This document shows, piece after piece, positions 1 through 55,770 of a DNA stretch of 55,770 nt; within the stretch, counting starts at the first letter, position 1; each line of letters begins with the position of its first letter. The position numbers and the translations under genes were made by a program. The notes under the pieces are model-generated. The model had not been told where the DNA came from. It did not search any database and saw nothing but the letters and a program-made list of their open reading frames with translations. Source of the stretch: Blastococcus mobilis. Lineage in GTDB: Bacteria > Actinomycetota > Actinomycetes > Mycobacteriales > Geodermatophilaceae. Where the stretch lies: the NCBI RefSeq assembly GCF_900188025.1, contig NZ_FZNO01000028.1, forward strand, positions 1 to 55,770, written 5' to 3'.

Positions 1-1
1 C

Positions 2-105
2 GAACGGCTGCGCGGCTACGTGCAGGAGCGCCTGTCGGGCCAGATCCGTCGGCCCGACGGGACGGCGGCGTGGGACCGGCGACAGCAGCGTGGAAAGGCC
101 GAAAC
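2..105 (+). pseudogene. IS30-family-like transposase remnant (left edge)
   Basis: The frame from base 2 reads RLRGYVQERLSGQIRRPDG, which resembles the N-terminal region of actinobacterial IS30-type transposases. The typical continuation (GPATAAWKGRNK) is found a few bases later in another frame (about 70-108), so the remnant carries a frameshift. It then runs directly into a truncated DUF305 gene. I recognise the motif from memory of the family only, and the element is cut by the window edge, so inverted repeats cannot be checked. Confidence 0.4.
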
Positions 106-110
106 AAGAA

Positions 111-455
111 CGTGAAGGGCAACATCGCCATCGTGGCGGCGAGCATCCTGCTGCTGGGTGTCGGTGTGTTCCTCGACCGCAGTCAGACGACCGTGCAGGA
201 CAGCGGCTGGATGAGCTCGATGATCCCCCACCACTCGATGGCCATCACCCGGTCGGAGCGAGCCGAGATCTCAGATGTTCGCGTGTGTGAGCTGGCCGTC
301 TCGATCAGCGAGGCGCAGCGGCGGAGATCGACGAGATGGACTGGCTGATCGAGGACATCGAGCGCAACGGGCCGGCCACGACGACGGACGAGGCCGAGTC
401 TCGACCTGTCCCCTCCTTCGAGGTCTCTGCAGAGCGTGAGTGTCCGGCAGGCTGA
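111..455 (+). pseudogene. Broken DUF305-family membrane protein
   Basis: One transmembrane helix (GNIAIVAASILLLGVGVF) is followed by the DUF305 signature MSSMIPHHSMAI. The expected continuation EIDEMDWLIEDIE appears in a different frame after about base 322, so there is a frameshift there; the restored frame stops at 453-455. Family members normally have more membrane helices upstream, and these appear to have been lost where transposase-like sequence abuts the gene. DUF305 proteins often sit in metal-resistance regions; the function of this copy is unknown and it is probably dead. Confidence 0.6.
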
Positions 456-557
456 CTGGGGTGACGGTCGCTGGGGCGCCACGGTCTCCGCAGGCCGGTG
501 CCTGGCCCTGGCCAGCCGCATCACTGGAGAGCGGGATGCCGGTAGCGCGCCTCCACG

Positions 558-2906
558 TCAGTGCAGCGACCCGCCAGACCGGTCATGCTCCGGCCGGATG
601 GACCGCCGTCCCTCGGGCTGCGGATGGGTTACGGCGGTCACCTCTCGTGCTCCCTGAAGGACCGCCGCGGCTACGGCTGCTTGGCCCGCACTGATACCAC
701 CGTCGTTGCACGGCAGGCTTTTGTGCAGCAGGACCTCCAGACCGGCGCGCCGGAGGTGGCGCGCCAATAGATCGGTGAGCAGAACGTTCTGGAAGACGCC
801 GCCGGTCAGCGCGACGGTGTCCACGCCGTGCGCGTCGGCAAGCCGGATGGCGAGCTGCCCTGCGGACGTCGCCAGGCCCACGTGGAAGCCGGCGGCGATG
901 TCGGCCACCGGCACGCCGGCAGCCCTGGCGGCCAGGACGGCCCGCAGGGCAGGAGCCGGGTCGAGGAGATCACCGGCCATCCCCATCGGGTACGCGGTCG
1001 TCGCGTCGCCGGTGCGAGCGAGGGCCTCCAGCTCCACGGCCGCCTGCCCCTCGTAGCTGATGCGCGCGCGGACGCCGAGCAGCGCAGCCACCGCGTCGAA
1101 CAGCCGTCCGACGCTCGAGGTCTCGGGTTGGCGGCCGGAGCGCACCAAGGACAGGACCGCCGCCCACCGGGGGTCCAGCGCCGGCCCGAGTTCGGCGGCG
1201 GTCTCCTCTCCCAGGCCGCGGTGCACCCAGGACAGCGCCGTCCGCCAGGGTTCGCGCACCGCTGCGTCCCCGCCGGGCAGGACCGCGCGGGCCAGGGACG
1301 CCACACGGTCGAAGCCGGTGAGGTCGGCGAGGAGGAACTCTCCTCCCCAGAGGCTGCCGTCGGGGCCGAGGCCCAGTCCGTCGAACGCTATCCCGAGGAC
1401 CGGACCCGTCCTGCCGTGCTCAACCAGGCACGACGCGACGTGCGCGTGGTGGTGCTGCACCCCGACGAGCGACAGTCCCGACTCCCGCGCCCATGCGGTA
1501 GAGCGGTAGTCCGGGTGCAGATCGTGGGCGACCGCTGCCGGCTCGACCCGGGCGAGCCGGGTCAGGTGCTCCACGGCCTGCTGGAAAGCTGCGGCCGTCG
1601 GCCAGTGCTGCAGATCCCCGAGGTGCTGGCTGAGGATCACCGACCCCCCGCGGGCGAGGGCCACCGTGTTCTTCAGCTGCGCCCCCACGGCCAGGACCGG
1701 CCGGTCTGCCGGGACCGGCAGCCGGACCGGTTGCGGCACCCAGCCACGCGCGCGACGGACGACCTGCAACCGACCGCCCGGCGCCGCGCGGACGACGGAG
1801 TCGTCGGTCCGGACATGGATCGGCCGGTCGTGCGAAAGCACACCGTCGACCAGCGGGCCGAGTAGCTCCCGCGCCTCGTCGTCGTCGCCGACGACCGGCT
1901 CGTCGCTGAGGTTCCCGCTGGTCATCACCAACGGCCGGTCCAGGTCCGCACCCAGCAGGGCGTGCAGCGGGCTCGGGGGCAGCATCACGCCCAGCTCGTG
2001 CAGTCCTGGAGCGATCTCCGCGGCGACGGCCCCCAGCGCATCGGGCCTGCGCGGTATCAGGACGACCGGGCGACGGGGCGAGGTGAGCGCCGTACGGGCT
2101 GCCGGAGCCAGGTCGCACAACGCCTCCGCCGCGGCGAGGTCGCGGACCATGATGGCGAACGGCTTGTCGGGACGGCCCTTCCGGTTCCGCAGGTGAGCCA
2201 CCGCGCCGGCGTCGGTGGCGTCGCAGGCGAGGTGGTAACCCCCGACCGACTTCAGCGCGATGGTGCCGCCGTGCGTCAGGCGGGCCACCGCGGCCGTCAG
2301 AGCTGCCGACCCCGTAACCTCCTCGCCGGGTCCGGTCCAGGCCAGCCGCGGTCCGCAGTCCGGGCAGGCGTTGGGCTGGGCATGGAATCGGCGGTCGGCC
2401 GGGTCGTCGTACTCCTTCTGGCAGGCCGGGCACATCCTGAAGCCGGCCATCGTCGTCGCCGGGCGGTCGTAGGGCACCGCCCGCACGATCGTGTACCGGG
2501 GGCCGCAGTTCGTGCAGTTGATGAAGGGATAGCGGAAGCGGCGGTCGTCCGGATCGGCCAGCTCCGCCAGGCACGCGTCGCAGGGAGCGACGTCGGCGCT
2601 GACGCGCAGATCGGGGTCGGAACCGGCCGTGCTGGCCGCGATGCGGAAGCCCGCGCTGCCCGCAGGCGCCACCGTGGCCACGTCCACGCTCTCGACCGCG
2701 GCGAGCGGCGGCTGCCGTTCCCGCAGGGACCGAAGCAGCGCGTCCAGGGCCGACCGGTCTCCCTCGACCTCGAGGACGACGTCGCCGCCCTCGTTGCCGA
2801 CCCACCCGGTCAGCCCGAGGTCCACTGCCTGCCGGTAGAGGAACGGCCGGAACCCGACTCCCTGCACGGTGCCGCGGACCCGGATCCGGCGCCGTTCGAC
2901 CGTCAT
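558..2906 (-). CDS. hypF: Carbamoyltransferase HypF
   Basis: HypF uses carbamoyl phosphate and ATP to carbamoylate the C-terminal Cys of HypE, the first step in making the CN ligands of the NiFe active site. The 782 residues show the full order: acylphosphatase domain (VRGTVQGVGFRPF near residue 10), two zinc fingers (CDAC...CTNCGPRYT and CPAC...CPDCGP, residues about 108-190), a YrdC/Sua5-like domain, and a Kae1-like C-terminal half with HHHAHVASC and TGGVFQNVLL. The length is normal. It is the last gene of the hyp operon, 13 bp after hypE. No lesion is visible. Confidence 0.97.
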   Translation of the reverse strand: MTVERRRIRVRGTVQGVGFRPFLYRQAVDLGLTGWVGNEGGDVVLEVEGDRSALDALLRSLRERQPPLAAVESVDVATVAPAGSAGFRIAASTAGSDPDLRVSADVAPCDACLAELADPDDRRFRYPFINCTNCGPRYTIVRAVPYDRPATTMAGFRMCPACQKEYDDPADRRFHAQPNACPDCGPRLAWTGPGEEVTGSAALTAAVARLTHGGTIALKSVGGYHLACDATDAGAVAHLRNRKGRPDKPFAIMVRDLAAAEALCDLAPAARTALTSPRRPVVLIPRRPDALGAVAAEIAPGLHELGVMLPPSPLHALLGADLDRPLVMTSGNLSDEPVVGDDDEARELLGPLVDGVLSHDRPIHVRTDDSVVRAAPGGRLQVVRRARGWVPQPVRLPVPADRPVLAVGAQLKNTVALARGGSVILSQHLGDLQHWPTAAAFQQAVEHLTRLARVEPAAVAHDLHPDYRSTAWARESGLSLVGVQHHHAHVASCLVEHGRTGPVLGIAFDGLGLGPDGSLWGGEFLLADLTGFDRVASLARAVLPGGDAAVREPWRTALSWVHRGLGEETAAELGPALDPRWAAVLSLVRSGRQPETSSVGRLFDAVAALLGVRARISYEGQAAVELEALARTGDATTAYPMGMAGDLLDPAPALRAVLAARAAGVPVADIAAGFHVGLATSAGQLAIRLADAHGVDTVALTGGVFQNVLLTDLLARHLRRAGLEVLLHKSLPCNDGGISAGQAAVAAAVLQGAREVTAVTHPQPEGRRSIRPEHDRSGGSLH

Positions 2907-2919
2907 CGGGGCGCAGGGG

Positions 2920-4023
2920 TCAGCAGATGCGCGGCAGCGGGTCGCCCACCAGCATGTCGACGATCCGGCTGCCCCCGAAAGAGGTCTCCAGGAGGACGAT
3001 CCGCTCGGGCTCGCCGGCGATGCGGCCGATGACGGCGGCGTCGGCTCCGAGCGGATGCGCCCGCAGGGCGGTCAAGGCCGCCCCGGCCTCCTCGGCCGGG
3101 ACGACCGCCACGAACTTGCCCTCGTTGGCGACGTAGAGCGGGTCGATGCCGAGCAGGTCGCACGCGCCGCCCACCGGCCGCCGCACGGGCAGCGCGGACT
3201 CCTGCAGGACGACGGCGACCCCGGCCTGCGCGGCGAGCTCGTTGCAGACGGTGCCCACCCCGCCGCGCGTGGGGTCGCGCAGCCACCGGGTCCCCGGAGC
3301 CGCGGCGAGCAGCACCTCCACCAGCCCGGCGAGGGGCGCTGTGTCGGACGTGACGTCGGCCTCCAGGTCCAGATCCCCGCGGGCGAGCAGCACCGCCACG
3401 CCGTGGTCGCCTAGCGTGCCGCTGACCAGCACCACGTCCCCCGGCCGGACCCGGTCCGCGGCCAGCCGCCGGCCGGCGGGGACGAGCCCGACCCCGGCGG
3501 TGGTGATGAACACGCCGTCCGCGGCGCCGGTGTCGACCACCTTGGTGTCACCGGTGACCACCGTGACGCCGGCGGCGGCTGCAGCCGCGGCCATGTCGGC
3601 CGCGAGCGCGGCCAGCTCGGCCACCGGGAAGCCCTCCTCGATCACGAAAGCCGCGGACAGCCAGGACGGCCGGGCTCCGCACATCGCCAGGTCGTTGACC
3701 GTGCCGTGCACGGCGAGGGAGCCGATCGACCCACCGGGGAACCGGTGCGGGCGCACCACGTAGGAGTCGGTGGCGAAGGCGAGCTGGTCACCGGACGGCA
3801 GGGGCAGCAGCGCGCCGTCGCCCAGCTGTTCCAGCGCCTCGTTGCGGAACGCCTCGAGGAACACCGCGTCGATGAGCGCGGCCGAGGCCTTGCCCCCGGC
3901 CCCGTGCGCAAGCGTGACGACCTCGTCGGTGAGACGCGGCCGCCGGCGCCGGAAGGCCTCGATGCGTTCCAGCACCAGTTCCTGGCGCCCCTCCGGTACC
4001 GGAGGGTGCACGGTCGCGCTCAC
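2920..4023 (-). CDS. hypE: Hydrogenase expression/formation protein HypE
   Basis: HypE dehydrates the thiocarboxamide on its C-terminal Cys to thiocyanate and hands cyanide to the HypC-HypD iron centre. The 367-residue protein has the AIRS/PurM-like fold signatures (HGAGGKAS, VTGDTKVV, LRDPTRGGVGTV) and ends in the obligatory PRIC, with the reactive Cys as last residue. The GTG start at 4023 overlaps the hypD stop by GTGA, and its first residues (SATVHPPVPEG) lead straight into the domain. It is translationally coupled to hypD. Confidence 0.96.
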   Translation of the reverse strand: MSATVHPPVPEGRQELVLERIEAFRRRRPRLTDEVVTLAHGAGGKASAALIDAVFLEAFRNEALEQLGDGALLPLPSGDQLAFATDSYVVRPHRFPGGSIGSLAVHGTVNDLAMCGARPSWLSAAFVIEEGFPVAELAALAADMAAAAAAAGVTVVTGDTKVVDTGAADGVFITTAGVGLVPAGRRLAADRVRPGDVVLVSGTLGDHGVAVLLARGDLDLEADVTSDTAPLAGLVEVLLAAAPGTRWLRDPTRGGVGTVCNELAAQAGVAVVLQESALPVRRPVGGACDLLGIDPLYVANEGKFVAVVPAEEAGAALTALRAHPLGADAAVIGRIAGEPERIVLLETSFGGSRIVDMLVGDPLPRIC

Positions 4024-5159
4024 GAGGAGGCGGCGGCGAGTCCGGCCGCCGTCCGGTGCAGGCGCCCGAAGGTGTAGTAGGCCGCGCAGGCCCCCTCGGA
4101 GGACACCATGCAGGTGCCGATCGGCGTCTCCGGCGTGCAGGCGGTGCCGAAGACCTTGCACTCCCAGGGCTTGATGGCTCCCTTCAGCACCTCGCCGCAC
4201 TGGCAGGCCTTCGGGTCGGCCACCCGGACGCCGGGCAGGTCGAAGCGCCGCTCGGCGTCCCAGTCGGCGAAGTCCTCGGACAGCGCCAGCGCGCTCTGGG
4301 CGATGAAACCGAGTCCACGCCACTCGAAGTGCGGCCGCAGCCGGAACACCTGCTGCAGCATGGCCAGCGCGATCGGGTTGCCCTCGTCCCGGACGACGCG
4401 GGTGTACTGGTTCTCCACCTCGCACCGGCCCTCGGCGAACTGCTCGAGCAGCATCACGATCGCCTGGAGGATGTCCAGCGGCTCGAACCCCGTGGTCACC
4501 AGCGGCTTGCCGTACCGGCGGGCGACGAAGTCGTAGGGCCGGTTGCCGATGACCGTGCTCACGTGCCCCGGCCCGAGGAAACCGTCCAACCGCAGGTCGG
4601 GCGACTCCAGGATCGCCTTGAGCGGCGGGACGATCGTCACGTGGTTGGAGAAGACGCTGAAGTTGCGGATGCCCCTCTCCCGCGCCCGCAGCAGTGTCAC
4701 CGCCGTCGACGGCGCGGTGGTCTCGAAGCCGACCGCGAAGAACACGACCTGCATGTCCGGCGTGGCCTCGGCGATCTTCAGCGCGTCGAGCGGCGAGTAC
4801 ACCATCCGGACGTCGGCCCCGCGGGCCTTCGCCTCCAGCAGGCTGCCGGCGCTGCCCGGCACCCGCATCATGTCGCCGAACGAGGTGAAGACGACGCCGG
4901 GCCGCTCGGCCAGGGCAATGGCGTCGTCGACCCGGCCCATCGGGATGACGCAGACCGGACAGCCCGGACCGTGTACGAGCTCGACGGTTTCGGGGAGCAG
5001 CTGCTCGATGCCGTGCCGGTAGATGGTGTGCGTGTGCCCGCCGCACACCTCCATGAAGGCGTAGGGCAGGCCGCCGCGGCCGCCGTCGGCCAGCTCGGTG
5101 ATCCGGCGCACCGCCACACGGGCCGCCGCCGGGTCGCGGTACTCGTCGACGAACCTCAT
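4020..5159 (-). CDS. hypD: Fe-(CN)2CO scaffold protein HypD
   Basis: HypD forms with HypC the scaffold on which the Fe(CN)2CO unit is built. The 379 residues carry the hallmark motifs: CGGHTH with C39, GPGCPVC with C67/C70, GFETTAPSTA, and the C-terminal cluster-binding Cys set (ACQCGEVL, CKVFGTAC, GTCM). Length matches the family. The ATG start at 5159 overlaps the upstream SIS gene by ATGA, and hypE follows by GTGA, so expression is one coupled operon. Confidence 0.97.
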   Translation of the reverse strand: MRFVDEYRDPAAARVAVRRITELADGGRGGLPYAFMEVCGGHTHTIYRHGIEQLLPETVELVHGPGCPVCVIPMGRVDDAIALAERPGVVFTSFGDMMRVPGSAGSLLEAKARGADVRMVYSPLDALKIAEATPDMQVVFFAVGFETTAPSTAVTLLRARERGIRNFSVFSNHVTIVPPLKAILESPDLRLDGFLGPGHVSTVIGNRPYDFVARRYGKPLVTTGFEPLDILQAIVMLLEQFAEGRCEVENQYTRVVRDEGNPIALAMLQQVFRLRPHFEWRGLGFIAQSALALSEDFADWDAERRFDLPGVRVADPKACQCGEVLKGAIKPWECKVFGTACTPETPIGTCMVSSEGACAAYYTFGRLHRTAAGLAAASS

Positions 5160-5815
5160 GCGGGCACCTCCAGCTGCTGGAACTCCCGCTGCACCCGTTG
5201 CCAGAGGGCGTGCGCCAGGGCGGACTGCGCCTCCTGGGTCCGGTGCACGCTCTGCCCCTCGACGGCCAGGCAGTGGTCGAGATCGGGGCAGGTCGCCATG
5301 GCGCCGCCCCGGTAGCCCGCCAGCCCCACGGTCAGCAGCCCGCGCCGCCGGCCCTCCGCGAACGCCTGCAGCACGTTGACCGAGCCACCGCTGGTGGACA
5401 GACCAAGGGCGATGTCCCCGGCTCGGGCGTGCGCGATCAGCTGCCGGGAGAAGATCACCTCGACCCCGACGTCGTTGGCCAGCGCCGTGAGCACGGCGGT
5501 GTCGGCCACGAGCGAGCGCGCCGGCAGCGGCCGGCCGGACGCCGGGGAGGCGAACAGCGCGGCCTGCCCGGCGGCGTCGGTGGCCGACCCGCCGTTACCG
5601 AAGGTGAACAGCCGGCCGCCGGCCCGGAAGGCGGCCGCCATGGCGGCCGCGGCCCGGTCGAGCTCGGCGGCCAAACCGGCGATGGAGGTCCGGCGGAGCT
5701 CGAGGCTTTCGGTGGCCTTCGCCTCCGCGGAGGCGGCGAGGTCCGCCGACAGCGCCGAGCCGTCGGTCTCCTCGGCGTCGAGGAATGGGTAGAGGAAGTT
5801 GCCGCCGCCCGTCAC
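5156..5815 (-). CDS. SIS-domain (GmhA-like) protein of the hydrogenase operon
   Basis: A 219-residue SIS-fold protein resembling phosphoheptose isomerase: the phosphosugar loop GNGGSA is at residues 73-78 and STSGGS lies near residue 140. The GTG start at 5815 overlaps the preceding SIS-HypC gene by GTGA. No lipopolysaccharide or heptose genes are nearby, so a classical GmhA role is unlikely. Its position between the HypC-like genes and hypD suggests a maturation or ligand-handling role (inference). SIS proteins recur beside group 1h hydrogenases in actinobacteria as far as I recall, but their substrate is unknown to me. Confidence 0.85.
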   Translation of the reverse strand: MTGGGNFLYPFLDAEETDGSALSADLAASAEAKATESLELRRTSIAGLAAELDRAAAAMAAAFRAGGRLFTFGNGGSATDAAGQAALFASPASGRPLPARSLVADTAVLTALANDVGVEVIFSRQLIAHARAGDIALGLSTSGGSVNVLQAFAEGRRRGLLTVGLAGYRGGAMATCPDLDHCLAVEGQSVHRTQEAQSALAHALWQRVQREFQQLEVPA

Positions 5816-6543
5816 GACGCCCCTCCTTGCGGGCCGGCGTCCAGCCGCGTGATGGCCATGCCGGCGTGCACGACGAGCAGGTCGTGCACGGCGACCGGGC
5901 CGACGAGCGACAGGTCCGCCTGCTCGAGGCCCTGACCGGCGCGGACCACCGCGGAGGCGCCCCGCACCTCGACGACCTCGGCCAGCCGCCCCTCGTCGGA
6001 GCAGGTGATGCAGACCGGACCGTCGCAGGCGGGGTCCGGCCGCAGCAGCCCGGGGTGCTCCAGCCAGACGTGCGCCAGCTCCCAGAGCAGGTGGTAGATC
6101 AGGATGAACCCGCCGTCGTGCACGGCGGCCTCGTCCGGCAGCCACAGCACGTGGTCGGCGACCCCGGCGGTGGGGCGCTCGCCCGCTCCGATCCACAGCG
6201 ACGTCAGGCCCCACGCCGGTGCCCGTCGGACCAGGTCGAGGACACCGGTGCAACCGGCCGGTCCGACGGCCACCAGCACGTCGCCGGGGCGGGCGTTGGC
6301 CCGGGCGACCGTGGTCGGGTCGTGCGGCGGGAGCGCCACCGCCGGCAGTGCGGGCTTGCCGACGACGACGGGGTGGACGAACTCGACGGCGACGTGCTGG
6401 GCGTGGTGCGGGGACGTCGGGGAGGCGCACCAGAGCGTGCCACCCGCGGCCAGCCGGCGCGCCAGGGTGCGGGACGCCGCCGCGAGGTCCTCGCCCAGCC
6501 CGGCGGGCAGCCCGGTCCCGGCCGGCGCGCGGGTCGCCGTCAC
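5812..6543 (-). CDS. SIS-like domain fused to a HypC/HupF-like domain
   Basis: A 243-residue protein. Residues about 15-165 form a SIS-like Rossmann domain (GDVLVAVGPAGCTGVL, TSLWIGAGERP); residues about 176-240 form a HypC-like beta barrel beginning VCITCSDEGRLAEVV and ending VVHAGMAITRL. Canonical HypC uses an N-terminal Met-Cys; here the candidate Cys residues (C178, C181) are internal. The GTG start at 6543 overlaps the hypC stop. It may act as a second chaperone or as a partner of the stand-alone SIS protein; this is inference from the fusion and its place in the operon. Confidence 0.85.
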   Translation of the reverse strand: MTATRAPAGTGLPAGLGEDLAAASRTLARRLAAGGTLWCASPTSPHHAQHVAVEFVHPVVVGKPALPAVALPPHDPTTVARANARPGDVLVAVGPAGCTGVLDLVRRAPAWGLTSLWIGAGERPTAGVADHVLWLPDEAAVHDGGFILIYHLLWELAHVWLEHPGLLRPDPACDGPVCITCSDEGRLAEVVEVRGASAVVRAGQGLEQADLSLVGPVAVHDLLVVHAGMAITRLDAGPQGGAS

Positions 6544-6860
6544 GACGTGGTCGCCCGCGGTGCCGCCGGGTCGGGGTGGAGACCCTCCACGATCGCGGAG
6601 TAGTCCGACAGCTCCTGCTCGTACATGTCCCCGAGCCGTTTGAGGGCGTCGAGGGTCTCCTTGGCCTCCGCCTCGTCGATCACCGCCATGGCGAAACCGA
6701 CGTGCACGAGCACCCAGTCCCCCACCCGGGCGCCTCCCGGCCCGTCGAGCCCGATCAGCGCCACGGACACCTCGCGCCGGACCCCGTCGACGTCGACCTT
6801 CGCCCGCAGCGCCGCGGGATCGCTGATCGCCACGATCTGACCGGGGATGCCGAGGCACAT
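6540..6860 (-). CDS. hypC: Hydrogenase assembly chaperone HypC
   Basis: HypC shuttles the Fe(CN)2CO group with HypD and binds the large-subunit precursor through its N-terminal Cys. The start is fixed at the ATG giving MCLGIPGQIV, because Cys2 is essential; an AGGAG lies about 10 bases upstream. The protein has 106 residues, with the barrel motif VGDWVLVHVGFAM and a longer helical tail than usual (ending APRATTS). It is the first gene of the coupled hyp operon and is divergent from the first cooC-like gene. Confidence 0.96.
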   Translation of the reverse strand: MCLGIPGQIVAISDPAALRAKVDVDGVRREVSVALIGLDGPGGARVGDWVLVHVGFAMAVIDEAEAKETLDALKRLGDMYEQELSDYSAIVEGLHPDPAAPRATTS

Positions 6861-6881
6861 GCGGGGAGCTCCTGAGAGTCG

Positions 6882-6895
6882 GTGACCTACGTCAC
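6882..6895. promoter_or_regulatory. CRP/GlxR-type palindrome between hypC and cooC1
   Basis: GTGACCTACGTCAC matches the core of the actinobacterial CRP/GlxR consensus TGTGANNTANNTCACA, including the central TA. It lies 21 bases upstream of the hypC start and 69 bases upstream of the divergent cooC-like gene, so one regulator could control both operons. Binding is inferred from the sequence only. Confidence 0.55.
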
Positions 6896-6964
6896 TGTAG
6901 GCGTCCAGGTAGATGTGTGGAACCACTAGCGAACTGCCCCCCGTTCGCGCCTACAGTCCCCGTC

Positions 6965-7723
6965 GTGCGGGTGGCCTTCGTGGGCAAGGGCGGCGCCGGC
7001 AAGTCGTCGCTGGCCGGGACGTTCGCCCGCCTGCTGGCCCGCACCGGTCAGCGCGTCCTGGCCCTGGACTCCGATCCCATGCCCGGGCTGGCATTCTCGC
7101 TCGGCGTCGGCGTGACCGATGCCGGCCTGCCGGACGACGCGGTCGAGGAGTACGAGGAGCGCGGACGCCGCCGGTACCGGCTGCGCGCCGGGCTGACCGG
7201 CCCGGAGGCGGTCGACCGGTACGCCGTCCGCGGGCCGGACGGGGTGCACTTCCTGCAGCTGGGCAAGGCGCGAGGCCCCCGGTGGAACAACAGCCGTCAG
7301 CACTTCGGGTTCCAGGGGGTGCTGGACGACCTCCCCGGGGACGGCTGGAGCATCGTCGGGGACCTGCCGGGCGGCACCCGGCAGCCGTTCATGACCTGGG
7401 GCCGCTACGCGCGGACCTTCCTGGTGGTCGTGGAGCCGTCCACGGCGTCCGTGCTGTCGGGGCGGCGCCTGGCCCGGCTGGCGGAGGGCAGCCGCAGGCC
7501 GCGGGTGCTGGCGGTGGCCAACAAGGTCCGGGAGCCCGACGACGGGGAGCTGATCGCGGCCGGTACCGGTCTGGAGGTCGTCGGCGCCGTCCCGATGGAC
7601 CGCGCACTCGCGGACGCCGACCGGCTGGGTCTCCCCGTCGTGGACGCGGAGCCTGACGCGCCGGCCGTCGCGGCAGTACGGTCGCTGGTGAACGCTCTGC
7701 GGGAACGGGAGGTGTCGTCGTGA
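6965..7723 (+). CDS. CooC-like P-loop ATPase (paralogue 1, no CxC)
   Basis: A MinD/CooC-type ATPase of 252 residues with the deviant Walker A GKGGAGKS near the N-terminus and LALDSDPMPGL as the switch region. CooC proteins insert nickel into CO dehydrogenase; relatives serve other metalloenzymes. Unlike its neighbours, this copy lacks the CxC nickel-binding pair: the equivalent stretch reads GPRWNNSRQHFG. The GTG at 6965 is chosen because VRVAFVGKGG puts the P-loop at the expected distance. Its stop overlaps the next gene by GTGA. A role in nickel insertion in the absence of a local HypB is inference. Confidence 0.8.
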   Translation: MRVAFVGKGGAGKSSLAGTFARLLARTGQRVLALDSDPMPGLAFSLGVGVTDAGLPDDAVEEYEERGRRRYRLRAGLTGPEAVDRYAVRGPDGVHFLQLGKARGPRWNNSRQHFGFQGVLDDLPGDGWSIVGDLPGGTRQPFMTWGRYARTFLVVVEPSTASVLSGRRLARLAEGSRRPRVLAVANKVREPDDGELIAAGTGLEVVGAVPMDRALADADRLGLPVVDAEPDAPAVAAVRSLVNALREREVSS

Positions 7724-8457
7724 AGATCGCCGTCGTCGGCAAGGGTGGCTCCGGCAAGACCACCACGTCCGCAGTGCTCGCCCGGACGTTCGCCCGGCAC
7801 GGGCACGAGACGCTGGCCCTCGACTGCGACACCAACCCCAACCTCGGGATCTCGCTGGGTCTCGGCGAGGAGGCCACCGAGCGGCTGGTGACCGTCCGCG
7901 ACGCCGTCGACGCGGGCGAGGAGGACCACGCGGTCAGCCCCGACGACCTGGTCGAGCGCTTCGGCGCGCCCGCCCCGGACGGCGTCCGCCTCGCTGTCGT
8001 CTCGGCGATCCAGAACCCGGAGCCGGGCTGCCCGTAGTGCGGGATCTCACCTGAGCAGTTGCTCGGGCAGCTGGAACGTCCCGGTCGCGCCGTCGTCGCC
8101 GACTTCGAAGCGGGCCTCGGCACCGTGCTGCGCCTCGACGGGCAGCACGTCGACGTCGTGGTGGTCGTGGTGGAGCCGACCGCCAAGTCGCTGGAGGTCG
8201 GGCGCCGGGCGGCCGACGCCGTCCGGGAGGGCGGCCTGGGCCGCGTCGTCGTCACCGCCAACCGGGTGCGCGACGACGAGGACGTCGCCCGCGTGCGTGC
8301 GGCGTTCCCGGACCTGGAGCGCGTCCTGGTGCCGGACGAACCGGCGATCGTCGCCGCCGAGCGGCGGGGCGAGGCACCGCTCGACGTGGCACCGGACTCC
8401 GCCGGCGTGAAGGCGCTGGTCGGACTTGCCGAGCACCTCCTTCCCGGTGGGGCCTGA
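7720..8457 (+). CDS. CooC-like ATPase (paralogue 2) with in-frame UAG at residue 106; candidate selenoprotein
   Basis: Residues 1-105 are a CooC-type N-terminal half (P-loop GKGGSGKT, LALDCDTNPNL) ending EPGCP; then comes a TAG at 8035-8037; the same frame continues CGISPEQLLGQLE and on through the conserved ADFEAGLG and VVEPTAKSL to a TGA at 8455-8457. Aligned with paralogues at 8845 (GCTCGG, C112/C114) and 20445 (GCLCAA, C106/C108), the UAG falls on the second Cys of the CxC metal site (C104-P-UAG106). The rest has no lesion and total length (245) matches the paralogues. UAG as selenocysteine codon has been reported in Geodermatophilus and Blastococcus, so Sec106 is plausible; a nonsense mutation or sequencing error is the alternative. 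TTG at 8059 is unlikely to be a real separate start. Confidence 0.7.
8040..8083 (+). promoter_or_regulatory. Candidate SECIS-like stem-loop after the UAG
   Basis: Immediately after the TAG the RNA can form a 7-bp stem CCUGAGC/GCUCGGG (8050-8056 with 8061-8067, one U-G pair) closed by the tetraloop AGUU, with an outer CGGGA/UCCCG pairing (8040-8044 with 8079-8083). The apical loop starts 19 nt after the stop codon, inside the spacing typical of bacterial SECIS elements, and has a G at its second position. GC-rich coding DNA folds easily, so this is supportive rather than conclusive. Confidence 0.45.
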
Positions 8458-8468
8458 CAGCCCGACGG

Positions 8469-8800
8469 TCACGGCCAGCCGCGCTCCAGCAGCGGGGTGA
8501 CGGTCACCTCGTTGAGGACGAGTTCGGGTGGAGCGGCGCAGATCCAGGTGATCAGCCCCGCGACGTCCCCCGGCGGCAGGGCCTCGGCCGGCTCGGCCGC
8601 CCTCCCGAGCGTCTCCCGGGCTTCCGGGGACCAGCGGCCCCGGTGGGTGTCCATGGCGCCGGGGTAGAGCAGACAAACCCCAGGACCGCGACGGCGGCGC
8701 CCTCGGCCGCGAGGGCCGACGCCGTCGCGCGACCGAGGCCGCTGCTGCCCCCCGTGACGACCGCGACCCGCCCGGCCAAACGACCCTCGGTGCTGTCCAT
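8469..8800 (-). pseudogene. Short-chain dehydrogenase remnant with internal deletion
   Basis: The N-terminus from the ATG at 8800 is a clear SDR nucleotide-binding start (GRVAVVTGGSSGLGRA). About 45 residues in, the reading frame jumps to the C-terminal part (LLYPGAMDTHRG, then DVAGLITWICAAP and a C-terminus ending LERGWP). The whole middle, including the catalytic Ser-Tyr-Lys region, is missing and the junction is out of frame (near 8680). It is a dead gene between two cooC-like genes. Confidence 0.8.
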
Positions 8801-8844
8801 GCCTGTGCGGTGCCGCTCCGCGGCGTCCGCCAAACCCGGCCGGG

Positions 8845-9639
8845 TTATCCGTCCGCTGCGAGCGATCCCCGGCTGCTCTCGACGGCGTCGAGCACCGTCT
8901 CCAGCTCGGCTCGGACGGCGGGTGTTCCTGGCGGGCTGCCCACCGCGCCGGCGCGGTCGGCGCGGGCGACGTCCTCGTCGTAGGGCAGCACGCCGGCGAC
9001 CGCCAGGCCTTCCTCGGCGAGCGCGGTGCGGAGGTAATCCTCGTCCTCCGGGGAGCGCGCCTTGTTGCCGACCGCCAGCACCTTCGGGATCCCCAGCTCG
9101 GCCGCGAGCGTCGCCGTCCGTACCGCGGTGACCACCGACTTGCGGGTCGGCTCGCAGACCACCAGCAGCAGGTCCGCGTGGGCGAGGGTGCCTCCGGACC
9201 GGCTCAGGTGCTCGAGTCCGGCCTCCATGTCGACCAGCGTCAGATCCACGTCCGCCAGCGCGTCGGCGAGCAGGCTGCGGACGGTCGCGTGTCCGCCGCA
9301 GGTGCACCCCGCACCGGCCTGCGCCACCCTGATCGCCGACAGCAGCGTCGGGCCGGCGGGCGTGGGCCGTCCGTACTCCCCGACGAGGTCCTCCGCCGCC
9401 GGCCCGCCGGCCCGGCCGACCACCACGCTGCGCGGCAGCACGGGGACGGCTTCGGTCTCCTCGAGCGAGAGCCCGAGCGACAGACCGAGGTTCGGGTTCG
9501 AGTCGGTGTCGATGGCCACCACCGTCCGGCCCCGTTCCGCCCACGCGCGGGCGAGCAGCCCGGCGACCGTCGTTTTGCCGACCCCTCCCTTTCCCACCAC
9601 TCCGACCTTGAGAGCTACCGGACGTGCCGTGGTGGTCAT
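8845..9639 (-). CDS. CooC-like nickel-insertion-type ATPase (paralogue 3)
   Basis: A 264-residue MinD/CooC-type ATPase: P-loop VVGKGGVGKTT, AIDTDSNPNL, the CxC pair C112-T-C114 (the same numbering as in CO-dehydrogenase CooC) and VDMEAGLEHLSR. The ATG at 9639 is preferred because GAGGAG lies a few bases upstream. It should be a soluble ATP-dependent metallochaperone that dimerises around a metal at CxC. It is divergent from the NifU-like gene. Nickel as ligand and the hydrogenase as client are inference. Confidence 0.88.
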   Translation of the reverse strand: MTTTARPVALKVGVVGKGGVGKTTVAGLLARAWAERGRTVVAIDTDSNPNLGLSLGLSLEETEAVPVLPRSVVVGRAGGPAAEDLVGEYGRPTPAGPTLLSAIRVAQAGAGCTCGGHATVRSLLADALADVDLTLVDMEAGLEHLSRSGGTLAHADLLLVVCEPTRKSVVTAVRTATLAAELGIPKVLAVGNKARSPEDEDYLRTALAEEGLAVAGVLPYDEDVARADRAGAVGSPPGTPAVRAELETVLDAVESSRGSLAADG

Positions 9640-9666
9640 CAGCTGCTCCTCGCTGCGATCGCCGGT

Positions 9667-9682
9667 TGTGGCGCAGGTCACC
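9667..9682. promoter_or_regulatory. Weak CRP/GlxR-like site between cooC3 and the NifU-like gene
   Basis: TGTGGCGCAGGTCACC keeps both TGTG and TCAC half-sites at the right spacing for TGTGA-N6-TCACA, with mismatches at the inner A, the central T and the last base. It lies 28 bases upstream of cooC3 and 82 bases upstream of the divergent NifU-like gene. Confidence 0.3.
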
Positions 9683-9763
9683 TACTGCGAGGCACACTGC
9701 CACCACGTCGCCGAACCGTCGACAGGCAGGAGGACCGCGCTATGGCCACGGTCCGCCCCGCAC

Positions 9764-10315
9764 ATGGCTGACCCGAGCCCGGCCTCCGAGGCGGCGCTGG
9801 CGGAGCTCGGCCCGCTGCTCGACCGACTCGAGGAGCTGTTCGGCGAGGTCGAACAATTCGACGAGGCCGTCCGCGCCAAGGTGTTCGAGCTGCTCGACGG
9901 CGTGGACTCGATCCACCGGCTGGCAGTGACCCGGCTGGCCGACGCGCTGGGCGCCGATGTCGACGGACTGCGGCGCAGCGATCCGGCGGTCGCCTGGCTG
10001 TTCGAGGCCTACGGGGTGGGGGTCGACGACGTCGCGGCGGCCACCGCCGCCCTCGATCCGGTCCGGCCCTACATCACCGAGCACGGCGGCGACGTCCAGG
10101 TTCTCGGCGTCGAGCGCGGCGTGGTCCGGGTCCGCCTGAACGGCGCCTGCTCGGGCTGCACGTCGGCGGCCCAGACGCTGCGGTACGGCGTGGAGCAGGC
10201 CCTGCGGGACAACCTACCCGGCTTCGTCGCGATGGAGGTCGCCCCCGACAGCGGTGCGGCCCCGCACCCGCCGCCCGGCCCGGTGCTGCTGCAGATCCAG
10301 CCCCGGCCGGCGTGA
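9764..10315 (+). CDS. NifU-like Fe-S scaffold/carrier with extra N-terminal domain
   Basis: The last ~90 residues form a NifU C-terminal domain: VRPYITEHGGDVQVLGVE, then GACSGCTSA with the cluster-binding CxxC. About 95 helical N-terminal residues (rich in Leu, Glu, Asp) are not part of classical NifU. It probably delivers Fe-S clusters to the three-cluster hydrogenase small subunit (inference). The ATG at 9764 is the first in frame; a strong AGGAGG at 9728-9733 instead serves an out-of-frame ATG at 9742 that would make a nine-residue peptide overlapping the start, so translation may be coupled to it. Confidence 0.85.
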   Translation: MADPSPASEAALAELGPLLDRLEELFGEVEQFDEAVRAKVFELLDGVDSIHRLAVTRLADALGADVDGLRRSDPAVAWLFEAYGVGVDDVAAATAALDPVRPYITEHGGDVQVLGVERGVVRVRLNGACSGCTSAAQTLRYGVEQALRDNLPGFVAMEVAPDSGAAPHPPPGPVLLQIQPRPA

Positions 10316-10331
10316 CGGCGCCGGACCCGGC

Positions 10332-10826
10332 TCAGCCTCCGGTGGCGACGTGCTCGGCCAGCAGCCGGTCGACCTCCGCTGCCGCGAGCTCGACCGCTCG
10401 TCCGGTGGCCGGCGACAGGCCCTGTCCGACCCGGTCGGTGTCGGTGGTCTGCACCCCCACCACGAAGGTGACGTCGGGCAGCACACCCAGGGCCCGCGCG
10501 ACCATGAGCGTCTTCTCCGGGGTAGCCAGGTGCATGTCGGCGAGCTCGTCGCGCCGCCGCTCGGGCGGAAGGGTTGCGACGTCGAGGACCTGCGGACGCT
10601 GGACCACGACGGTGCCGGGCGGCCGGCCCAGGTCGACGGCGTCGACGACGATCAAGACGGCGATACCGCGCATCAGCTCCTGCACCAGGTGGATGCCCCC
10701 GATGCCGACCTCGAGGACGTCCACCCCGGCGGGCAGCTCCCGCGCCAGGAGCCGCTCGGCGACCGCGCTGCCGAACCCGTCGTCCCCGCGGAGCACGTTG
10801 CCGAAGCAGGCGACGATCGCGCTCAC
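10332..10826 (-). CDS. Hydrogenase maturation protease (HyaD/HycI family)
   Basis: This peptidase would remove the C-terminal extension of the hydrogenase large subunit after nickel insertion. The 164 residues contain the family signature CFGNVLRGDDGFG with its nickel-sensing acidic residue, the VVDAVDLGRPPGTV strand and a later conserved His (DMHLATPEKT). Length is typical. It is transcribed divergently from the TPR gene, with starts only 19 bp apart. Confidence 0.93.
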   Translation of the reverse strand: MSAIVACFGNVLRGDDGFGSAVAERLLARELPAGVDVLEVGIGGIHLVQELMRGIAVLIVVDAVDLGRPPGTVVVQRPQVLDVATLPPERRRDELADMHLATPEKTLMVARALGVLPDVTFVVGVQTTDTDRVGQGLSPATGRAVELAAAEVDRLLAEHVATGG

Positions 10827-10845
10827 GGCTGAAGCGTAGGCGGCG

Positions 10846-12078
10846 GTGGTCGCGGAGCAGGAGTCGCTGGAGGCCCGGCTCGGCCGCTATCCGGTCGGGC
10901 GCTATCCGGTGCAGCACGCGACGGCGCAGTTCCACCTCGGTGCCGCCCGGCTGGCGGCGGGTGAGCCGACGGTCGCCGTGGAGGCGCTGACCGTCGCCCG
11001 GCAGGTCTTCGGCCGGGTGGGACTGCGCCTGGAGGAGGCGAAGGCGACCAACATGCTCGGCATCGCGCTCCGGGAGTCGGGACGGCCCGGAGACGCCGAA
11101 ACAGCGTTCCGGGCCGCGGTCGGGGGGTTCGCGGCGCTCGGGCAGCCGGTCGAGCGGGCCGCGGCGTCGTACAACCTCGGCCTGGTCCTGAGGGACGCCG
11201 GCGACCTCGCCGGCGCGCAGACCGCCTGGGAGGACGCGCAGCGGTCCTTCCTCACGGCCGGGCAGCACGCCGAGGCCGGCGCATGCGCACGCGAGCACGG
11301 CGCCTCCCTGTTGACCGCCGGTGACCCGACAGGGGCCCGACTCCTGCTGGAGGAGGCGGTGGAGCTCGCCGAACGGGGCGGCGACCTGGCCGGCCTGGGC
11401 GCCGCCCTCAACGGGCTTGGCCTCGCTCTGCTCGCGACCGACCGGTCGGCCGAGGCTGCGGAGGCGTTCCGCCGGGCGCTGGGCGGTTTTCCCCGGGCCG
11501 TCCGTCCCGCGGAGTACGCGATGGCGAAGGCCAACCTGGCGCTCGCGGCCGCACGGGCAGGGCAGGACTCCCGGGCCCGGCTGGCCGCCCGGCAGGCCTT
11601 GGCCGTGGCGGCTGCCACGGGACCGGTGCGGGACCAGGCCCGGCAGGTGCTCGCCGTGCTGCCGCCCCCGCCGGGGGACGACCTGCTCACCGTGCTCGAC
11701 TCCGAGCCGCCCGACCGGTGGACCGCCACCCTCCGGGAGGAGGTGCTGCGCCTGGTCGAGGCGACGGCGTCCGACCGGGAGGCCGCCGTGGCCGGCCTGC
11801 TCGAGGGCGCCCTGGCTCGCCCGGGCGCCGCGGTTGCGCTCGGGCAGAGCTTGTTGCACGTGCTGCTCGAACTGCCGCCCGCCGCCTACGACGCCATGGT
11901 CAGGGCCGCCGTGGCGGCGGGGGTGGGGAGCACCGGCCGGTCCACGGAGGCCGGCGATGCCCTCGCCGGCGTCATGCGCTCGGCCATGGCCCGGTTCCCC
12001 CTTCCGCAGTGGCAGCGCCTGGCGACGAGCTTCGACGCGGTGGCGGCCGAACGCGGCGAGCGGCTCGGCTGGCGATGA
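10846..12078 (+). CDS. TPR-repeat protein of the hydrogenase cluster
   Basis: A 410-residue soluble protein made mostly of tetratricopeptide-like helical repeats (for example NMLGIALRESGRPGDAETAF, YNLGLVLRDAGDLAGAQ, NGLGLALLATDRSAEA). No catalytic domain is visible. The start is GTG at 10846; the N-terminal region has LGRYPVGRYPVQHATAQFHLG. It begins a run of genes coupled by ATGA/GTGA overlaps. A scaffold role in assembly or subunit contacts is inferred from the repeats and context. Confidence 0.8.
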   Translation: MVAEQESLEARLGRYPVGRYPVQHATAQFHLGAARLAAGEPTVAVEALTVARQVFGRVGLRLEEAKATNMLGIALRESGRPGDAETAFRAAVGGFAALGQPVERAAASYNLGLVLRDAGDLAGAQTAWEDAQRSFLTAGQHAEAGACAREHGASLLTAGDPTGARLLLEEAVELAERGGDLAGLGAALNGLGLALLATDRSAEAAEAFRRALGGFPRAVRPAEYAMAKANLALAAARAGQDSRARLAARQALAVAAATGPVRDQARQVLAVLPPPPGDDLLTVLDSEPPDRWTATLREEVLRLVEATASDREAAVAGLLEGALARPGAAVALGQSLLHVLLELPPAAYDAMVRAAVAAGVGSTGRSTEAGDALAGVMRSAMARFPLPQWQRLATSFDAVAAERGERLGWR

Positions 12079-12821
12079 CCGGCGACCTCGCCGCGGACGA
12101 GCTCGCCCCCGCGCTGGGCGACCGGCCGTTCCGGACCTACCCCGCGCTGCTGTCCACCGAGCCGGAGGCGATGGCCTGGGCCCGCTCCGGTGCCCCGGCG
12201 GGTGCCGTGGTCGTCGCCGACTACCAGGCGTCACCCCGGGGGCGCGGCGGCTGGCCGTGGCAGGTGCGGGCCGGACGTGGACTCGGCTTCTCGATGGTCC
12301 TGCGTCCTGAGCTGCCACCGGAGCGCGAGGGCTGGCTCTACGTCGTCGTCTCTGTCGCGCTGGCCGATGCCCTGGCCGACGCCCGGGATGACGCCGGTTT
12401 CGACTGGCCGGAGACCGTCACCACCGCGGACGGCGCCACGGTGCTCGCTCGGATCGGCGTGTTCGTCCAACTCGGCCCGGCACGGATCGACTGGGGGGTC
12501 GCCACGGTGCTCGTGGAGGACGCGGGGCCACCGCGCGGTCCGCTGCTCGCCCGCCTGGCCGCCGCCGTCGAGACCCGGCTCGCCGAGCCGGTCGACGCCG
12601 TGCTGGCGGCATACAGGCCGCGCTGCCGCACCGTGGGCCGGTCCGTGCGGGCGCGGATGATCCCACTCGGCCCGGGCGGGCCGGCCGTCGTCGGGGAGGC
12701 CGTCGGCGTGCTGGCCGATGGCGCGCTCGTCCTGCTCACCCCTCGGGGCAACCGCGTCGCCGTCCGCCCGCCGAACCTCGGGGTGCTCGAGCCCGCCGAG
12801 CCGGACGCCGAGGGCATGTAG
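12075..12821 (+). CDS. Biotin/lipoate ligase-fold protein
   Basis: 248 residues resembling BirA/LplA-type ligases: VVADYQASPRGRGGWPW corresponds to the biotinyl-AMP loop (GRGR region), followed by LGFSMVLRP and a small C-terminal barrel (LLTPRGNRVAVR). ATGA overlap with the TPR gene indicates coupling. No biotin carrier protein is nearby, so a genuine biotin-protein ligase role is doubtful; it may have been adapted for another ligand or modification in the hydrogenase system (inference). It ends in TAG, so UAG can also mean stop in this genome. Confidence 0.65.
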   Translation: MTGDLAADELAPALGDRPFRTYPALLSTEPEAMAWARSGAPAGAVVVADYQASPRGRGGWPWQVRAGRGLGFSMVLRPELPPEREGWLYVVVSVALADALADARDDAGFDWPETVTTADGATVLARIGVFVQLGPARIDWGVATVLVEDAGPPRGPLLARLAAAVETRLAEPVDAVLAAYRPRCRTVGRSVRARMIPLGPGGPAVVGEAVGVLADGALVLLTPRGNRVAVRPPNLGVLEPAEPDAEGM

Positions 12822-12851
12822 GTGTCCCGTGCATGTAGTAGCGTCCACGTG

Positions 12852-13127
12852 ATGCCGGTCACACTGAACGATCCCGCGGTCCGGTCCGCCCTGGTCGAGG
12901 CCCCGGCCGGGTGGAAGGCCGGCTGGTGGGCGGGCGGGTCCGTCGTGGTCGTCGCGGCGGGACTGCTGCTGGCGATCATCGGTCTGGCCCGGCGCATCGC
13001 CCGGCAGGCCGACGAGATCGCCGCGGCACTGGAGGGCACCCACGCCAACACCGCGCCGCTGTTCGACCTCGTCCACGTCAACGGTCACCTCGACCGCATC
13101 GTCGCGCCGTCACGGGGACGCCGGTGA
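12852..13127 (+). CDS. Small single-pass membrane protein 1
   Basis: 91 residues with one transmembrane helix (about residues 25-45, VVVVAAGLLLAIIGLA) followed by a cytoplasmic-type basic stretch and an amphipathic helix containing the pattern NTAPLF. The ATG at 12852 is chosen over an upstream start because it gives the tighter N-terminus; the true start is uncertain. The next gene overlaps by GTGA. It shares TM-helix-NT..APLF architecture with the following gene, suggesting duplication. Confidence 0.65.
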   Translation: MPVTLNDPAVRSALVEAPAGWKAGWWAGGSVVVVAAGLLLAIIGLARRIARQADEIAAALEGTHANTAPLFDLVHVNGHLDRIVAPSRGRR

Positions 13128-13381
13128 GCGGCAACGCGCGCCTGGCCGCCCTCGCCGGGCTGGGTGCGGGAGCCGCCGCCGTCGGCGCAGCCGGTCTGCT
13201 CCTGCACCGCACGCTGGCCGTGGCACAGGAGATCCGCCGGTACACCGACGCCATCGCCGAGGCCGCCGCGGCACTGCGCGGCAACACCGAGGTGGCCCCG
13301 CTGTTCGAGGATCTGTGCGCCGGCGCCGCGCGCGTCCGGGCCGCCGCCGGCGCGTCGTCGACGGAGGAGGCTCACCGATGA
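13124..13381 (+). CDS. Small single-pass membrane protein 2
   Basis: 85 residues: N-terminal helix GLGAGAAAVGAAGLLL, then an amphipathic segment (EIRRYTDAIAEAAAAL) and the motif NTEVAPLFEDL that is also seen in small protein 1. The GTG start overlaps the previous stop and the stop overlaps the next ATG, so all four small proteins are translationally coupled. A membrane anchor or quinone-side docking role for the soluble hydrogenase is inference. Confidence 0.65.
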   Translation: MSGNARLAALAGLGAGAAAVGAAGLLLHRTLAVAQEIRRYTDAIAEAAAALRGNTEVAPLFEDLCAGAARVRAAAGASSTEEAHR

Positions 13382-13644
13382 CCCACCGGAACGCGACCGA
13401 GGTGCGCTGGCTGGCCACCCTCGCCGGCGGTGGGGTGGTCCTCGTCGCCGTCGCCGGCCTGCTCGAGACGCTGCGCCGGAGCGTCCAGGAGGTCGACGCG
13501 GCGGTCGGACGGGCGTGGACGGCCGGAAAGCTGGTCGCGCAGGACACCCAGACCGGACACCTGCTCTCCGGCACGACGGATCGGACCGCCGTGCTGCGAC
13601 GGGACGTGGGGATGCCGGACGGCGACGAGGAGCGCACTCGATGA
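13378..13644 (+). CDS. Small single-pass membrane protein 3
   Basis: 88 residues with one hydrophobic helix (LAGGGVVLVAVAGLLE) followed by TLRRSVQEVDAAV and a polar tail. The post-membrane TLRR segment resembles that of small protein 4. ATGA overlaps on both sides. No recognised domain. Confidence 0.65.
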   Translation: MTHRNATEVRWLATLAGGGVVLVAVAGLLETLRRSVQEVDAAVGRAWTAGKLVAQDTQTGHLLSGTTDRTAVLRRDVGMPDGDEERTR

Positions 13645-13871
13645 GGAAGGGCCTGATCGCACTGACCCTGGGTGAGGTGGCGGTGCTGGTCGGTGCGCTG
13701 GCCGGCTACCTCGTCGCCATCACACGGACCCTCCGCCGGGTCTCGCAGACGCTGGCCCGGGTCACGATGGGAGTGCGCGCCATCGAACACCAGACCGAAC
13801 CGATCGGACCCGCGCTGCAGAAGGTCAACGCCGACCTCGACGCGGTGGCCTCGGTGCTCGAGCGCCGGTGA
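13641..13871 (+). CDS. Small single-pass membrane protein 4
   Basis: 76 residues: helix LGEVAVLVGALAGYLVAI, then TLRRVSQTLARVTMGVRAI and a helical tail ending SVLERR, the kind of membrane-proximal coiled segment seen in DUF948-like proteins. It is the last gene of the coupled run that starts at the TPR gene. No recognised function. Confidence 0.65.
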   Translation: MRKGLIALTLGEVAVLVGALAGYLVAITRTLRRVSQTLARVTMGVRAIEHQTEPIGPALQKVNADLDAVASVLERR

Positions 13872-13893
13872 TCGGCTTGCCGGGCCGGCGCGG

Positions 13894-14682
13894 TCACGAG
13901 CCGCCCTCCTCCACCGCCTCCGCCGGCACGGTGTAGCTGCCGCTCATGGTGAACTGCACGTCCCGGAACTCGCCGAGTTCCGCGCAACCCTCAGGGGCGA
14001 AGCAGAAGAAGTACCCGGCGATGGTGCCCTCCCCGCGGAGCTCCTCGTACGGCCCGGTCCCACCGACGATCTCGAGCGACCCCTGCCACACGACCGTCTC
14101 CTCCGCTGCCTCGACCGCCTGGGCCGTCCACTCGACACGGATGCGGTCCTTCTCGGGATCCGGGACCGGATCAGGGTCCGGCGTCACGCCCGGCCGCAGT
14201 TGGCAGACCGTGAGCTCCAAGGTCCCCTCCAGCTGCATCGCTCCGTCGTCCCCCTCCGTGACGGTGAACTCCAGCGGGTGGGACCGAGTCGAGGCCGGGA
14301 CCCGGCTCCCGGGCACGAGTGCGTTGAACGTCGGCAGGTCACCGGAGATGTTGTTGACGGGAGCGTCCTCGTTGCAGGGGATGGCGGCGTAGCGGTACGG
14401 GCCCTCGCCCCCCGCCCCGCCGTCCCAGGGGGTCGGCTGCTGTTCCTCGAGTTCGGCCCCTGCGTACGGCGTCGTGTGCGCCATCGCGACCACGCTGAAC
14501 GATCCGCGGATCTCGTCGTCGCCCTGCTCCAGGATCGGCCCACCTCCGCGGTCCTCCGTCCCCTCCTGCGCCGGCTGGGTGGTTCCTGCGCGGGTCCCGG
14601 CGGGATCGTCACCGCCCCCGCATCCGGCGGCCAGCAAGCCGGCGGTCACCGCGAGGGACAGGGACAGCGTGGAGCGGGACAT
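13894..14682 (-). CDS. Secreted lipoprotein, allene-oxide-cyclase-like layout uncertain
   Basis: 262 residues starting MSRSTLSLSLAV with a lipobox LAAGC, then a Gly/Asp-rich linker and a beta-rich domain with paired Cys residues (IPCNEDAP, TVCQLRPG, YFFCFAPEGC). The start at 14682 is chosen to place the signal peptide correctly. The function is not recognised; the proline/aspartate repeat PDPDPVPDPE is a local low-complexity feature. It converges on the small-protein operon with a 22-bp gap. The fold comparison in the call is weak and should be read as unknown function. Confidence 0.6.
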   Translation of the reverse strand: MSRSTLSLSLAVTAGLLAAGCGGGDDPAGTRAGTTQPAQEGTEDRGGGPILEQGDDEIRGSFSVVAMAHTTPYAGAELEEQQPTPWDGGAGGEGPYRYAAIPCNEDAPVNNISGDLPTFNALVPGSRVPASTRSHPLEFTVTEGDDGAMQLEGTLELTVCQLRPGVTPDPDPVPDPEKDRIRVEWTAQAVEAAEETVVWQGSLEIVGGTGPYEELRGEGTIAGYFFCFAPEGCAELGEFRDVQFTMSGSYTVPAEAVEEGGS

Positions 14683-14831
14683 GCAGCCTCCTCGGTCCGG
14701 GTGCTCTCCCTCACAGCCCATGCTGTCGGGCTCCTGTCCAGGTGACCAGTCGGACCGGCGCCGGGTTCGACTTGACGGGCGTCGGACGGCGGTGGAACCG
14801 TCACCGGCGGGACGGGTCCGAGGGAGGCGCC

Positions 14832-15491
14832 ATGGCGCGCGGCATCCGGTTGGTGCGGAGCATCGGGGTCGCCATCTGCGCCGCCGTGGTTCTGGTCGTG
14901 AACGGGAACGCGGCGCTGGCCTGCGACACCGGCTCGTGGCTGGCGATCGAGGGACCTGCCGACTCCGGTGACCTGGTGACCATCCGCGGCGGCGGCTTCT
15001 CCCCGGGAGGTGTCACCCTGGTCTGGGACCGATCGGCCGGGCAGGTCCTCGGGCACGCGCCGGTGGCCCCGGACGGCAGCGTGACGGCCCGGATCGAGAT
15101 TCCCGACGACGCTGCAGGCACCCACAAGGTCATCGCCGTGGCGTCCGGCCGCGACGAGTCGCCCGTCGGCACGCACGCGTGGACGGACGTCGTCATCCCG
15201 ACCGCCGCTACCGAGCAACCCACCCGGGCCGTGCCCTCGGCACGGGGCGCCGCCACGGGTCAGCAGACCGCGGACGATGCCGCGCCGGGGCCGCTCGAGG
15301 TCGGCCTGGGCGCCCTCGCGGTCGCCGCTGTCGCCGGGTTCGGGTTCCTCCTCCGGCTCCGGCGCAGGGCGGACGGCGTACCGGTCGGCGACGGCCCGGA
15401 CGACCTGGACGTGGAGCTGCTGGTGCTGGTCGCAGAACGCCAGGACGACCGGGCGGGCGACGAGCGCGCGTCGGCGGCCCGGATCGGTTGA
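14832..15491 (+). CDS. Exported protein with C-terminal membrane anchor
   Basis: 219 residues with an N-terminal signal sequence (SIGVAICAAVVLVVNGNAALA), a beta domain resembling an IPT/TIG-like fold (GDLVTIRGGGFSPGGVTLVW), a low-complexity linker and a C-terminal helix GLGALAVAAVAGFGFLL followed by RLRRRA. It is probably a cell-surface protein anchored by its C-terminus. Start ATG at 14832. No clear functional link with the hydrogenase on either side. Confidence 0.7.
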   Translation: MARGIRLVRSIGVAICAAVVLVVNGNAALACDTGSWLAIEGPADSGDLVTIRGGGFSPGGVTLVWDRSAGQVLGHAPVAPDGSVTARIEIPDDAAGTHKVIAVASGRDESPVGTHAWTDVVIPTAATEQPTRAVPSARGAATGQQTADDAAPGPLEVGLGALAVAAVAGFGFLLRLRRRADGVPVGDGPDDLDVELLVLVAERQDDRAGDERASAARIG

Positions 15492-15503
15492 TCCGCCGAG
15501 TCG

Positions 15504-16277
15504 TCAGCGGGGCGGGCCTTCGGACGCCGGAGATGCCCCCTCGATCGCCTGGAGGCGGTCCAGCCCCTCGATCAGCGCCCACCACAGACCCCAGTCGCGG
15601 TGGTCCATGCCGGCGCTCGCCGAGCCTCCGGCAATCGCCAGCCGCAAGCGGTCGCACAGCGCGAAGGCCGCGCCCCACCGGCCGTCCCGGTCCAGGACCT
15701 CCAGCTCGTCCAGGAGCGCACGCAGCACGCGGAGAGCGTCGGAGTCCTCGAGCCGGTCGCCGTCCAGCAGCGGTCGCAGTTCGCCGACGAGCTGGAGCAG
15801 CGGAGCCCGGCGCACCTCGTCGCGCACGAGTGTCAGGGCCGTTCGCAGACCGGCTGAGGCGGATGCGCTCAGACCTTCCCCGGGTCCGACCTCCTCGGGC
15901 TCGACCTCCACCGCGACCGTCCGCGGCGGCAGGACGCCGAAGCCGGCCGCCACGTCGACCACGAGGTCGACGTGCACGTACCCGACGACGGCGTCGCCCA
16001 CCGCGGCCTGCAGCTCCTCCGTCGACAGGTGCGGTGGGTCGATGCGCCGGCGCTGCACCGTCCCGGGGGGGCGCCCGCGCCGCGTGGCGGCCACGAGTAC
16101 GAGCAGGTCGGGTCCCTCGTCGGCCAGCTGCTGCGCCACGGCCACCGCGCCGTAGTGCAGGTCCTCCACGGTCACGCCCGCACCGAGGTCCTCGGTCCGC
16201 AACTGCTCCACGGCCAGCCGCCCCAGGTCGAGGTCACGCTGGAAGAGCTCGCTCACACCACCGACGAAGACCGTCAT
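15504..16277 (-). CDS. HyaD-like maturation protease homologue, degenerate, with C-terminal extension
   Basis: 257 residues. Residues 1-150 follow the maturation-protease fold in order: VFVGGVSELFQRDLDLG (in place of GNxxxGDDGxG), VLVAATRRGRPPGTV (in place of DxxxxGRPPGT) and GYVHVDLVVDVAAGFGVLP with a His. The usual GDD and DA metal-sensing residues are altered. About 100 further residues form a helical extension (VLRALLDELEVLDRDG). It lies 15 bp after the large subunit, in its operon. It may be an inactive paralogue acting as chaperone, or a variant protease specific for this enzyme. Confidence 0.75.
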   Translation of the reverse strand: MTVFVGGVSELFQRDLDLGRLAVEQLRTEDLGAGVTVEDLHYGAVAVAQQLADEGPDLLVLVAATRRGRPPGTVQRRRIDPPHLSTEELQAAVGDAVVGYVHVDLVVDVAAGFGVLPPRTVAVEVEPEEVGPGEGLSASASAGLRTALTLVRDEVRRAPLLQLVGELRPLLDGDRLEDSDALRVLRALLDELEVLDRDGRWGAAFALCDRLRLAIAGGSASAGMDHRDWGLWWALIEGLDRLQAIEGASPASEGPPR

Positions 16278-16292
16278 CGACGGACGGCGCCT

Positions 16293-18194
16293 TCAGTCAC
16301 CGCCGCAGGAGCAGGTGTTGACCTCGCGGACCACCTCGCCGGCACCGGTGTGCACGTGCGTCGTGCACGGCATGCACGGGTCGAAGCTCCGGATGGCCCG
16401 CAGCATGTCGATGCTGGTGAAGTCCGACGGGTCGGACATCCGCTCGAGGATCGGCGTGTTCATCACCGCCTCCTCGTACGGGCCCGGCTGGTCCCACGGG
16501 TCGCGCGGTGAGGCGTTGATCGTCGACGGCGTGCAGATCTGGTAGTTGGTGATCTTGCCCTTGTCCATGACCAGGTGGTGGGTGAGCCACCCGCGTCCGG
16601 CCCCCCACCAGCCGACGCTGACCCGCTCGTCGTCGGGGATGGCCTTCTCGAGCTCCTCCGGATCCAGGGCGGCGACCCTGCGCTCCCCCCGCCGGTGCAG
16701 GTCGTAGGCCTGCAGCAGGCTCTCGAGTGCCACGAGCTGGCTGAACAGGTAGTGGTAGGCGCGGCCGCGGTTGCGCTCGAAGGCATTCCACTTCTCCGGC
16801 ACCCGCCATTCCACCTCCCGCTCGCCGGTCTCGCCCTTGGGCACGACGAAGCGCATGCTCGACCCGGTGGCCGTCATGAACCGGCTCTCGGGCATCTTCT
16901 GAGCCGTGGCCGTCATGAGCAGGCGGGAGTAGCAGCCGGCCTCCACCACCTGGCGGTCCCAGCGGGGAGTGCACGCCCAGGTGTACTTGTCCTTCCAGTT
17001 CTTGGCGCCGGGCTTGGGGAGGGTCCGCTTGTTCCAGGGGTGGTAGGGCGAGAGGGGGTTGCCCAGCGGGTCGGTCGCGAAGCGGGTGGTCGAGGACTCC
17101 TCGTAGTAGGAGTGCTCGACGAACTCCTCCCATCCGATGTTGATGTCCGTGAGCCGGGTGGTCAGCAGTTCACCACCGATCACCACGCCCGGCGTGGACC
17201 AGCGCTTCTCGCCCCAGGCGTTGCAGTTCGCGTAGGTGGCGTCGTACGCGTACGGATCGTCCCAGTAGCCGGGATCGATCTGGTTCGACGGCCGGTATCC
17301 GGTGAGCTGGTACCGCTCGTCGGCCTCGTAGAAGAAGGTGGGGATGTCGTCCCACACCGCCATCATCCGCTGGGCGTAGTCGAAGATCTTGCCCAGCCGC
17401 GAGTGGTACTCGTTGAGCGCCTGCAGGGTCAGGGTCGTCGACACCCCACCGGGCACCACGTTCTCGGGGTGCGGGTACTTGCCGGTCAGCAGCACGACCA
17501 TCTCGCGGGACAGCCGGGTGAACTCCAGACCCTCCCGGTACAGCGCCCCCGTCAGGGGGTTGAGCGCCGTCATGAGGTCGGCCATCGTCGCGAAGCCGTG
17601 GATGTGCGCGTTGGGGCAGCTCCACGCCTCGGCCTTGGGCCACAGCTCGGGGTTGGTGGTCTTGACGACCGATTCGGAGTAGTCCGGCCCGGCCAGCAGG
17701 TAGAGGTGCAGCGGGTTGTCGTAGCCCATCTCCGCCGCCTCGGTCATGTTGCGGACGACGGTGCCCAGCGGTGGCGGCGTGATGCCCATCGCGGACTCGA
17801 TCGCGTACGCCGCCGCGTGCGCGTGCACCCCGCCGCAGACCCCGCAGGCGCGGGACGCCACGAAGATCGCGTCGCGTGGGTCGCGACCCATGAGGATCAC
17901 CTCGTACCCGCGGAACAGCGTGGCGACGGCGTGCGAGTCGAGGTACGCCCGGTTCTCCAGATCGGCCGTGACGTGCACGGCCATGGCGCCGGCGATGCGC
18001 GTCACCGGGTCCATGTTGAGGTCCTTGATGTGCCCGTTGCGGGCCATCAGGCGCTCGATCCGCGCGGTGCGCTCCTCCTCCGTCGTCCCGACGTCCGGCT
18101 TTGCGACCGTGACGTCGTACGGGTTGGGGATGCCGCCGCGCAGCGTGGCCTGTCCGCGCTCGTCGAACTCGACCGGCAGGGTCTTGAAGCACAT
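16293..18194 (-). CDS. hhyL: [NiFe]-hydrogenase large subunit, group 1h type
   Basis: Carries the NiFe active site that oxidises H2. 633 residues starting MCFKTLPVEF, with AGGAG just upstream. The L1 motif is RACGVC (C117, C120) and the L2 motif DPCMPCTTH ends at H613; the 20 residues after it (VHTGAGEVVREVNTCSCGGD) are the expected protease-removed tail. All four nickel Cys are TGY codons, so it is not a NiFeSe enzyme. The sequence style and the Tat-less partner fit the high-affinity actinobacterial group 1h, which scavenges atmospheric H2. Operon order is small, large, protease-like. Confidence 0.95.
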   Translation of the reverse strand: MCFKTLPVEFDERGQATLRGGIPNPYDVTVAKPDVGTTEEERTARIERLMARNGHIKDLNMDPVTRIAGAMAVHVTADLENRAYLDSHAVATLFRGYEVILMGRDPRDAIFVASRACGVCGGVHAHAAAYAIESAMGITPPPLGTVVRNMTEAAEMGYDNPLHLYLLAGPDYSESVVKTTNPELWPKAEAWSCPNAHIHGFATMADLMTALNPLTGALYREGLEFTRLSREMVVLLTGKYPHPENVVPGGVSTTLTLQALNEYHSRLGKIFDYAQRMMAVWDDIPTFFYEADERYQLTGYRPSNQIDPGYWDDPYAYDATYANCNAWGEKRWSTPGVVIGGELLTTRLTDINIGWEEFVEHSYYEESSTTRFATDPLGNPLSPYHPWNKRTLPKPGAKNWKDKYTWACTPRWDRQVVEAGCYSRLLMTATAQKMPESRFMTATGSSMRFVVPKGETGEREVEWRVPEKWNAFERNRGRAYHYLFSQLVALESLLQAYDLHRRGERRVAALDPEELEKAIPDDERVSVGWWGAGRGWLTHHLVMDKGKITNYQICTPSTINASPRDPWDQPGPYEEAVMNTPILERMSDPSDFTSIDMLRAIRSFDPCMPCTTHVHTGAGEVVREVNTCSCGGD

Positions 18195-18223
18195 GGCGAC
18201 TCCTGGGCTCGCTGCGGTGCCCG

Positions 18224-19585
18224 TCAGATGCGGGGGTTGGGGCTGCCACCGCTCGGGGCCTCGTCCCGCTTCCCCCACACGTCGGCCTTCGCCTTTCCCC
18301 GGTCCCCGGAGCGGCGGAGCATGTCGTAGAACTTGTGGTTGATCTCCGCCAGCGCGGAGGGCTCGGCCTTCTCCCGCCCGAAGCCGCTGGGCGTCGCGCC
18401 CTGCCGGTCCCAGCGCACCTCCCGGTTGAGGTGGTTGTTGCTGAACTTGCGCAGCGGCCGGATGACGCTGCCCACCATCCGCGAGACCGTGGTCGACGCG
18501 AACGAACCAGGCGGCCGCTTGTAGAACGGGGTGAACTTGTCGGGGAAGCCGGGCATGGTGCAGCCGATGCACGGTCCGCCGGCGTTCATGCAGCCACCGA
18601 CATGGTTGATCATCCCGCGCGAGGTGATGTTGCAGTTGACGACGGGCCCCCAGCAGCCCACCTCGACGAGGCACTCCGGGTCACCGAACTCCTGCGCGAA
18701 CGTGCCCTCCTCGTAGTAGGCACCCCGCACGCAGTGGCGGTGCACCGTCTCCCCGAAGAGCCAGGCCGGCCGGCCGAGCTCGTCGAACTCGGGCAGCGGC
18801 CCGAAGCCCTGGAGGAAGTAGAGGATCGCCGCCACGGTCTCGGTGAAGTTGTCACCGATGGGCGGGCACCCCGGGACGTTGACCACCGGGACCCCGAAGG
18901 TGGAGCGGTAGTCCTTGCCGAGCCAGTCCATCAGGCTCATCGCGCCCGTCGGGTTGCCTTCGGCCGACGGGATGCCACCCCAGGTGGCGCACGTCCCGAT
19001 TGCGATCATGGCAGCCGCGTTCGGCGCCAGGCGGGCGATCCACTCCGACGCGGTGACCGGCCGCATCTCGCCGTCCGGACCCCAGGGCTCCTCGCCCTGG
19101 CCGGACCAGTAGCCACCCGTGGCGTAGGCCGCCAGCTCGTCGGAGATGGAGCCCTCGAGGACGACGGCGTAGGGGGCGTTCAGCGTGCCTGCCATCGCCT
19201 GCTCAGCCGCGCGCACGTAGTGCGGGCCGGACTCCATGTTGAGGACGGGGTGGTGCAGCACCACGCGGGGCAGCCCCGGATGCGCGCCCAGGAGCATGCT
19301 CTCCACCGACGGGCTCGTCGCCCCCGTCACGGCCACGCTGCAGCCGTCGCAACTCATGCCCGCGAACCAGAAGACGTGGATCTTCTGCAGGGGCCCGAAC
19401 CGGGTCGCCGCCGTCGTCTCGTCGCCGCCGGCCAGCATGTCCTCGGTGACCCGGCCCGACGGCAGACCGAAGGCCCCGACCTCCTCGGTGTCGTGGAACC
19501 GCTCGACCGGTCCGAGCGCGTCCAGGAGCTCCTGCGCCGGGGTGCGCGCCTGCAGTGCAGGCGTGCGGGTCTGTCGGTCTGCCAT
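18224..19585 (-). CDS. hhyS: [NiFe]-hydrogenase small subunit, group 1h type
   Basis: Electron-transfer subunit, 453 residues, no Tat signal. Cluster ligands are visible: GMSCDGC (C79, C82), IGTCATWGG (C199) and NVPGCPP (C240) for the proximal cluster; HRHC (C285), C305, C311 and C318; then GCMNAGGPCIGC (C332, C339, C342). An N-terminal extension of about 65 residues and a long C-terminal tail (after about residue 350) distinguish it from exported groups and fit group 1h. The ATG at 19585 has GGGAG upstream. It is divergent from the regulatory genes at 19691. Confidence 0.95.
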   Translation of the reverse strand: MADRQTRTPALQARTPAQELLDALGPVERFHDTEEVGAFGLPSGRVTEDMLAGGDETTAATRFGPLQKIHVFWFAGMSCDGCSVAVTGATSPSVESMLLGAHPGLPRVVLHHPVLNMESGPHYVRAAEQAMAGTLNAPYAVVLEGSISDELAAYATGGYWSGQGEEPWGPDGEMRPVTASEWIARLAPNAAAMIAIGTCATWGGIPSAEGNPTGAMSLMDWLGKDYRSTFGVPVVNVPGCPPIGDNFTETVAAILYFLQGFGPLPEFDELGRPAWLFGETVHRHCVRGAYYEEGTFAQEFGDPECLVEVGCWGPVVNCNITSRGMINHVGGCMNAGGPCIGCTMPGFPDKFTPFYKRPPGSFASTTVSRMVGSVIRPLRKFSNNHLNREVRWDRQGATPSGFGREKAEPSALAEINHKFYDMLRRSGDRGKAKADVWGKRDEAPSGGSPNPRI

Positions 19586-19649
19586 GCCACGCTCCCGGGG
19601 GGAAGGGGGACGCCGGTAGGTGCACCGTACAGCTAGCGGGCCCCTGCCG

Positions 19650-19665
19650 TGTAATGTGCATCACA
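19650..19665. promoter_or_regulatory. CRP/GlxR-type site in the hydrogenase structural promoter region
   Basis: TGTAATGTGCATCACA fits TGTGANNTANNTCACA at ten of twelve fixed positions. It lies 64 bases upstream of the small subunit and 25 bases upstream of the divergent regulatory operon, so it could control both. Compare with the near-perfect site at 6882. Confidence 0.5.
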
Positions 19666-19690
19666 CCCTTGAACGGGCCGAGGAGCCGAC

Positions 19691-20077
19691 GTGGACGAGC
19701 TGCACCCGCCCAAGTCCGAGGCGCTGCGTGCCCTCTACTGGCGCAGCGAGATCCTGCAGGTCATGTTCTGGCTCCGCGGGGAAGGACTCGGTGAGGTCAT
19801 CGATGCACCGCTGCTCGAACGCTTCCTCGGGGTCGAGGCGCGGGTCGGCGTCGGTTACCTGGACCAGCTGGTCGCCGACGGCTACCTGGAGCGGGCGCCG
19901 ACCGGCTACGTGCTCTCCGAGACCGGCCTCGAGGAGGGCCGGACCGAGTTCGCCCTGAGCTTTTCCGACCTCACCCGGCCGGCGCACGGCGAGTGCAGCG
20001 CCGACTGCTGGTGCCACAACTCGGTCGAGGAGGCGCTCGCCTGCGCCGCCGAGCGGTCGCCCGGCGGGCACGCGTGA
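19691..20077 (+). CDS. Winged-helix-like protein with Cys/His tail
   Basis: 128 residues. The N-terminal ~85 look like a winged-helix fold (ILQVMFWLRGEG, LDQLVADGYLER, YVLSETGLEEGR). The C-terminus has ECSADCWCHN (C102, C106, C108, H109) and a further C118, a probable metal or Fe-S site. It starts with GTG and overlaps the PadR gene by GTGA. A metal- or redox-responsive regulator, or a maturation factor, of the divergent hydrogenase operon is a reasonable inference. Confidence 0.7.
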   Translation: MDELHPPKSEALRALYWRSEILQVMFWLRGEGLGEVIDAPLLERFLGVEARVGVGYLDQLVADGYLERAPTGYVLSETGLEEGRTEFALSFSDLTRPAHGECSADCWCHNSVEEALACAAERSPGGHA

Positions 20078-20448
20078 GCGGCGCACCTCCCGAGGAGGTC
20101 CCCGTCGCCCTCCCCCGCAACTACCTCCGGCCCTGCCTGCTCCTGCTCCTGGCCGAGGGCACCTCCCACGGCTACGAACTGCTGGAGCAGGTGTCCGCCC
20201 TCGGCCTGGACCGGGTGGATCCTGGCGGGCTGTACCGCAGCCTGCGGGCCATGGACGAGGAGGGCCTGGTCCGCTCGGCCTGGCAACCGTCGGCCAGCGG
20301 TCCGGCACGACGCACGTACGAGCTGACCGACGAGGGCCGGGAGTGGCTGCACGCGGTCGCCGGCTCCCTCGAGCACGTCGCCCGCAGCCTCGATGCCTAC
20401 AGCGCGCGCTACCGGGCGGTCCTCGAGCAGGGCAGGCTGCGACGGTGA
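20074..20448 (+). CDS. PadR-family transcriptional regulator
   Basis: 124 residues with the PadR winged helix: LLLLLAEGTSHGYELLEQV, GGLYRSLRAMDEEGLV and RRTYELTDEGREWL, followed by a short dimerisation helix. It lies between the winged-helix/Cys protein and a cooC-like gene, coupled on both sides (GTGA). The ligand is unknown; it probably regulates the hydrogenase genes or this operon. Confidence 0.88.
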   Translation: MSGAPPEEVPVALPRNYLRPCLLLLLAEGTSHGYELLEQVSALGLDRVDPGGLYRSLRAMDEEGLVRSAWQPSASGPARRTYELTDEGREWLHAVAGSLEHVARSLDAYSARYRAVLEQGRLRR

Positions 20449-21215
20449 GGATCGCCCTCGCCGGCAAGGGCGGCGCGGGAAAGACGACGCTGTCGGCCAC
20501 CCTGTCTCTGTTGGCCGCCCGCGGCGGGCGGAAGGTCGTCGCCGTCGACGCCGACGCCAACCCCAATCTCGCCGCCGCGCTCGGGGCGGCGCCGGCGGCC
20601 GGCCGGCTGCAGCCCGTCCCCGTCTCGCTGGTCTCCCGGCGCCGTGGCGGCACCGGGCTGCTGGAGCCGGTCAACACGGTGCTCGACCGGTACGCCGCTG
20701 CGGGACCCGACGGCATCCGGTTGCTCGGGATGGGTGGCCCGGCGCACGCCGACGAGGGCTGCCTGTGCGCCGCGCACGCGGTGGTGTCCTCCGTCCTCGA
20801 GGACCTCGGCGCCCCGGGGCGTCTCGTCGTCGTCGACATGGAGGCTTCTCCGGAGCACCTGAGCCGGGGCACCGTCCGGCACGTCGACGCGGTGCTCCTG
20901 GTCGCCGAGCCGTACTACAGGTCCCTGGAGACGGTGCGGCGGATGAGCGCACTGGTTGCCGAGTTGACGGTGCCCTACGTCGCGGTCGTGGCCAACAAGG
21001 TGCGCTCGACGGGGGACCGGGAGGCCGTCGAGGAGTTCTGCGCGCGGCACGGCCTCGCGTTCGCCGGCGCGGTCCCGTGGAGTGACGCCGTCGGCGCGGC
21101 CGACCGGGCGCGGGTCGCGGTCGCCGACTGGCCCGGGACCGGCGACGTGCTCACCGCGGTGCAGGACGTGGCGGCGTCCCTCGGCCGGATCACCGGCCGC
21201 CGCCTGCTGGGCTGA
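20445..21215 (+). CDS. CooC-like nickel-insertion-type ATPase (paralogue 4)
   Basis: 256 residues: P-loop LAGKGGAGKTT, AVDADANPNL, CxC at C106-L-C108 and VVDMEASPEHLSRG. GTG start overlapping padR. Its 3' end overlaps the convergent ABC ATPase by 26 bases. It is the fourth CooC-like protein in 15 kb, and one of two with an intact CxC pair. Confidence 0.88.
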   Translation: MRIALAGKGGAGKTTLSATLSLLAARGGRKVVAVDADANPNLAAALGAAPAAGRLQPVPVSLVSRRRGGTGLLEPVNTVLDRYAAAGPDGIRLLGMGGPAHADEGCLCAAHAVVSSVLEDLGAPGRLVVVDMEASPEHLSRGTVRHVDAVLLVAEPYYRSLETVRRMSALVAELTVPYVAVVANKVRSTGDREAVEEFCARHGLAFAGAVPWSDAVGAADRARVAVADWPGTGDVLTAVQDVAASLGRITGRRLLG

Positions 21216-23013
21216 TCGTCAGCACCTCGGCGTACAGGCAGGCGCTGGGGTGGTCGCTCCCCTGCCGGACGACCAGCGCCGGCACCTCCCGGGCACACTC
21301 CTCGATGGCCTTCCAGCACCGGGTGCGGAACGGGCACCCCGACGGCGGATCCGCGGGATCGGGGACGTCACCGGCCAGCAGGATGCGGCGGCGCGACCCG
21401 CGCTGCGCCGGGTCAGGGACGGGCACCGCGGAGAGCAGCGACTGCGTGTAGGGATGCGTCGGTCGTCCGTAGATCTGCTCCCGGGTGCCGGTCTCCACGA
21501 TGCTGCCCATGTACATGACCGCGATCCGGTCGCTGATCTGCCGCACCAGCGCCAGGTCGTGCGCGATGAACAGGTAGGCCAGCCCGAGCTCTCGCTGCAG
21601 CCGGTCGAGCAGCGCCACCACCTGTGCCCGGATGGAGACGTCCAGGTTCGAGACCGGCTCGTCGAGGACGAGGACCTCCGGATCGAGGGCCAGGGCGCGG
21701 GCGATGCCGATGCGCTGGCGCTGGCCGCCGGAGAACTCGGCGGGCAGCCGGCCGGCCGCCGCGGGCGCCAGGCCGACCAGGTCGAGCAACTCCGCGACCC
21801 GTCCCGCACCGCCCGCCGCCCGGTAGCGGCCGGCCGCACGCAGCGGCTGGGCGATGGTCTCGCCGGCGGTCATCCTCGGGTTGAGGGAGGCGTACGGGTC
21901 CTGGAACACCAGCGCCAACGACCGGCGCAGCGCCCGCAGCCGCCTGCCGCGGGCGGCGGTGAGGTCCTGCCCCTTGAAGAGCACCCGCCCGGAGGTGGGC
22001 TCCACCAGGCGCAGCAGGGTGCGCGCCAGCGTGGACTTGCCGCACCCGGACTCCCCCACGAGGCCGAGGGTCTCGCCCACCGCGAGGGTCAGGGAGACCC
22101 CGTTCACCGCGTGGACGACGCCACGTCCGGGGCGGGGGTGGTGGACCACCAGGTCCTCGACCTCCAGCACCTCCCCTCGGGGTTCCGGCGGTCGAGGCCG
22201 CGGCTGCACGGGCCGGTCCAGTCTCGGCAGCGTGGTCACCAGGGTCCTGGTGTACGTGTCCCGCGGAGCGGTGAAGATCTCCGTCACACCGGCCTCCTCG
22301 ACCTTCCGGCCGTTCCGCAGGACGACGACCCGGTCGGCCAGCTCGGCCACGACACCCAGGTCGTGGGTGATCAGGACGGTCGCGGCGCCGACCTCGTCCC
22401 GGGAGCGCTGCAGGACGTCGAGGATCTGCGCCTGGACGGTCACGTCGAGTGCCGTGGTGGGCTCGTCCGCGATGAGCAGACGGGGCGCGTTGGCGATGGC
22501 CATCGCGATCATGGCCCGTTGTCGCATGCCACCCGACCACTGGTGCGGGTAGTCACCGAGCCGCCGGCCGGGATGGGGGACGCCGACCTGCTCGAGCAGT
22601 TCGACGGCGCGGCGGCGGGCCCCCGCTCCCGGCAGCCGGGGATCGTGCACCCGCAGGGCCTCGGCGACCTGGTCGACGACCCGGAAGGAGGGGTGCAGGG
22701 ACGTCAGGGGGTCCTGGAACACCATGCCGATCTCCCGGCCGCGCAGGGACCGCAGCTCCCGCCGGTCCATCCGGCGCACGTCGCGGCCGGCGAAGAGGAC
22801 CCTGCCGGAAACGGTGCAGCGCGGTGGCGGCGGCAGCAGCCCGACGGCGGCCAGCACGGTCACCGTCTTCCCTGATCCCGACTCGCCCACGAGCCCGACG
22901 GTCTCGCCGGCCCCGACGTCCAGGTCGACGCCCTCGACCGCCCGCACCGGCCCTTCCGGGGTGGCGAAGTCGACGACGAGGTCGCGGACCGAGAGCAGCG
23001 GCGGACCGGTCAT
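21190..23013 (-). CDS. Fused double-ATPase of a peptide/nickel-type ABC importer
   Basis: 607 residues comprising two complete ATPases (DppD-like then DppF-like). Domain 1: Walker A GESGSGKT, signature [20 protein letters not shown]. Domain 2: Walker [10 protein letters not shown], signature [19 protein letters not shown]. The C-terminal oligopeptide-type motif [10 protein letters not shown] is present. ATGA overlap with the upstream permease. It energises import of di/oligopeptides or nickel complexes; the neighbouring hydrogenase makes nickel tempting but this is not shown by the sequence. Confidence 0.93.
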
Positions 23014-23885
23014 CGCCGACCCGATGCCGCGTCGGTGACGGCGTCGCCGAGCAGGTTGAGGCCCAGCACGGCCAGCAGGATGGCCAATCCGGGAAAGACG
23101 GACAGCCACCAGGCGGCCCGGAGGAAGCGCTGCGCCTCGCTCGCCAGCGCGCCCCAGCTCGTGACGTTCGGATCGCCCAGCCCCAGGAAGCCGAGGCTCG
23201 CCTCGATGAGGATCACCTGCGCCACGACGAGCCCGAGGAGCGCGACCGCCGGAGGCAGGGCGTTGGGCAGGATCTCGCGCACGAGGATGCGGGACGTCGA
23301 GGCCCCGTGCACGCGGGCGGCGTCCACGAACTCCCGGTGCCGGAGGGAGAAGACCTCCGCCCGGACCACTCGGGCGAGCAGGGGCCACGACGTCACACCG
23401 AGCACGAGCACGAGGCGGTCGAGGCCCGGGCCGAAGAAGGCGATGACGACCAGGGCCAGGAAGAACCGCGGCAGGACCTGGAAGACCTCCGTGGACCGCA
23501 TGAGGACGTCGTCCAGCCACCCCCCGAGGTAGCCGGACACCAGGCCGACGACCGTGCCGATGAGCAGTGCGAGCACCGCGACCCCCGCGGCCACGACGAG
23601 CGAGGTCCGGGCACCCCAGACGACGCCGCTGAGCAGATCCCGGCCGAGGGCGTCGGTGCCCAGGGGATGCACGGCCGAGGGTGGTCCGAGTGCCGACCCC
23701 TCGATCGCGAACGGGTCGTAGGGCGCCAGGGCCGGGGCGGCGACCCCGACGGCCAGCCAGCACAGCGTGATCAGCACGCCGACGACGCCGGTGGGCGTGC
23801 GGAGCACGCGGGCGGCCAACCGTGGGCGGCGCGGCACAGGCCCGGTGGCCAGCCCTTCGGCAGCGACCTCAGCGATATCGGACAC
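23010..23885 (-). CDS. ABC importer permease (DppC/NikC type)
   Basis: 291 residues with an N-terminal cytoplasmic segment, about six hydrophobic helices, HPLGTDALGRDLLSGVVWGART (typical of DppC) and the EAA loop EFVDAARVHGASTSRILVREILPN. It overlaps the upstream permease by 17 bases if the ATG at 23885 is used. Confidence 0.92.
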   Translation of the reverse strand: MSDIAEVAAEGLATGPVPRRPRLAARVLRTPTGVVGVLITLCWLAVGVAAPALAPYDPFAIEGSALGPPSAVHPLGTDALGRDLLSGVVWGARTSLVVAAGVAVLALLIGTVVGLVSGYLGGWLDDVLMRSTEVFQVLPRFFLALVVIAFFGPGLDRLVLVLGVTSWPLLARVVRAEVFSLRHREFVDAARVHGASTSRILVREILPNALPPAVALLGLVVAQVILIEASLGFLGLGDPNVTSWGALASEAQRFLRAAWWLSVFPGLAILLAVLGLNLLGDAVTDAASGRR

Positions 23886-24834
23886 GCGGGTCCAGCCAGG
23901 CGTAGAGGAGATCGGTCAGGAGATTGGCGACGACCACCGTGAGCGCGACGAGCAGGAAGATGCCGAGGACGATGGGCGCGTCCCGGTTGATCATCGAGGT
24001 CACCAGCAGGCGGCCGATGCCAGGCCAGCCGAAGAGGACCTCCACGACCACCGCGCCCCCGACCAGGTGACCCACCCGGCCACCGATGACCGTCACGACC
24101 GGCAGCATCGCCCGCCGCAGGGCGTGCTTGGTGACGACCGACCACTCGGGAACCCCCTTGGCCCGGGCACTGCGGACGTGGTCGTGCGCAAGCTCCTCCA
24201 GCAGCCCGACGCGGGACAGGCGAGCGACGGCGGCCACCTCCTGCGACGCGAGGACGACAGCCGGCAGGACGAGGTGGCGGGCGACGTCCAGGACGTGCCC
24301 GAGGCCGGACGGTGGGCCGTCGGCAGCCGTCATGCCCTGCACCGGAAACCACCCAGCGCGAAGCGCGAGCAGCAGGATCGCCAGCTGGCCGAGGAGGAAC
24401 ACCGGGGCGGCGTGGACCGCCAGGGCCACGGAGGTGACCGTGACGTCGGGCCAGCGCCGGCGCCGGGTCGCCGCGAAGACGCCGAGCGCCAGGCCCGCCA
24501 GGGTGGAGAGCGCCAGCGCCGTCCCTGTGAGGAGCAGCGTCGCGGGCAGCCGTTCCGCGATCGCCTCCACCACCGGCCGGCCCTGGACGTAGGAGGTCCC
24601 CAGGTCACCCTGGACGACGTTGCCCGCGTAGGTCGCCAGTTGCTGCAGCAGCGGTTCGTCGAGCCCGAACTTCTCCCGGACGAGGGCGTAGTACTCGGCG
24701 TCCCCGTTCTGGCCGGCCAGAGCCAAAACGGGGTCGCCGGGCGCCAGGTGGATGAGCAGGAAGCCGACCAGCAGGATGGCGGCCGCCGTGGGCGCGAGCT
24801 GGGCGACGCGACGGACGACGTAGCGTCGCGTCAC
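23869..24834 (-). CDS. ABC importer permease (DppB/NikB type)
   Basis: 321 residues, MTRRYVVRRVAQLAPTAAAIL at the N-terminus, then LIHLAPGDP, GDLGTSYVQGRPV and the EAA loop DHVRSARAKGVPEWSVVTKHALR. About six membrane helices. It is paired with the DppC-type permease and follows the binding-protein gene by 16 bp. Confidence 0.92.
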   Translation of the reverse strand: MTRRYVVRRVAQLAPTAAAILLVGFLLIHLAPGDPVLALAGQNGDAEYYALVREKFGLDEPLLQQLATYAGNVVQGDLGTSYVQGRPVVEAIAERLPATLLLTGTALALSTLAGLALGVFAATRRRRWPDVTVTSVALAVHAAPVFLLGQLAILLLALRAGWFPVQGMTAADGPPSGLGHVLDVARHLVLPAVVLASQEVAAVARLSRVGLLEELAHDHVRSARAKGVPEWSVVTKHALRRAMLPVVTVIGGRVGHLVGGAVVVEVLFGWPGIGRLLVTSMINRDAPIVLGIFLLVALTVVVANLLTDLLYAWLDPRVRYR

Positions 24835-24850
24835 TCCGGACGGTCCCCGC

Positions 24851-26500
24851 TCACGACGCGCAGTAGGCGGTCTCGGCGAAGTGGCCGGCGGGGCCGAAGC
24901 CGGCGCAGTCGTCGGTGAAGACCCGTCCCGACTCCGTCTCGACGATCCAGAGGTAGGGCAGGTCCTCCACCAGCTGCTCCTGCAGCTCCCGGTAGATCTC
25001 GCCGCGCTCCGCCAGGTCGACGGTGGTGCGCGCCTGCTCGAACAGCCGGTCCACGTCGGGGTTGCGGTAGGCCGAGGAGTTGGAGAAGGGCACCGGCCCG
25101 ACGTTGGAGCTCAGGTACATGCGCTTGACGCCGATCTCCGGGTCGGCGCCGTTGCAGTAGCTGATGATGTTGGTGTCGAACTCGCGGTCGGTGAAGACCC
25201 GCTCGGCGAACACCGGGGGCTCGAGCGGGACCAGCTCCACCTCGATGCCGACCTCGCCGAGCTGCGCGCGGACCAGGTCGCCGTACGCCTCGAAGGACGG
25301 GAAGTGGAGGAAGTCGAAGGCCAGCGGTGTCCCGTCGGGCACCCCGTCCACGCCGCTCGCCGTCCGCACGCCGTCGCCCTCGCGCTGCCAGCCGGCCTCG
25401 TCGAGGAGCTGCTCTGCCTCGGCGGCGTCGAACTGAGGCATCCCCTCCAGTCCCGCGGCGTGCGCGAACGGGATGCCGCTGGAGATGGGCGCCTCGGCCA
25501 CCCTGCCCTGGCCGAAGAGCACGCGCTCGAGGAACTGGTCGCGGTCCAGCGCGGTCCCGATCGCCCTGCGCAGGGCGACGTCCTGGAACATCGGCCGCTC
25601 CAGGTTGAAGCTCACCGTCATGATGCAGTTCGAGCCACCCGGGTTGACCGCCGTCTCGAAGAACCCGAACCCGCCCGCCTGCCGCAGCAGCTCCAGCTCC
25701 GGGCCGGGTGCACCGAACAGCCAGTCGACCTCGCCGGCCTCGAGCGCGACCACCTGGTTGCCCGGGTCCGGGATGATCCGCATGACCACCTCGTCGAGGT
25801 AGGGCAGGTCGGGCTTGAAGTAGTCCTCGTAGGCGACGAAGCGAAGCTCGGAGTCCGGGGTGTAGGATTCGAGCCGGAACGGGCCGGTACCGATCGGGTC
25901 GATGTTGGCCGGGTTCTCCTGCACGTCGGTGCCTTCGTAGACGTGCATCGGCAAGATGGGCGCCTCGGTCACGCCGAGCTGCAGCAGGAAAGGCGCGTAG
26001 GGCTCGCGGAACCGGAACTCCACGGTGTCCGGATCGGGCGTCTCGATGGACTGCAACGCCGCACCGACCGACGCGGCCGTGCGCGAGTGCAGCTCCAGCA
26101 GCATCTCCTCGAACGTGAACTTCACGTCGGCGGAGGTGAACGGTTCTCCGTCGTGCCAGGTCACCCCGTTCCGCAGGTCGAACCGGTAGACGGCGCCGTC
26201 CTCAAGCACCTCCCAGGACTCGGCCAGCTCGGCTACGGGTTCGAGCTGCTCGTCCAGCTCAACCAGGCCGTTGAACAGGAGTTCCGACGCGGTGTGGGTG
26301 CCGCCGCTGGTGCTGATCGCCGGGTTCAGCGAGCCCGGATCGCTGTCGATGGCCGCCACGAGGGTGCCGCCCCGCGTCGGTTCACCGGTTGCGGTGGCGC
26401 TCGGGTCCGCCGTGGCGCCGTCGTCCGGATCGGCCCCGGAACAGGCGCTCACCACCAGCACCACGAGCCCGAAGCACGCACTCAGCCCGCGGATCGGCAC
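24851..26500 (-). CDS. Extracellular solute-binding lipoprotein, family 5
   Basis: 549 residues. The GTG at 26500 is chosen because GGGAGG lies six bases upstream and it gives a compact lipoprotein signal (FGLVVLVVSAC). Family 5 signatures follow: RGGTLVAAIDSDPGSLNPA, VTWHDGEPFTSADVKFTFE and IGTGPFRLE. This family binds peptides, nickel chelates or related ligands; no residue pattern here decides between them. It heads the ABC operon that converges on the hydrogenase regulatory operon. Confidence 0.92.
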   Translation of the reverse strand: MPIRGLSACFGLVVLVVSACSGADPDDGATADPSATATGEPTRGGTLVAAIDSDPGSLNPAISTSGGTHTASELLFNGLVELDEQLEPVAELAESWEVLEDGAVYRFDLRNGVTWHDGEPFTSADVKFTFEEMLLELHSRTAASVGAALQSIETPDPDTVEFRFREPYAPFLLQLGVTEAPILPMHVYEGTDVQENPANIDPIGTGPFRLESYTPDSELRFVAYEDYFKPDLPYLDEVVMRIIPDPGNQVVALEAGEVDWLFGAPGPELELLRQAGGFGFFETAVNPGGSNCIMTVSFNLERPMFQDVALRRAIGTALDRDQFLERVLFGQGRVAEAPISSGIPFAHAAGLEGMPQFDAAEAEQLLDEAGWQREGDGVRTASGVDGVPDGTPLAFDFLHFPSFEAYGDLVRAQLGEVGIEVELVPLEPPVFAERVFTDREFDTNIISYCNGADPEIGVKRMYLSSNVGPVPFSNSSAYRNPDVDRLFEQARTTVDLAERGEIYRELQEQLVEDLPYLWIVETESGRVFTDDCAGFGPAGHFAETAYCAS

Positions 26501-26689
26501 GAGCCACCTCCCCGTCGCCCAGGACGCCCCTGTGCTGGAGACCACAAGAGGCACAGCCTGTCCCTGTCCAGGACCACGGGTAAGTGTCCGGCGCAGTTAG
26601 GTCTCACGTCCGTGACCAGCGCCGCGGACGACCGGCTGCCGCTGCCTCCCGTGCAGTTGCCCAAGGGTCGCGAATTGCAGCGGCGCCGT

Positions 26690-26962
26690 CATGGTGATGC
26701 TGGTGTCGCGCTGGTCAGCTTGTTGCGCAGCCGCGGTGTCAGCGTCGCCGGGACCGCGACGGCGGCCACTGCGGCGACCGCCGTCCTGCTGGCGCTGGTC
26801 CTCGTCTTCCTTCCGGGGAGCCCCGACACCATTCCTGGCGACGTCCCCGCGACCGTGGTCTGGAACTTCCGCCTGGCCTCCCTCGGACAGCCGGCGGTGC
26901 TGTGGGCCGCCCTCGGCCTCGTCGGCGGCTGGCTGGTCGATCGGCTGGCTGGGTCTCGATGA
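26690..26962 (+). pseudogene. 3' remnant of cobalt transporter subunit cbtA
   Basis: The last 90 residues of a CbtA-type protein: VALVSLLRSRG, TAVLLALVLVFLPGSPDTI and VWNFRLASLGQPAVLWAALG, ending LVDRLAGSR. They match the C-terminal third of the intact CbtA at 37437-38210 nearly residue for residue. The upstream two thirds, including the His-containing first helix, are absent; the frame runs back to about 26612 without CbtA-like sequence or a good ribosome binding site. Confidence 0.75.
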
Positions 26963-26967
26963 GGTGA

Positions 26968-27201
26968 TCAGCCAGGCTGGTCTTCTGCCAGAAGGGCTTT
27001 GAGGCTCGCGTGCTCCTCGGCGCAGGCGGGGCAGCCGCGCAGATGTGCCGCCATGCCGGGCACGGCGGCCTCGGCGTCTGCGCCGGCGAGCTCGAGGTCG
27101 ACGTAGCGGTCGAGCTCGTCGAAGCACACCTGGCAGGTGACCTCGGGCTGGCCGGGGCCGAGCAGGCGGCGCAGAACCGGAGAGAGCTGTTGGTCGCTCA
27201 T
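26968..27201 (-). CDS. Putative zinc-finger anti-sigma factor
   Basis: 77 residues with a ZAS-like pattern: CQVCFDELDRYVDLE, then AAHLRGCPACAEEHASLK, containing the H-x3-C-x2-C of zinc-binding anti-sigma proteins. No membrane helix, so it would be cytoplasmic. The ATG overlaps the sigma stop (TGATG). It is expected to sequester the sigma factor encoded immediately upstream. Confidence 0.8.
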   Translation of the reverse strand: MSDQQLSPVLRRLLGPGQPEVTCQVCFDELDRYVDLELAGADAEAAVPGMAAHLRGCPACAEEHASLKALLAEDQPG

Positions 27202-27905
27202 CACGCCTCCTCAGAAGTCGGGATGGGGGCGGGGCCGAGGCCGCGGTCGGCGAGGTGGGCGCGCAGTTTGCGGCGGGCGTCGTGCAGGGTCTTGTACAGC
27301 GCGCCGCGGGTGGTGCCCAACCGGTCGGCGAGGACGTCGATGGGCACGCCGCCCAGGGCCAGGGCGACGAGTACGTGGCGCTGGTGCGGGGTGAGCGCGG
27401 CGGTGATGCCGTCGCGGACGCCGGCCAGGAACTCGGCGTGCTCGGCTTGCTGCTGCGGCTGGGCTGCGCTGTCGGGCAGGAGGGCCCACGTCTCGGGTTG
27501 GAGGGGCACCTCGCGGTCCTGCCAGGCCCGTCGGCGCAGCTTGACGGAGGTCTCGTAGATGGCGAACTTGTAGGCCCAGGTGGTGAAGCGGCTGGCCCCG
27601 CGGAAGGAGTCCAGCCGAGCCAGGACGGACATCAGTGCGTCGTCCGCGGCCTGGACGGCCAGATCGTCCAGTTGCTGGCCGCCGACGCCGGTCACGGTGG
27701 GCCGGCGACGGGCGGTCTCGAACCGGGCGGCCCGCAGCAGCAACCCGTGCAGCCGGCCGATCGCCAGTTCCCGCTCCGGGCCGGCGGTCCGCAGCGGCGT
27801 CAACCACTCCTGCAAGTCGTCACGGCCGACCGCCGCGCTCGGCTCCGTCACCGCCGGGGCAGTTCCGGACTCCTGCACGACTTCGCATCCTGCCCGCTCA
27901 GTCAC
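27201..27905 (-). CDS. Sigma-70 family (ECF-like) RNA polymerase sigma factor
   Basis: 234 residues. Region 2 is visible (DDALMSVLARLDSFRGASRF, TTWAYKFAIYET) and region 4 as a helix-turn-helix (ALTPHQRHVLVALAL, VLADRLGTTRGALYKTLHDARRKL). GTG start at 27905 overlapping the previous stop by GTGA. It forms an operon with the small protein upstream and the anti-sigma downstream. Target promoters are not obvious. Confidence 0.88.
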   Translation of the reverse strand: MTERAGCEVVQESGTAPAVTEPSAAVGRDDLQEWLTPLRTAGPERELAIGRLHGLLLRAARFETARRRPTVTGVGGQQLDDLAVQAADDALMSVLARLDSFRGASRFTTWAYKFAIYETSVKLRRRAWQDREVPLQPETWALLPDSAAQPQQQAEHAEFLAGVRDGITAALTPHQRHVLVALALGGVPIDVLADRLGTTRGALYKTLHDARRKLRAHLADRGLGPAPIPTSEEA

Positions 27906-28135
27906 CGCGACGCTCCGGGGTCCTCGTCGGCCGGGGCGAGGATCCGCGCGGCCAGAACCGGTGGGCAACCGCGCTCCACCAGCTGTAGCACGGCGTGCAG
28001 GTCCAGCCGGAAGTCCGCGGCGAGCACCGCCGCGAGCGCGGAGGAGAACCCAGCCTCGAGCAGCCAGCGTCGCCGCCATCGGACGACCTCGTCGCCCTGC
28101 GGCGCCGGGCCAGTGCTCGGCCTGCCTGTCTGCAT
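27902..28135 (-). CDS. Small conserved-looking protein upstream of the sigma factor
   Basis: 77 residues, rich in helix-forming residues: EVVRWRRRWLLEAGFSSALAA, DFRLDLHAVLQLVERGCPPVLAARIL. I know similar small proteins beside actinobacterial sigma/anti-sigma pairs but no function for them. Start ATG at 28135; coupled to the sigma gene. Confidence 0.65.
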   Translation of the reverse strand: MQTGRPSTGPAPQGDEVVRWRRRWLLEAGFSSALAAVLAADFRLDLHAVLQLVERGCPPVLAARILAPADEDPGASR

Positions 28136-28307
28136 GCCTGGTGAGTGTCACTGCGACGTCCTGGTCTTACCCCTGCTGTGCCGCGACGTCGCTCCTGAGC
28201 CATATCCGAAGAATCTCCGACGTCCGAGGTAAGAGGCCCGACCGGCACCGCCACTAAGGAGTCAAGCACGCCGGAGGACCGGCAGACGGACGGCAGGAGC
28301 TCCAGGG

Positions 28308-29918
28308 ATGACGACACGCGGCACCATGGTCATCGTCGGCGCGGGACTGGCCGGGGCCAGCGCCGCAGAAGCGCTGCGGGCGGAGGGCTTCGCCGGACGG
28401 ATCGTCCTGATCGGCGAGGAGCCGGAGCTGCCCTACGACCGGCCGCCGCTGTCGAAGGGCTACCTCAGCGGTGAGACCCCCCGCGCGCAGGTCCACCTCC
28501 AGGACAGCGCCTTCTACGCCGACCACGACATCGAACTGCTCACCGGCACGCGAATCACCGACCTCGACCGCAACGGCGGCCAGCTGGTGGTGGACACCGG
28601 CGAGCGGCTGGGCTTCGACCGGTTGCTACTGGCGACCGGCGCCGTTCCCCGGCGTCTGCCGGTGCCCGGCGGTGACCTCGCCGGCGTCCACTACCTGCGG
28701 ACCCTGGCCGACGCCGATGCGCTGCGCCAGGACCTGCGTCCCGGAGGCCACCTCGTCGTCGTGGGCGCGGGCTGGATCGGCGCGGAGATCGCCGCATCGG
28801 CCCGCCAGCAGGGCATGGAGGTGACGGTCCTCGATCCGGCGCCGGTCCCGCTGGCGCGGGTCCTGGGCCCGGAGGTCGGGGAGTTCTACCGCCGCCTCCA
28901 CGCCGGCCACGGGGTGCAGCTGCTGATGCGCACCGGCGTGGAGGCCTTCCGGGGAACCGGCCGGGTGCAGGAGGTGCTCACCTCCGACGGCCGGCGCATC
29001 GACGCCCACGCCGTCGTGGTGGGCATCGGGGTGCAGCCCCGCACCGAATTGGCCGAGCGGGCCGGATTGATCGTCGACGACGGCGTCGTGGTCGACGAGC
29101 TGCTGCGCACCGGCGACCCACGGATCTTCGCCGCCGGCGACATCGCCCGCGCCCGCCACTCCTTCTACGACCAGCACGTCCGCGTCGAGCACTGGGCCAC
29201 CGCCCGCGACCAGGGCGTGGCCGCCGCCCGCGGCATGCTCGGCCGGGGCGCTTCCTACGACGCGCTGCCGTACTTCTTCTCCGACCAGTACGACACCGGC
29301 ATGGAGTACCGCGGCCGCGCCACGCGATGGGACCGGGTCGTCTTCCGCGGCGATCCCGACAGCCGCGAGTTCCTGGCGTTCTGGTTGCAGGACGGCCGGG
29401 TGCTGGCCGGCATGAACGTCAACGTCTGGAACGCCGGCGACGACGTCGAGGCCCTTCTCCGTTCCCGGGCCCAGGTCGATCCCGACCGGCTCGCCGACCC
29501 CCGCGTGCCCCTGGCCGAGGTCTCCCCACCGCCGCTCCCCACCGGCGGTGGCGCCAACAAGACGGGTGTTCTGTCCGGGCCGCTGAAATTCGTGCGGCAG
29601 TTCCTCCGCGACCGGTTCACCGTCGCCGACGCCACCCCCGCCGACGAGCTCGCCGTCGGTGAGGGCCGGGTGCTCGACGTCGCCGGCGAGAAGGTCGCCG
29701 TCTACAAGGACCCCGCCGGCAACCTGCACGGCCTGTCACCGGTGTGCACCCACGCCCGCTGCCTCGTCCAGTGGAGCGCCGCCGACACGGCGTGGAACTG
29801 CCCCTGCCACGGCGCCCGCTTCTCCCCCACCGGCCAGGTCCTGCGCGGGCCGGCCAAGAAGGACCTCGCCCCCCGGCCGCTGCCGGCGATCGACCGGCAC
29901 GACACCAGCACCCCCTGA
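28308..29918 (+). CDS. FAD-dependent reductase fused to a Rieske domain
   Basis: 536 residues. Residues 1-400 are a pyridine-nucleotide-disulfide/ferredoxin-reductase-like module: FAD motif IVGAGLAGASAAEAL, PYDRPPLSKGYL, NAD motif VVGAGWIGAEIAA and the second FAD contact IFAAGDIA. The C-terminal ~100 residues are a Rieske [2Fe-2S] domain: C480-T-H482...C485 and C498-P-C500-H501. It is likely a soluble NAD(P)H-dependent electron transfer protein; its partner is unknown. It is followed by a membrane protein and a broken folE. Confidence 0.9.
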   Translation: MTTRGTMVIVGAGLAGASAAEALRAEGFAGRIVLIGEEPELPYDRPPLSKGYLSGETPRAQVHLQDSAFYADHDIELLTGTRITDLDRNGGQLVVDTGERLGFDRLLLATGAVPRRLPVPGGDLAGVHYLRTLADADALRQDLRPGGHLVVVGAGWIGAEIAASARQQGMEVTVLDPAPVPLARVLGPEVGEFYRRLHAGHGVQLLMRTGVEAFRGTGRVQEVLTSDGRRIDAHAVVVGIGVQPRTELAERAGLIVDDGVVVDELLRTGDPRIFAAGDIARARHSFYDQHVRVEHWATARDQGVAAARGMLGRGASYDALPYFFSDQYDTGMEYRGRATRWDRVVFRGDPDSREFLAFWLQDGRVLAGMNVNVWNAGDDVEALLRSRAQVDPDRLADPRVPLAEVSPPPLPTGGGANKTGVLSGPLKFVRQFLRDRFTVADATPADELAVGEGRVLDVAGEKVAVYKDPAGNLHGLSPVCTHARCLVQWSAADTAWNCPCHGARFSPTGQVLRGPAKKDLAPRPLPAIDRHDTSTP

Positions 29919-29954
29919 CCGCCCCTCCCGACCGATCCGATCAAGGAGACCTCC

Positions 29955-30395
29955 GTGAAGAACCGCCACCCCGTCCAGATCGTCGCCATGCTCGCCGGCG
30001 CCGCGTTCCTGCTCGTCGGCATCCTCGGCTTCGTGCCCGGCATCACCAGCGGCTACTCCGACCTGTCCTTCGCCGGACGGCACTCCGAGGCGCACCTGCT
30101 GGGCCTGTTCCAGGTCAGCGTGCTGCACAACGTCGTCCACCTGCTGTTCGGCGTCGTCGGGCTCGCCGCCGCCCGCAGCCTCGCCGGCGCCCGCGGGTTC
30201 CTGCTCGGCGCGGGCGCGATCTACCTGGTGCTCACCGTGTACGGCTTACTCGTCGGACACGACAGCCCCGCCAACTTCGTGCCGGTCAACGCCGCCGACA
30301 ACGTGCTGCACCTCGGCCTGGGCCTGGGCATGCTCGCCGCCGGACTGGTCCTGGGCAAGAGCAGCGCGGGCGCCCCCGCCACCCACCGTCGATGA
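29955..30395 (+). CDS. DUF4383 family membrane protein
   Basis: 146 residues with four hydrophobic helices (AMLAGAAFLLVGILGFVPGI; VLHNVVHLLFGVVGLAA; FLLGAGAIYLVLTVYGLL; NVLHLGLGLGMLAAGLVLG) and the HNVVHLLFG/DNVLHLGLG repeats typical of DUF4383. GTG start with GGAG upstream. The function of the family is unknown. The folE remnant starts inside its stop (ATGA). Confidence 0.85.
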   Translation: MKNRHPVQIVAMLAGAAFLLVGILGFVPGITSGYSDLSFAGRHSEAHLLGLFQVSVLHNVVHLLFGVVGLAAARSLAGARGFLLGAGAIYLVLTVYGLLVGHDSPANFVPVNAADNVLHLGLGLGMLAAGLVLGKSSAGAPATHRR

Positions 30396-30999
30396 CGGCC
30401 CCCGCCGGGCCGCGGATCTCGTTGCGGCCTGCGGCAACGGCGGCCGGCGACACGGTGGACCTGCAGGCCGCGGCCCGCTCGGTCCGCGACCTGCTGGTGG
30501 CGCTCGGGCAGGACCCGACCGCCGACCACCTGCAGGACACCCCCCCGCCGGGTCGCCGCCGCCTACGCCGAACTGCTGGGCCCCGCGCCGTTCGTCATGA
30601 CCACTTTCGCCAACGAGGAGGGCTACGACGAGCTGGTCCTGGCCCGGGATCCCGTTCACCTCGCTGTGCGAGCACCACCTGCTGCCCTTCACCGGCCGGG
30701 CTCACGTCGGCTACCTGCCCGGGGAGCGGATCGTGGGGCTGTCCAAGCTGGCCCGCGTGGTGGAGACCTACGCCCGGGGACTGCAGGTCCAGAAGCGCCT
30801 CACCGCGCAGGTGGCCGACCGGCTGGAGGAAGCGCTCCGGCCCCGCGGGGTGGGCGTGGTGCTGAAGGCGGAGCACTCCTGCATGTCGCTGCGCGGCGTC
30901 CGTACCACCACCTCGGCCTTGCGGGGACTCCTCCGTGAGGACGCACGCACCCGGCAGGCGTTCCTGTCACTCACCACGGCGCACCAGCCTCCGCGTTGA
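30392..30999 (+). pseudogene. folE: GTP cyclohydrolase I (folE) with two frameshifts
   Basis: FolE makes dihydroneopterin triphosphate for folate. All parts are present but in three frames: VDLQAAARSVRDLLVALGQ, then (after a C-run near 30541) [24 protein letters not shown], then (after about 30648) [20 protein letters not shown] with the zinc-binding Cys-His, [23 protein letters not shown] and EHSCMSLRG. Residue-level conservation is high, so the lesions are recent or are sequencing errors in GC runs. Confidence 0.85.
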
Positions 31000-31022
31000 G
31001 CCGCGCCACCGATCGGAGAGAG

Positions 31023-31490
31023 ATGAGCCGCCTGCGCCGCCCGACGACCCACCACCAGGAGAACTACCGGCTCGACGACGTCGTCCGCGGGGGCGAGTTC
31101 CGCCGCCGTACCGGCGCACCAGGCCGGTCCCTGTCCGATGCCGTGCTCGCCGGTGGGGTCGCCACCGTGGTCAGCGGCCTGCCCTCGATGCTGCACGCGC
31201 TGCGCACCGGCGGCGACCCGCTGGAGGCCACCCTCGCGGCCGGCACCCTGCTCCTGCGCGACGAGCAGCGCACCCATCGGCTGCTGCCAGCGGCGTCGCT
31301 GATCCACGCCGGCATGTCCCTGGGGTGGGCGCTGGTCCTCGCCGCGACCCTTCCCACCCGGCGCACCGCTCTGGCCGGAGGGCTGGCCGGCGCCGCGATC
31401 GCCGCGCTCGACCTGGGGCTGGTGGGGCGTCACCTGCCCCGGATCCGGAAGCTGCCCGTCCTCCCCCAGCTGGCCGACCACGCGCATACG
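31023..31490 (+). pseudogene. Membrane protein, 3' end frameshifted
   Basis: Starts ATG at 31023 with GGAGAGAG upstream. It has hydrophobic helices (DAVLAGGVATVVSGLPSM, LIHAGMSLGWALVLAATL, GLAGAAIAALDLGLVG) with a predicted end HLPRIRKLPVLPQLADHA. From about 31487 the sensible continuation (YGAVVGSVLAGRAG) lies in another frame and runs into the following SRPBCC-like sequence. Function unknown. Confidence 0.55.
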
Positions 31491-31519
31491 GAGCCGTCGT
31501 CGGGTCGGTCCTGGCCGGA

Positions 31520-32058
31520 CGTGCCGGCCGCCCAGGCGACGTGGTGGCGGTCCGCCTCGTGGGCGCGACCCCGGAGCGGGTCTTCGAGTTCCTCGCCGAC
31601 CTGCGCAACCACTGGCTGCTGGAGACCGCTTCGTCGAACTCAGCGGCCTCGACGGCGACGAGGGCAACGGCCCCCGCGGGGGCCGCGTGCGGCTCAAAGG
31701 GCCGCTCGCCATCAGCCGGGAAGCACGGACCCGCGTGCTCTCGGCCCGCCCGCCCACCGCGGTCCGTTCCGGCAGGTTGGCCGGACGCGCGGACATCGGC
31801 AGGGGCACCACCGGACGGGTGGCCTGGGAGATCGCCGTCGGGAAGAACGGCGGGTCGCTGGTCACCTTGAGGGCGGCCGCGGAGCGCGCGTCCCTGCTCG
31901 ATCGGACGCTGCTGCTGCTCGGCCGCTGGTGGCTGCAGCACACCTTCGACCGCGCCCTCGCCAACCTCGACCGCATCCTCGAGCCGGCAACGACAGCGCC
32001 GGAGACCTCACCGGCTCCATCCGTGCGGCCCGTCCCCGAGCAGAAGGCGGCCGGGTGA
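31520..32058 (+). pseudogene. SRPBCC/polyketide-cyclase-like protein, frameshifted
   Basis: The N-terminal strand-helix VVAVRLVGATPERVFEFLADLRNHW is in one frame; from about 31627 the rest (RFVELSGLDGDEG, VRLKGPLAISREARTRVL, LLLLGRWWLQHTFDRALANL) is in another. The fold is a START-like lipid or ligand-binding domain. The stop TGA at 32056-32058 overlaps the next ATG. Probably inactive unless the frameshift is a sequencing error. Confidence 0.6.
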
Positions 32059-32561
32059 TGCGCGACCGGAAACGGCGGCTCACCACGGCACTGGCCCGCC
32101 ACGTCGTCAACCCGATCATGCGCAGAGCCATCGAGCGGGGCATCGCGCCGCCCCGGTACGCCCTCCTCGAGACGACCGGGCGCAAGTCGGGACTGCCGCG
32201 CCGCACCCCGGTGGGGAACGGACTGGACGGCGACACCTTCTGGCTCGTCGCCGAGCACGGCCGCAGCGCCGCCTACGTGCGCACCATCCGAACCGACACC
32301 CGGGTGCGGATCAAGGTGGGCAGGAGATGGCGCACGGGAATAGCGGTCCTCCTTCCCGAGGACGACGCACGCGACCGCCAGCGTCTGATCGGCCGCAGGT
32401 TCAACGCCGCCGTCGTGCGCATGATGGGCACCGACCTGCTCCTCACCGTGCGCGTCGGCCTGAAGCCGTCGACCCTTTCAGGAAAGAAGCCCGACAACGA
32501 ACTCGCCGTGCAACCGCAGACGTCCGCCGGCCAGGCGGATCCTGACCCGAGGAGGAACTGA
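32058..32561 (+). CDS. F420-dependent nitroreductase-like protein (DDN/DUF385 family)
   Basis: 167 residues. The family signature LLETTGRKSGLPRRTPV is present, followed by FWLVAEHGRSAAYVRTI and VRIKVGRRWRTG. Members bind deazaflavin F420 or fatty acids and act on quinones or nitro compounds. ATG at 32058 in a TGATG overlap; it is coupled to the following small lipoprotein. Confidence 0.85.
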   Translation: MRDRKRRLTTALARHVVNPIMRRAIERGIAPPRYALLETTGRKSGLPRRTPVGNGLDGDTFWLVAEHGRSAAYVRTIRTDTRVRIKVGRRWRTGIAVLLPEDDARDRQRLIGRRFNAAVVRMMGTDLLLTVRVGLKPSTLSGKKPDNELAVQPQTSAGQADPDPRRN

Positions 32562-32746
32562 TGACCCTGGACCTGGCAACCCGTGATCGCCCTCGACGCC
32601 GCTCGACCCGTCTCCGGACCGCACTTGTCGGCGTCGCGGCGCTCCTGAGCTGGACTCTGGCCGGTTGTGGGGACCCCGACGACGATGGGGGTGGCGGGGG
32701 CGGTGGCTACGTGTCTCAGCAGTCGATCGAGCAGGAGCTCGGCTGA
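32561..32746 (+). CDS. Small Gly-rich lipoprotein
   Basis: 61 residues: basic N-terminus, hydrophobic stretch TALVGVAALLSWTLAGC with a lipobox, then GDPDDDGGGGGGGYVSQQS. A good GAGGAGG lies before the ATG, which overlaps the DDN stop. After processing only about 25 residues remain, so it may be a lipid-anchored tag or spacer. Function unknown. Confidence 0.6.
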   Translation: MTLDLATRDRPRRRSTRLRTALVGVAALLSWTLAGCGDPDDDGGGGGGGYVSQQSIEQELG

Positions 32747-32814
32747 ACCACGACAAACCCACGCCACCGGAGCTGCGCCCGCCCGTGGCGATGGAGCGGA
32801 GGAGAGCAGGGTCA

Positions 32815-33177
32815 GTGGAGCTATGGATCAACCCGTCGTGCTCGAAGTGTCAAGTGGCCACTGAGCTGCTCGACGAAGCGGGCGCCCAGTACACGGTCCG
32901 CCGTTACCTCGAGGACCCGCCGACGGTCGATGAGCTGAACGCCGTGCTGCGCCGGCTGGGTCTCGAGCCTTGGGACATCGCACGAATGAACGAGCCTCTC
33001 GCCGACGAACTGGACCTTGCGCATCTGCCGCGCGACCGCAGACGCTGGCTCGACGTCATGGCCGCCAACCCGCTGCTGATCCAGCGGCCGCTGATCACCG
33101 CCGACGACGGCACGACCGTGATCGGACGGTCGGAGGAGGCGGTGCGTCAAGCGCTCCGAGCTTCCACACCTTCCTGA
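32815..33177 (+). CDS. ArsC/Spx-family thioredoxin-fold protein
   Basis: 120 residues with the ArsC-type motif INPSCSKCQVATELLDE (CxxC of a glutaredoxin-like arsenate reductase), LEDPPTVDELNAVLRRLG and the C-terminal NPLLIQRPLITADDG typical of the family. GTG at 32815 gives SVELWINPS at the N-terminus with GGAGGAG about 12 bases upstream; ATG at 32791 is an alternative. It may reduce arsenate or act as a thiol regulator; no arsenic genes are adjacent. Confidence 0.85.
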   Translation: MELWINPSCSKCQVATELLDEAGAQYTVRRYLEDPPTVDELNAVLRRLGLEPWDIARMNEPLADELDLAHLPRDRRRWLDVMAANPLLIQRPLITADDGTTVIGRSEEAVRQALRASTPS

Positions 33178-33492
33178 TCGTCCGGCCTGCCGCGCTGACC
33201 GCTGAGGCGCGCACCGTCCGCCTGGGCGAGACTCCGGGCCGCGCATCAGGACATCCAACGCCGCGTCCTCCCGTTCGCCGTCACCTCCCTGTCCCGGTCA
33301 GCCGGCAAAGCGGACGGGCATTGCCGCCATCCGGCTCATCAGTCCCCGGAGCATCGGTCGATAATCCCCGCGGGATGGCGGTGAGTCGGCAGGGCATCCT
33401 CTCAGGCACAGGAGCCCGCGCGGACTCACACTGCGTCGACTCCCCCAGCCGTCCTTCCAGAAGGCCACCGGTCCCATCCCCCTCTGCCGCCG
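33178..33492. other. No gene seen
   Basis: Between the ArsC-like gene and the next remnant I see only arginine-rich shadow frames, with no motif, repeat or clear promoter. Confidence 0.5.
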
Positions 33493-33690
33493 TTGACCCT
33501 GGAGACCGCCGAAGCGGAGGTCCAGGCCGCAGAAGACGCATGGAAGACCCGCGACCCGGAGCGGGTCGGTGAGGCCTACACGTCGCGCACCCGGTGGCGG
33601 AATGGTCGGCCTGTTCTTCGCCGAAGACGTCGAAGCCGGCGAGGACGGCGAACCGCTGACCTGCTCACCATCCGGGACAAACGCGTGCCG
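33493..33690 (+). pseudogene. NTF2-like/DUF1348-type fragment
   Basis: The first 35 residues ([25 protein letters not shown] with [10 protein letters not shown]) match the N-terminus of DUF1348-like NTF2-fold proteins. The frame then degenerates to Arg-rich sequence, so only the 5' end survives. Confidence 0.5.
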
Positions 33691-33849
33691 CGGTCGACGC
33701 CGGCTGCGCGGGCGTGATCGAGTGCGCCGACACCGAGTGCCGCCCGATCCCGTTCTCCACGATCACCGTCCGGCCGGGCGCCGGCGCCGCAGGGGCGTCG
33801 GGAGCGGCGCGCATGGGCGGGGCGCGGGCTGGCCGACGCCGCGCCAGGC

Positions 33850-34134
33850 CCGCGTGCGCGGTGGTGCGGCCGGTGCGGTGGCCGCGGCGTGTGCGGTCTG
33901 CTGCGCCGCCCCCGTCGCAGCGCTGCTCGGCATCGGTCTCAGCGGCACGGCGGCCACGCGTTCGCCCTCGCCTTCGCCGACCTGGTGTTCGCCCTGGGGG
34001 TCACGGTGGCCACCGTCGCCGCGGTGGTCCTGCACAGTCCCCGCGCCCGGCAGAAGACCTGCGCTCCCGAGGCCGCCGCCGGTTCCGTCGGGCCGGTCCC
34101 GGTCGAGCTGGGATCTCGCCCCGATGCGCCCTGA
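33850..34134 (+). pseudogene. Cys-rich small membrane protein, frameshifted
   Basis: GAAGAVAAACAVCCAAPVAALL forms a helix with a CxxCC motif like those in heavy-metal membrane proteins; after about 33950 the continuation AFALAFADLVFALGVTVAT is in another frame and ends at 34134. It could be a relic of a mercury or other metal transport locus; preceding sequence with CADTEC may belong to it. Confidence 0.4.
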
Positions 34135-34167
34135 GCCGTCCGCCACGGACGCGACCGGGTGGTTGCG

Positions 34168-34540
34168 GTGAGCGTCGAGGACAATAAGCGGCTGGTCGCC
34201 CGCGCCGTCGCCGAGGTCATCAACGGCGGCAACCTCGACGCGGTCGACGAGCTGTACGCCCCGGAAACCGTCGCGGCCGCCCGGGGCGTGGGTGGCGCCG
34301 TTCCGGGCCGCGTTCCCCGACGTGCGGATGGAGATTGTTGCCCTCGTCGGCGAGGGCGACACCGTCGTCGGCCAACTTCCGGCGCTCGGGCACCCAGCCC
34401 GGCGAGTAGATGGACCGCCCACCCACCGGTCGGTCGTTCCGCGACGTCCGCGAGGTGTACTGGTTCACCGTCCGCGAGGGCCGCATCGTCGACTGGTGAG
34501 GCCTGGAGGACAACGACGACCCGCCGCCAGCTGTGCGCCC
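34168..34540 (+). pseudogene. SnoaL-like ester cyclase with frameshift and stops
   Basis: Starts GTG at 34168 (NKRLVARAVAEVINGGNLD), shifts frame near 34290 to FRAAFPDVRMEIVALVGEGDTVV, then shifts again to FRDVREVYWFTVREGRIVDW. In the last section a TAG and a TGA stand where family members usually have Trp. With two frameshifts and two nonsense codons this is a decayed gene, and a useful contrast with the single clean UAG at 8035. Confidence 0.7.
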
Positions 34541-34742
34541 CGGCTGCCGGCCTGACCGGCCGCACGGCGACCGGGAGCCCCGGAGCGGGTTGCGAGCATG
34601 AACGCAAGCTGCGGGACATTGCCGCGGGCATCCTCGACTCGGTGCAGGCCCGCACCGGGTAGGACACCGACGGCTAGCCGACCGGGACGGGCACTGGACC
34701 GGCACGGCGCGAGGGGAAACTGCACCCGGGGGGGGCTGAGGC

Positions 34743-36516
34743 CTACCGTGGCCGGTCGCCGTCCTCGGGGTGGCAGCGCACCGCCAGGACGGCGATGTCG
34801 TCGTCGCTGCGGCCAGTCACGATCCGGTGCAGCAGCGCGTCGCAGAGCTGCTCGAGCGGCAGGTGCCGCAGCTGCTCCAGCGTCTGGGAGAGCCGGGCGA
34901 TGCCCTCGTCGATGCCGTAGCGGCCATGCTCGACGAGGCCGTCGGTGTAGGAGACGACCGTGTCCTGGGCTCCAGGTCGACCGGGTGGTCACTGCGGGGC
35001 CCGGCCGGCTCAGTGCCGATCAACCGTTCGGCGGGGCTGGTGAGCACCTCCACGCCGCCGGCGGCGCGGATCAGCAGCGGCGGCAGGTGACCGGCCGAGG
35101 ACCAGCGCAGCGTCCGCCGTCCCGACCTGCCCGGTTCGGGCGGCTGCTTCAGGCGGGCGATCAGCGCGGTCGCCAGGGTCTCCCACCTTCAGGCCGGTGA
35201 GCACCCTGTCGACGCGGGTCAGGATCTGGGCGGGGCTTTCGGGCCGGTCGTAGGCGATGCCGCGCAGGATGCTGCGGATCTGGCCCATCGCCGCGGCCGC
35301 GTCGACGTTGTGCCCCACCACATCGCCGATGACCAGCACGGTGGCACCGTCGGGCCGGTAGAAGGCGTCGTACCAGTCGCCTCCGACCTGCATGTGACTG
35401 GCCGCCGGCTGTAGCGCACCGCCAGCTGCAGATGCTCCGGCTGAGGCGGCGGGGTCAGCAGGCTGCGCTGCAGGGTCTCGGCCACCATGAGCTGCCGGCC
35501 GTAGAGGCGGGCGTTGTCCACCGCGACGGCGGCACGGCGGGCCACCTCGACAGCAGTGGCGATCTCCATCTCGGTGTGCGGCGGCCGGCCGGCGCTGTTC
35601 ATAAGGCGAGCGCGCCGAACGTCTCGGCGCGGGCACGCAGCGGCACGATGCTGCAGGAGGAAGCCTCGAGGCGCTCCCAGGCCGCCCGAACCTCCTCGGT
35701 GGGCAGGCTGGGCTCGACCAGCGCCGGGTCCAGGGCGGTCAACTGCACCGGCTCGCCGGTCAGCAGCGCGGCGGCCAGCGGCGTGTTCTGGGCAGTGCCC
35801 AGGATCCGACCCCGCATGTAGGCGTCCAGGTCGGCCCGTCGGGCCGGATCGCGGTGCGCCCACGCCTCCTCGCCGGGCCGCCCGTCCTCGAGGAGTGCAA
35901 CGATCGCCCAGTCAGCCAGCCGCGACACCACCAGCTCGGCGAGCCTGGCGGCGGACTCACGGGTGTCCAACTCGCCGATCAGCGCCTCGCTGACCTCCGC
36001 GAGGAACCGCAGCCGATCGGCGTCGACGTCGTCGTCCCCGTCGCCGACACCGGGGCGCGTGTCCACGACATCCGCCTGGTCCGGCCGCTCGGGATGCCGG
36101 GCGGTGCGCGGCCGGAAGTACACCTGCAGCAGGTCGCCGACCAGGACGGCTGTGACCGACAGCCAGCGGCCGGCCGGCCGGAAGTACACCTGCAGCAGGT
36201 CGCCGACCAGGACGGCTGTGACCGACAGCCAGCGGCCGGCCGGCGGGTAGGACCCCTGCCAGGACACCGCGGTCCCGACGCTGCGGTCAGGCAGCAGGAA
36301 GCTGTGCTGGATCGTCCTGCCGAGCTCTGGCAGCGCTATCCACAGGTTGCGATCGACCAGCTCAGCCTGCGCGCGCTGCAGCAGCCGGGCGCCAGCCGGG
36401 TTGACGTAGCGGACCGTCCAGTCGGTGTCGAAGATCGCCACACCGTCGGGCGCGGCCTCCACCGCCGCGGCCAGCGGCGCCGGGCCGAGCCGGGCGGCGG
36501 CGGACTCACTCACCAC
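34743..36516 (-). pseudogene. PAS-GAF-SpoIIE (RsbU-like) phosphatase in several frames
   Basis: From ATG 36516: a PAS domain (AVEAAPDGVAIFDTDWTVRYVNPAG), a GAF-like domain (LAEVSEALIGELDTRESAARL) up to FGALAL with a stop at 35599, then in other frames MNSAGRPPHTEMEIATAVEV, GGDWYDAF and VIGDVVGHNVDAAAAMGQIR, LTGLKVG, and finally DTVVSYTDGLVEHGR, with a TAG stop at 34743-34745. SpoIIE phosphatases control anti-anti-sigma factors. At least four frame changes make it a pseudogene or a badly sequenced gene. Confidence 0.75.
36111..36242. repeat. Exact 66-bp tandem duplication inside the PAS region
   Basis: Two adjacent 66-bp copies (36111-36176 and 36177-36242) are identical by eye. The period is a multiple of three, so the protein gains 22 residues (LSVTAVLVGDLLQVYF appears twice) without a frameshift. 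It looks like a recent slippage or unequal recombination event. Confidence 0.9.
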
Positions 36517-37436
36517 GACCCCCGTGCGTCGGCAGCTCCTCGAGGAAGGGTCGCAGGGACAGTACGCCAGCAGCGGGCTCCGGGAGGGCGCGCCGCCGGC
36601 GCGGGTCGCCGGGGGTCAGGCCCGGTGCCAGCGGCTCCCGAGCTGGCCTGGGGCCCGCGGGCATGGGTGCCCTACCGTGACCGGAGCCCAGCTTGGCGGG
36701 GCGCGCCGACGTCCGGAGCGGAGCACATGAACGACACGCTGTGGGGGCGCCGGCCACCGCGCAGCCGCCGCCCGAACCCGCCGCCGCACGGTGGACAGGC
36801 GTTCCGAGAACCGTCGCGGAGCTGACGGCCCCTGCGCGTCCAGCTCCGCGGCGCCCTCCTCGACGGCGCCCGACCGGCCGGCGCCGACGACGGCGACCTG
36901 CGCGCGCTCAACACCACTCACCACCGCAGCCTCCGGCACGACCGGCAGATGAGCCTCCTGGGAGCGTCCGCGCCCCTGCAGCGGGCGCTGGTCCGGCTCC
37001 GCCTGGACCAGCCGCAACACGACAACCACGGCATCGACCAGCCCGGCTTGACCGACCGACCTCCACCCGTCCCCGCCGGCGCGGCCAGCTGCCCCTGACC
37101 CCGACCAGCCGCGCTGACCCGCCACTCCGGCGACGACGCCGGCATGGCTGCTCCAGCGGCCTCCCGCGGGGATGCCGCCGACCCGGCATAGCCCCCGCAC
37201 CTCCCGCTGGCCAAAGCGGCGCCCCGTCCACATCGGGATAAGCCGCGCCGGGGCCTCGACAGAGACCGACGCGCCCGGGATCACGCCGTTCCGGCGCACC
37301 GCCGCTCGGTCACCGATCCCGGTGGTCCAGGCCAGCACGTGTCAACAGGAGCAGAAGGCCAGGACCGGGTCCGCGGGCTAAGCTCCGCTCGGCCGCGGAC
37401 CGGTGGGCTGCGAGCCCACTGACGAGCCGCCTTCGG
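36517..37436. other. No confident gene
   Basis: 920 bases upstream of the phosphatase remnant. An open stretch on the plus strand at about 36825-37098 (LRGALLDGARPAGADDGDLRA, HHRSLRHDRQMSLLGA) is less Arg-biased than its shadows and might be the end of a decayed gene, but it has no start and no family I recognise. Confidence 0.4.
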
Positions 37437-38210
37437 TCAGCTGAGGGCGGCGGACGGCCGGGTGAGCCGGTCGACCAGCCAGCCGCCGGCCAGGCCGAGT
37501 GCGGCCCAGAGCACTGCCAGCTGGCCCAGGGAGGCCAGTCGGAAGTCCCACACGACCGCGGCCGGGACGTCGGCGGCGATGGTGTCGGGGTTGTCGGGCA
37601 CGAACACCATCACCGCGGCGAGCAGGACTGCGGTGGCCACGGCGGCCATGAGCGCCGTGGCCGCGTCGCCGGTGCCCCGGCTGCGCAACCAGCTGACCAG
37701 CGCGGCCACGAGCATCGCGCCGACGACGCCACACAGCAGCACCCCGCCGTAGATGGCGGTGCGGGTGCCGACGGTCGCGGCGTCGCCGACGGCCGGCGGA
37801 TTGGCCGGGATCTTCAGGGCGGGCAGCAGCGCGAGCACACCGAAGCCGACGGCAGCCAGCAGCGCCACCCGGGCGACGTCGTTACGTCCGGGCAGCCGGT
37901 GGCGGACCATGCCGTAGACGGCGGCGAAGACCACCGCCAGGACGACGCCGGCCAGCACGGTGCCCAAGAAGCCGCCGACCAGCTGCTCGGTGCGGGAGAA
38001 CAGCTCCTCGGCGTGCTCCTGCCCCGCACCCTCGGCGGCCGCGCGGGCCTCCTCGAGCTCGAGCGCAGGCGCGATGGCCCGCTCGGTGACCAGCAGCGAG
38101 TAGACGCCGGCCAGCGTGCCGGCGATGACCCCGGCGAGCAGCAGCCGGCCGAAGAGTTGCCCAAAGCGGGGCGGCTGCGCGGTTGTGCGGCGGTCGAGGA
38201 CCTCGGTCAC
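37437..38210 (-). CDS. cbtA: Cobalt transporter subunit CbtA
   Basis: 257 residues with about six membrane helices (LFGRLLLAGVIAGTLAGVYSLL; FLGTVLAGVVLAVVFAAVYG; VALLAAVGFGVLALLPAL; VLLCGVVGAMLVAALV; VATAVLLAAVMVFV; LAVLWAALGLAGGWLV) in CbtA order. GTG start at 38210, 11 bases after cbtB. With CbtB it is predicted to take up cobalt for B12 synthesis; both lie behind a cobalamin riboswitch. Confidence 0.92.
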   Translation of the reverse strand: MTEVLDRRTTAQPPRFGQLFGRLLLAGVIAGTLAGVYSLLVTERAIAPALELEEARAAAEGAGQEHAEELFSRTEQLVGGFLGTVLAGVVLAVVFAAVYGMVRHRLPGRNDVARVALLAAVGFGVLALLPALKIPANPPAVGDAATVGTRTAIYGGVLLCGVVGAMLVAALVSWLRSRGTGDAATALMAAVATAVLLAAVMVFVPDNPDTIAADVPAAVVWDFRLASLGQLAVLWAALGLAGGWLVDRLTRPSAALS

Positions 38211-38221
38211 GGCGCCGCCCC

Positions 38222-38425
38222 TCAGTGGCAGGGCATGCCCAGCGAGTGCCGGGCGTCGTGGAACAACTCGTGCGCTGTGTCGCCGAGCGAGGCGAGCACC
38301 GCGCCGTTGTCCTGGGCGATCAGGTAGAGCCCGAACAGCCCGAGCAGGGCCAGCGCCCAGGCCCAGGCGGGAACGGCGATGCGGTGGCGCCCGGCAGCGG
38401 ACAGGGCGTGCGGGGAGGAGGTCAT
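38222..38425 (-). CDS. cbtB: Cobalt transporter subunit CbtB
   Basis: 67 residues with one membrane helix (WAWALALLGLFGLYLIA) and the CbtB C-terminal His motif HELFHDARHSLGMPCH. ATG at 38425 with GGAGGA upstream. It is the first gene behind the cobalamin riboswitch. Confidence 0.92.
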   Translation of the reverse strand: MTSSPHALSAAGRHRIAVPAWAWALALLGLFGLYLIAQDNGAVLASLGDTAHELFHDARHSLGMPCH

Positions 38426-38464
38426 GACGATTGAGAGCCTTTCTTCCATGCCTCGTGGAATGAC

Positions 38465-38645
38465 GTGGTGCGCGCCGCAGCCGGTCTCCTGACTCCCGGA
38501 TCGACGCTCGCCCCGACCTTCCCGGTGGTCCCGCGCTCCGCGAGGTGCACCAGTGGTGTCGTGGGGGGTCCGCTCCCCGGTCACAGTGGCGAGGACCGTG
38601 CCGGACTTGCACCGGCTTCCCTGACACTGCGGCATGGGGAACGCT
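38465..38645 (-). promoter_or_regulatory. Cobalamin riboswitch
   Basis: Read on the minus strand it has the adenosylcobalamin-aptamer core in order: GGGAAGCCGGTGCAAGTCCG, a B12-box GCCACTG (38584-38590), a variable arm, and GGAGTCAGGAGACCGGC near 38495-38480. It lies 40 bases upstream of cbtB, where B12 would repress cobalt uptake. Confidence 0.92.
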
Positions 38646-38675
38646 ACACCCCCGTCGCTGCGGTCGCGGGGCACG

Positions 38676-39380
38676 TCACGCGAGGATGCAGTCGCCGCAC
38701 GTACCGGCACTGGGGAGCCGGTATAACAGGCAGCACGAGCGGCGTACGAAACTGCCGTCGTCCCGCCGTCGGCCCGTGCCGGCGAGCGCGCCGTGGAACA
38801 GCACCTCGTCGAGCGCCGCGGCGGCCGGGCCGACCAGCTCCGGCCGCGCGGCCGCCGCCATCCGCAGCGCACCGGCGACGGCGGAGACGGCGTTGCCGTC
38901 GAGCACCGAACGGGACAGGCCGGTGCGGACGGCCACGGCAGCCGACAGGGGCAGCACGGCCGGCGCCAGCCAGCAGCGGTCCAGCGCGGCGGCCAGCGCG
39001 GCGGAGTCGGCCACGGGCACAGCTTGCGCAGAAGGGAGCGTCAGCGGCAGCGGGTTGCGGCCGGCCAGCCGCAGGTGCACCCCGCTCGGCGGGGCCACGG
39101 GCAGGACGCCACTGGTCAGCGCGGCCCCCAGCAGAGGCGAGACCAGCCGGGCCACCAATCCGAGGTGCGCGAGCGAGGCGGCGACCCGCAGGTCCACGTC
39201 GGGCGACCCGGGACCGGCGGCCAGCGCGGCGCGGACGTCGACCACCCGCCGCTCCAGCGGACCGCCGTCGACCAGTGCGGCCCACGTGACCCAGCCGGGC
39301 CCGGGAACCCCAGCCACGGCCGAGAAGGGACCGAGCGTCGCGGCGGCGGCCAGCGCCTGCGCCGCCGTCGGGACCGTCAC
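38676..39380 (-). CDS. FhuF-like (2Fe-2S) protein
   Basis: 234 residues. The C-terminus has the FhuF iron-sulfur signature RRSCCLLYRLPSAGTCGDC (C216, C217, C228, C231). GTG at 39380 is chosen for an AGGAGG eight bases upstream. FhuF-type proteins reduce ferric siderophores or other metal complexes. The gene ends 30 bases before the cobalamin riboswitch on the same strand, so read-through could link it to cbtB-cbtA. Confidence 0.8.
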   Translation of the reverse strand: MTVPTAAQALAAAATLGPFSAVAGVPGPGWVTWAALVDGGPLERRVVDVRAALAAGPGSPDVDLRVAASLAHLGLVARLVSPLLGAALTSGVLPVAPPSGVHLRLAGRNPLPLTLPSAQAVPVADSAALAAALDRCWLAPAVLPLSAAVAVRTGLSRSVLDGNAVSAVAGALRMAAAARPELVGPAAAALDEVLFHGALAGTGRRRDDGSFVRRSCCLLYRLPSAGTCGDCILA

Positions 39381-39534
39381 GCCGTCATCCTCCTGCATGG
39401 CGGCGCGCCATTCCGTGCGGACCTGTTCCTTGCCGCGGCCCGTCGAGGAAGCGAAGGAGGCACGCACGGTGCCATACGCCCCGTGGCGGGACGCCGGGTC
39501 CTGCCACGGCGACGATTCAAGGGTCAAGGGCGGC

Positions 39535-39810
39535 GTAGCAAGGCCCACGCCGTCTCAGTGACGGCGGCGACGGCCAGGCCGAACGCCAGGTGGGCGACGA
39601 CGCCCGCAGAAGACCGCCGCCCTGCTCGGCCTGAACTTTCCGACGCGGCGCTGAGGAAGGCCGCGGTCGGCTCCCACTACGGCCTGGCCGTCTCCTGGGC
39701 GCGGACCTACGCGCTGCTGCGCTGACGCACCCCGCTCGGGCCGCTGGCCGCCGGGCTGGTCTCCGGTGCGGCGATGAGCGCCATCGTCGACGAGGGACTC
39801 ACCCCAGCCC
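39535..39810. pseudogene. Scrambled pieces of a YagU/DUF1440-like membrane protein
   Basis: On the minus strand at about 39535-39605 a helix like HLAFGLAVAAVTETAWALL (the C-terminal end of the family) is readable; on the plus strand at 39650-39800 AAVGSHYGLAVSWARTYALLR and GPLAAGLVSGAAMSAIVDEG (the middle of the family) are readable across a TGA. The pieces are inverted relative to each other, so the gene has been rearranged. Confidence 0.45.
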
Positions 39811-40118
39811 GGTGGTGGACCGCAGCGTGGCGCCGTGCTCGGGGCAGGCGCCCCACGGCACCGGGCAGGCGTCGGTCCGCCGGGCGGCCAGTCGGATGAG
39901 TTCGTCGGCGGTGTCCAGCAGCTCCTCGGGGCGCTGCTGGTGCACCGCCCCCGGCTACCTCCGCCGGTGGTTCCACGACCGAGTCGCCGAGCCGTGCGCC
40001 GAACCGGTCACCCACCGCGTCGTCGACGCCGAAGGCGATCAGCTCGACCTCTGCGACGGTCACGCCATCGACGCCCGCACCCGCATGATCGGCGCCACGG
40101 TCATCCCGCTGTCTTGAG
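39811..40118 (+). other. Unrecognised coding-like stretch
   Basis: A frame ending at 40117 reads GYLRRWFHDRVAEPCAEPVTHRVV and DLCDGHAIDARTRMIGA, less biased than a shadow frame, but its N-terminal half is low-complexity and no family is recognised. Confidence 0.3.
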
Positions 40119-40481
40119 TCGCGCAGCAGGGGCTGGCCCGCGACCTGACCCGCATCCTGCAGATGGGCGGCAAAGAACGTGAGCGTGCGCTGCGGCGCTT
40201 CGATGAGCAGCTCGAGTCGAAGCTCGTGCGGGCCCGAGCGGCCGAGGAAAAGCTCAGGGACCGCCGCCGGCTCGGCGACGCCCTGGCGGCGGCGAAAGCC
40301 TTCGGGTTCGCGCGCCTCCGCGAGCTCGAAGACCGGACGCACGAGGAATCGCAACGCCAACTGGAAGGGGAGCGCGAAGCTGCACGGCTACTTCGACTAC
40401 CTCGCACAGGCAGCACAGGACCGGCTCGAGAGCTCGCGACGGGTGCTGGCGAGACTGGAGACGGCCGACAGCGCACGATGA
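40119..40481 (+). pseudogene. Helical protein remnant, frameshifted
   Basis: AQQGLARDLTRILQMGGKERE and LRDRRRLGDALAAAKAFGFA lead into a charged helix; near 40375 the frame changes to LHGYFDYLAQAAQDRLESSRR, ending at 40481. A coiled-coil-like protein of unknown family, apparently broken. Confidence 0.35.
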
Positions 40482-40585
40482 CGGATCGATCTCATCAGCT
40501 CACATCGAGAAGCTCATCGACGATGATCCTCGGCTGACCGAAGGCCGCATTCGCGTCGGCGACCCGGCCTTGCTGCACTGCATGA

Positions 40586-41797
40586 TCACCCAACGCCTTC
40601 GGGAGCGGGCAACTGGCGGGCGGTCATGACCTCGACCACGGCGGCCGCCTCGAAGAGGCGGCCGTAGGAGCGGCCTGTTCGCTCCCGGAGGATGCCGAGG
40701 TCGACCAGGCGCGCCACAGCCTTGTTGACCGTCTGGAATGTGCTTCCGAGGCGCGCGGCGGTCCGGGAGACGTCGATGTACGGATAGGCGATGAGGGATT
40801 TGGCGAGATCCCGGATGAGCCCGGTCGCGCCCACATGCCGGAGCCGGCCGGCGTAGTCCTCCTGCACCCGCAGGAGACGATCGACGCGGACGGCGGTGTC
40901 CAACGCCGAGGTTTCGATTCCTTCGGCGAAGAACCGGACCCAGCCGTCCCAGTCGCCGCTGGCGCTGACTTCGAGAAGGCGATCCTGGTAGTCGCGGCGG
41001 CGCTGTTCGAACCAGGGGGAGATGCTGAGCAAGGGATCTTCCAGTGCTCCGTCTTGGATCAGCTGGAGGACCACCAGAAGCCGTCCGATGCGCCCATTGC
41101 CATCGTTGAACGGGTGCAGCGCCTCGAACTGGTAGTGCGCCATGGCAGCGGCGACGACCGGATCCCTGTTCCGCCTGCGCGAGGCGTTCGTCCAGTCAAG
41201 GAGATCACGCAGCGACCGTTCGAGTTCCAGCCCTGGTGGCGGCGGGACATAGCGGGCGGTCTCGATGCTGCCGCCCGCTTCTCCGATGGCGACCTGGATG
41301 GTCCGGACGTGGCCTGCCTGGTCGGTATCGGCCGGCGTGCCCCGTGCCAGGCGCCCTTGCAGGTCTTCCACGAGGACAAGCCCCAGCGCACGGCCCTGCG
41401 CGATCTCCGCGAAGGCGAACTCCGCCGTCTGCACGTAATTCAGCACCTCGGTGAGCTCCAGCGAGTGCGGTGCCTCGTCCAGCGCATCCGCGGCCAGTAC
41501 GTCCTCGAGCGGCGCGAAGGTCCCTTCCAGCGCGGACGTGCTCTGGGCCTCCCGCCGCAGCGTCGGCCGCCGCAACAGTGCCGGTTCCGGCACCTGGCGA
41601 CCGGCCTGCAGCAAGCGGCCGAGCGCGTGCCCCGCCCGGCTCACCGCCCGCCACGTGACACCGGACAGCTCGGGCTCATCGTCGAGCGGGTCGGGGACGA
41701 AGGCGACGTGGTCGTACTCCCGCCCGGTCCGCCCGTCCGTCCCCTGGATGCGTTCCAGATGACCAACCGGCGAGGATGCGAAGCGATCGACCTGCAC
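40586..41797 (-). CDS. Fic-domain protein (class II, self-inhibited)
   Basis: 403 residues. The Fic core HPFNDGNGRIGR is at residues 228-239 with the catalytic His228. An N-terminal inhibitory motif S-x3-E-G is visible (QSTSALEGT, Glu91), placing it in class II where the helix blocks ATP until released. The C-terminal ~90 residues are a winged helix (AARLGSTFQTVNKAVARLVDLGIL). It would AMPylate itself or a partner; the target is unknown. It is intact in a region of broken genes. Confidence 0.92.
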   Translation of the reverse strand: MQVDRFASSPVGHLERIQGTDGRTGREYDHVAFVPDPLDDEPELSGVTWRAVSRAGHALGRLLQAGRQVPEPALLRRPTLRREAQSTSALEGTFAPLEDVLAADALDEAPHSLELTEVLNYVQTAEFAFAEIAQGRALGLVLVEDLQGRLARGTPADTDQAGHVRTIQVAIGEAGGSIETARYVPPPPGLELERSLRDLLDWTNASRRRNRDPVVAAAMAHYQFEALHPFNDGNGRIGRLLVVLQLIQDGALEDPLLSISPWFEQRRRDYQDRLLEVSASGDWDGWVRFFAEGIETSALDTAVRVDRLLRVQEDYAGRLRHVGATGLIRDLAKSLIAYPYIDVSRTAARLGSTFQTVNKAVARLVDLGILRERTGRSYGRLFEAAAVVEVMTARQLPAPEGVG

Positions 41798-41976
41798 TCG
41801 GACTCCTTCGACTTGTCACGCCGGCAAACATGGAGGGCGAGACTTTTCACGCGTTCACGGGTAACGCGTTAATTCTGCCATCTGTACTTCACGTCCGCCA
41901 CCACTTGGTCACCGAGGGAGGACCCAGGCACTACTCTGCGTTACGTCGTCGGACCTACAGCTCCACGAAGCCTCTC

Positions 41977-42333
41977 TCAGCTCGCGGCGCGACGGGCAGG
42001 GGAGACCCAATCCGCAGTGGCGAGGCGCAGCCCCAGGGTGTCGACGAAGTACGGATGGCGCTTGCACAGGCGGGCGTACAGCTTCTTGACGTCGATGCTG
42101 TCCAGCAGCTCCGGCAGCAGGGTGAAATCGAAGGCTGCCGACACGGCCCAGTCCACCGCCCGCGTGGAGCCGGCTATCGCCCACACGCCGGTCCGTGCGG
42201 CGAAGTCACGCAGCTCGTCGTCGGGCGCGGCCATGGTGCCGCACGAGCCGAAATAGATGCCCTGGTCAGCAAGCGGGCGGGGGGTCAGGTCAGCCAGCTC
42301 GGCCAGCGTGATCTCGTCGCGCCCGAGCTGCAA
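41977..42333 (-). pseudogene. 3' part of a DUF6642-like protein
   Basis: The readable part (GIYFGSCGTMAAPDDELRDF, GVWAIAGSTRAVDWAVSAAF, DFTLLPELLDS) resembles small caspase-like/DUF6642 proteins found near signalling genes. There is no credible start; upstream sequence near 42340 is out of frame. Probably truncated at its N-terminus. Confidence 0.5.
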
Positions 42334-42471
42334 ACGGCTTCCTCATCAGACCAAGCCTCCACTGTGCATCGTCTCGCGTCCCACGGCTCCTCGGTCCTGT
42401 ACCCATCCGCCGGTCGAGCCGTGGATGCGACGGCGGCGGAGTTCACCGATCGGGCGTGGCGAGCCACTCGT

Positions 42472-42927
42472 TCAGTCCTCGCGTGGCTCCGTGGGCATCG
42501 ACAGGGTCACCCAGTCGTGCATCCCGCCCCGGTAGTAGGCCAGCGCGGAGGCGGGATAGCCAGCGTCGAGCAGCCGCCGGATTGCGTCGGGTGACTGGGG
42601 ACACTGGGGGCCGTTGCAGAACAGGATCGAGGTGCGCTCCGGGTCCAGGTCGTCCTTGCGGTCAACGATCTCGTCGTGGGGGATGTTCACCGAACCGGGG
42701 ATGGTGCGCCCGCCGAAGGAGCCGGCGGTGCGGCAGTCCACGACTACGCCGCCCTGTTCGACCAGCTCGGCGAGCTCCAGTTCGCCGACGGTCTGCACCC
42801 CGGGCGCTGCACCCAGCCGCTGGAGGTCCCCCCAGGTGGTGTCTACCGCGACGACGTCGGCATCGCCGTTCACCGGCCACGGGACGCTCCTTGGCTTTTG
42901 GTCCCGACTTCGTGCGTGACGTTGCAT
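42472..42927 (-). CDS. Rhodanese-like sulfurtransferase domain protein
   Basis: 151 residues. VVVDCRTAGSFGGRTIPGSVNIP and the active-site loop ILFCNGPQCPQSP (catalytic Cys) are present, with YYRGGMHDWV near the end. A single rhodanese domain with an N-terminal ~45-residue extension. Sulfur acceptor unknown. Confidence 0.88.
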   Translation of the reverse strand: MQRHARSRDQKPRSVPWPVNGDADVVAVDTTWGDLQRLGAAPGVQTVGELELAELVEQGGVVVDCRTAGSFGGRTIPGSVNIPHDEIVDRKDDLDPERTSILFCNGPQCPQSPDAIRRLLDAGYPASALAYYRGGMHDWVTLSMPTEPRED

Positions 42928-43185
42928 CGTTGCCTCCCTGATCAGGGCGCCCGGCGGGGCTCAACCGCCCGTTCGCCGTCGATGACTACCCATGCCCCCC
43001 GGACCGGCCCCACCTCAGTGTGCTCAGTGCGATGGGCGCACCGGCATGGCCGAGGGGCGCTACACGGTTGTCACGTCGATCCTGCCGCCCTCCGCGGCCA
43101 GAGCGAGGCGTGCGACGCGACTCGTCGGGGGTCGTGGCGAGACCCTCCGGGGTGAGGTCTAGGGTCCCCCTCGCCACCGCGGGAG

Positions 43186-45031
<1,846 letters not shown>

Positions 45032-45035
45032 CCGC

Positions 45036-46793
45036 GTGACGCAGCCCGGCCACCCCTGGCCCCGCCCGGTGCCGCTCGTCGGCGACGCGACCGCTGCCTC
45101 CGAGCGCGCGGCGGATCCCACGGCCTGGCGGCTGCCGCCCGGCACCCGGGCCGGCGTGTACGAGGCCATCGGGGCTCGACGCGATGTCCGACGGTTCCGG
45201 CCCGATCCGGTGCCCGACGAGGTGCTGGAGCGTGTCCTCGGCGCCGCCCACGCAGCCCCGTCGGTCGGGCACAGCCAGCCCTGGCGGTTCCTCGTCGTCC
45301 GCGATCCCGGGATCCGGGACCGGGCGGCAGTCCTCACCGACCGCGAACGGCTCCGCCAGGCCGAACGGCTCGAGGCCGACGCGGCCCGTCGTCTCCTCGA
45401 CCTCCAACTCGAGGGGGTGCGGGAGGCCCCGCTCGGGATCGTCGTGTGCTGTGACCGGCGCGCCCCCGCCGCCGGAGTGCTGGGCCGGGCGACGTTCCCC
45501 GACGCCGACCTGTGGAGCTGCGCGGCCGCGATCCAGAACCTGTGGCTGGCCGCCCGGGCCGAGGGACTGGGCCTCGGCTGGGTGACCCTCTTCCGTCCCG
45601 AGGACCTCGCCGAACTGCTCAGGCTCCCGGAGGGCGTGGTCACGCTCGGCTGGCTCTGTCTCGGCTGGCCCGACGAGCGCCCGCCGGCACCCGGCCTCGA
45701 GCGCGCCGGCTGGTCCCGGCGGCTCCCGTTGCGCGACGTCGTGCTCGCCGACCGGTGGCCGGACGAGGCCGGCGCGCCACCTCCACCGCCGTCGCGGCTG
45801 CGCGCTCCTGACCAGCCGGCGGTGGTCGGCGCCCGCGACGAGGCCGATCGGCTGCTGGCCGTGCCCGGCTCCCTCGGGGTCCTGGACAGGGCCGTCGACC
45901 GCGCCGTCGCGCTGGGTCGGTCAGCGGCCACCGGAGGGGTGCTCGTGCTCGCCGCGGCGGACCATCCATTGGCGGCGCACCAGGTCTCGCCCTACAGCCA
46001 GTCGGTCACCGGCGACGTGCTGCGCGCCGCGGTGGCGGGGACGTCGCTCGGTGCCACCGCTGCGCGAGCGGTCGGGCTGGAGTTGCGGATCGTCGATGCC
46101 GGCGTGGCCGGGGACCCGGTCCCCGGTGTCACGGCCACGCGACCGTCGGGATACCGCGGGGACCTGGTGAACGCACCGGCGATGACGCTGGCCGACACGC
46201 GGCGCCTGGTGGCATCCGGGCGGCGGCTGGGGCGGGAAGCCGGTGCGGCCGGCATCGTCGCGCTCGGGGAGGTCGGCGTCGCCAACACCACGGTGGCGGC
46301 GGCTCTCGCCTGCGGAATGCTCGGTACCGACGCTGACGCGGTGATCGGCCTGGGCTCCGGCGCGGACGCGGCCATGCTCGACCGCAAGCGCGGTGTCGTC
46401 TCCGCTGCGGTTGACCGGGCGCGGCGGAACCACCCGGCGCTGGGCGAGGATCCGCTGACCGCGCTGGCGGAAGTGGGCGGTCCCGAACTGGCGGTGCTCG
46501 CGGGCGTGGCGTGGGGGGCGGCGCAGGCGCGCGCGGTCGTCGTCGTCGACGGCTTCGCCGTTTCGCTGGCGGCCCTCGTGGCGGTGCAGCTCGAACCCGC
46601 CGTGCAGGCCTGCCTGGTCGCCGGCCAGCGCAGCCGCGAGCGGGGACACGCCCTGGTCCTCGAACACCTGGGCTGCGAGCCCCTGCTGGACGTGCGCATG
46701 CGCGCCGGTGAAGGGGTGGGCGCGGCGCTAGCCACCGGTTTGCTCCTGGACGGTCTTCAGCTGCGGCGCGGTACTGCGCAGGTCGACCGCTGA
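45036..46793 (+). CDS. BluB-CobT fusion (DMB synthase + NaMN:DMB phosphoribosyltransferase)
   Basis: 585 residues. Residues about 40-235 are BluB (IGARRDVRRFRPDPVP, AAPSVGHSQPWRFLVVRD), which cleaves FMNH2 to 5,6-dimethylbenzimidazole. After a Pro-rich linker (APPPPPSRLR), residues about 265-580 are CobT: SPYSQSVTGDVLRAAVAGTS, ALGEVGVANTTVAAALACG and the C-terminal RAGEGVGAALA with the probable catalytic Glu. One polypeptide would thus make and activate the B12 lower ligand. GTG start four bases after thiC, so it is under the thiC TPP riboswitch. Confidence 0.92.
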   Translation: MTQPGHPWPRPVPLVGDATAASERAADPTAWRLPPGTRAGVYEAIGARRDVRRFRPDPVPDEVLERVLGAAHAAPSVGHSQPWRFLVVRDPGIRDRAAVLTDRERLRQAERLEADAARRLLDLQLEGVREAPLGIVVCCDRRAPAAGVLGRATFPDADLWSCAAAIQNLWLAARAEGLGLGWVTLFRPEDLAELLRLPEGVVTLGWLCLGWPDERPPAPGLERAGWSRRLPLRDVVLADRWPDEAGAPPPPPSRLRAPDQPAVVGARDEADRLLAVPGSLGVLDRAVDRAVALGRSAATGGVLVLAAADHPLAAHQVSPYSQSVTGDVLRAAVAGTSLGATAARAVGLELRIVDAGVAGDPVPGVTATRPSGYRGDLVNAPAMTLADTRRLVASGRRLGREAGAAGIVALGEVGVANTTVAAALACGMLGTDADAVIGLGSGADAAMLDRKRGVVSAAVDRARRNHPALGEDPLTALAEVGGPELAVLAGVAWGAAQARAVVVVDGFAVSLAALVAVQLEPAVQACLVAGQRSRERGHALVLEHLGCEPLLDVRMRAGEGVGAALATGLLLDGLQLRRGTAQVDR

Positions 46794-46803
46794 GCCGAGC
46801 CGG

Positions 46804-47613
46804 TCAGTCCGGCCAGATCCCGGCGAAGTGGTGCACCGGTCCGTGCCCGGAGCCGATGCCCAACGCGCCGCCAGCCTCCAGGGCCCCTTGCAGGTAGTCG
46901 CGCGCGCGCTCGACGAGTGCCGGCCACCCCGCGTCCGGGCTCCGGGCGGCGAGCGCGGCGATCGCTGAGGAGAGCGTGCAGCCGGTGCCATGGGTCGCGT
47001 TCGTCCTCACCCGCGGGCGCCGGGTGACGTGCACCCCCTCGGGGGAGGCGAGCACGTCGACGCTGTCGGCGCCGCCGAGGTGCCCGCCCTTGAGCAGGAC
47101 GGCGCCGGGTCCCAGCGCCAACAGGGCCACCGCCTGCTCCGGCAGTTCGTCGACGTGGGTGGCCGGAGCGACGCCGAGCAGCGCCGCCGACTCCGGCACG
47201 TTGGGCGTGATCAGGTCGGCGAGCGGCAGTAGGTCGGTGCGGACGGCGGCCACCGCCTCCTCGTCGATCAGCCGGTCACCGCTGGTGGCGACCATGACGG
47301 GGTCGCAGACGACCGGTCCGACCCGACGCTCGCCCAGCACGGCGGCCACCTCCCGTACCACCTCGGCGGTGCCCAGCATGCCAAGCTTGGTGGCGTGCAC
47401 GTCGACGTCGTCGAGCAGCGTGCGCAGCTGCAACCCGACGAACGCGGCCGGCACCCCGTGCACCCCGGTGACCCCGCGGGTGCTCTGCGCGGTGAGGGCG
47501 GTGAGGACGGCGGTGCCGTAGGTGCCGAGCGCGCTGAACGTCTTCAGGTCGGCCTGCACACCGGCGCCCCCGCTGGGGTCGCTGCCGGCCACCGTGAGGG
47601 CCACGGCGGTCAT
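46804..47613 (-). CDS. thiD: Hydroxymethylpyrimidine/phosphomethylpyrimidine kinase ThiD
   Basis: 269 residues: VALTVAGSDPSGGAGVQADLK, VCDPVMVATSGDRLI, LKGGHLGG and the ribokinase anion hole THGTGCTLSSAIAA. Phosphorylates HMP and HMP-P. ATGA overlap with thiE; last gene of thiM-thiE-thiD. It converges on the BluB-CobT gene, 10 bp apart. Confidence 0.96.
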   Translation of the reverse strand: MTAVALTVAGSDPSGGAGVQADLKTFSALGTYGTAVLTALTAQSTRGVTGVHGVPAAFVGLQLRTLLDDVDVHATKLGMLGTAEVVREVAAVLGERRVGPVVCDPVMVATSGDRLIDEEAVAAVRTDLLPLADLITPNVPESAALLGVAPATHVDELPEQAVALLALGPGAVLLKGGHLGGADSVDVLASPEGVHVTRRPRVRTNATHGTGCTLSSAIAALAARSPDAGWPALVERARDYLQGALEAGGALGIGSGHGPVHHFAGIWPD

Positions 47614-48284
47614 CGCGTCACCTCCGCCGGCCGGCTCCGGCCGAGTTCCTGACGCAGCGTCCTGGCCGCGTCCGTGGGGTCGGCGGCCGTGCACAGGGCG
47701 GACACCACGCAGATCCCGTCCACCCCGGTGGCGGCGACCTCGGCGGCCCGGCCGGCGCTGATCCCGCCGATCGCCACGGCGGCCAGCCCACCGGCACGGG
47801 CGGCGGCGGCCAAATCCCGGATGCCGGCCAGGCCCAGCGCCGGACCGGCATCGGGCTTGGTCGGGGTGCTCCACACGGGGCTGAGACCCACCAGGTCGAG
47901 CGTTCCGGTCGGCAGCGCCAGGGCGGCGTCGAGCTCGGCACGCGAGGACACCGACAGCCCGAGCAGGCGGTCCGGCCCGACCAACGCGCGGACCTCGACG
48001 ACGGAGAGATCGTCCTGGCCGACATGAACGCCGTCCGCATCGGCCAGCAGCGCGACGTCGACCGCGTCGTTGACCACGACGCACACCCCCGGGGCGTCCA
48101 CGACCGCCGCCTGCACGGCGCGCGTGAGCGCCAGCAGATCGCGACGGGACGCGTTCTTGTCGCGCACCTGAACCGCGGTCACCCCGCCGGCCACCGCAGC
48201 CCGGACGACGTCGGCCACCGGCCGCGGCCCGCAGAGCTCGGTGTCGGTGACCAGGTAGAGCGTCGGGTCGAACGGCGGTCTCAT
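47610..48284 (-). CDS. thiE: Thiamine phosphate synthase ThiE
   Basis: 224 residues. Couples HMP-PP and thiazole phosphate. Motifs: [49 protein letters not shown] and [16 protein letters not shown]. Start ATG at 48284 in an ATGA overlap with thiM. Confidence 0.96.
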
Positions 48285-49078
48285 CCGGCGATGCGCACGT
48301 CGGCCTTCGCCAGCGTGTCCCCGTCGACCGCGTCGAGAGCATCCAGCCACGCGGCCGCGAACGTGCCCGGCCCGCCGGCCGTGACCGCGGCCCGTTCAGC
48401 GGCCAGCGCCACGTGGGCGTGCGCGGCGACCGCCCCGGCGAGCGGGTCGTCGGTGACGGCCAGATAGGCGGCGACCAGGGCGCCGAGCGCGCACCCGGCC
48501 CCGGTGGTCCGGGTGAGCAGGGCCGAACCGCCGCCCACGCGCACCGTCCGGGAGCCGTCGGTCAGGAGATCGACCGCCCCGCTGACCGCCACCACGCCAC
48601 CGGTCCGCCGGGCCAACTCCGCGGCGGCCGCCGCGGCGTCGTCGGCGCCCGCGGTGCTGTCCACGCCCCGACCTCCGGCGCCGGCCCCGGCGAGCGCCAT
48701 CACCTCCGAGGCGTTGCCGCGCACCACCGTCGGCCGCAGCGTCACGAGCTCCGCCGCCAGCGCCGTCCGGTAGGCCAGGGCGCCGACGGCGACCGGGTCG
48801 AGGACCCACGGCGTGCCGGCCGTTCCGGCGGAGCGGGCGGCGATCCGCATCGCCTCGGCGGTGCGCTCGTGCACCGTTCCGACGTTGACCAGCACCGCGG
48901 AGGCGAGGGCGGCGAAGTCGCCGGCCTCCTGCGGTGCGTCCACCATGGCCGGCGCGGCTCCGGCCGCGAGCAGCGCGTTGGCGGTGAGCGTCTGCACCAC
49001 TGTGTTGGTCAGGCAGTGCACCAGGGGTGCCGCCTCGCGCAGCGCCGTCCGGGCCGCGCGCAGGTCGACGGATTCCAT
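48281..49078 (-). CDS. thiM: Hydroxyethylthiazole kinase ThiM
   Basis: 265 residues. Salvages hydroxyethylthiazole. [21 protein letters not shown] at the N-terminus, [14 protein letters not shown], and the kinase loop [16 protein letters not shown]. First gene after its own TPP riboswitch. Confidence 0.95.
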
Positions 49079-49087
49079 GCCGGTGAC

Positions 49088-49162
49088 ATCCCTTCGCCAG
49101 TACGAACTGGAGCAGGTTCGACGGGTGTGTTCTCAGTCCCGGGCGGGACACCCCGTGCCACG
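49088..49162 (-). promoter_or_regulatory. TPP riboswitch of thiM-thiE-thiD
   Basis: On the minus strand: ACGGGGTGTCCCGCCCGGGA with CTGAGA, then GAACCTGCTCCAGTTC and GTACTGGCGAAGGGATG, the conserved TPP aptamer core. It ends about ten bases before the thiM ATG. Confidence 0.94.
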
Positions 49163-49243
49163 TACGACTCGAACCTAACAGCCCCATGGGCGGGCGACCC
49201 CCGCTGGAGCGGATCCGCAGGCCCCGGTAGCGTGCCCGTCCGT

Positions 49244-49331
49244 ACCACGGGAGCCCATCCGAATGGGCTGAGAGGGCGGCTGGGGCCGCCGACCGTTCGA
49301 ACCTGTCCGGGTCATGCCGGCGTAGGGAGAC
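49244..49331 (+). promoter_or_regulatory. TPP riboswitch upstream of a zinc alcohol dehydrogenase
   Basis: CCACGGGAGCCCATCCGAAT, GGGCTGAGAGGGCGGC, then GAACCTGTCCGGGTCATGCC and GGCGTAGGGAGA: a full TPP aptamer. The AGGGAGA at its end is the ribosome binding site of the GTG at 49336. It is back to back with the thiM riboswitch, 82 bases between aptamers. Confidence 0.94.
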
Positions 49332-49335
49332 AGCT

Positions 49336-50349
49336 GTGCGTGCTGTGCGTTTTCACCGGGCCGGTCGGCCGTTGGTGGTCGATGACGTCGACACCCCTCG
49401 ACCCGGTCCGCGGGATGTGCTGATCGATGTGGCGGCGGCCGGGGTCTGCGGCACCGAGCTGCACTTCCTGGACGGCCTGCTCACCCCGGCCCGGACGCCG
49501 ATCACCCTCGGGCACGAGGTGGCCGGCGTCGTCGCGGAGGTCGGCGAGGCGGTCGAGGACCTCGCCGTGGGTGACCGGGTCGCCGTGCACTATCTGCACG
49601 CCTGCGGCCGCTGCCGTTGGTGCCGCGTGGGGGACGACCACCTCTGCGACGCGCCGCTCGGCTTCCTGGCCTTCGCCACGGACGGGGGCTTCGCGGAACA
49701 GATCGTGGTGCCTGCCTCCGCCACCGTGCCGGTCCCGCACGGGCTCGACCTCGCGTCGGCCGCCGCCCTGTGCTGCAGCGGCACCACGGCGCTCCACGCC
49801 GTGGACGTGGCCGGCGTCGCGGCAGGTGCGGCGGCGGTCGTCTACGGCACCGGCGGAGTGGGCCTGGCGCTCGTGCAGGTGCTGCGCGAGGCCGGGGCGC
49901 GACCCATCGCCGTGGCCCGCAACCCGGAGCGGCTCGCGCTGGCGCGGGAGCTGGGGGCCGAGACGACGGTGAACGCCGCCACCGAGGACGTGGCTGCCGT
50001 GATCCGGGAAGCGACCGGCGGCGCCGGTGCCGACGTCGTCTTCGAGCTGGTCGGCACGCGGGAGACCAGCGCCGCGGCGCTCGCCTCACTCGGCAAGCGC
50101 GGCACCCTCGTCTACGTCGGCTACAGCTTCGACCGCGTCGAGATCGACCCGCTGTCGCTCGTCGTTCCGGAACAGCGCATCGTGACCTCCGTGGGCAACC
50201 GGCGTTCGGAGCTGGTGGACGCCCTCGACCTCGCCGCCCGCGGGCGGCTCGTCACCAGGGTCACCGAGCACCCGCTCAGCGATGCGGGACGGGTGCTCGA
50301 CGACCTCCGCGCAGGTCGGGTCGTCGGCAGGGCCGTGCTCATGCCCTGA
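49336..50349 (+). CDS. Zinc-dependent medium-chain alcohol dehydrogenase under TPP control
   Basis: 337 residues of the MDR superfamily. Catalytic zinc ligands in AAGVCGTELHFLD and TLGHEVAGVV; structural zinc lobe CGRCRWCRVGDDHLC; NAD(P) motif VVYGTGGVGLALVQVL. The substrate is not deducible. The TPP riboswitch directly upstream implies a role in thiamine metabolism or in handling of a thiamine precursor (inference). Confidence 0.9.
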   Translation: MRAVRFHRAGRPLVVDDVDTPRPGPRDVLIDVAAAGVCGTELHFLDGLLTPARTPITLGHEVAGVVAEVGEAVEDLAVGDRVAVHYLHACGRCRWCRVGDDHLCDAPLGFLAFATDGGFAEQIVVPASATVPVPHGLDLASAAALCCSGTTALHAVDVAGVAAGAAAVVYGTGGVGLALVQVLREAGARPIAVARNPERLALARELGAETTVNAATEDVAAVIREATGGAGADVVFELVGTRETSAAALASLGKRGTLVYVGYSFDRVEIDPLSLVVPEQRIVTSVGNRRSELVDALDLAARGRLVTRVTEHPLSDAGRVLDDLRAGRVVGRAVLMP

Positions 50350-50359
50350 AGCTGGGGGA

Positions 50360-50392
50360 GGGAGGCCACTGCTCGTGGCCTGCGGGCCTCCC
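50360..50392 (+). terminator. Hairpin after the alcohol dehydrogenase
   Basis: GGGAGGCC (50360-50367) pairs with GGCCTCCC (50385-50392); an alternative inner hairpin GGCCAC/GTGGCC lies within. No T-run follows, as is common in high-GC actinobacteria. Confidence 0.55.
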
Positions 50393-50451
50393 GAGGAGGC
50401 CTGGGTGATAGCTTCCGCGAACTCACATCAGGTCGATCACGGGGGAATGCC

Positions 50452-51236
50452 ATGCGCGCGCGTCGGCTGCTGACCGGAGCCATCGCGGTTCTGAGTTCGG
50501 TACTCACCGTGGGCGCGCTGGGGCTGGCGCCGGCCGCGGCGATCGCCAACGGCGTCGCGGCGGGGAACGGCGCCTTCCCCTCGCTGTCCAGCTGAGGCTG
50601 AACGACATCGCCCGTTCGGATGGGTCGACATACGACAGCGCCTGTTCGGGAGCGCTGATCTCTCCGACATGGATCATGACGGCCGGCCACTGCTTCCACG
50701 ACGGCGACCGGAACCGCGTCGGTGGCGTGCCGCGGTACGGCACCACAGCCCGCCTCGGCACTGCGAACACGGCCGACCCTGCTGCCGGCGTGACACGCTC
50801 GGTCGTCTGGGTCGAGCAGTCTGGTACGACCGACATTGCAGTGACCCAGCTGGATGCGCCGGTCGACGGCGTCACGCCCCTGGCCCTGAACACGCAGAAG
50901 CCGGTCCGCGGGCAGATCCTGACCTTCGCCGGCTGGGGAGCCACCTCGAGCACCGGGTCGTGGAGCGACCAGCTCTACTGGGGACAGGTGAAGGTCGCCG
51001 GCGTCCGACCGAGCACTGTCCAGGTCGTGGGCCACTGGCCCGCCCCGGACACCAGCGCCTGTCCCTACGACTCCGGCGCCCCGTACTTCATGCCGCGGAC
51101 GGGATCGGCACCGCTGCTGGTCTCCGTGGAGAGCGACGGCCCGGCCTGCCCGCACAGTTCGCAGGAGACGACGGCCCGGGTGGACCCGATCGTCGGCTGG
51201 GTACGCGGCGTCGTCACGGATCTGCCGCCTGCCTGA
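50452..51236 (+). pseudogene. Secreted trypsin-like serine protease with one frameshift
   Basis: A signal peptide (LLTGAIAVLSSVLTVGALGLA) and the start of the propeptide are in one frame up to GAFPSLSS and a TGA; adding one base near 50580 restores AVQLRLNDIARSDGSTYDSA and the rest. Catalytic triad: His in MTAGHC, Asp in TTDIAVTQL, Ser in CPYDSGAP (the usual GDSGGP is altered). The single lesion in a T/C run could be a sequencing error. Confidence 0.8.
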
Positions 51237-51330
51237 GGGCCTGTTCCCTGGGACACCTGCGTTGCCGCGCCCGTCGTCCCCGCAGAGGAGTCTCGAGGGC
51301 CCCGTCGTGCCACCGGTGAGCGGCCGCTGG

Positions 51331-51555
51331 TCAGTGCGGCGTGGACCACGGTGTGCCCGCGCCCAACGCCACCACATCGCCGATGACCCACACCGCCGGC
51401 GGGCGGACTTCCTCGGCGGCGAGGGCGGCCGGTACCCCGGCGAGGGTGGTCCGAGCGAGCCGCTGGCCGGCAACCGACCCGTTGCGGATGACGGCGACCG
51501 GGGTCTGGGGCGGCCGGCCGTGCTCGATTTGGTGTACTGCCCTGACAGGTTGGTC
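51331..51555 (-). pseudogene. C-terminal fragment of uroporphyrinogen-III C-methyltransferase
   Basis: Read on the minus strand: HQIEHGRPPQTPVAVIRNGS, GQRLARTTLAGVPAALA and PPAVWVIGDVVALG, ending in TGA at 51331-51333. This is the end of a SUMT (CobA/siroheme) methyltransferase. The catalytic N-terminal part is absent. Confidence 0.7.
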
Positions 51556-51774
51556 AATCGCGTGATCGGTCAGGTTCAGGCTGAGCAGCGCGGTGGTCTT
51601 CTTCGCGGCGATCCGGTAGGGCGGTCCCGGGCGGGCGCCGTCTTCACGTGCCCGGTCGGCGGCGGTCTCCCGTTGGTAGGGCTACATGCTCACCGGCTCC
51701 ATCGCCTTGGTTCCGACGTACCCGGCGACGGCGCCGATGCCGAGATCGGTAAGGGCTGTGGTCGCACGGCTCAC
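51556..51774 (-). pseudogene. N-terminal fragment of a YagU/DUF1440-like membrane protein
   Basis: Starts GTG at 51774, overlapping the upstream membrane protein by GTGA: DLGIGAVAGYVGTKAMEPVSM, then a TAG, then ARPGPPYRIAAKKTTALLSL in the same frame. It joins the SUMT fragment without a gap, so a deletion fused the two. The TAG replaces a residue that is normally not Cys, so it is read as a nonsense mutation. Confidence 0.6.
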
Positions 51775-52010
51775 CGACCGTTTCCCTTCCTGTGGCGGCG
51801 GACGGTAAGGACGGCGAGCGGAGTCAGCGCCGCCAGCGCCAGGGTGGCAGCCAGCGCGGTCCATCGGCGGCTGGCGGAGGCCAGTGCGCCCACCGCCCCG
51901 GAGCCGGATACGAGCAGGGCGGTGTGGCCGAGGCAGTACAAGACGGGCAGTGCCAGTAGCGCCAGGAGTCCTCGACCGCCGCGGCCTGGTCTCTGGTCGG
52001 GGTCGGTCAC
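51771..52010 (-). CDS. Small membrane protein downstream of merA
   Basis: 79 residues with two hydrophobic helices (GLLALLALPVLYCLGHTALL; ALAATLALAALTPLAVLTV) and a basic C-terminus. A Cys lies in the first helix. GTG start overlapping the merA stop by GTGA. It could assist mercury uptake like MerT, but lacks the paired Cys of that family. Confidence 0.65.
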   Translation of the reverse strand: MTDPDQRPGRGGRGLLALLALPVLYCLGHTALLVSGSGAVGALASASRRWTALAATLALAALTPLAVLTVRRHRKGNGR

Positions 52011-53380
52011 GCGCAGCAGCTGGTGGGCTTGTCGGTGCGGAACAGTCCGGCGGCGATGCGCAGGGCCTCGCTCATCGTCAGGTAGGGCGCCCAGGTGTCG
52101 GCGACGTCGTCGGCGGTCATCCCGGCCTTGATGGCGTAGGTGGCCGCTAGCATCACGTCGCCGGCGCCGTCGAGTGCGGCGTGCACGCCGAGCACCTTGC
52201 CGGTGTCGGCGTCGACCACGATCTTCAGCGCGCCCAGGGTGTCCTGGTTGGTCAGCGCTCGGGGAATGTCCTCACCACCGAGCACCCGGCAGTCGCAGGC
52301 GTGCCCGGCAGCCAGCGCCTGGGCCTCGGTCATCCCGGCGCTGGCGATCTGCGGGCGGGTGAAGATGACCGCGGGCAGGCCGGTGTAGTCGACCTCGGCC
52401 TTGCCGCCGAGGGCGTTGACCGCGGCGGCCCGACCGGTCTCGGCGGCGACGTAGACGTACTGCGGCGCCCCGGACACGTCCCCAGCCGCCCACACCTTCG
52501 GGTTCAAGGTGTGCTGCCGGGCGTCGACGGCGATGAACCCGCGCTCGTCGACCTCGATCCCGGCCGCGGCGAGGTCGAGCCCGTCGGTCCTCGCCTGTCT
52601 GCCGGTTGCCACGAGCAGCCGCTGCGCGGTCACCGTCTGCCCGGCGTTGGTGGTCACGCTCACCCCGTCCGCCTCCGCGGTGACCCGGCCGGCGCGCTGC
52701 TCGATGACGGTGATGCCCACGCGCGTGAACGCCTGGCGCATCACGTCGGCGAGTTCGGGCTCGGTGTGCGGAGCCAGCCGGCCGATGAGGGACACGCGGG
52801 TGCCCAGCCCGGCGAACAGCTGGGCCTGCTCCATGCCGACGTAACCGCCGCCGATCACGATCAGGCTCTCCGGCAGCTCCTCCAGTTCCATCGCCGTGGT
52901 CGAGGTCAGCCACTCCACGCCGTCCAGGCCCGGCAGGTCCGGAGTGGCGGGCACGGAGCCGGTGGCGATGACATACGCGGCGGCGGGCAGCGGCTCGCCG
53001 TCCACCAGCAACGTCTGCGGGTCGGCGAAGCGCGCCTGGCCGCGGCGTATCTCGAACCCGTGAGCCTCGGCCACGTCCAGGTACTTGGCGTGGCGCATGT
53101 GCTCGATCAGGGCGTCCTTCTGGTCGACCAGCGAGTCCAGGTCCGCGGGCCCTGCGCTGGTCGGCACGCCCGGAAACGGATTACGCAGGGCGTGCTCGCG
53201 CTGCCCGCTGACGGCCAGCAGCGTCTTGCTCGGCAGGCAGCCGACGTTCAGGCAGGTGCCCCCGATCACGCCGCGTTCGACCAGAACGACGCTCTTGCCC
53301 TGGGCACGGGCGTGGATGCCCGCGGCCATCGCGGCACCGCCGGTACCGACGACGACCAGATCGAGCCGATCCACGGTCAC
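52007..53380 (-). CDS. merA: Mercuric reductase MerA
   Basis: 457 residues. Flavoprotein reducing Hg(II) to Hg(0) with NADPH. FAD motif VVVGTGGAAMAAGI, redox-active GGTCLNVGCLPSK (C43, C48), NADPH motif IGGGYVGMEQAQ and the C-terminal vicinal Cys pair TSCCA (455, 456) that delivers mercury. No N-terminal MerP-like domain. Divergent from merR. Confidence 0.95.
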   Translation of the reverse strand: MTVDRLDLVVVGTGGAAMAAGIHARAQGKSVVLVERGVIGGTCLNVGCLPSKTLLAVSGQREHALRNPFPGVPTSAGPADLDSLVDQKDALIEHMRHAKYLDVAEAHGFEIRRGQARFADPQTLLVDGEPLPAAAYVIATGSVPATPDLPGLDGVEWLTSTTAMELEELPESLIVIGGGYVGMEQAQLFAGLGTRVSLIGRLAPHTEPELADVMRQAFTRVGITVIEQRAGRVTAEADGVSVTTNAGQTVTAQRLLVATGRQARTDGLDLAAAGIEVDERGFIAVDARQHTLNPKVWAAGDVSGAPQYVYVAAETGRAAAVNALGGKAEVDYTGLPAVIFTRPQIASAGMTEAQALAAGHACDCRVLGGEDIPRALTNQDTLGALKIVVDADTGKVLGVHAALDGAGDVMLAATYAIKAGMTADDVADTWAPYLTMSEALRIAAGLFRTDKPTSCCA

Positions 53381-53414
53381 TCCTGCAGAGGTCGAGGGAG
53401 ACGGTCGAGCCGGA

Positions 53415-53445
53415 CCGTAAAGCTTCCCCTGCGGTGGAAGGTCAA
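53415..53445 (-). promoter_or_regulatory. MerR-type promoter/operator of merA
   Basis: On the minus strand: -35 TTGACC (53445-53440), a 19-base spacer holding the dyad CTTCC-N8-GGAAG, and a -10-like TTACGG (53420-53415). A 19-bp spacer with an internal palindrome is the hallmark of promoters untwisted by MerR-family activators. Confidence 0.7.
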
Positions 53446-53463
53446 GCCGCCTACGGTGAACCG

Positions 53464-53940
53464 ATGCGGATCGGCGAACTGGCGGAGCACGCTGGGCTCA
53501 CGGTCAAGACCATCCGCTTCTACGAGCAGGCCGGAGTGCTGCCCGAGCCGGAGCGGCGGCCGTCGGGGTACCGCGACTACGACGACAGCGCGGTTGCCAG
53601 GCTGCGGTTCGTGAAGGCCGCGCAAGCCGCCGGGCTCAGCCTCGCCGAGATCCGCGAGGTCATCGCCGTCCGGGACCGCAACGGCCCACCGTGCCGCCAC
53701 GTCACCGACCTGCTGAACGCCCACGCCGCCGACCTCGACCGCCGTATCGCTGAACTCACCGCCCTGCGCGATGAAGTCCGTCGCCTCCGCGATCGCGCTG
53801 ACGGCCTGGATCCCGCCGGCTGCGAGGACGCCGCCGTGTGCCACGTCATCCCGACGGATCAGGCCAGTTGCGTCCAGCGGTCTGCGGACGCCGTGGCCGG
53901 TTCGCCCAGGGTTGAGCGACCGATTGGTGTCCGGCGATGA
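53464..53940 (+). CDS. merR: MerR-family regulator, Hg(II)-type
   Basis: 158 residues. MerR helix-turn-helix IGELAEHAGLTVKTIRFYEQ at the N-terminus, a dimerisation coil, and three Cys residues spaced like the mercury ligands: C77 (PPCRH), C120 (AGCED) and C126 (VCHV). Located divergently from merA across its operator. ATG at 53464; ATGA overlap with the small gene that follows. Confidence 0.9.
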   Translation: MRIGELAEHAGLTVKTIRFYEQAGVLPEPERRPSGYRDYDDSAVARLRFVKAAQAAGLSLAEIREVIAVRDRNGPPCRHVTDLLNAHAADLDRRIAELTALRDEVRRLRDRADGLDPAGCEDAAVCHVIPTDQASCVQRSADAVAGSPRVERPIGVRR

Positions 53941-54104
53941 GGCCTCTCGCAACAAGGAAGGCCGAAGCCGCCGGGCGGGCGACGTGCGGGTGCTGCGGGC
54001 GCCGCCTGCCGCGGTCGGCGGTGCACGAGTCGGGCGGCACCCCGGGGGTGTTCACCTGCCGACGCCGCGCGCTCTGGGTGGCGGCACGCATCGGCCACGG
54101 GTGA
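53937..54104 (+). CDS. Tiny Cys-rich protein between merR and the MFS gene
   Basis: 55 residues with a zinc-ribbon-like start TCGCCGRRLPRSAVHESGG and a later FTCRRRALW. It begins in an ATGA overlap with merR and ends in a GTGA overlap with the MFS start, which argues for real translation. It may bind Hg(II) or zinc; alternatively it is only a coupling frame. Confidence 0.45.
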   Translation: MRPLATRKAEAAGRATCGCCGRRLPRSAVHESGGTPGVFTCRRRALWVAARIGHG

Positions 54105-55315
54105 CCGGCGCCCCAGCCCGGAAGCCGGGCCTACGCGACGTCTTCGCCCAGCCCGGCTACCGCCGCCTCTGGGCGGCCCGCACCGTCTCCCAGTGGGGCG
54201 ACGTGGTCAACACCGTCGCCCTCGCGCTGCTCATCTACCGCCTCACCGGCTCCGGGCTCGGGGTCAGCGGCGTGGTCGCCGCCGAGATTGCCCCGGTGCT
54301 GCTGCTGGCACCGTTCGCCGGGCCACTGATCGACCGCTGGCCACGAGTTCGGGTCATGGTCGCCTCGGACCTGTTCCGGTTCGTCCTCGCCGCCGGCCTC
54401 GCCGTCTGGCACGACGCCCCGGCCGGGGTGTACGCGATCGCGTTCGGCATGTCGATCGGCGCGGTGTTCTTCAACCCGGCCGCCTCCTCCGTGCTGCCCA
54501 CGCTGGTGCCGAAGGAGGACCTGGTCGCGGCCAACAGCGGCATCTGGACCGCCGCCGTGCTCTCCCAGATCGCACTCGCCCCACTGGCCGGGCTGCTGGT
54601 CACCGGCGTCGGATACGGCCCGGCGTTCGCCATCAACGCCGCCTCCTACGCGCTCAGCGCCCTCCTGCTGCGCGGTCTGCGCGTGCCCTCCCCGCCCGAA
54701 CACCTGGAGAGACGGCGCCTGCTCGCCGACGCCCGTGAGGGCGTCCGCGTCCTCCTCCGTCACCGGCTGCTGCGCGCGCTCGCGGCCGGACAACTGCTCG
54801 CCGCGCTGTCCGCCGGGGCCACCAGCGCCCTGCTCGTCGTCCTCGCAGAAGACCACCTCGGCGTGACCGGAAGCGGCTACGGGCTGCTGATCGGCGCCAT
54901 CGGGATCGGCGCAGCACTCGGCCCACTCGCGCTGCTGCGGCTGATCCGCCAGCCCCGCCGCCCGCTGTTCGTCTTCGGCCCGTTCGCGCTGCGCGGCGTC
55001 GTCGACCTGGTTCTCGCCAGCGTCACCGCTCTCCCCGTGGCCGTCGCGGCTCTGGTCGCCTACGGCGTGGGCACCTCCACCGGCGCGGTCACCTTCAACT
55101 CGATGCTCCAGGCCGAGACTCCCGAACAGGTCCGCGGCCGGGTGTTCGCCTCCATGGACGTCCTCTGGCAGGGCGGCAGGCTCGTCTCCCTGGCCGCCGG
55201 AGGGCTGCTCGCCGACCAGTACGGCATCCAGGTCGTCTACTACCTCGGCGGTCTGCTGCTACTGGCCGCCGCAGCCGCCGGATTCTCGACGGTCCAGCCG
55301 GTGCATCCGCGATGA
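54101..55315 (+). CDS. MFS transporter (MFS_3/enterobactin-exporter-like)
   Basis: 404 residues with about 12 membrane helices; the N-terminus GLRDVFAQPGYRRLWAARTVSQ and GDVVNTVALALLIYRLTGSG are typical of the family, with AAEIAPVLLLAPFAGPLIDRW and EQVRGRVFASMDVLW later. GTG at 54101 is favoured by the overlap with the small gene. Substrate unknown; co-transcription with merR suggests a resistance role. Confidence 0.85.
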   Translation: MTGAPARKPGLRDVFAQPGYRRLWAARTVSQWGDVVNTVALALLIYRLTGSGLGVSGVVAAEIAPVLLLAPFAGPLIDRWPRVRVMVASDLFRFVLAAGLAVWHDAPAGVYAIAFGMSIGAVFFNPAASSVLPTLVPKEDLVAANSGIWTAAVLSQIALAPLAGLLVTGVGYGPAFAINAASYALSALLLRGLRVPSPPEHLERRRLLADAREGVRVLLRHRLLRALAAGQLLAALSAGATSALLVVLAEDHLGVTGSGYGLLIGAIGIGAALGPLALLRLIRQPRRPLFVFGPFALRGVVDLVLASVTALPVAVAALVAYGVGTSTGAVTFNSMLQAETPEQVRGRVFASMDVLWQGGRLVSLAAGGLLADQYGIQVVYYLGGLLLLAAAAAGFSTVQPVHPR

Positions 55316-55554
55316 GTAGACAGTCTCCCTCGCGCCCAACCCACCGACCCATCGACCGATCGCGCACAGCAGAGAACAGCCTCGGTTCCCAGCGCGAGTG
55401 CGGGCCCAATGGAGGCGCCAGGGGCCCGCCGCCGGAAGGTGAAGCCGATCGACCGACGAGCGACGGCCCCGCAGGCCTCCTGCCCGCACTACCAATGCGA
55501 CCAATCATTACCGACACCATTCAACAATCTGATCGGAACGTCACTCCGACGGCG
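55316..55554. other. Intergenic, AT-richer patch
   Basis: No gene. Around 55495-55560 the sequence is clearly less GC-rich than its surroundings, which may mark an insertion boundary or a promoter for leftward transcription; no repeat or att-like sequence was seen. Confidence 0.4.
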
Positions 55555-55761
55555 TTAGACGGCGCCTACACCGCCACTCTGGAACCTTCCCCGGAACGGC
55601 ACTCGCACCACGCACATGCCCGCCTCGATTGCTCCGCGAGTAGCACGCGCGGAGGCCGGCACGGGCACGTCGACCCCTGCCTGCCGCGCTCTCCGGTAGG
55701 TCGCCGGGTGCGGCTCGTAGGCATGGAGCCGCCCGCTGGTCACCACGTCGTCCGGCTCCAC
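55555..55761 (-). CDS. Unrecognised short frame at the window edge
   Basis: 68 residues from ATG 55761 (RLHAYEPHPATYRRARQAGVD, GMCVVRVPFRGRF). Composition is not obviously a shadow, but no family is recognised and the gene may extend beyond the window. Confidence 0.3.
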   Translation of the reverse strand: MEPDDVVTSGRLHAYEPHPATYRRARQAGVDVPVPASARATRGAIEAGMCVVRVPFRGRFQSGGVGAV

Positions 55762-55770
55762 GAGTCGCGC

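Follow-up and report, generated by a model that had tools for sequence, protein, structure and literature searches.

A single TAG codon (8035–8037) interrupts the frame of an ATPase gene that lies among [NiFe] hydrogenase genes of Blastococcus mobilis, at positions 1–55,770 of contig NZ_FZNO01000028.1 (the whole stretch of DNA that was analysed, here called the window). Two questions are raised by this locus: what protein would be made if the codon were read through, and how is the codon read in this host?

The reading frame and its orthologues

The frame (7720–8457, plus strand) ran from a GTG start, overlapping the stop of the upstream gene (GTGA), through 105 sense codons, a TAG at codon 106 and 139 further sense codons to a TGA at 8455–8457. 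If read through, it would encode a protein of 245 amino acids, designated here the Sec ATPase. The protein was of the MinD/CbiA type, matching the model PF01656 over cut-off and containing a deviant Walker A motif (GKGGSGKTT, residues 7–15) as in the CooC fold; among NCBIfam models, no match over cut-off was obtained. By sequence, its best relative of solved structure was the carbon monoxide dehydrogenase (CODH) nickel ATPase CooC1 (3kje, E 7.5e-13). An AlphaFold model built from 23 sequences had a pLDDT of 90, and Foldseek ranked a MinD first and CooC1 second, with NifH-type Fe proteins also matching.

Codon 104 (Cys, 8029–8031) and codon 106 (TAG) aligned exactly with Cys112 and Cys114 of CooC1, which bind metal at the dimer interface, one Ni per dimer, according to the available part of PMC6006190. 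An extra Cys followed the TAG at codon 107 (8038–8040), giving a metal-site motif C-P-UAG-C (codons 104–107, 8029–8040) within the full motif G-C-P-UAG-C-G. The Sec ATPase thus resembled CooC1 of Carboxydothermus in fold family, deviant Walker A and columns of the metal cysteines, but the similarity was remote, and it differed in the extra Cys after the motif, in the predicted selenocysteine (Sec) within it and in its location among [NiFe] hydrogenase genes, where three CooC-like paralogues are also encoded. Given this location, we name the gene CooC-like and not CooC.

Four CooC-like genes were present in this cluster, the Sec ATPase included. One paralogue (6917–7723, plus) lacked the CxC motif and overlapped the start of the Sec ATPase gene, a second (8845–9681, minus) had a C-T-C motif (GCTCGG), and a third (20343–21215, plus, start not defined, stop TGA) had a C-L-C motif (GCLCAA). 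The preliminary description of this DNA had reported a frame clean on both sides of a single TAG, the two paralogue motifs, and a TAG seated on the second Cys of a CxC site, and all three observations were borne out.

Orthologues were collected from three sources. A sample of 112 genomes of the family gave seven full orthologues and one fragment starting 3′ of the codon, a sample of 396 genomes of the phylum gave 12 with an orthologue at E 2.4e-71 or better (the window's own included), and a scan of a collection of genome contigs gave 38 loci. When only the highest-scoring stretch of each locus was counted, with a minimum of 240 bits, 39 orthologues were obtained; fragment copies (L015 and L143), records of repeat genomes (L117, L122, L126, L127 and L128) and weaker or remote homologues were left out. 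Column 106 was TAG in five, TGA in 26 and Cys in eight of the 39, which is the alternation of UAG, UGA and Cys codons that the preliminary description had proposed as a check for a Sec site. Blastococcus saxobsidens DSM 44509 and Modestobacter sp. DSM 44400 are among the records with the UAG gene. Column 104 was Cys in 24 and TGA in 15, and all of the 15 TGA rows also had TGA at column 106 (U-P-U). Both columns were thus occupied by Cys or a Sec codon in 39/39 orthologues, in agreement with the CxC of the CooC family, and the in-frame stop of column 106 was aligned with the Cys of homologues throughout. Column 107 was Cys in every orthologue (31/31 Sec forms and 8/8 Cys forms). In three loci (L098, L134 and L136), there was also another copy of lower score that had Cys in both columns.

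In the U-P-U orthologues (L088, L094, L096, L097, L129–L131, L133, L135 and L137–L142), the two UGA codons were followed by one conserved SECIS hairpin.

The hydrogenase gene cluster and the metal site

On the minus strand, the cluster in the window encoded HypF (558–2906), a HypE-like protein with AIRS domains (2920–3990, start not defined), HypD (4020–5159), HypC (6540–6926), a hydrogenase maturation protease of the HycI family (10332–10826), and the large (16293–18188, start not defined, nearest solved structure 5AA5) and small (18224–19585) subunits of a [NiFe] hydrogenase. A NifU-like domain protein (9740–10315, start not defined) was encoded on the plus strand. The relatives' loci were 27 when four repeats among 31 rows were removed, and were 3.6–20 kb long. 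A gene for HypC, D, E or F, the protease or a hydrogenase subunit was found in 21 of them, the large subunit in 10, and the earlier assignment of the protein to hydrogenase maturation fits both these loci and the window's own cluster. The paralogue without CxC was found in 26/27 loci; in the exception, the contig starts only within the Sec ATPase gene. The other six loci (L078, L079, L131, L136, L137 and L140) showed neither Hyp nor protease nor hydrogenase genes; of these, L137 and L140 were 15–17 kb long, which speaks against a fixed link with hydrogenase in Acidimicrobiia. No plasmid-borne copy of the Sec ATPase gene was matched in a plasmid collection.

In four genomes of the family with one large subunit each (G000, the window's own, and G024, G043 and G008), HypA was absent and HypB was below cut-off; weak HypB matches in two of them (55.7 and 46.4 bits) are perhaps UreG. 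In G104, HypA and HypB adjoined a second large subunit, which was encoded on a different contig. In G070 and G067, they were not on the contig of the Sec ATPase gene but elsewhere, in assemblies too fragmented to assign their hydrogenase. Among 32 further genomes, HypA was found in 11, i.e. in 5/24 with a Sec form and 6/8 with a Cys form (Fisher 0.0099). The occurrence of HypA in some Sec-form and most Cys-form genomes indicated that HypA can occur together with this ATPase.

The HypA/HypB pair and the Sec ATPase share one proposed step, NTP-driven delivery of nickel to the hydrogenase large subunit, but they belong to different protein families. The architectures of CooC and HypB are described as very similar in the part of PMC9164220 that was available. 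The HypB model TIGR00073 was not among the 24 NCBIfam models matched by the Sec ATPase at E 0.001; the protein may work like HypB, but it is not one.

Judged from sequence, the Sec ATPase is probably a metal chaperone for the adjoining [NiFe] hydrogenase. An ATP-driven dimer of this CooC-like protein, with C-P-Sec-C-G as its metal site, would most likely hold a metal ion, probably nickel, between two C-P-U-C loops and pass it on to the neighbouring enzyme's large subunit, replacing HypA/HypB. The selenolate ligands may bind soft Ni(II) more strongly and may allow easier recovery from oxidation in an aerobic soil bacterium. Since HypA and HypB were missing in four genomes with one hydrogenase, we infer that the Sec ATPase, together with a partner, does the nickel step in their place, which we rate as slightly better than an even chance. 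Against a chaperone role for a hydrogenase we count the result, given in the available part of PMC6006190, that inactivation of cooC, cooT and cooJ in R. rubrum leaves its Ni-Fe hydrogenase unaffected. Because six of the 27 loci show no hydrogenase-related gene, Sec decoding and a metal-chaperone role taken jointly are put at likely and no higher.

Two other functions of the site were considered. The Sec could be redox-active and not a metal ligand, with U106 and C107 (or C104) joined in a selenenylsulfide, which would reduce a maturation partner or control the release of metal. It adjoins the invariant Cys of column 107, and most uncharacterised selenoproteins are considered likely redox proteins in section 7 of PMC13188914. 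However, the site falls on the CxC by which CooC1 binds metal, and the U-P-U forms have Sec at both positions of the CxC; a redox function is unlikely. Somewhat more doubtful again is a dimer with a NifH-like iron-sulfur cluster, held partly by Sec, that gives electrons or the cluster itself to HypD or the hydrogenase. The match of the predicted fold to NifH-type Fe proteins and the NifU-like gene in the cluster are consistent with such a dimer, but nitrogenase Fe proteins scored E 5e-4 or worse by sequence, behind CooC1, and we know of no NifH-type cluster for which Sec is a natural ligand. A metal chaperone is the function that we prefer for the Sec ATPase.

Decoding of the UAG codon

Flanks at least as open as those of the TAG were found around 94 stops, 20 of them TAG, in the six frames of this high-GC window, and the open flanks alone are weak evidence of readthrough. 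Conservation, not openness, exceeds chance, since dN/dS is low after the UAG and column 106 contains only Sec codons or Cys in 39/39 orthologues. In ten pairs of the five TAG orthologues, dN/dS was 0.12–0.41 after the TAG vs 0.12–0.34 before it. The stretch 3′ of the UAG is under purifying selection and is not decayed, whereas decay of close orthologues around the codon had been named in the preliminary description as a sign against Sec. A nonsense mutation, an assembly error or a programmed termination, leaving a broken gene or a 105-aa product, would agree with the meaning of UAG in the standard code and with flanks of a kind common in GC-rich DNA, but UAG or UGA at exactly codon 106 in 31 orthologues, dN/dS of no more than 0.41 after the UAG and the position of over half of the protein behind it make any of these very improbable. 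The readings as a pseudogene or an assembly artefact were rejected on orthologue conservation and dN/dS.

The genome of the window contained one strong tRNA-Sec, with anticodon CUA (67 bits by Rfam vs a cut-off of 47); the other Rfam match over the tRNA-Sec cut-off (48.2 bits) was a tRNA-Ser. Matches above the respective curated cut-offs placed selD, selA and selB within 5 kb of the CUA tRNA-Sec gene. The host thus possessed SelA, SelB, SelD and a tRNA-Sec reading UAG, the machinery that a Sec reading had been expected to need. In the same genome, the gene for the formate dehydrogenase FdhA (L194, contig C61, 17624–18523, minus) contained one TAG, which occupied the position of the canonical Sec codon (ARI-TAG-HSATVPG). 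Pyrrolysine, or insertion by an ordinary suppressor tRNA, suggested by the tRNA-Pyl label that ARAGORN gave to the CUA tRNA gene, is barely credible and the pyrrolysine reading was rejected, as Rfam scored the gene as tRNA-Sec at 67 bits, PylS reached 22.1 bits, below its cut-off of 178.15, and the 34 non-UAG orthologues had UGA or Cys, none Lys, at column 106.

In the genomes of the orthologues, a tRNA-Sec was called at 60 bits or more, a line of our own; lower matches, where inspected, were tRNA-Ser. A CUA tRNA-Sec was found in 5/5 genomes with a UAG orthologue, and a UCA tRNA-Sec in 19/19 genomes with a UGA orthologue where a tRNA-Sec was called (Fisher 2.4e-5 for codon vs anticodon, relatedness ignored). 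A tRNA-Sec was called in 24/31 Sec-form vs 2/8 Cys-form genomes (Fisher 0.0098, relatedness ignored). None at 60 bits or more was found in the remaining seven Sec-form genomes, of which G067, G504, G251 and G311 were 82%, 78%, 95% and 94% complete, and G507, G518 and G525 were without a quality figure.

In a Geodermatophilaceae genome (G058), a UCA tRNA-Sec (L038:1173–1263, contig C17) was present besides a further tRNA-Sec, with a gene for an HTH_38-domain protein a few kb off. The UCA tRNA-Sec (L166:1399–1489) of the Nocardioidaceae metagenome-assembled genome behind L120 seemingly has C for U just before the anticodon.

A putative bacterial SECIS hairpin (8050–8067, plus; CCUGAGC-AGUU-GCUCGGG) with a stem of 7 bp and an AGUU loop followed the UAG, at 12 nt to the hairpin and 19 nt to the loop. 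Bacterial SECIS elements are described in section 5 of PMC13188914, as far as available, as having a loop of 3–9 nt, an upper stem of 4–16 bp, a G in the first two loop positions, a spacing of 16–37 nt and an MFE of −7.5 or lower. The hairpin lay within all these limits, with G as the second loop base, and the MFE was −7.5 or lower in 31/31 Sec forms. The four codons of its core (GAG CAG TTG CTC) were identical in 31/31 Sec forms, and the core was kept in 1/8 Cys forms. Identity of synonymous codons was 0.87 in the nine codons from codon 112 vs 0.50 outside codons 107–121. Two pairs of the stem were changed on both sides (C-G to G-C and C-G to U-A), and 99% of cells paired. None of 500 shuffles equalled the hairpin in pairing, in doubly changed cells or in covariation score; the other two of these five measures, which count changed pairs and pair types, did not beat the shuffles (102 and 495 of 500, respectively). 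The 51-nt fold from the UAG was only mildly more stable than shuffled sequences (z −1.36, 19/200 as low).

In the eight Cys forms, pairing in the hairpin was 62.5%, no better than shuffled. The Cys form of L119 (L119:2635–2682) keeps the exact hairpin, and that of L136 also folds well. L119 is likely a recent Sec-to-Cys change, its hairpin being a relic. In the U-P-U forms, one and the same hairpin would be needed for both UGA codons, which lie six bases apart.

The proposal of UAG as a Sec codon, made in the preliminary description from this DNA alone, is strongly supported by the Sec machinery, the match of codon and anticodon, the predicted SECIS hairpin and the orthologue column, and on these sequence data the UAG at 8035–8037 is almost certainly decoded as Sec. 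Decoding would use the host's own SelA, SelB, SelD and CUA tRNA-Sec, be directed by the hairpin at 8050–8067, and place selenium in the protein.

A tree of the 39 orthologue proteins was constructed with both Sec columns masked. The TAG label required at least three changes on it, all forced by well-supported branches (3/500 shuffles were as low), and TGA and Cys rows were mixed in with the TAG rows; the changes may be gains or losses. With that many changes, the codon is not simply tracking the gene lineage. Either the gene moved between lineages with its codon rewritten to fit, or the codon switched several times in place. Members of the ATPase family occur across Actinomycetota, for the most part with UGA and in many cases with two Sec; in Geodermatophilaceae, the UAG version represents a codon-switched form of the family.

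A second CooC-like subfamily was found among the weaker matches of the phylum sample (L099–L109, 11 loci), with TGA at the first metal Cys (column 104) and Cys at the second. All 11 were closest to the C-L-C paralogue of the window (20343–21215), and a hydrogenase small subunit was inside the short locus in seven. The folding energy of the 45 nt after the TGA, calculated without a shuffle control, was at or below −15 kcal/mol in ten loci and −12.5 kcal/mol in the remaining one. Five of the eleven genomes were searched for tRNA-Sec; it was found at 60 bits or more in G222 and G187, with UCA in both, and none was found in G456, G429 and G128.

Relation to known selenoproteins and metal chaperones

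UAG-encoded Sec in Geodermatophilaceae, mentioned in the preliminary description, is already known from formate dehydrogenases, UGSC-motif proteins and an AhpC (PMC5330540, available part). These proteins have in common with the Sec ATPase the bacterial family, the CUA tRNA-Sec and a UAG-Sec followed by a bacterial SECIS; no metallochaperone ATPase is named among the UAG selenoproteins in the part of that paper at hand. COG0523/CobW GTPases are, like the Sec ATPase, P-loop NTPases that handle metals, and they have a CxCC motif (PMC9164220, in part); a CobW-related selenoprotein (NF041053) with one Sec in a UxxC motif is listed in the available part of PMC13188914. They are of another NTPase class, however, and the motif of that selenoprotein is UxxC and not C-P-U-C or U-P-U-C.

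A MinD/CooC/CbiA family is absent from Table 1 of a census published in 2026 (PMC13188914), which covers 119 families of prokaryotic selenoproteins, as far as that source was available. No Sec form of CooC was found in the literature searched, mostly titles and abstracts, and no report of a Sec-containing CooC-like or other metallochaperone ATPase was found in the literature on selenoproteins, CooC/HypB and Geodermatophilaceae, few subscription papers being covered in either search.

We put at even odds a broader proposal, that in Actinobacteria one branch of [NiFe] hydrogenases is matured not by HypA/HypB but by a set of CooC-like ATPases with selenium in the nickel site (C-P-U-C, U-P-U-C with a single SECIS, and a U-L-C paralogue), and that the codon was switched between UGA and UAG with the host tRNA in Geodermatophilaceae, apparently more than once. 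To our knowledge, no Sec-coordinated metallochaperone system was known before; if the proposal is true, this CooC-like set is the first. The family of the Sec ATPase would add to the 119 families of the census a type of selenoprotein family, a MinD-type metal-chaperone ATPase with Sec at a metal ligand position and up to two Sec per site. The same gene with UGA or UAG, in step with the host tRNA-Sec, offers a natural experiment on codon reassignment. Sec ATPase genes look truncated to standard annotation, and some hydrogenase clusters may therefore be misread. The locus points to a route of nickel insertion free of HypA/HypB in soil actinobacteria, which, we presume from related hydrogenases, may burn atmospheric hydrogen.
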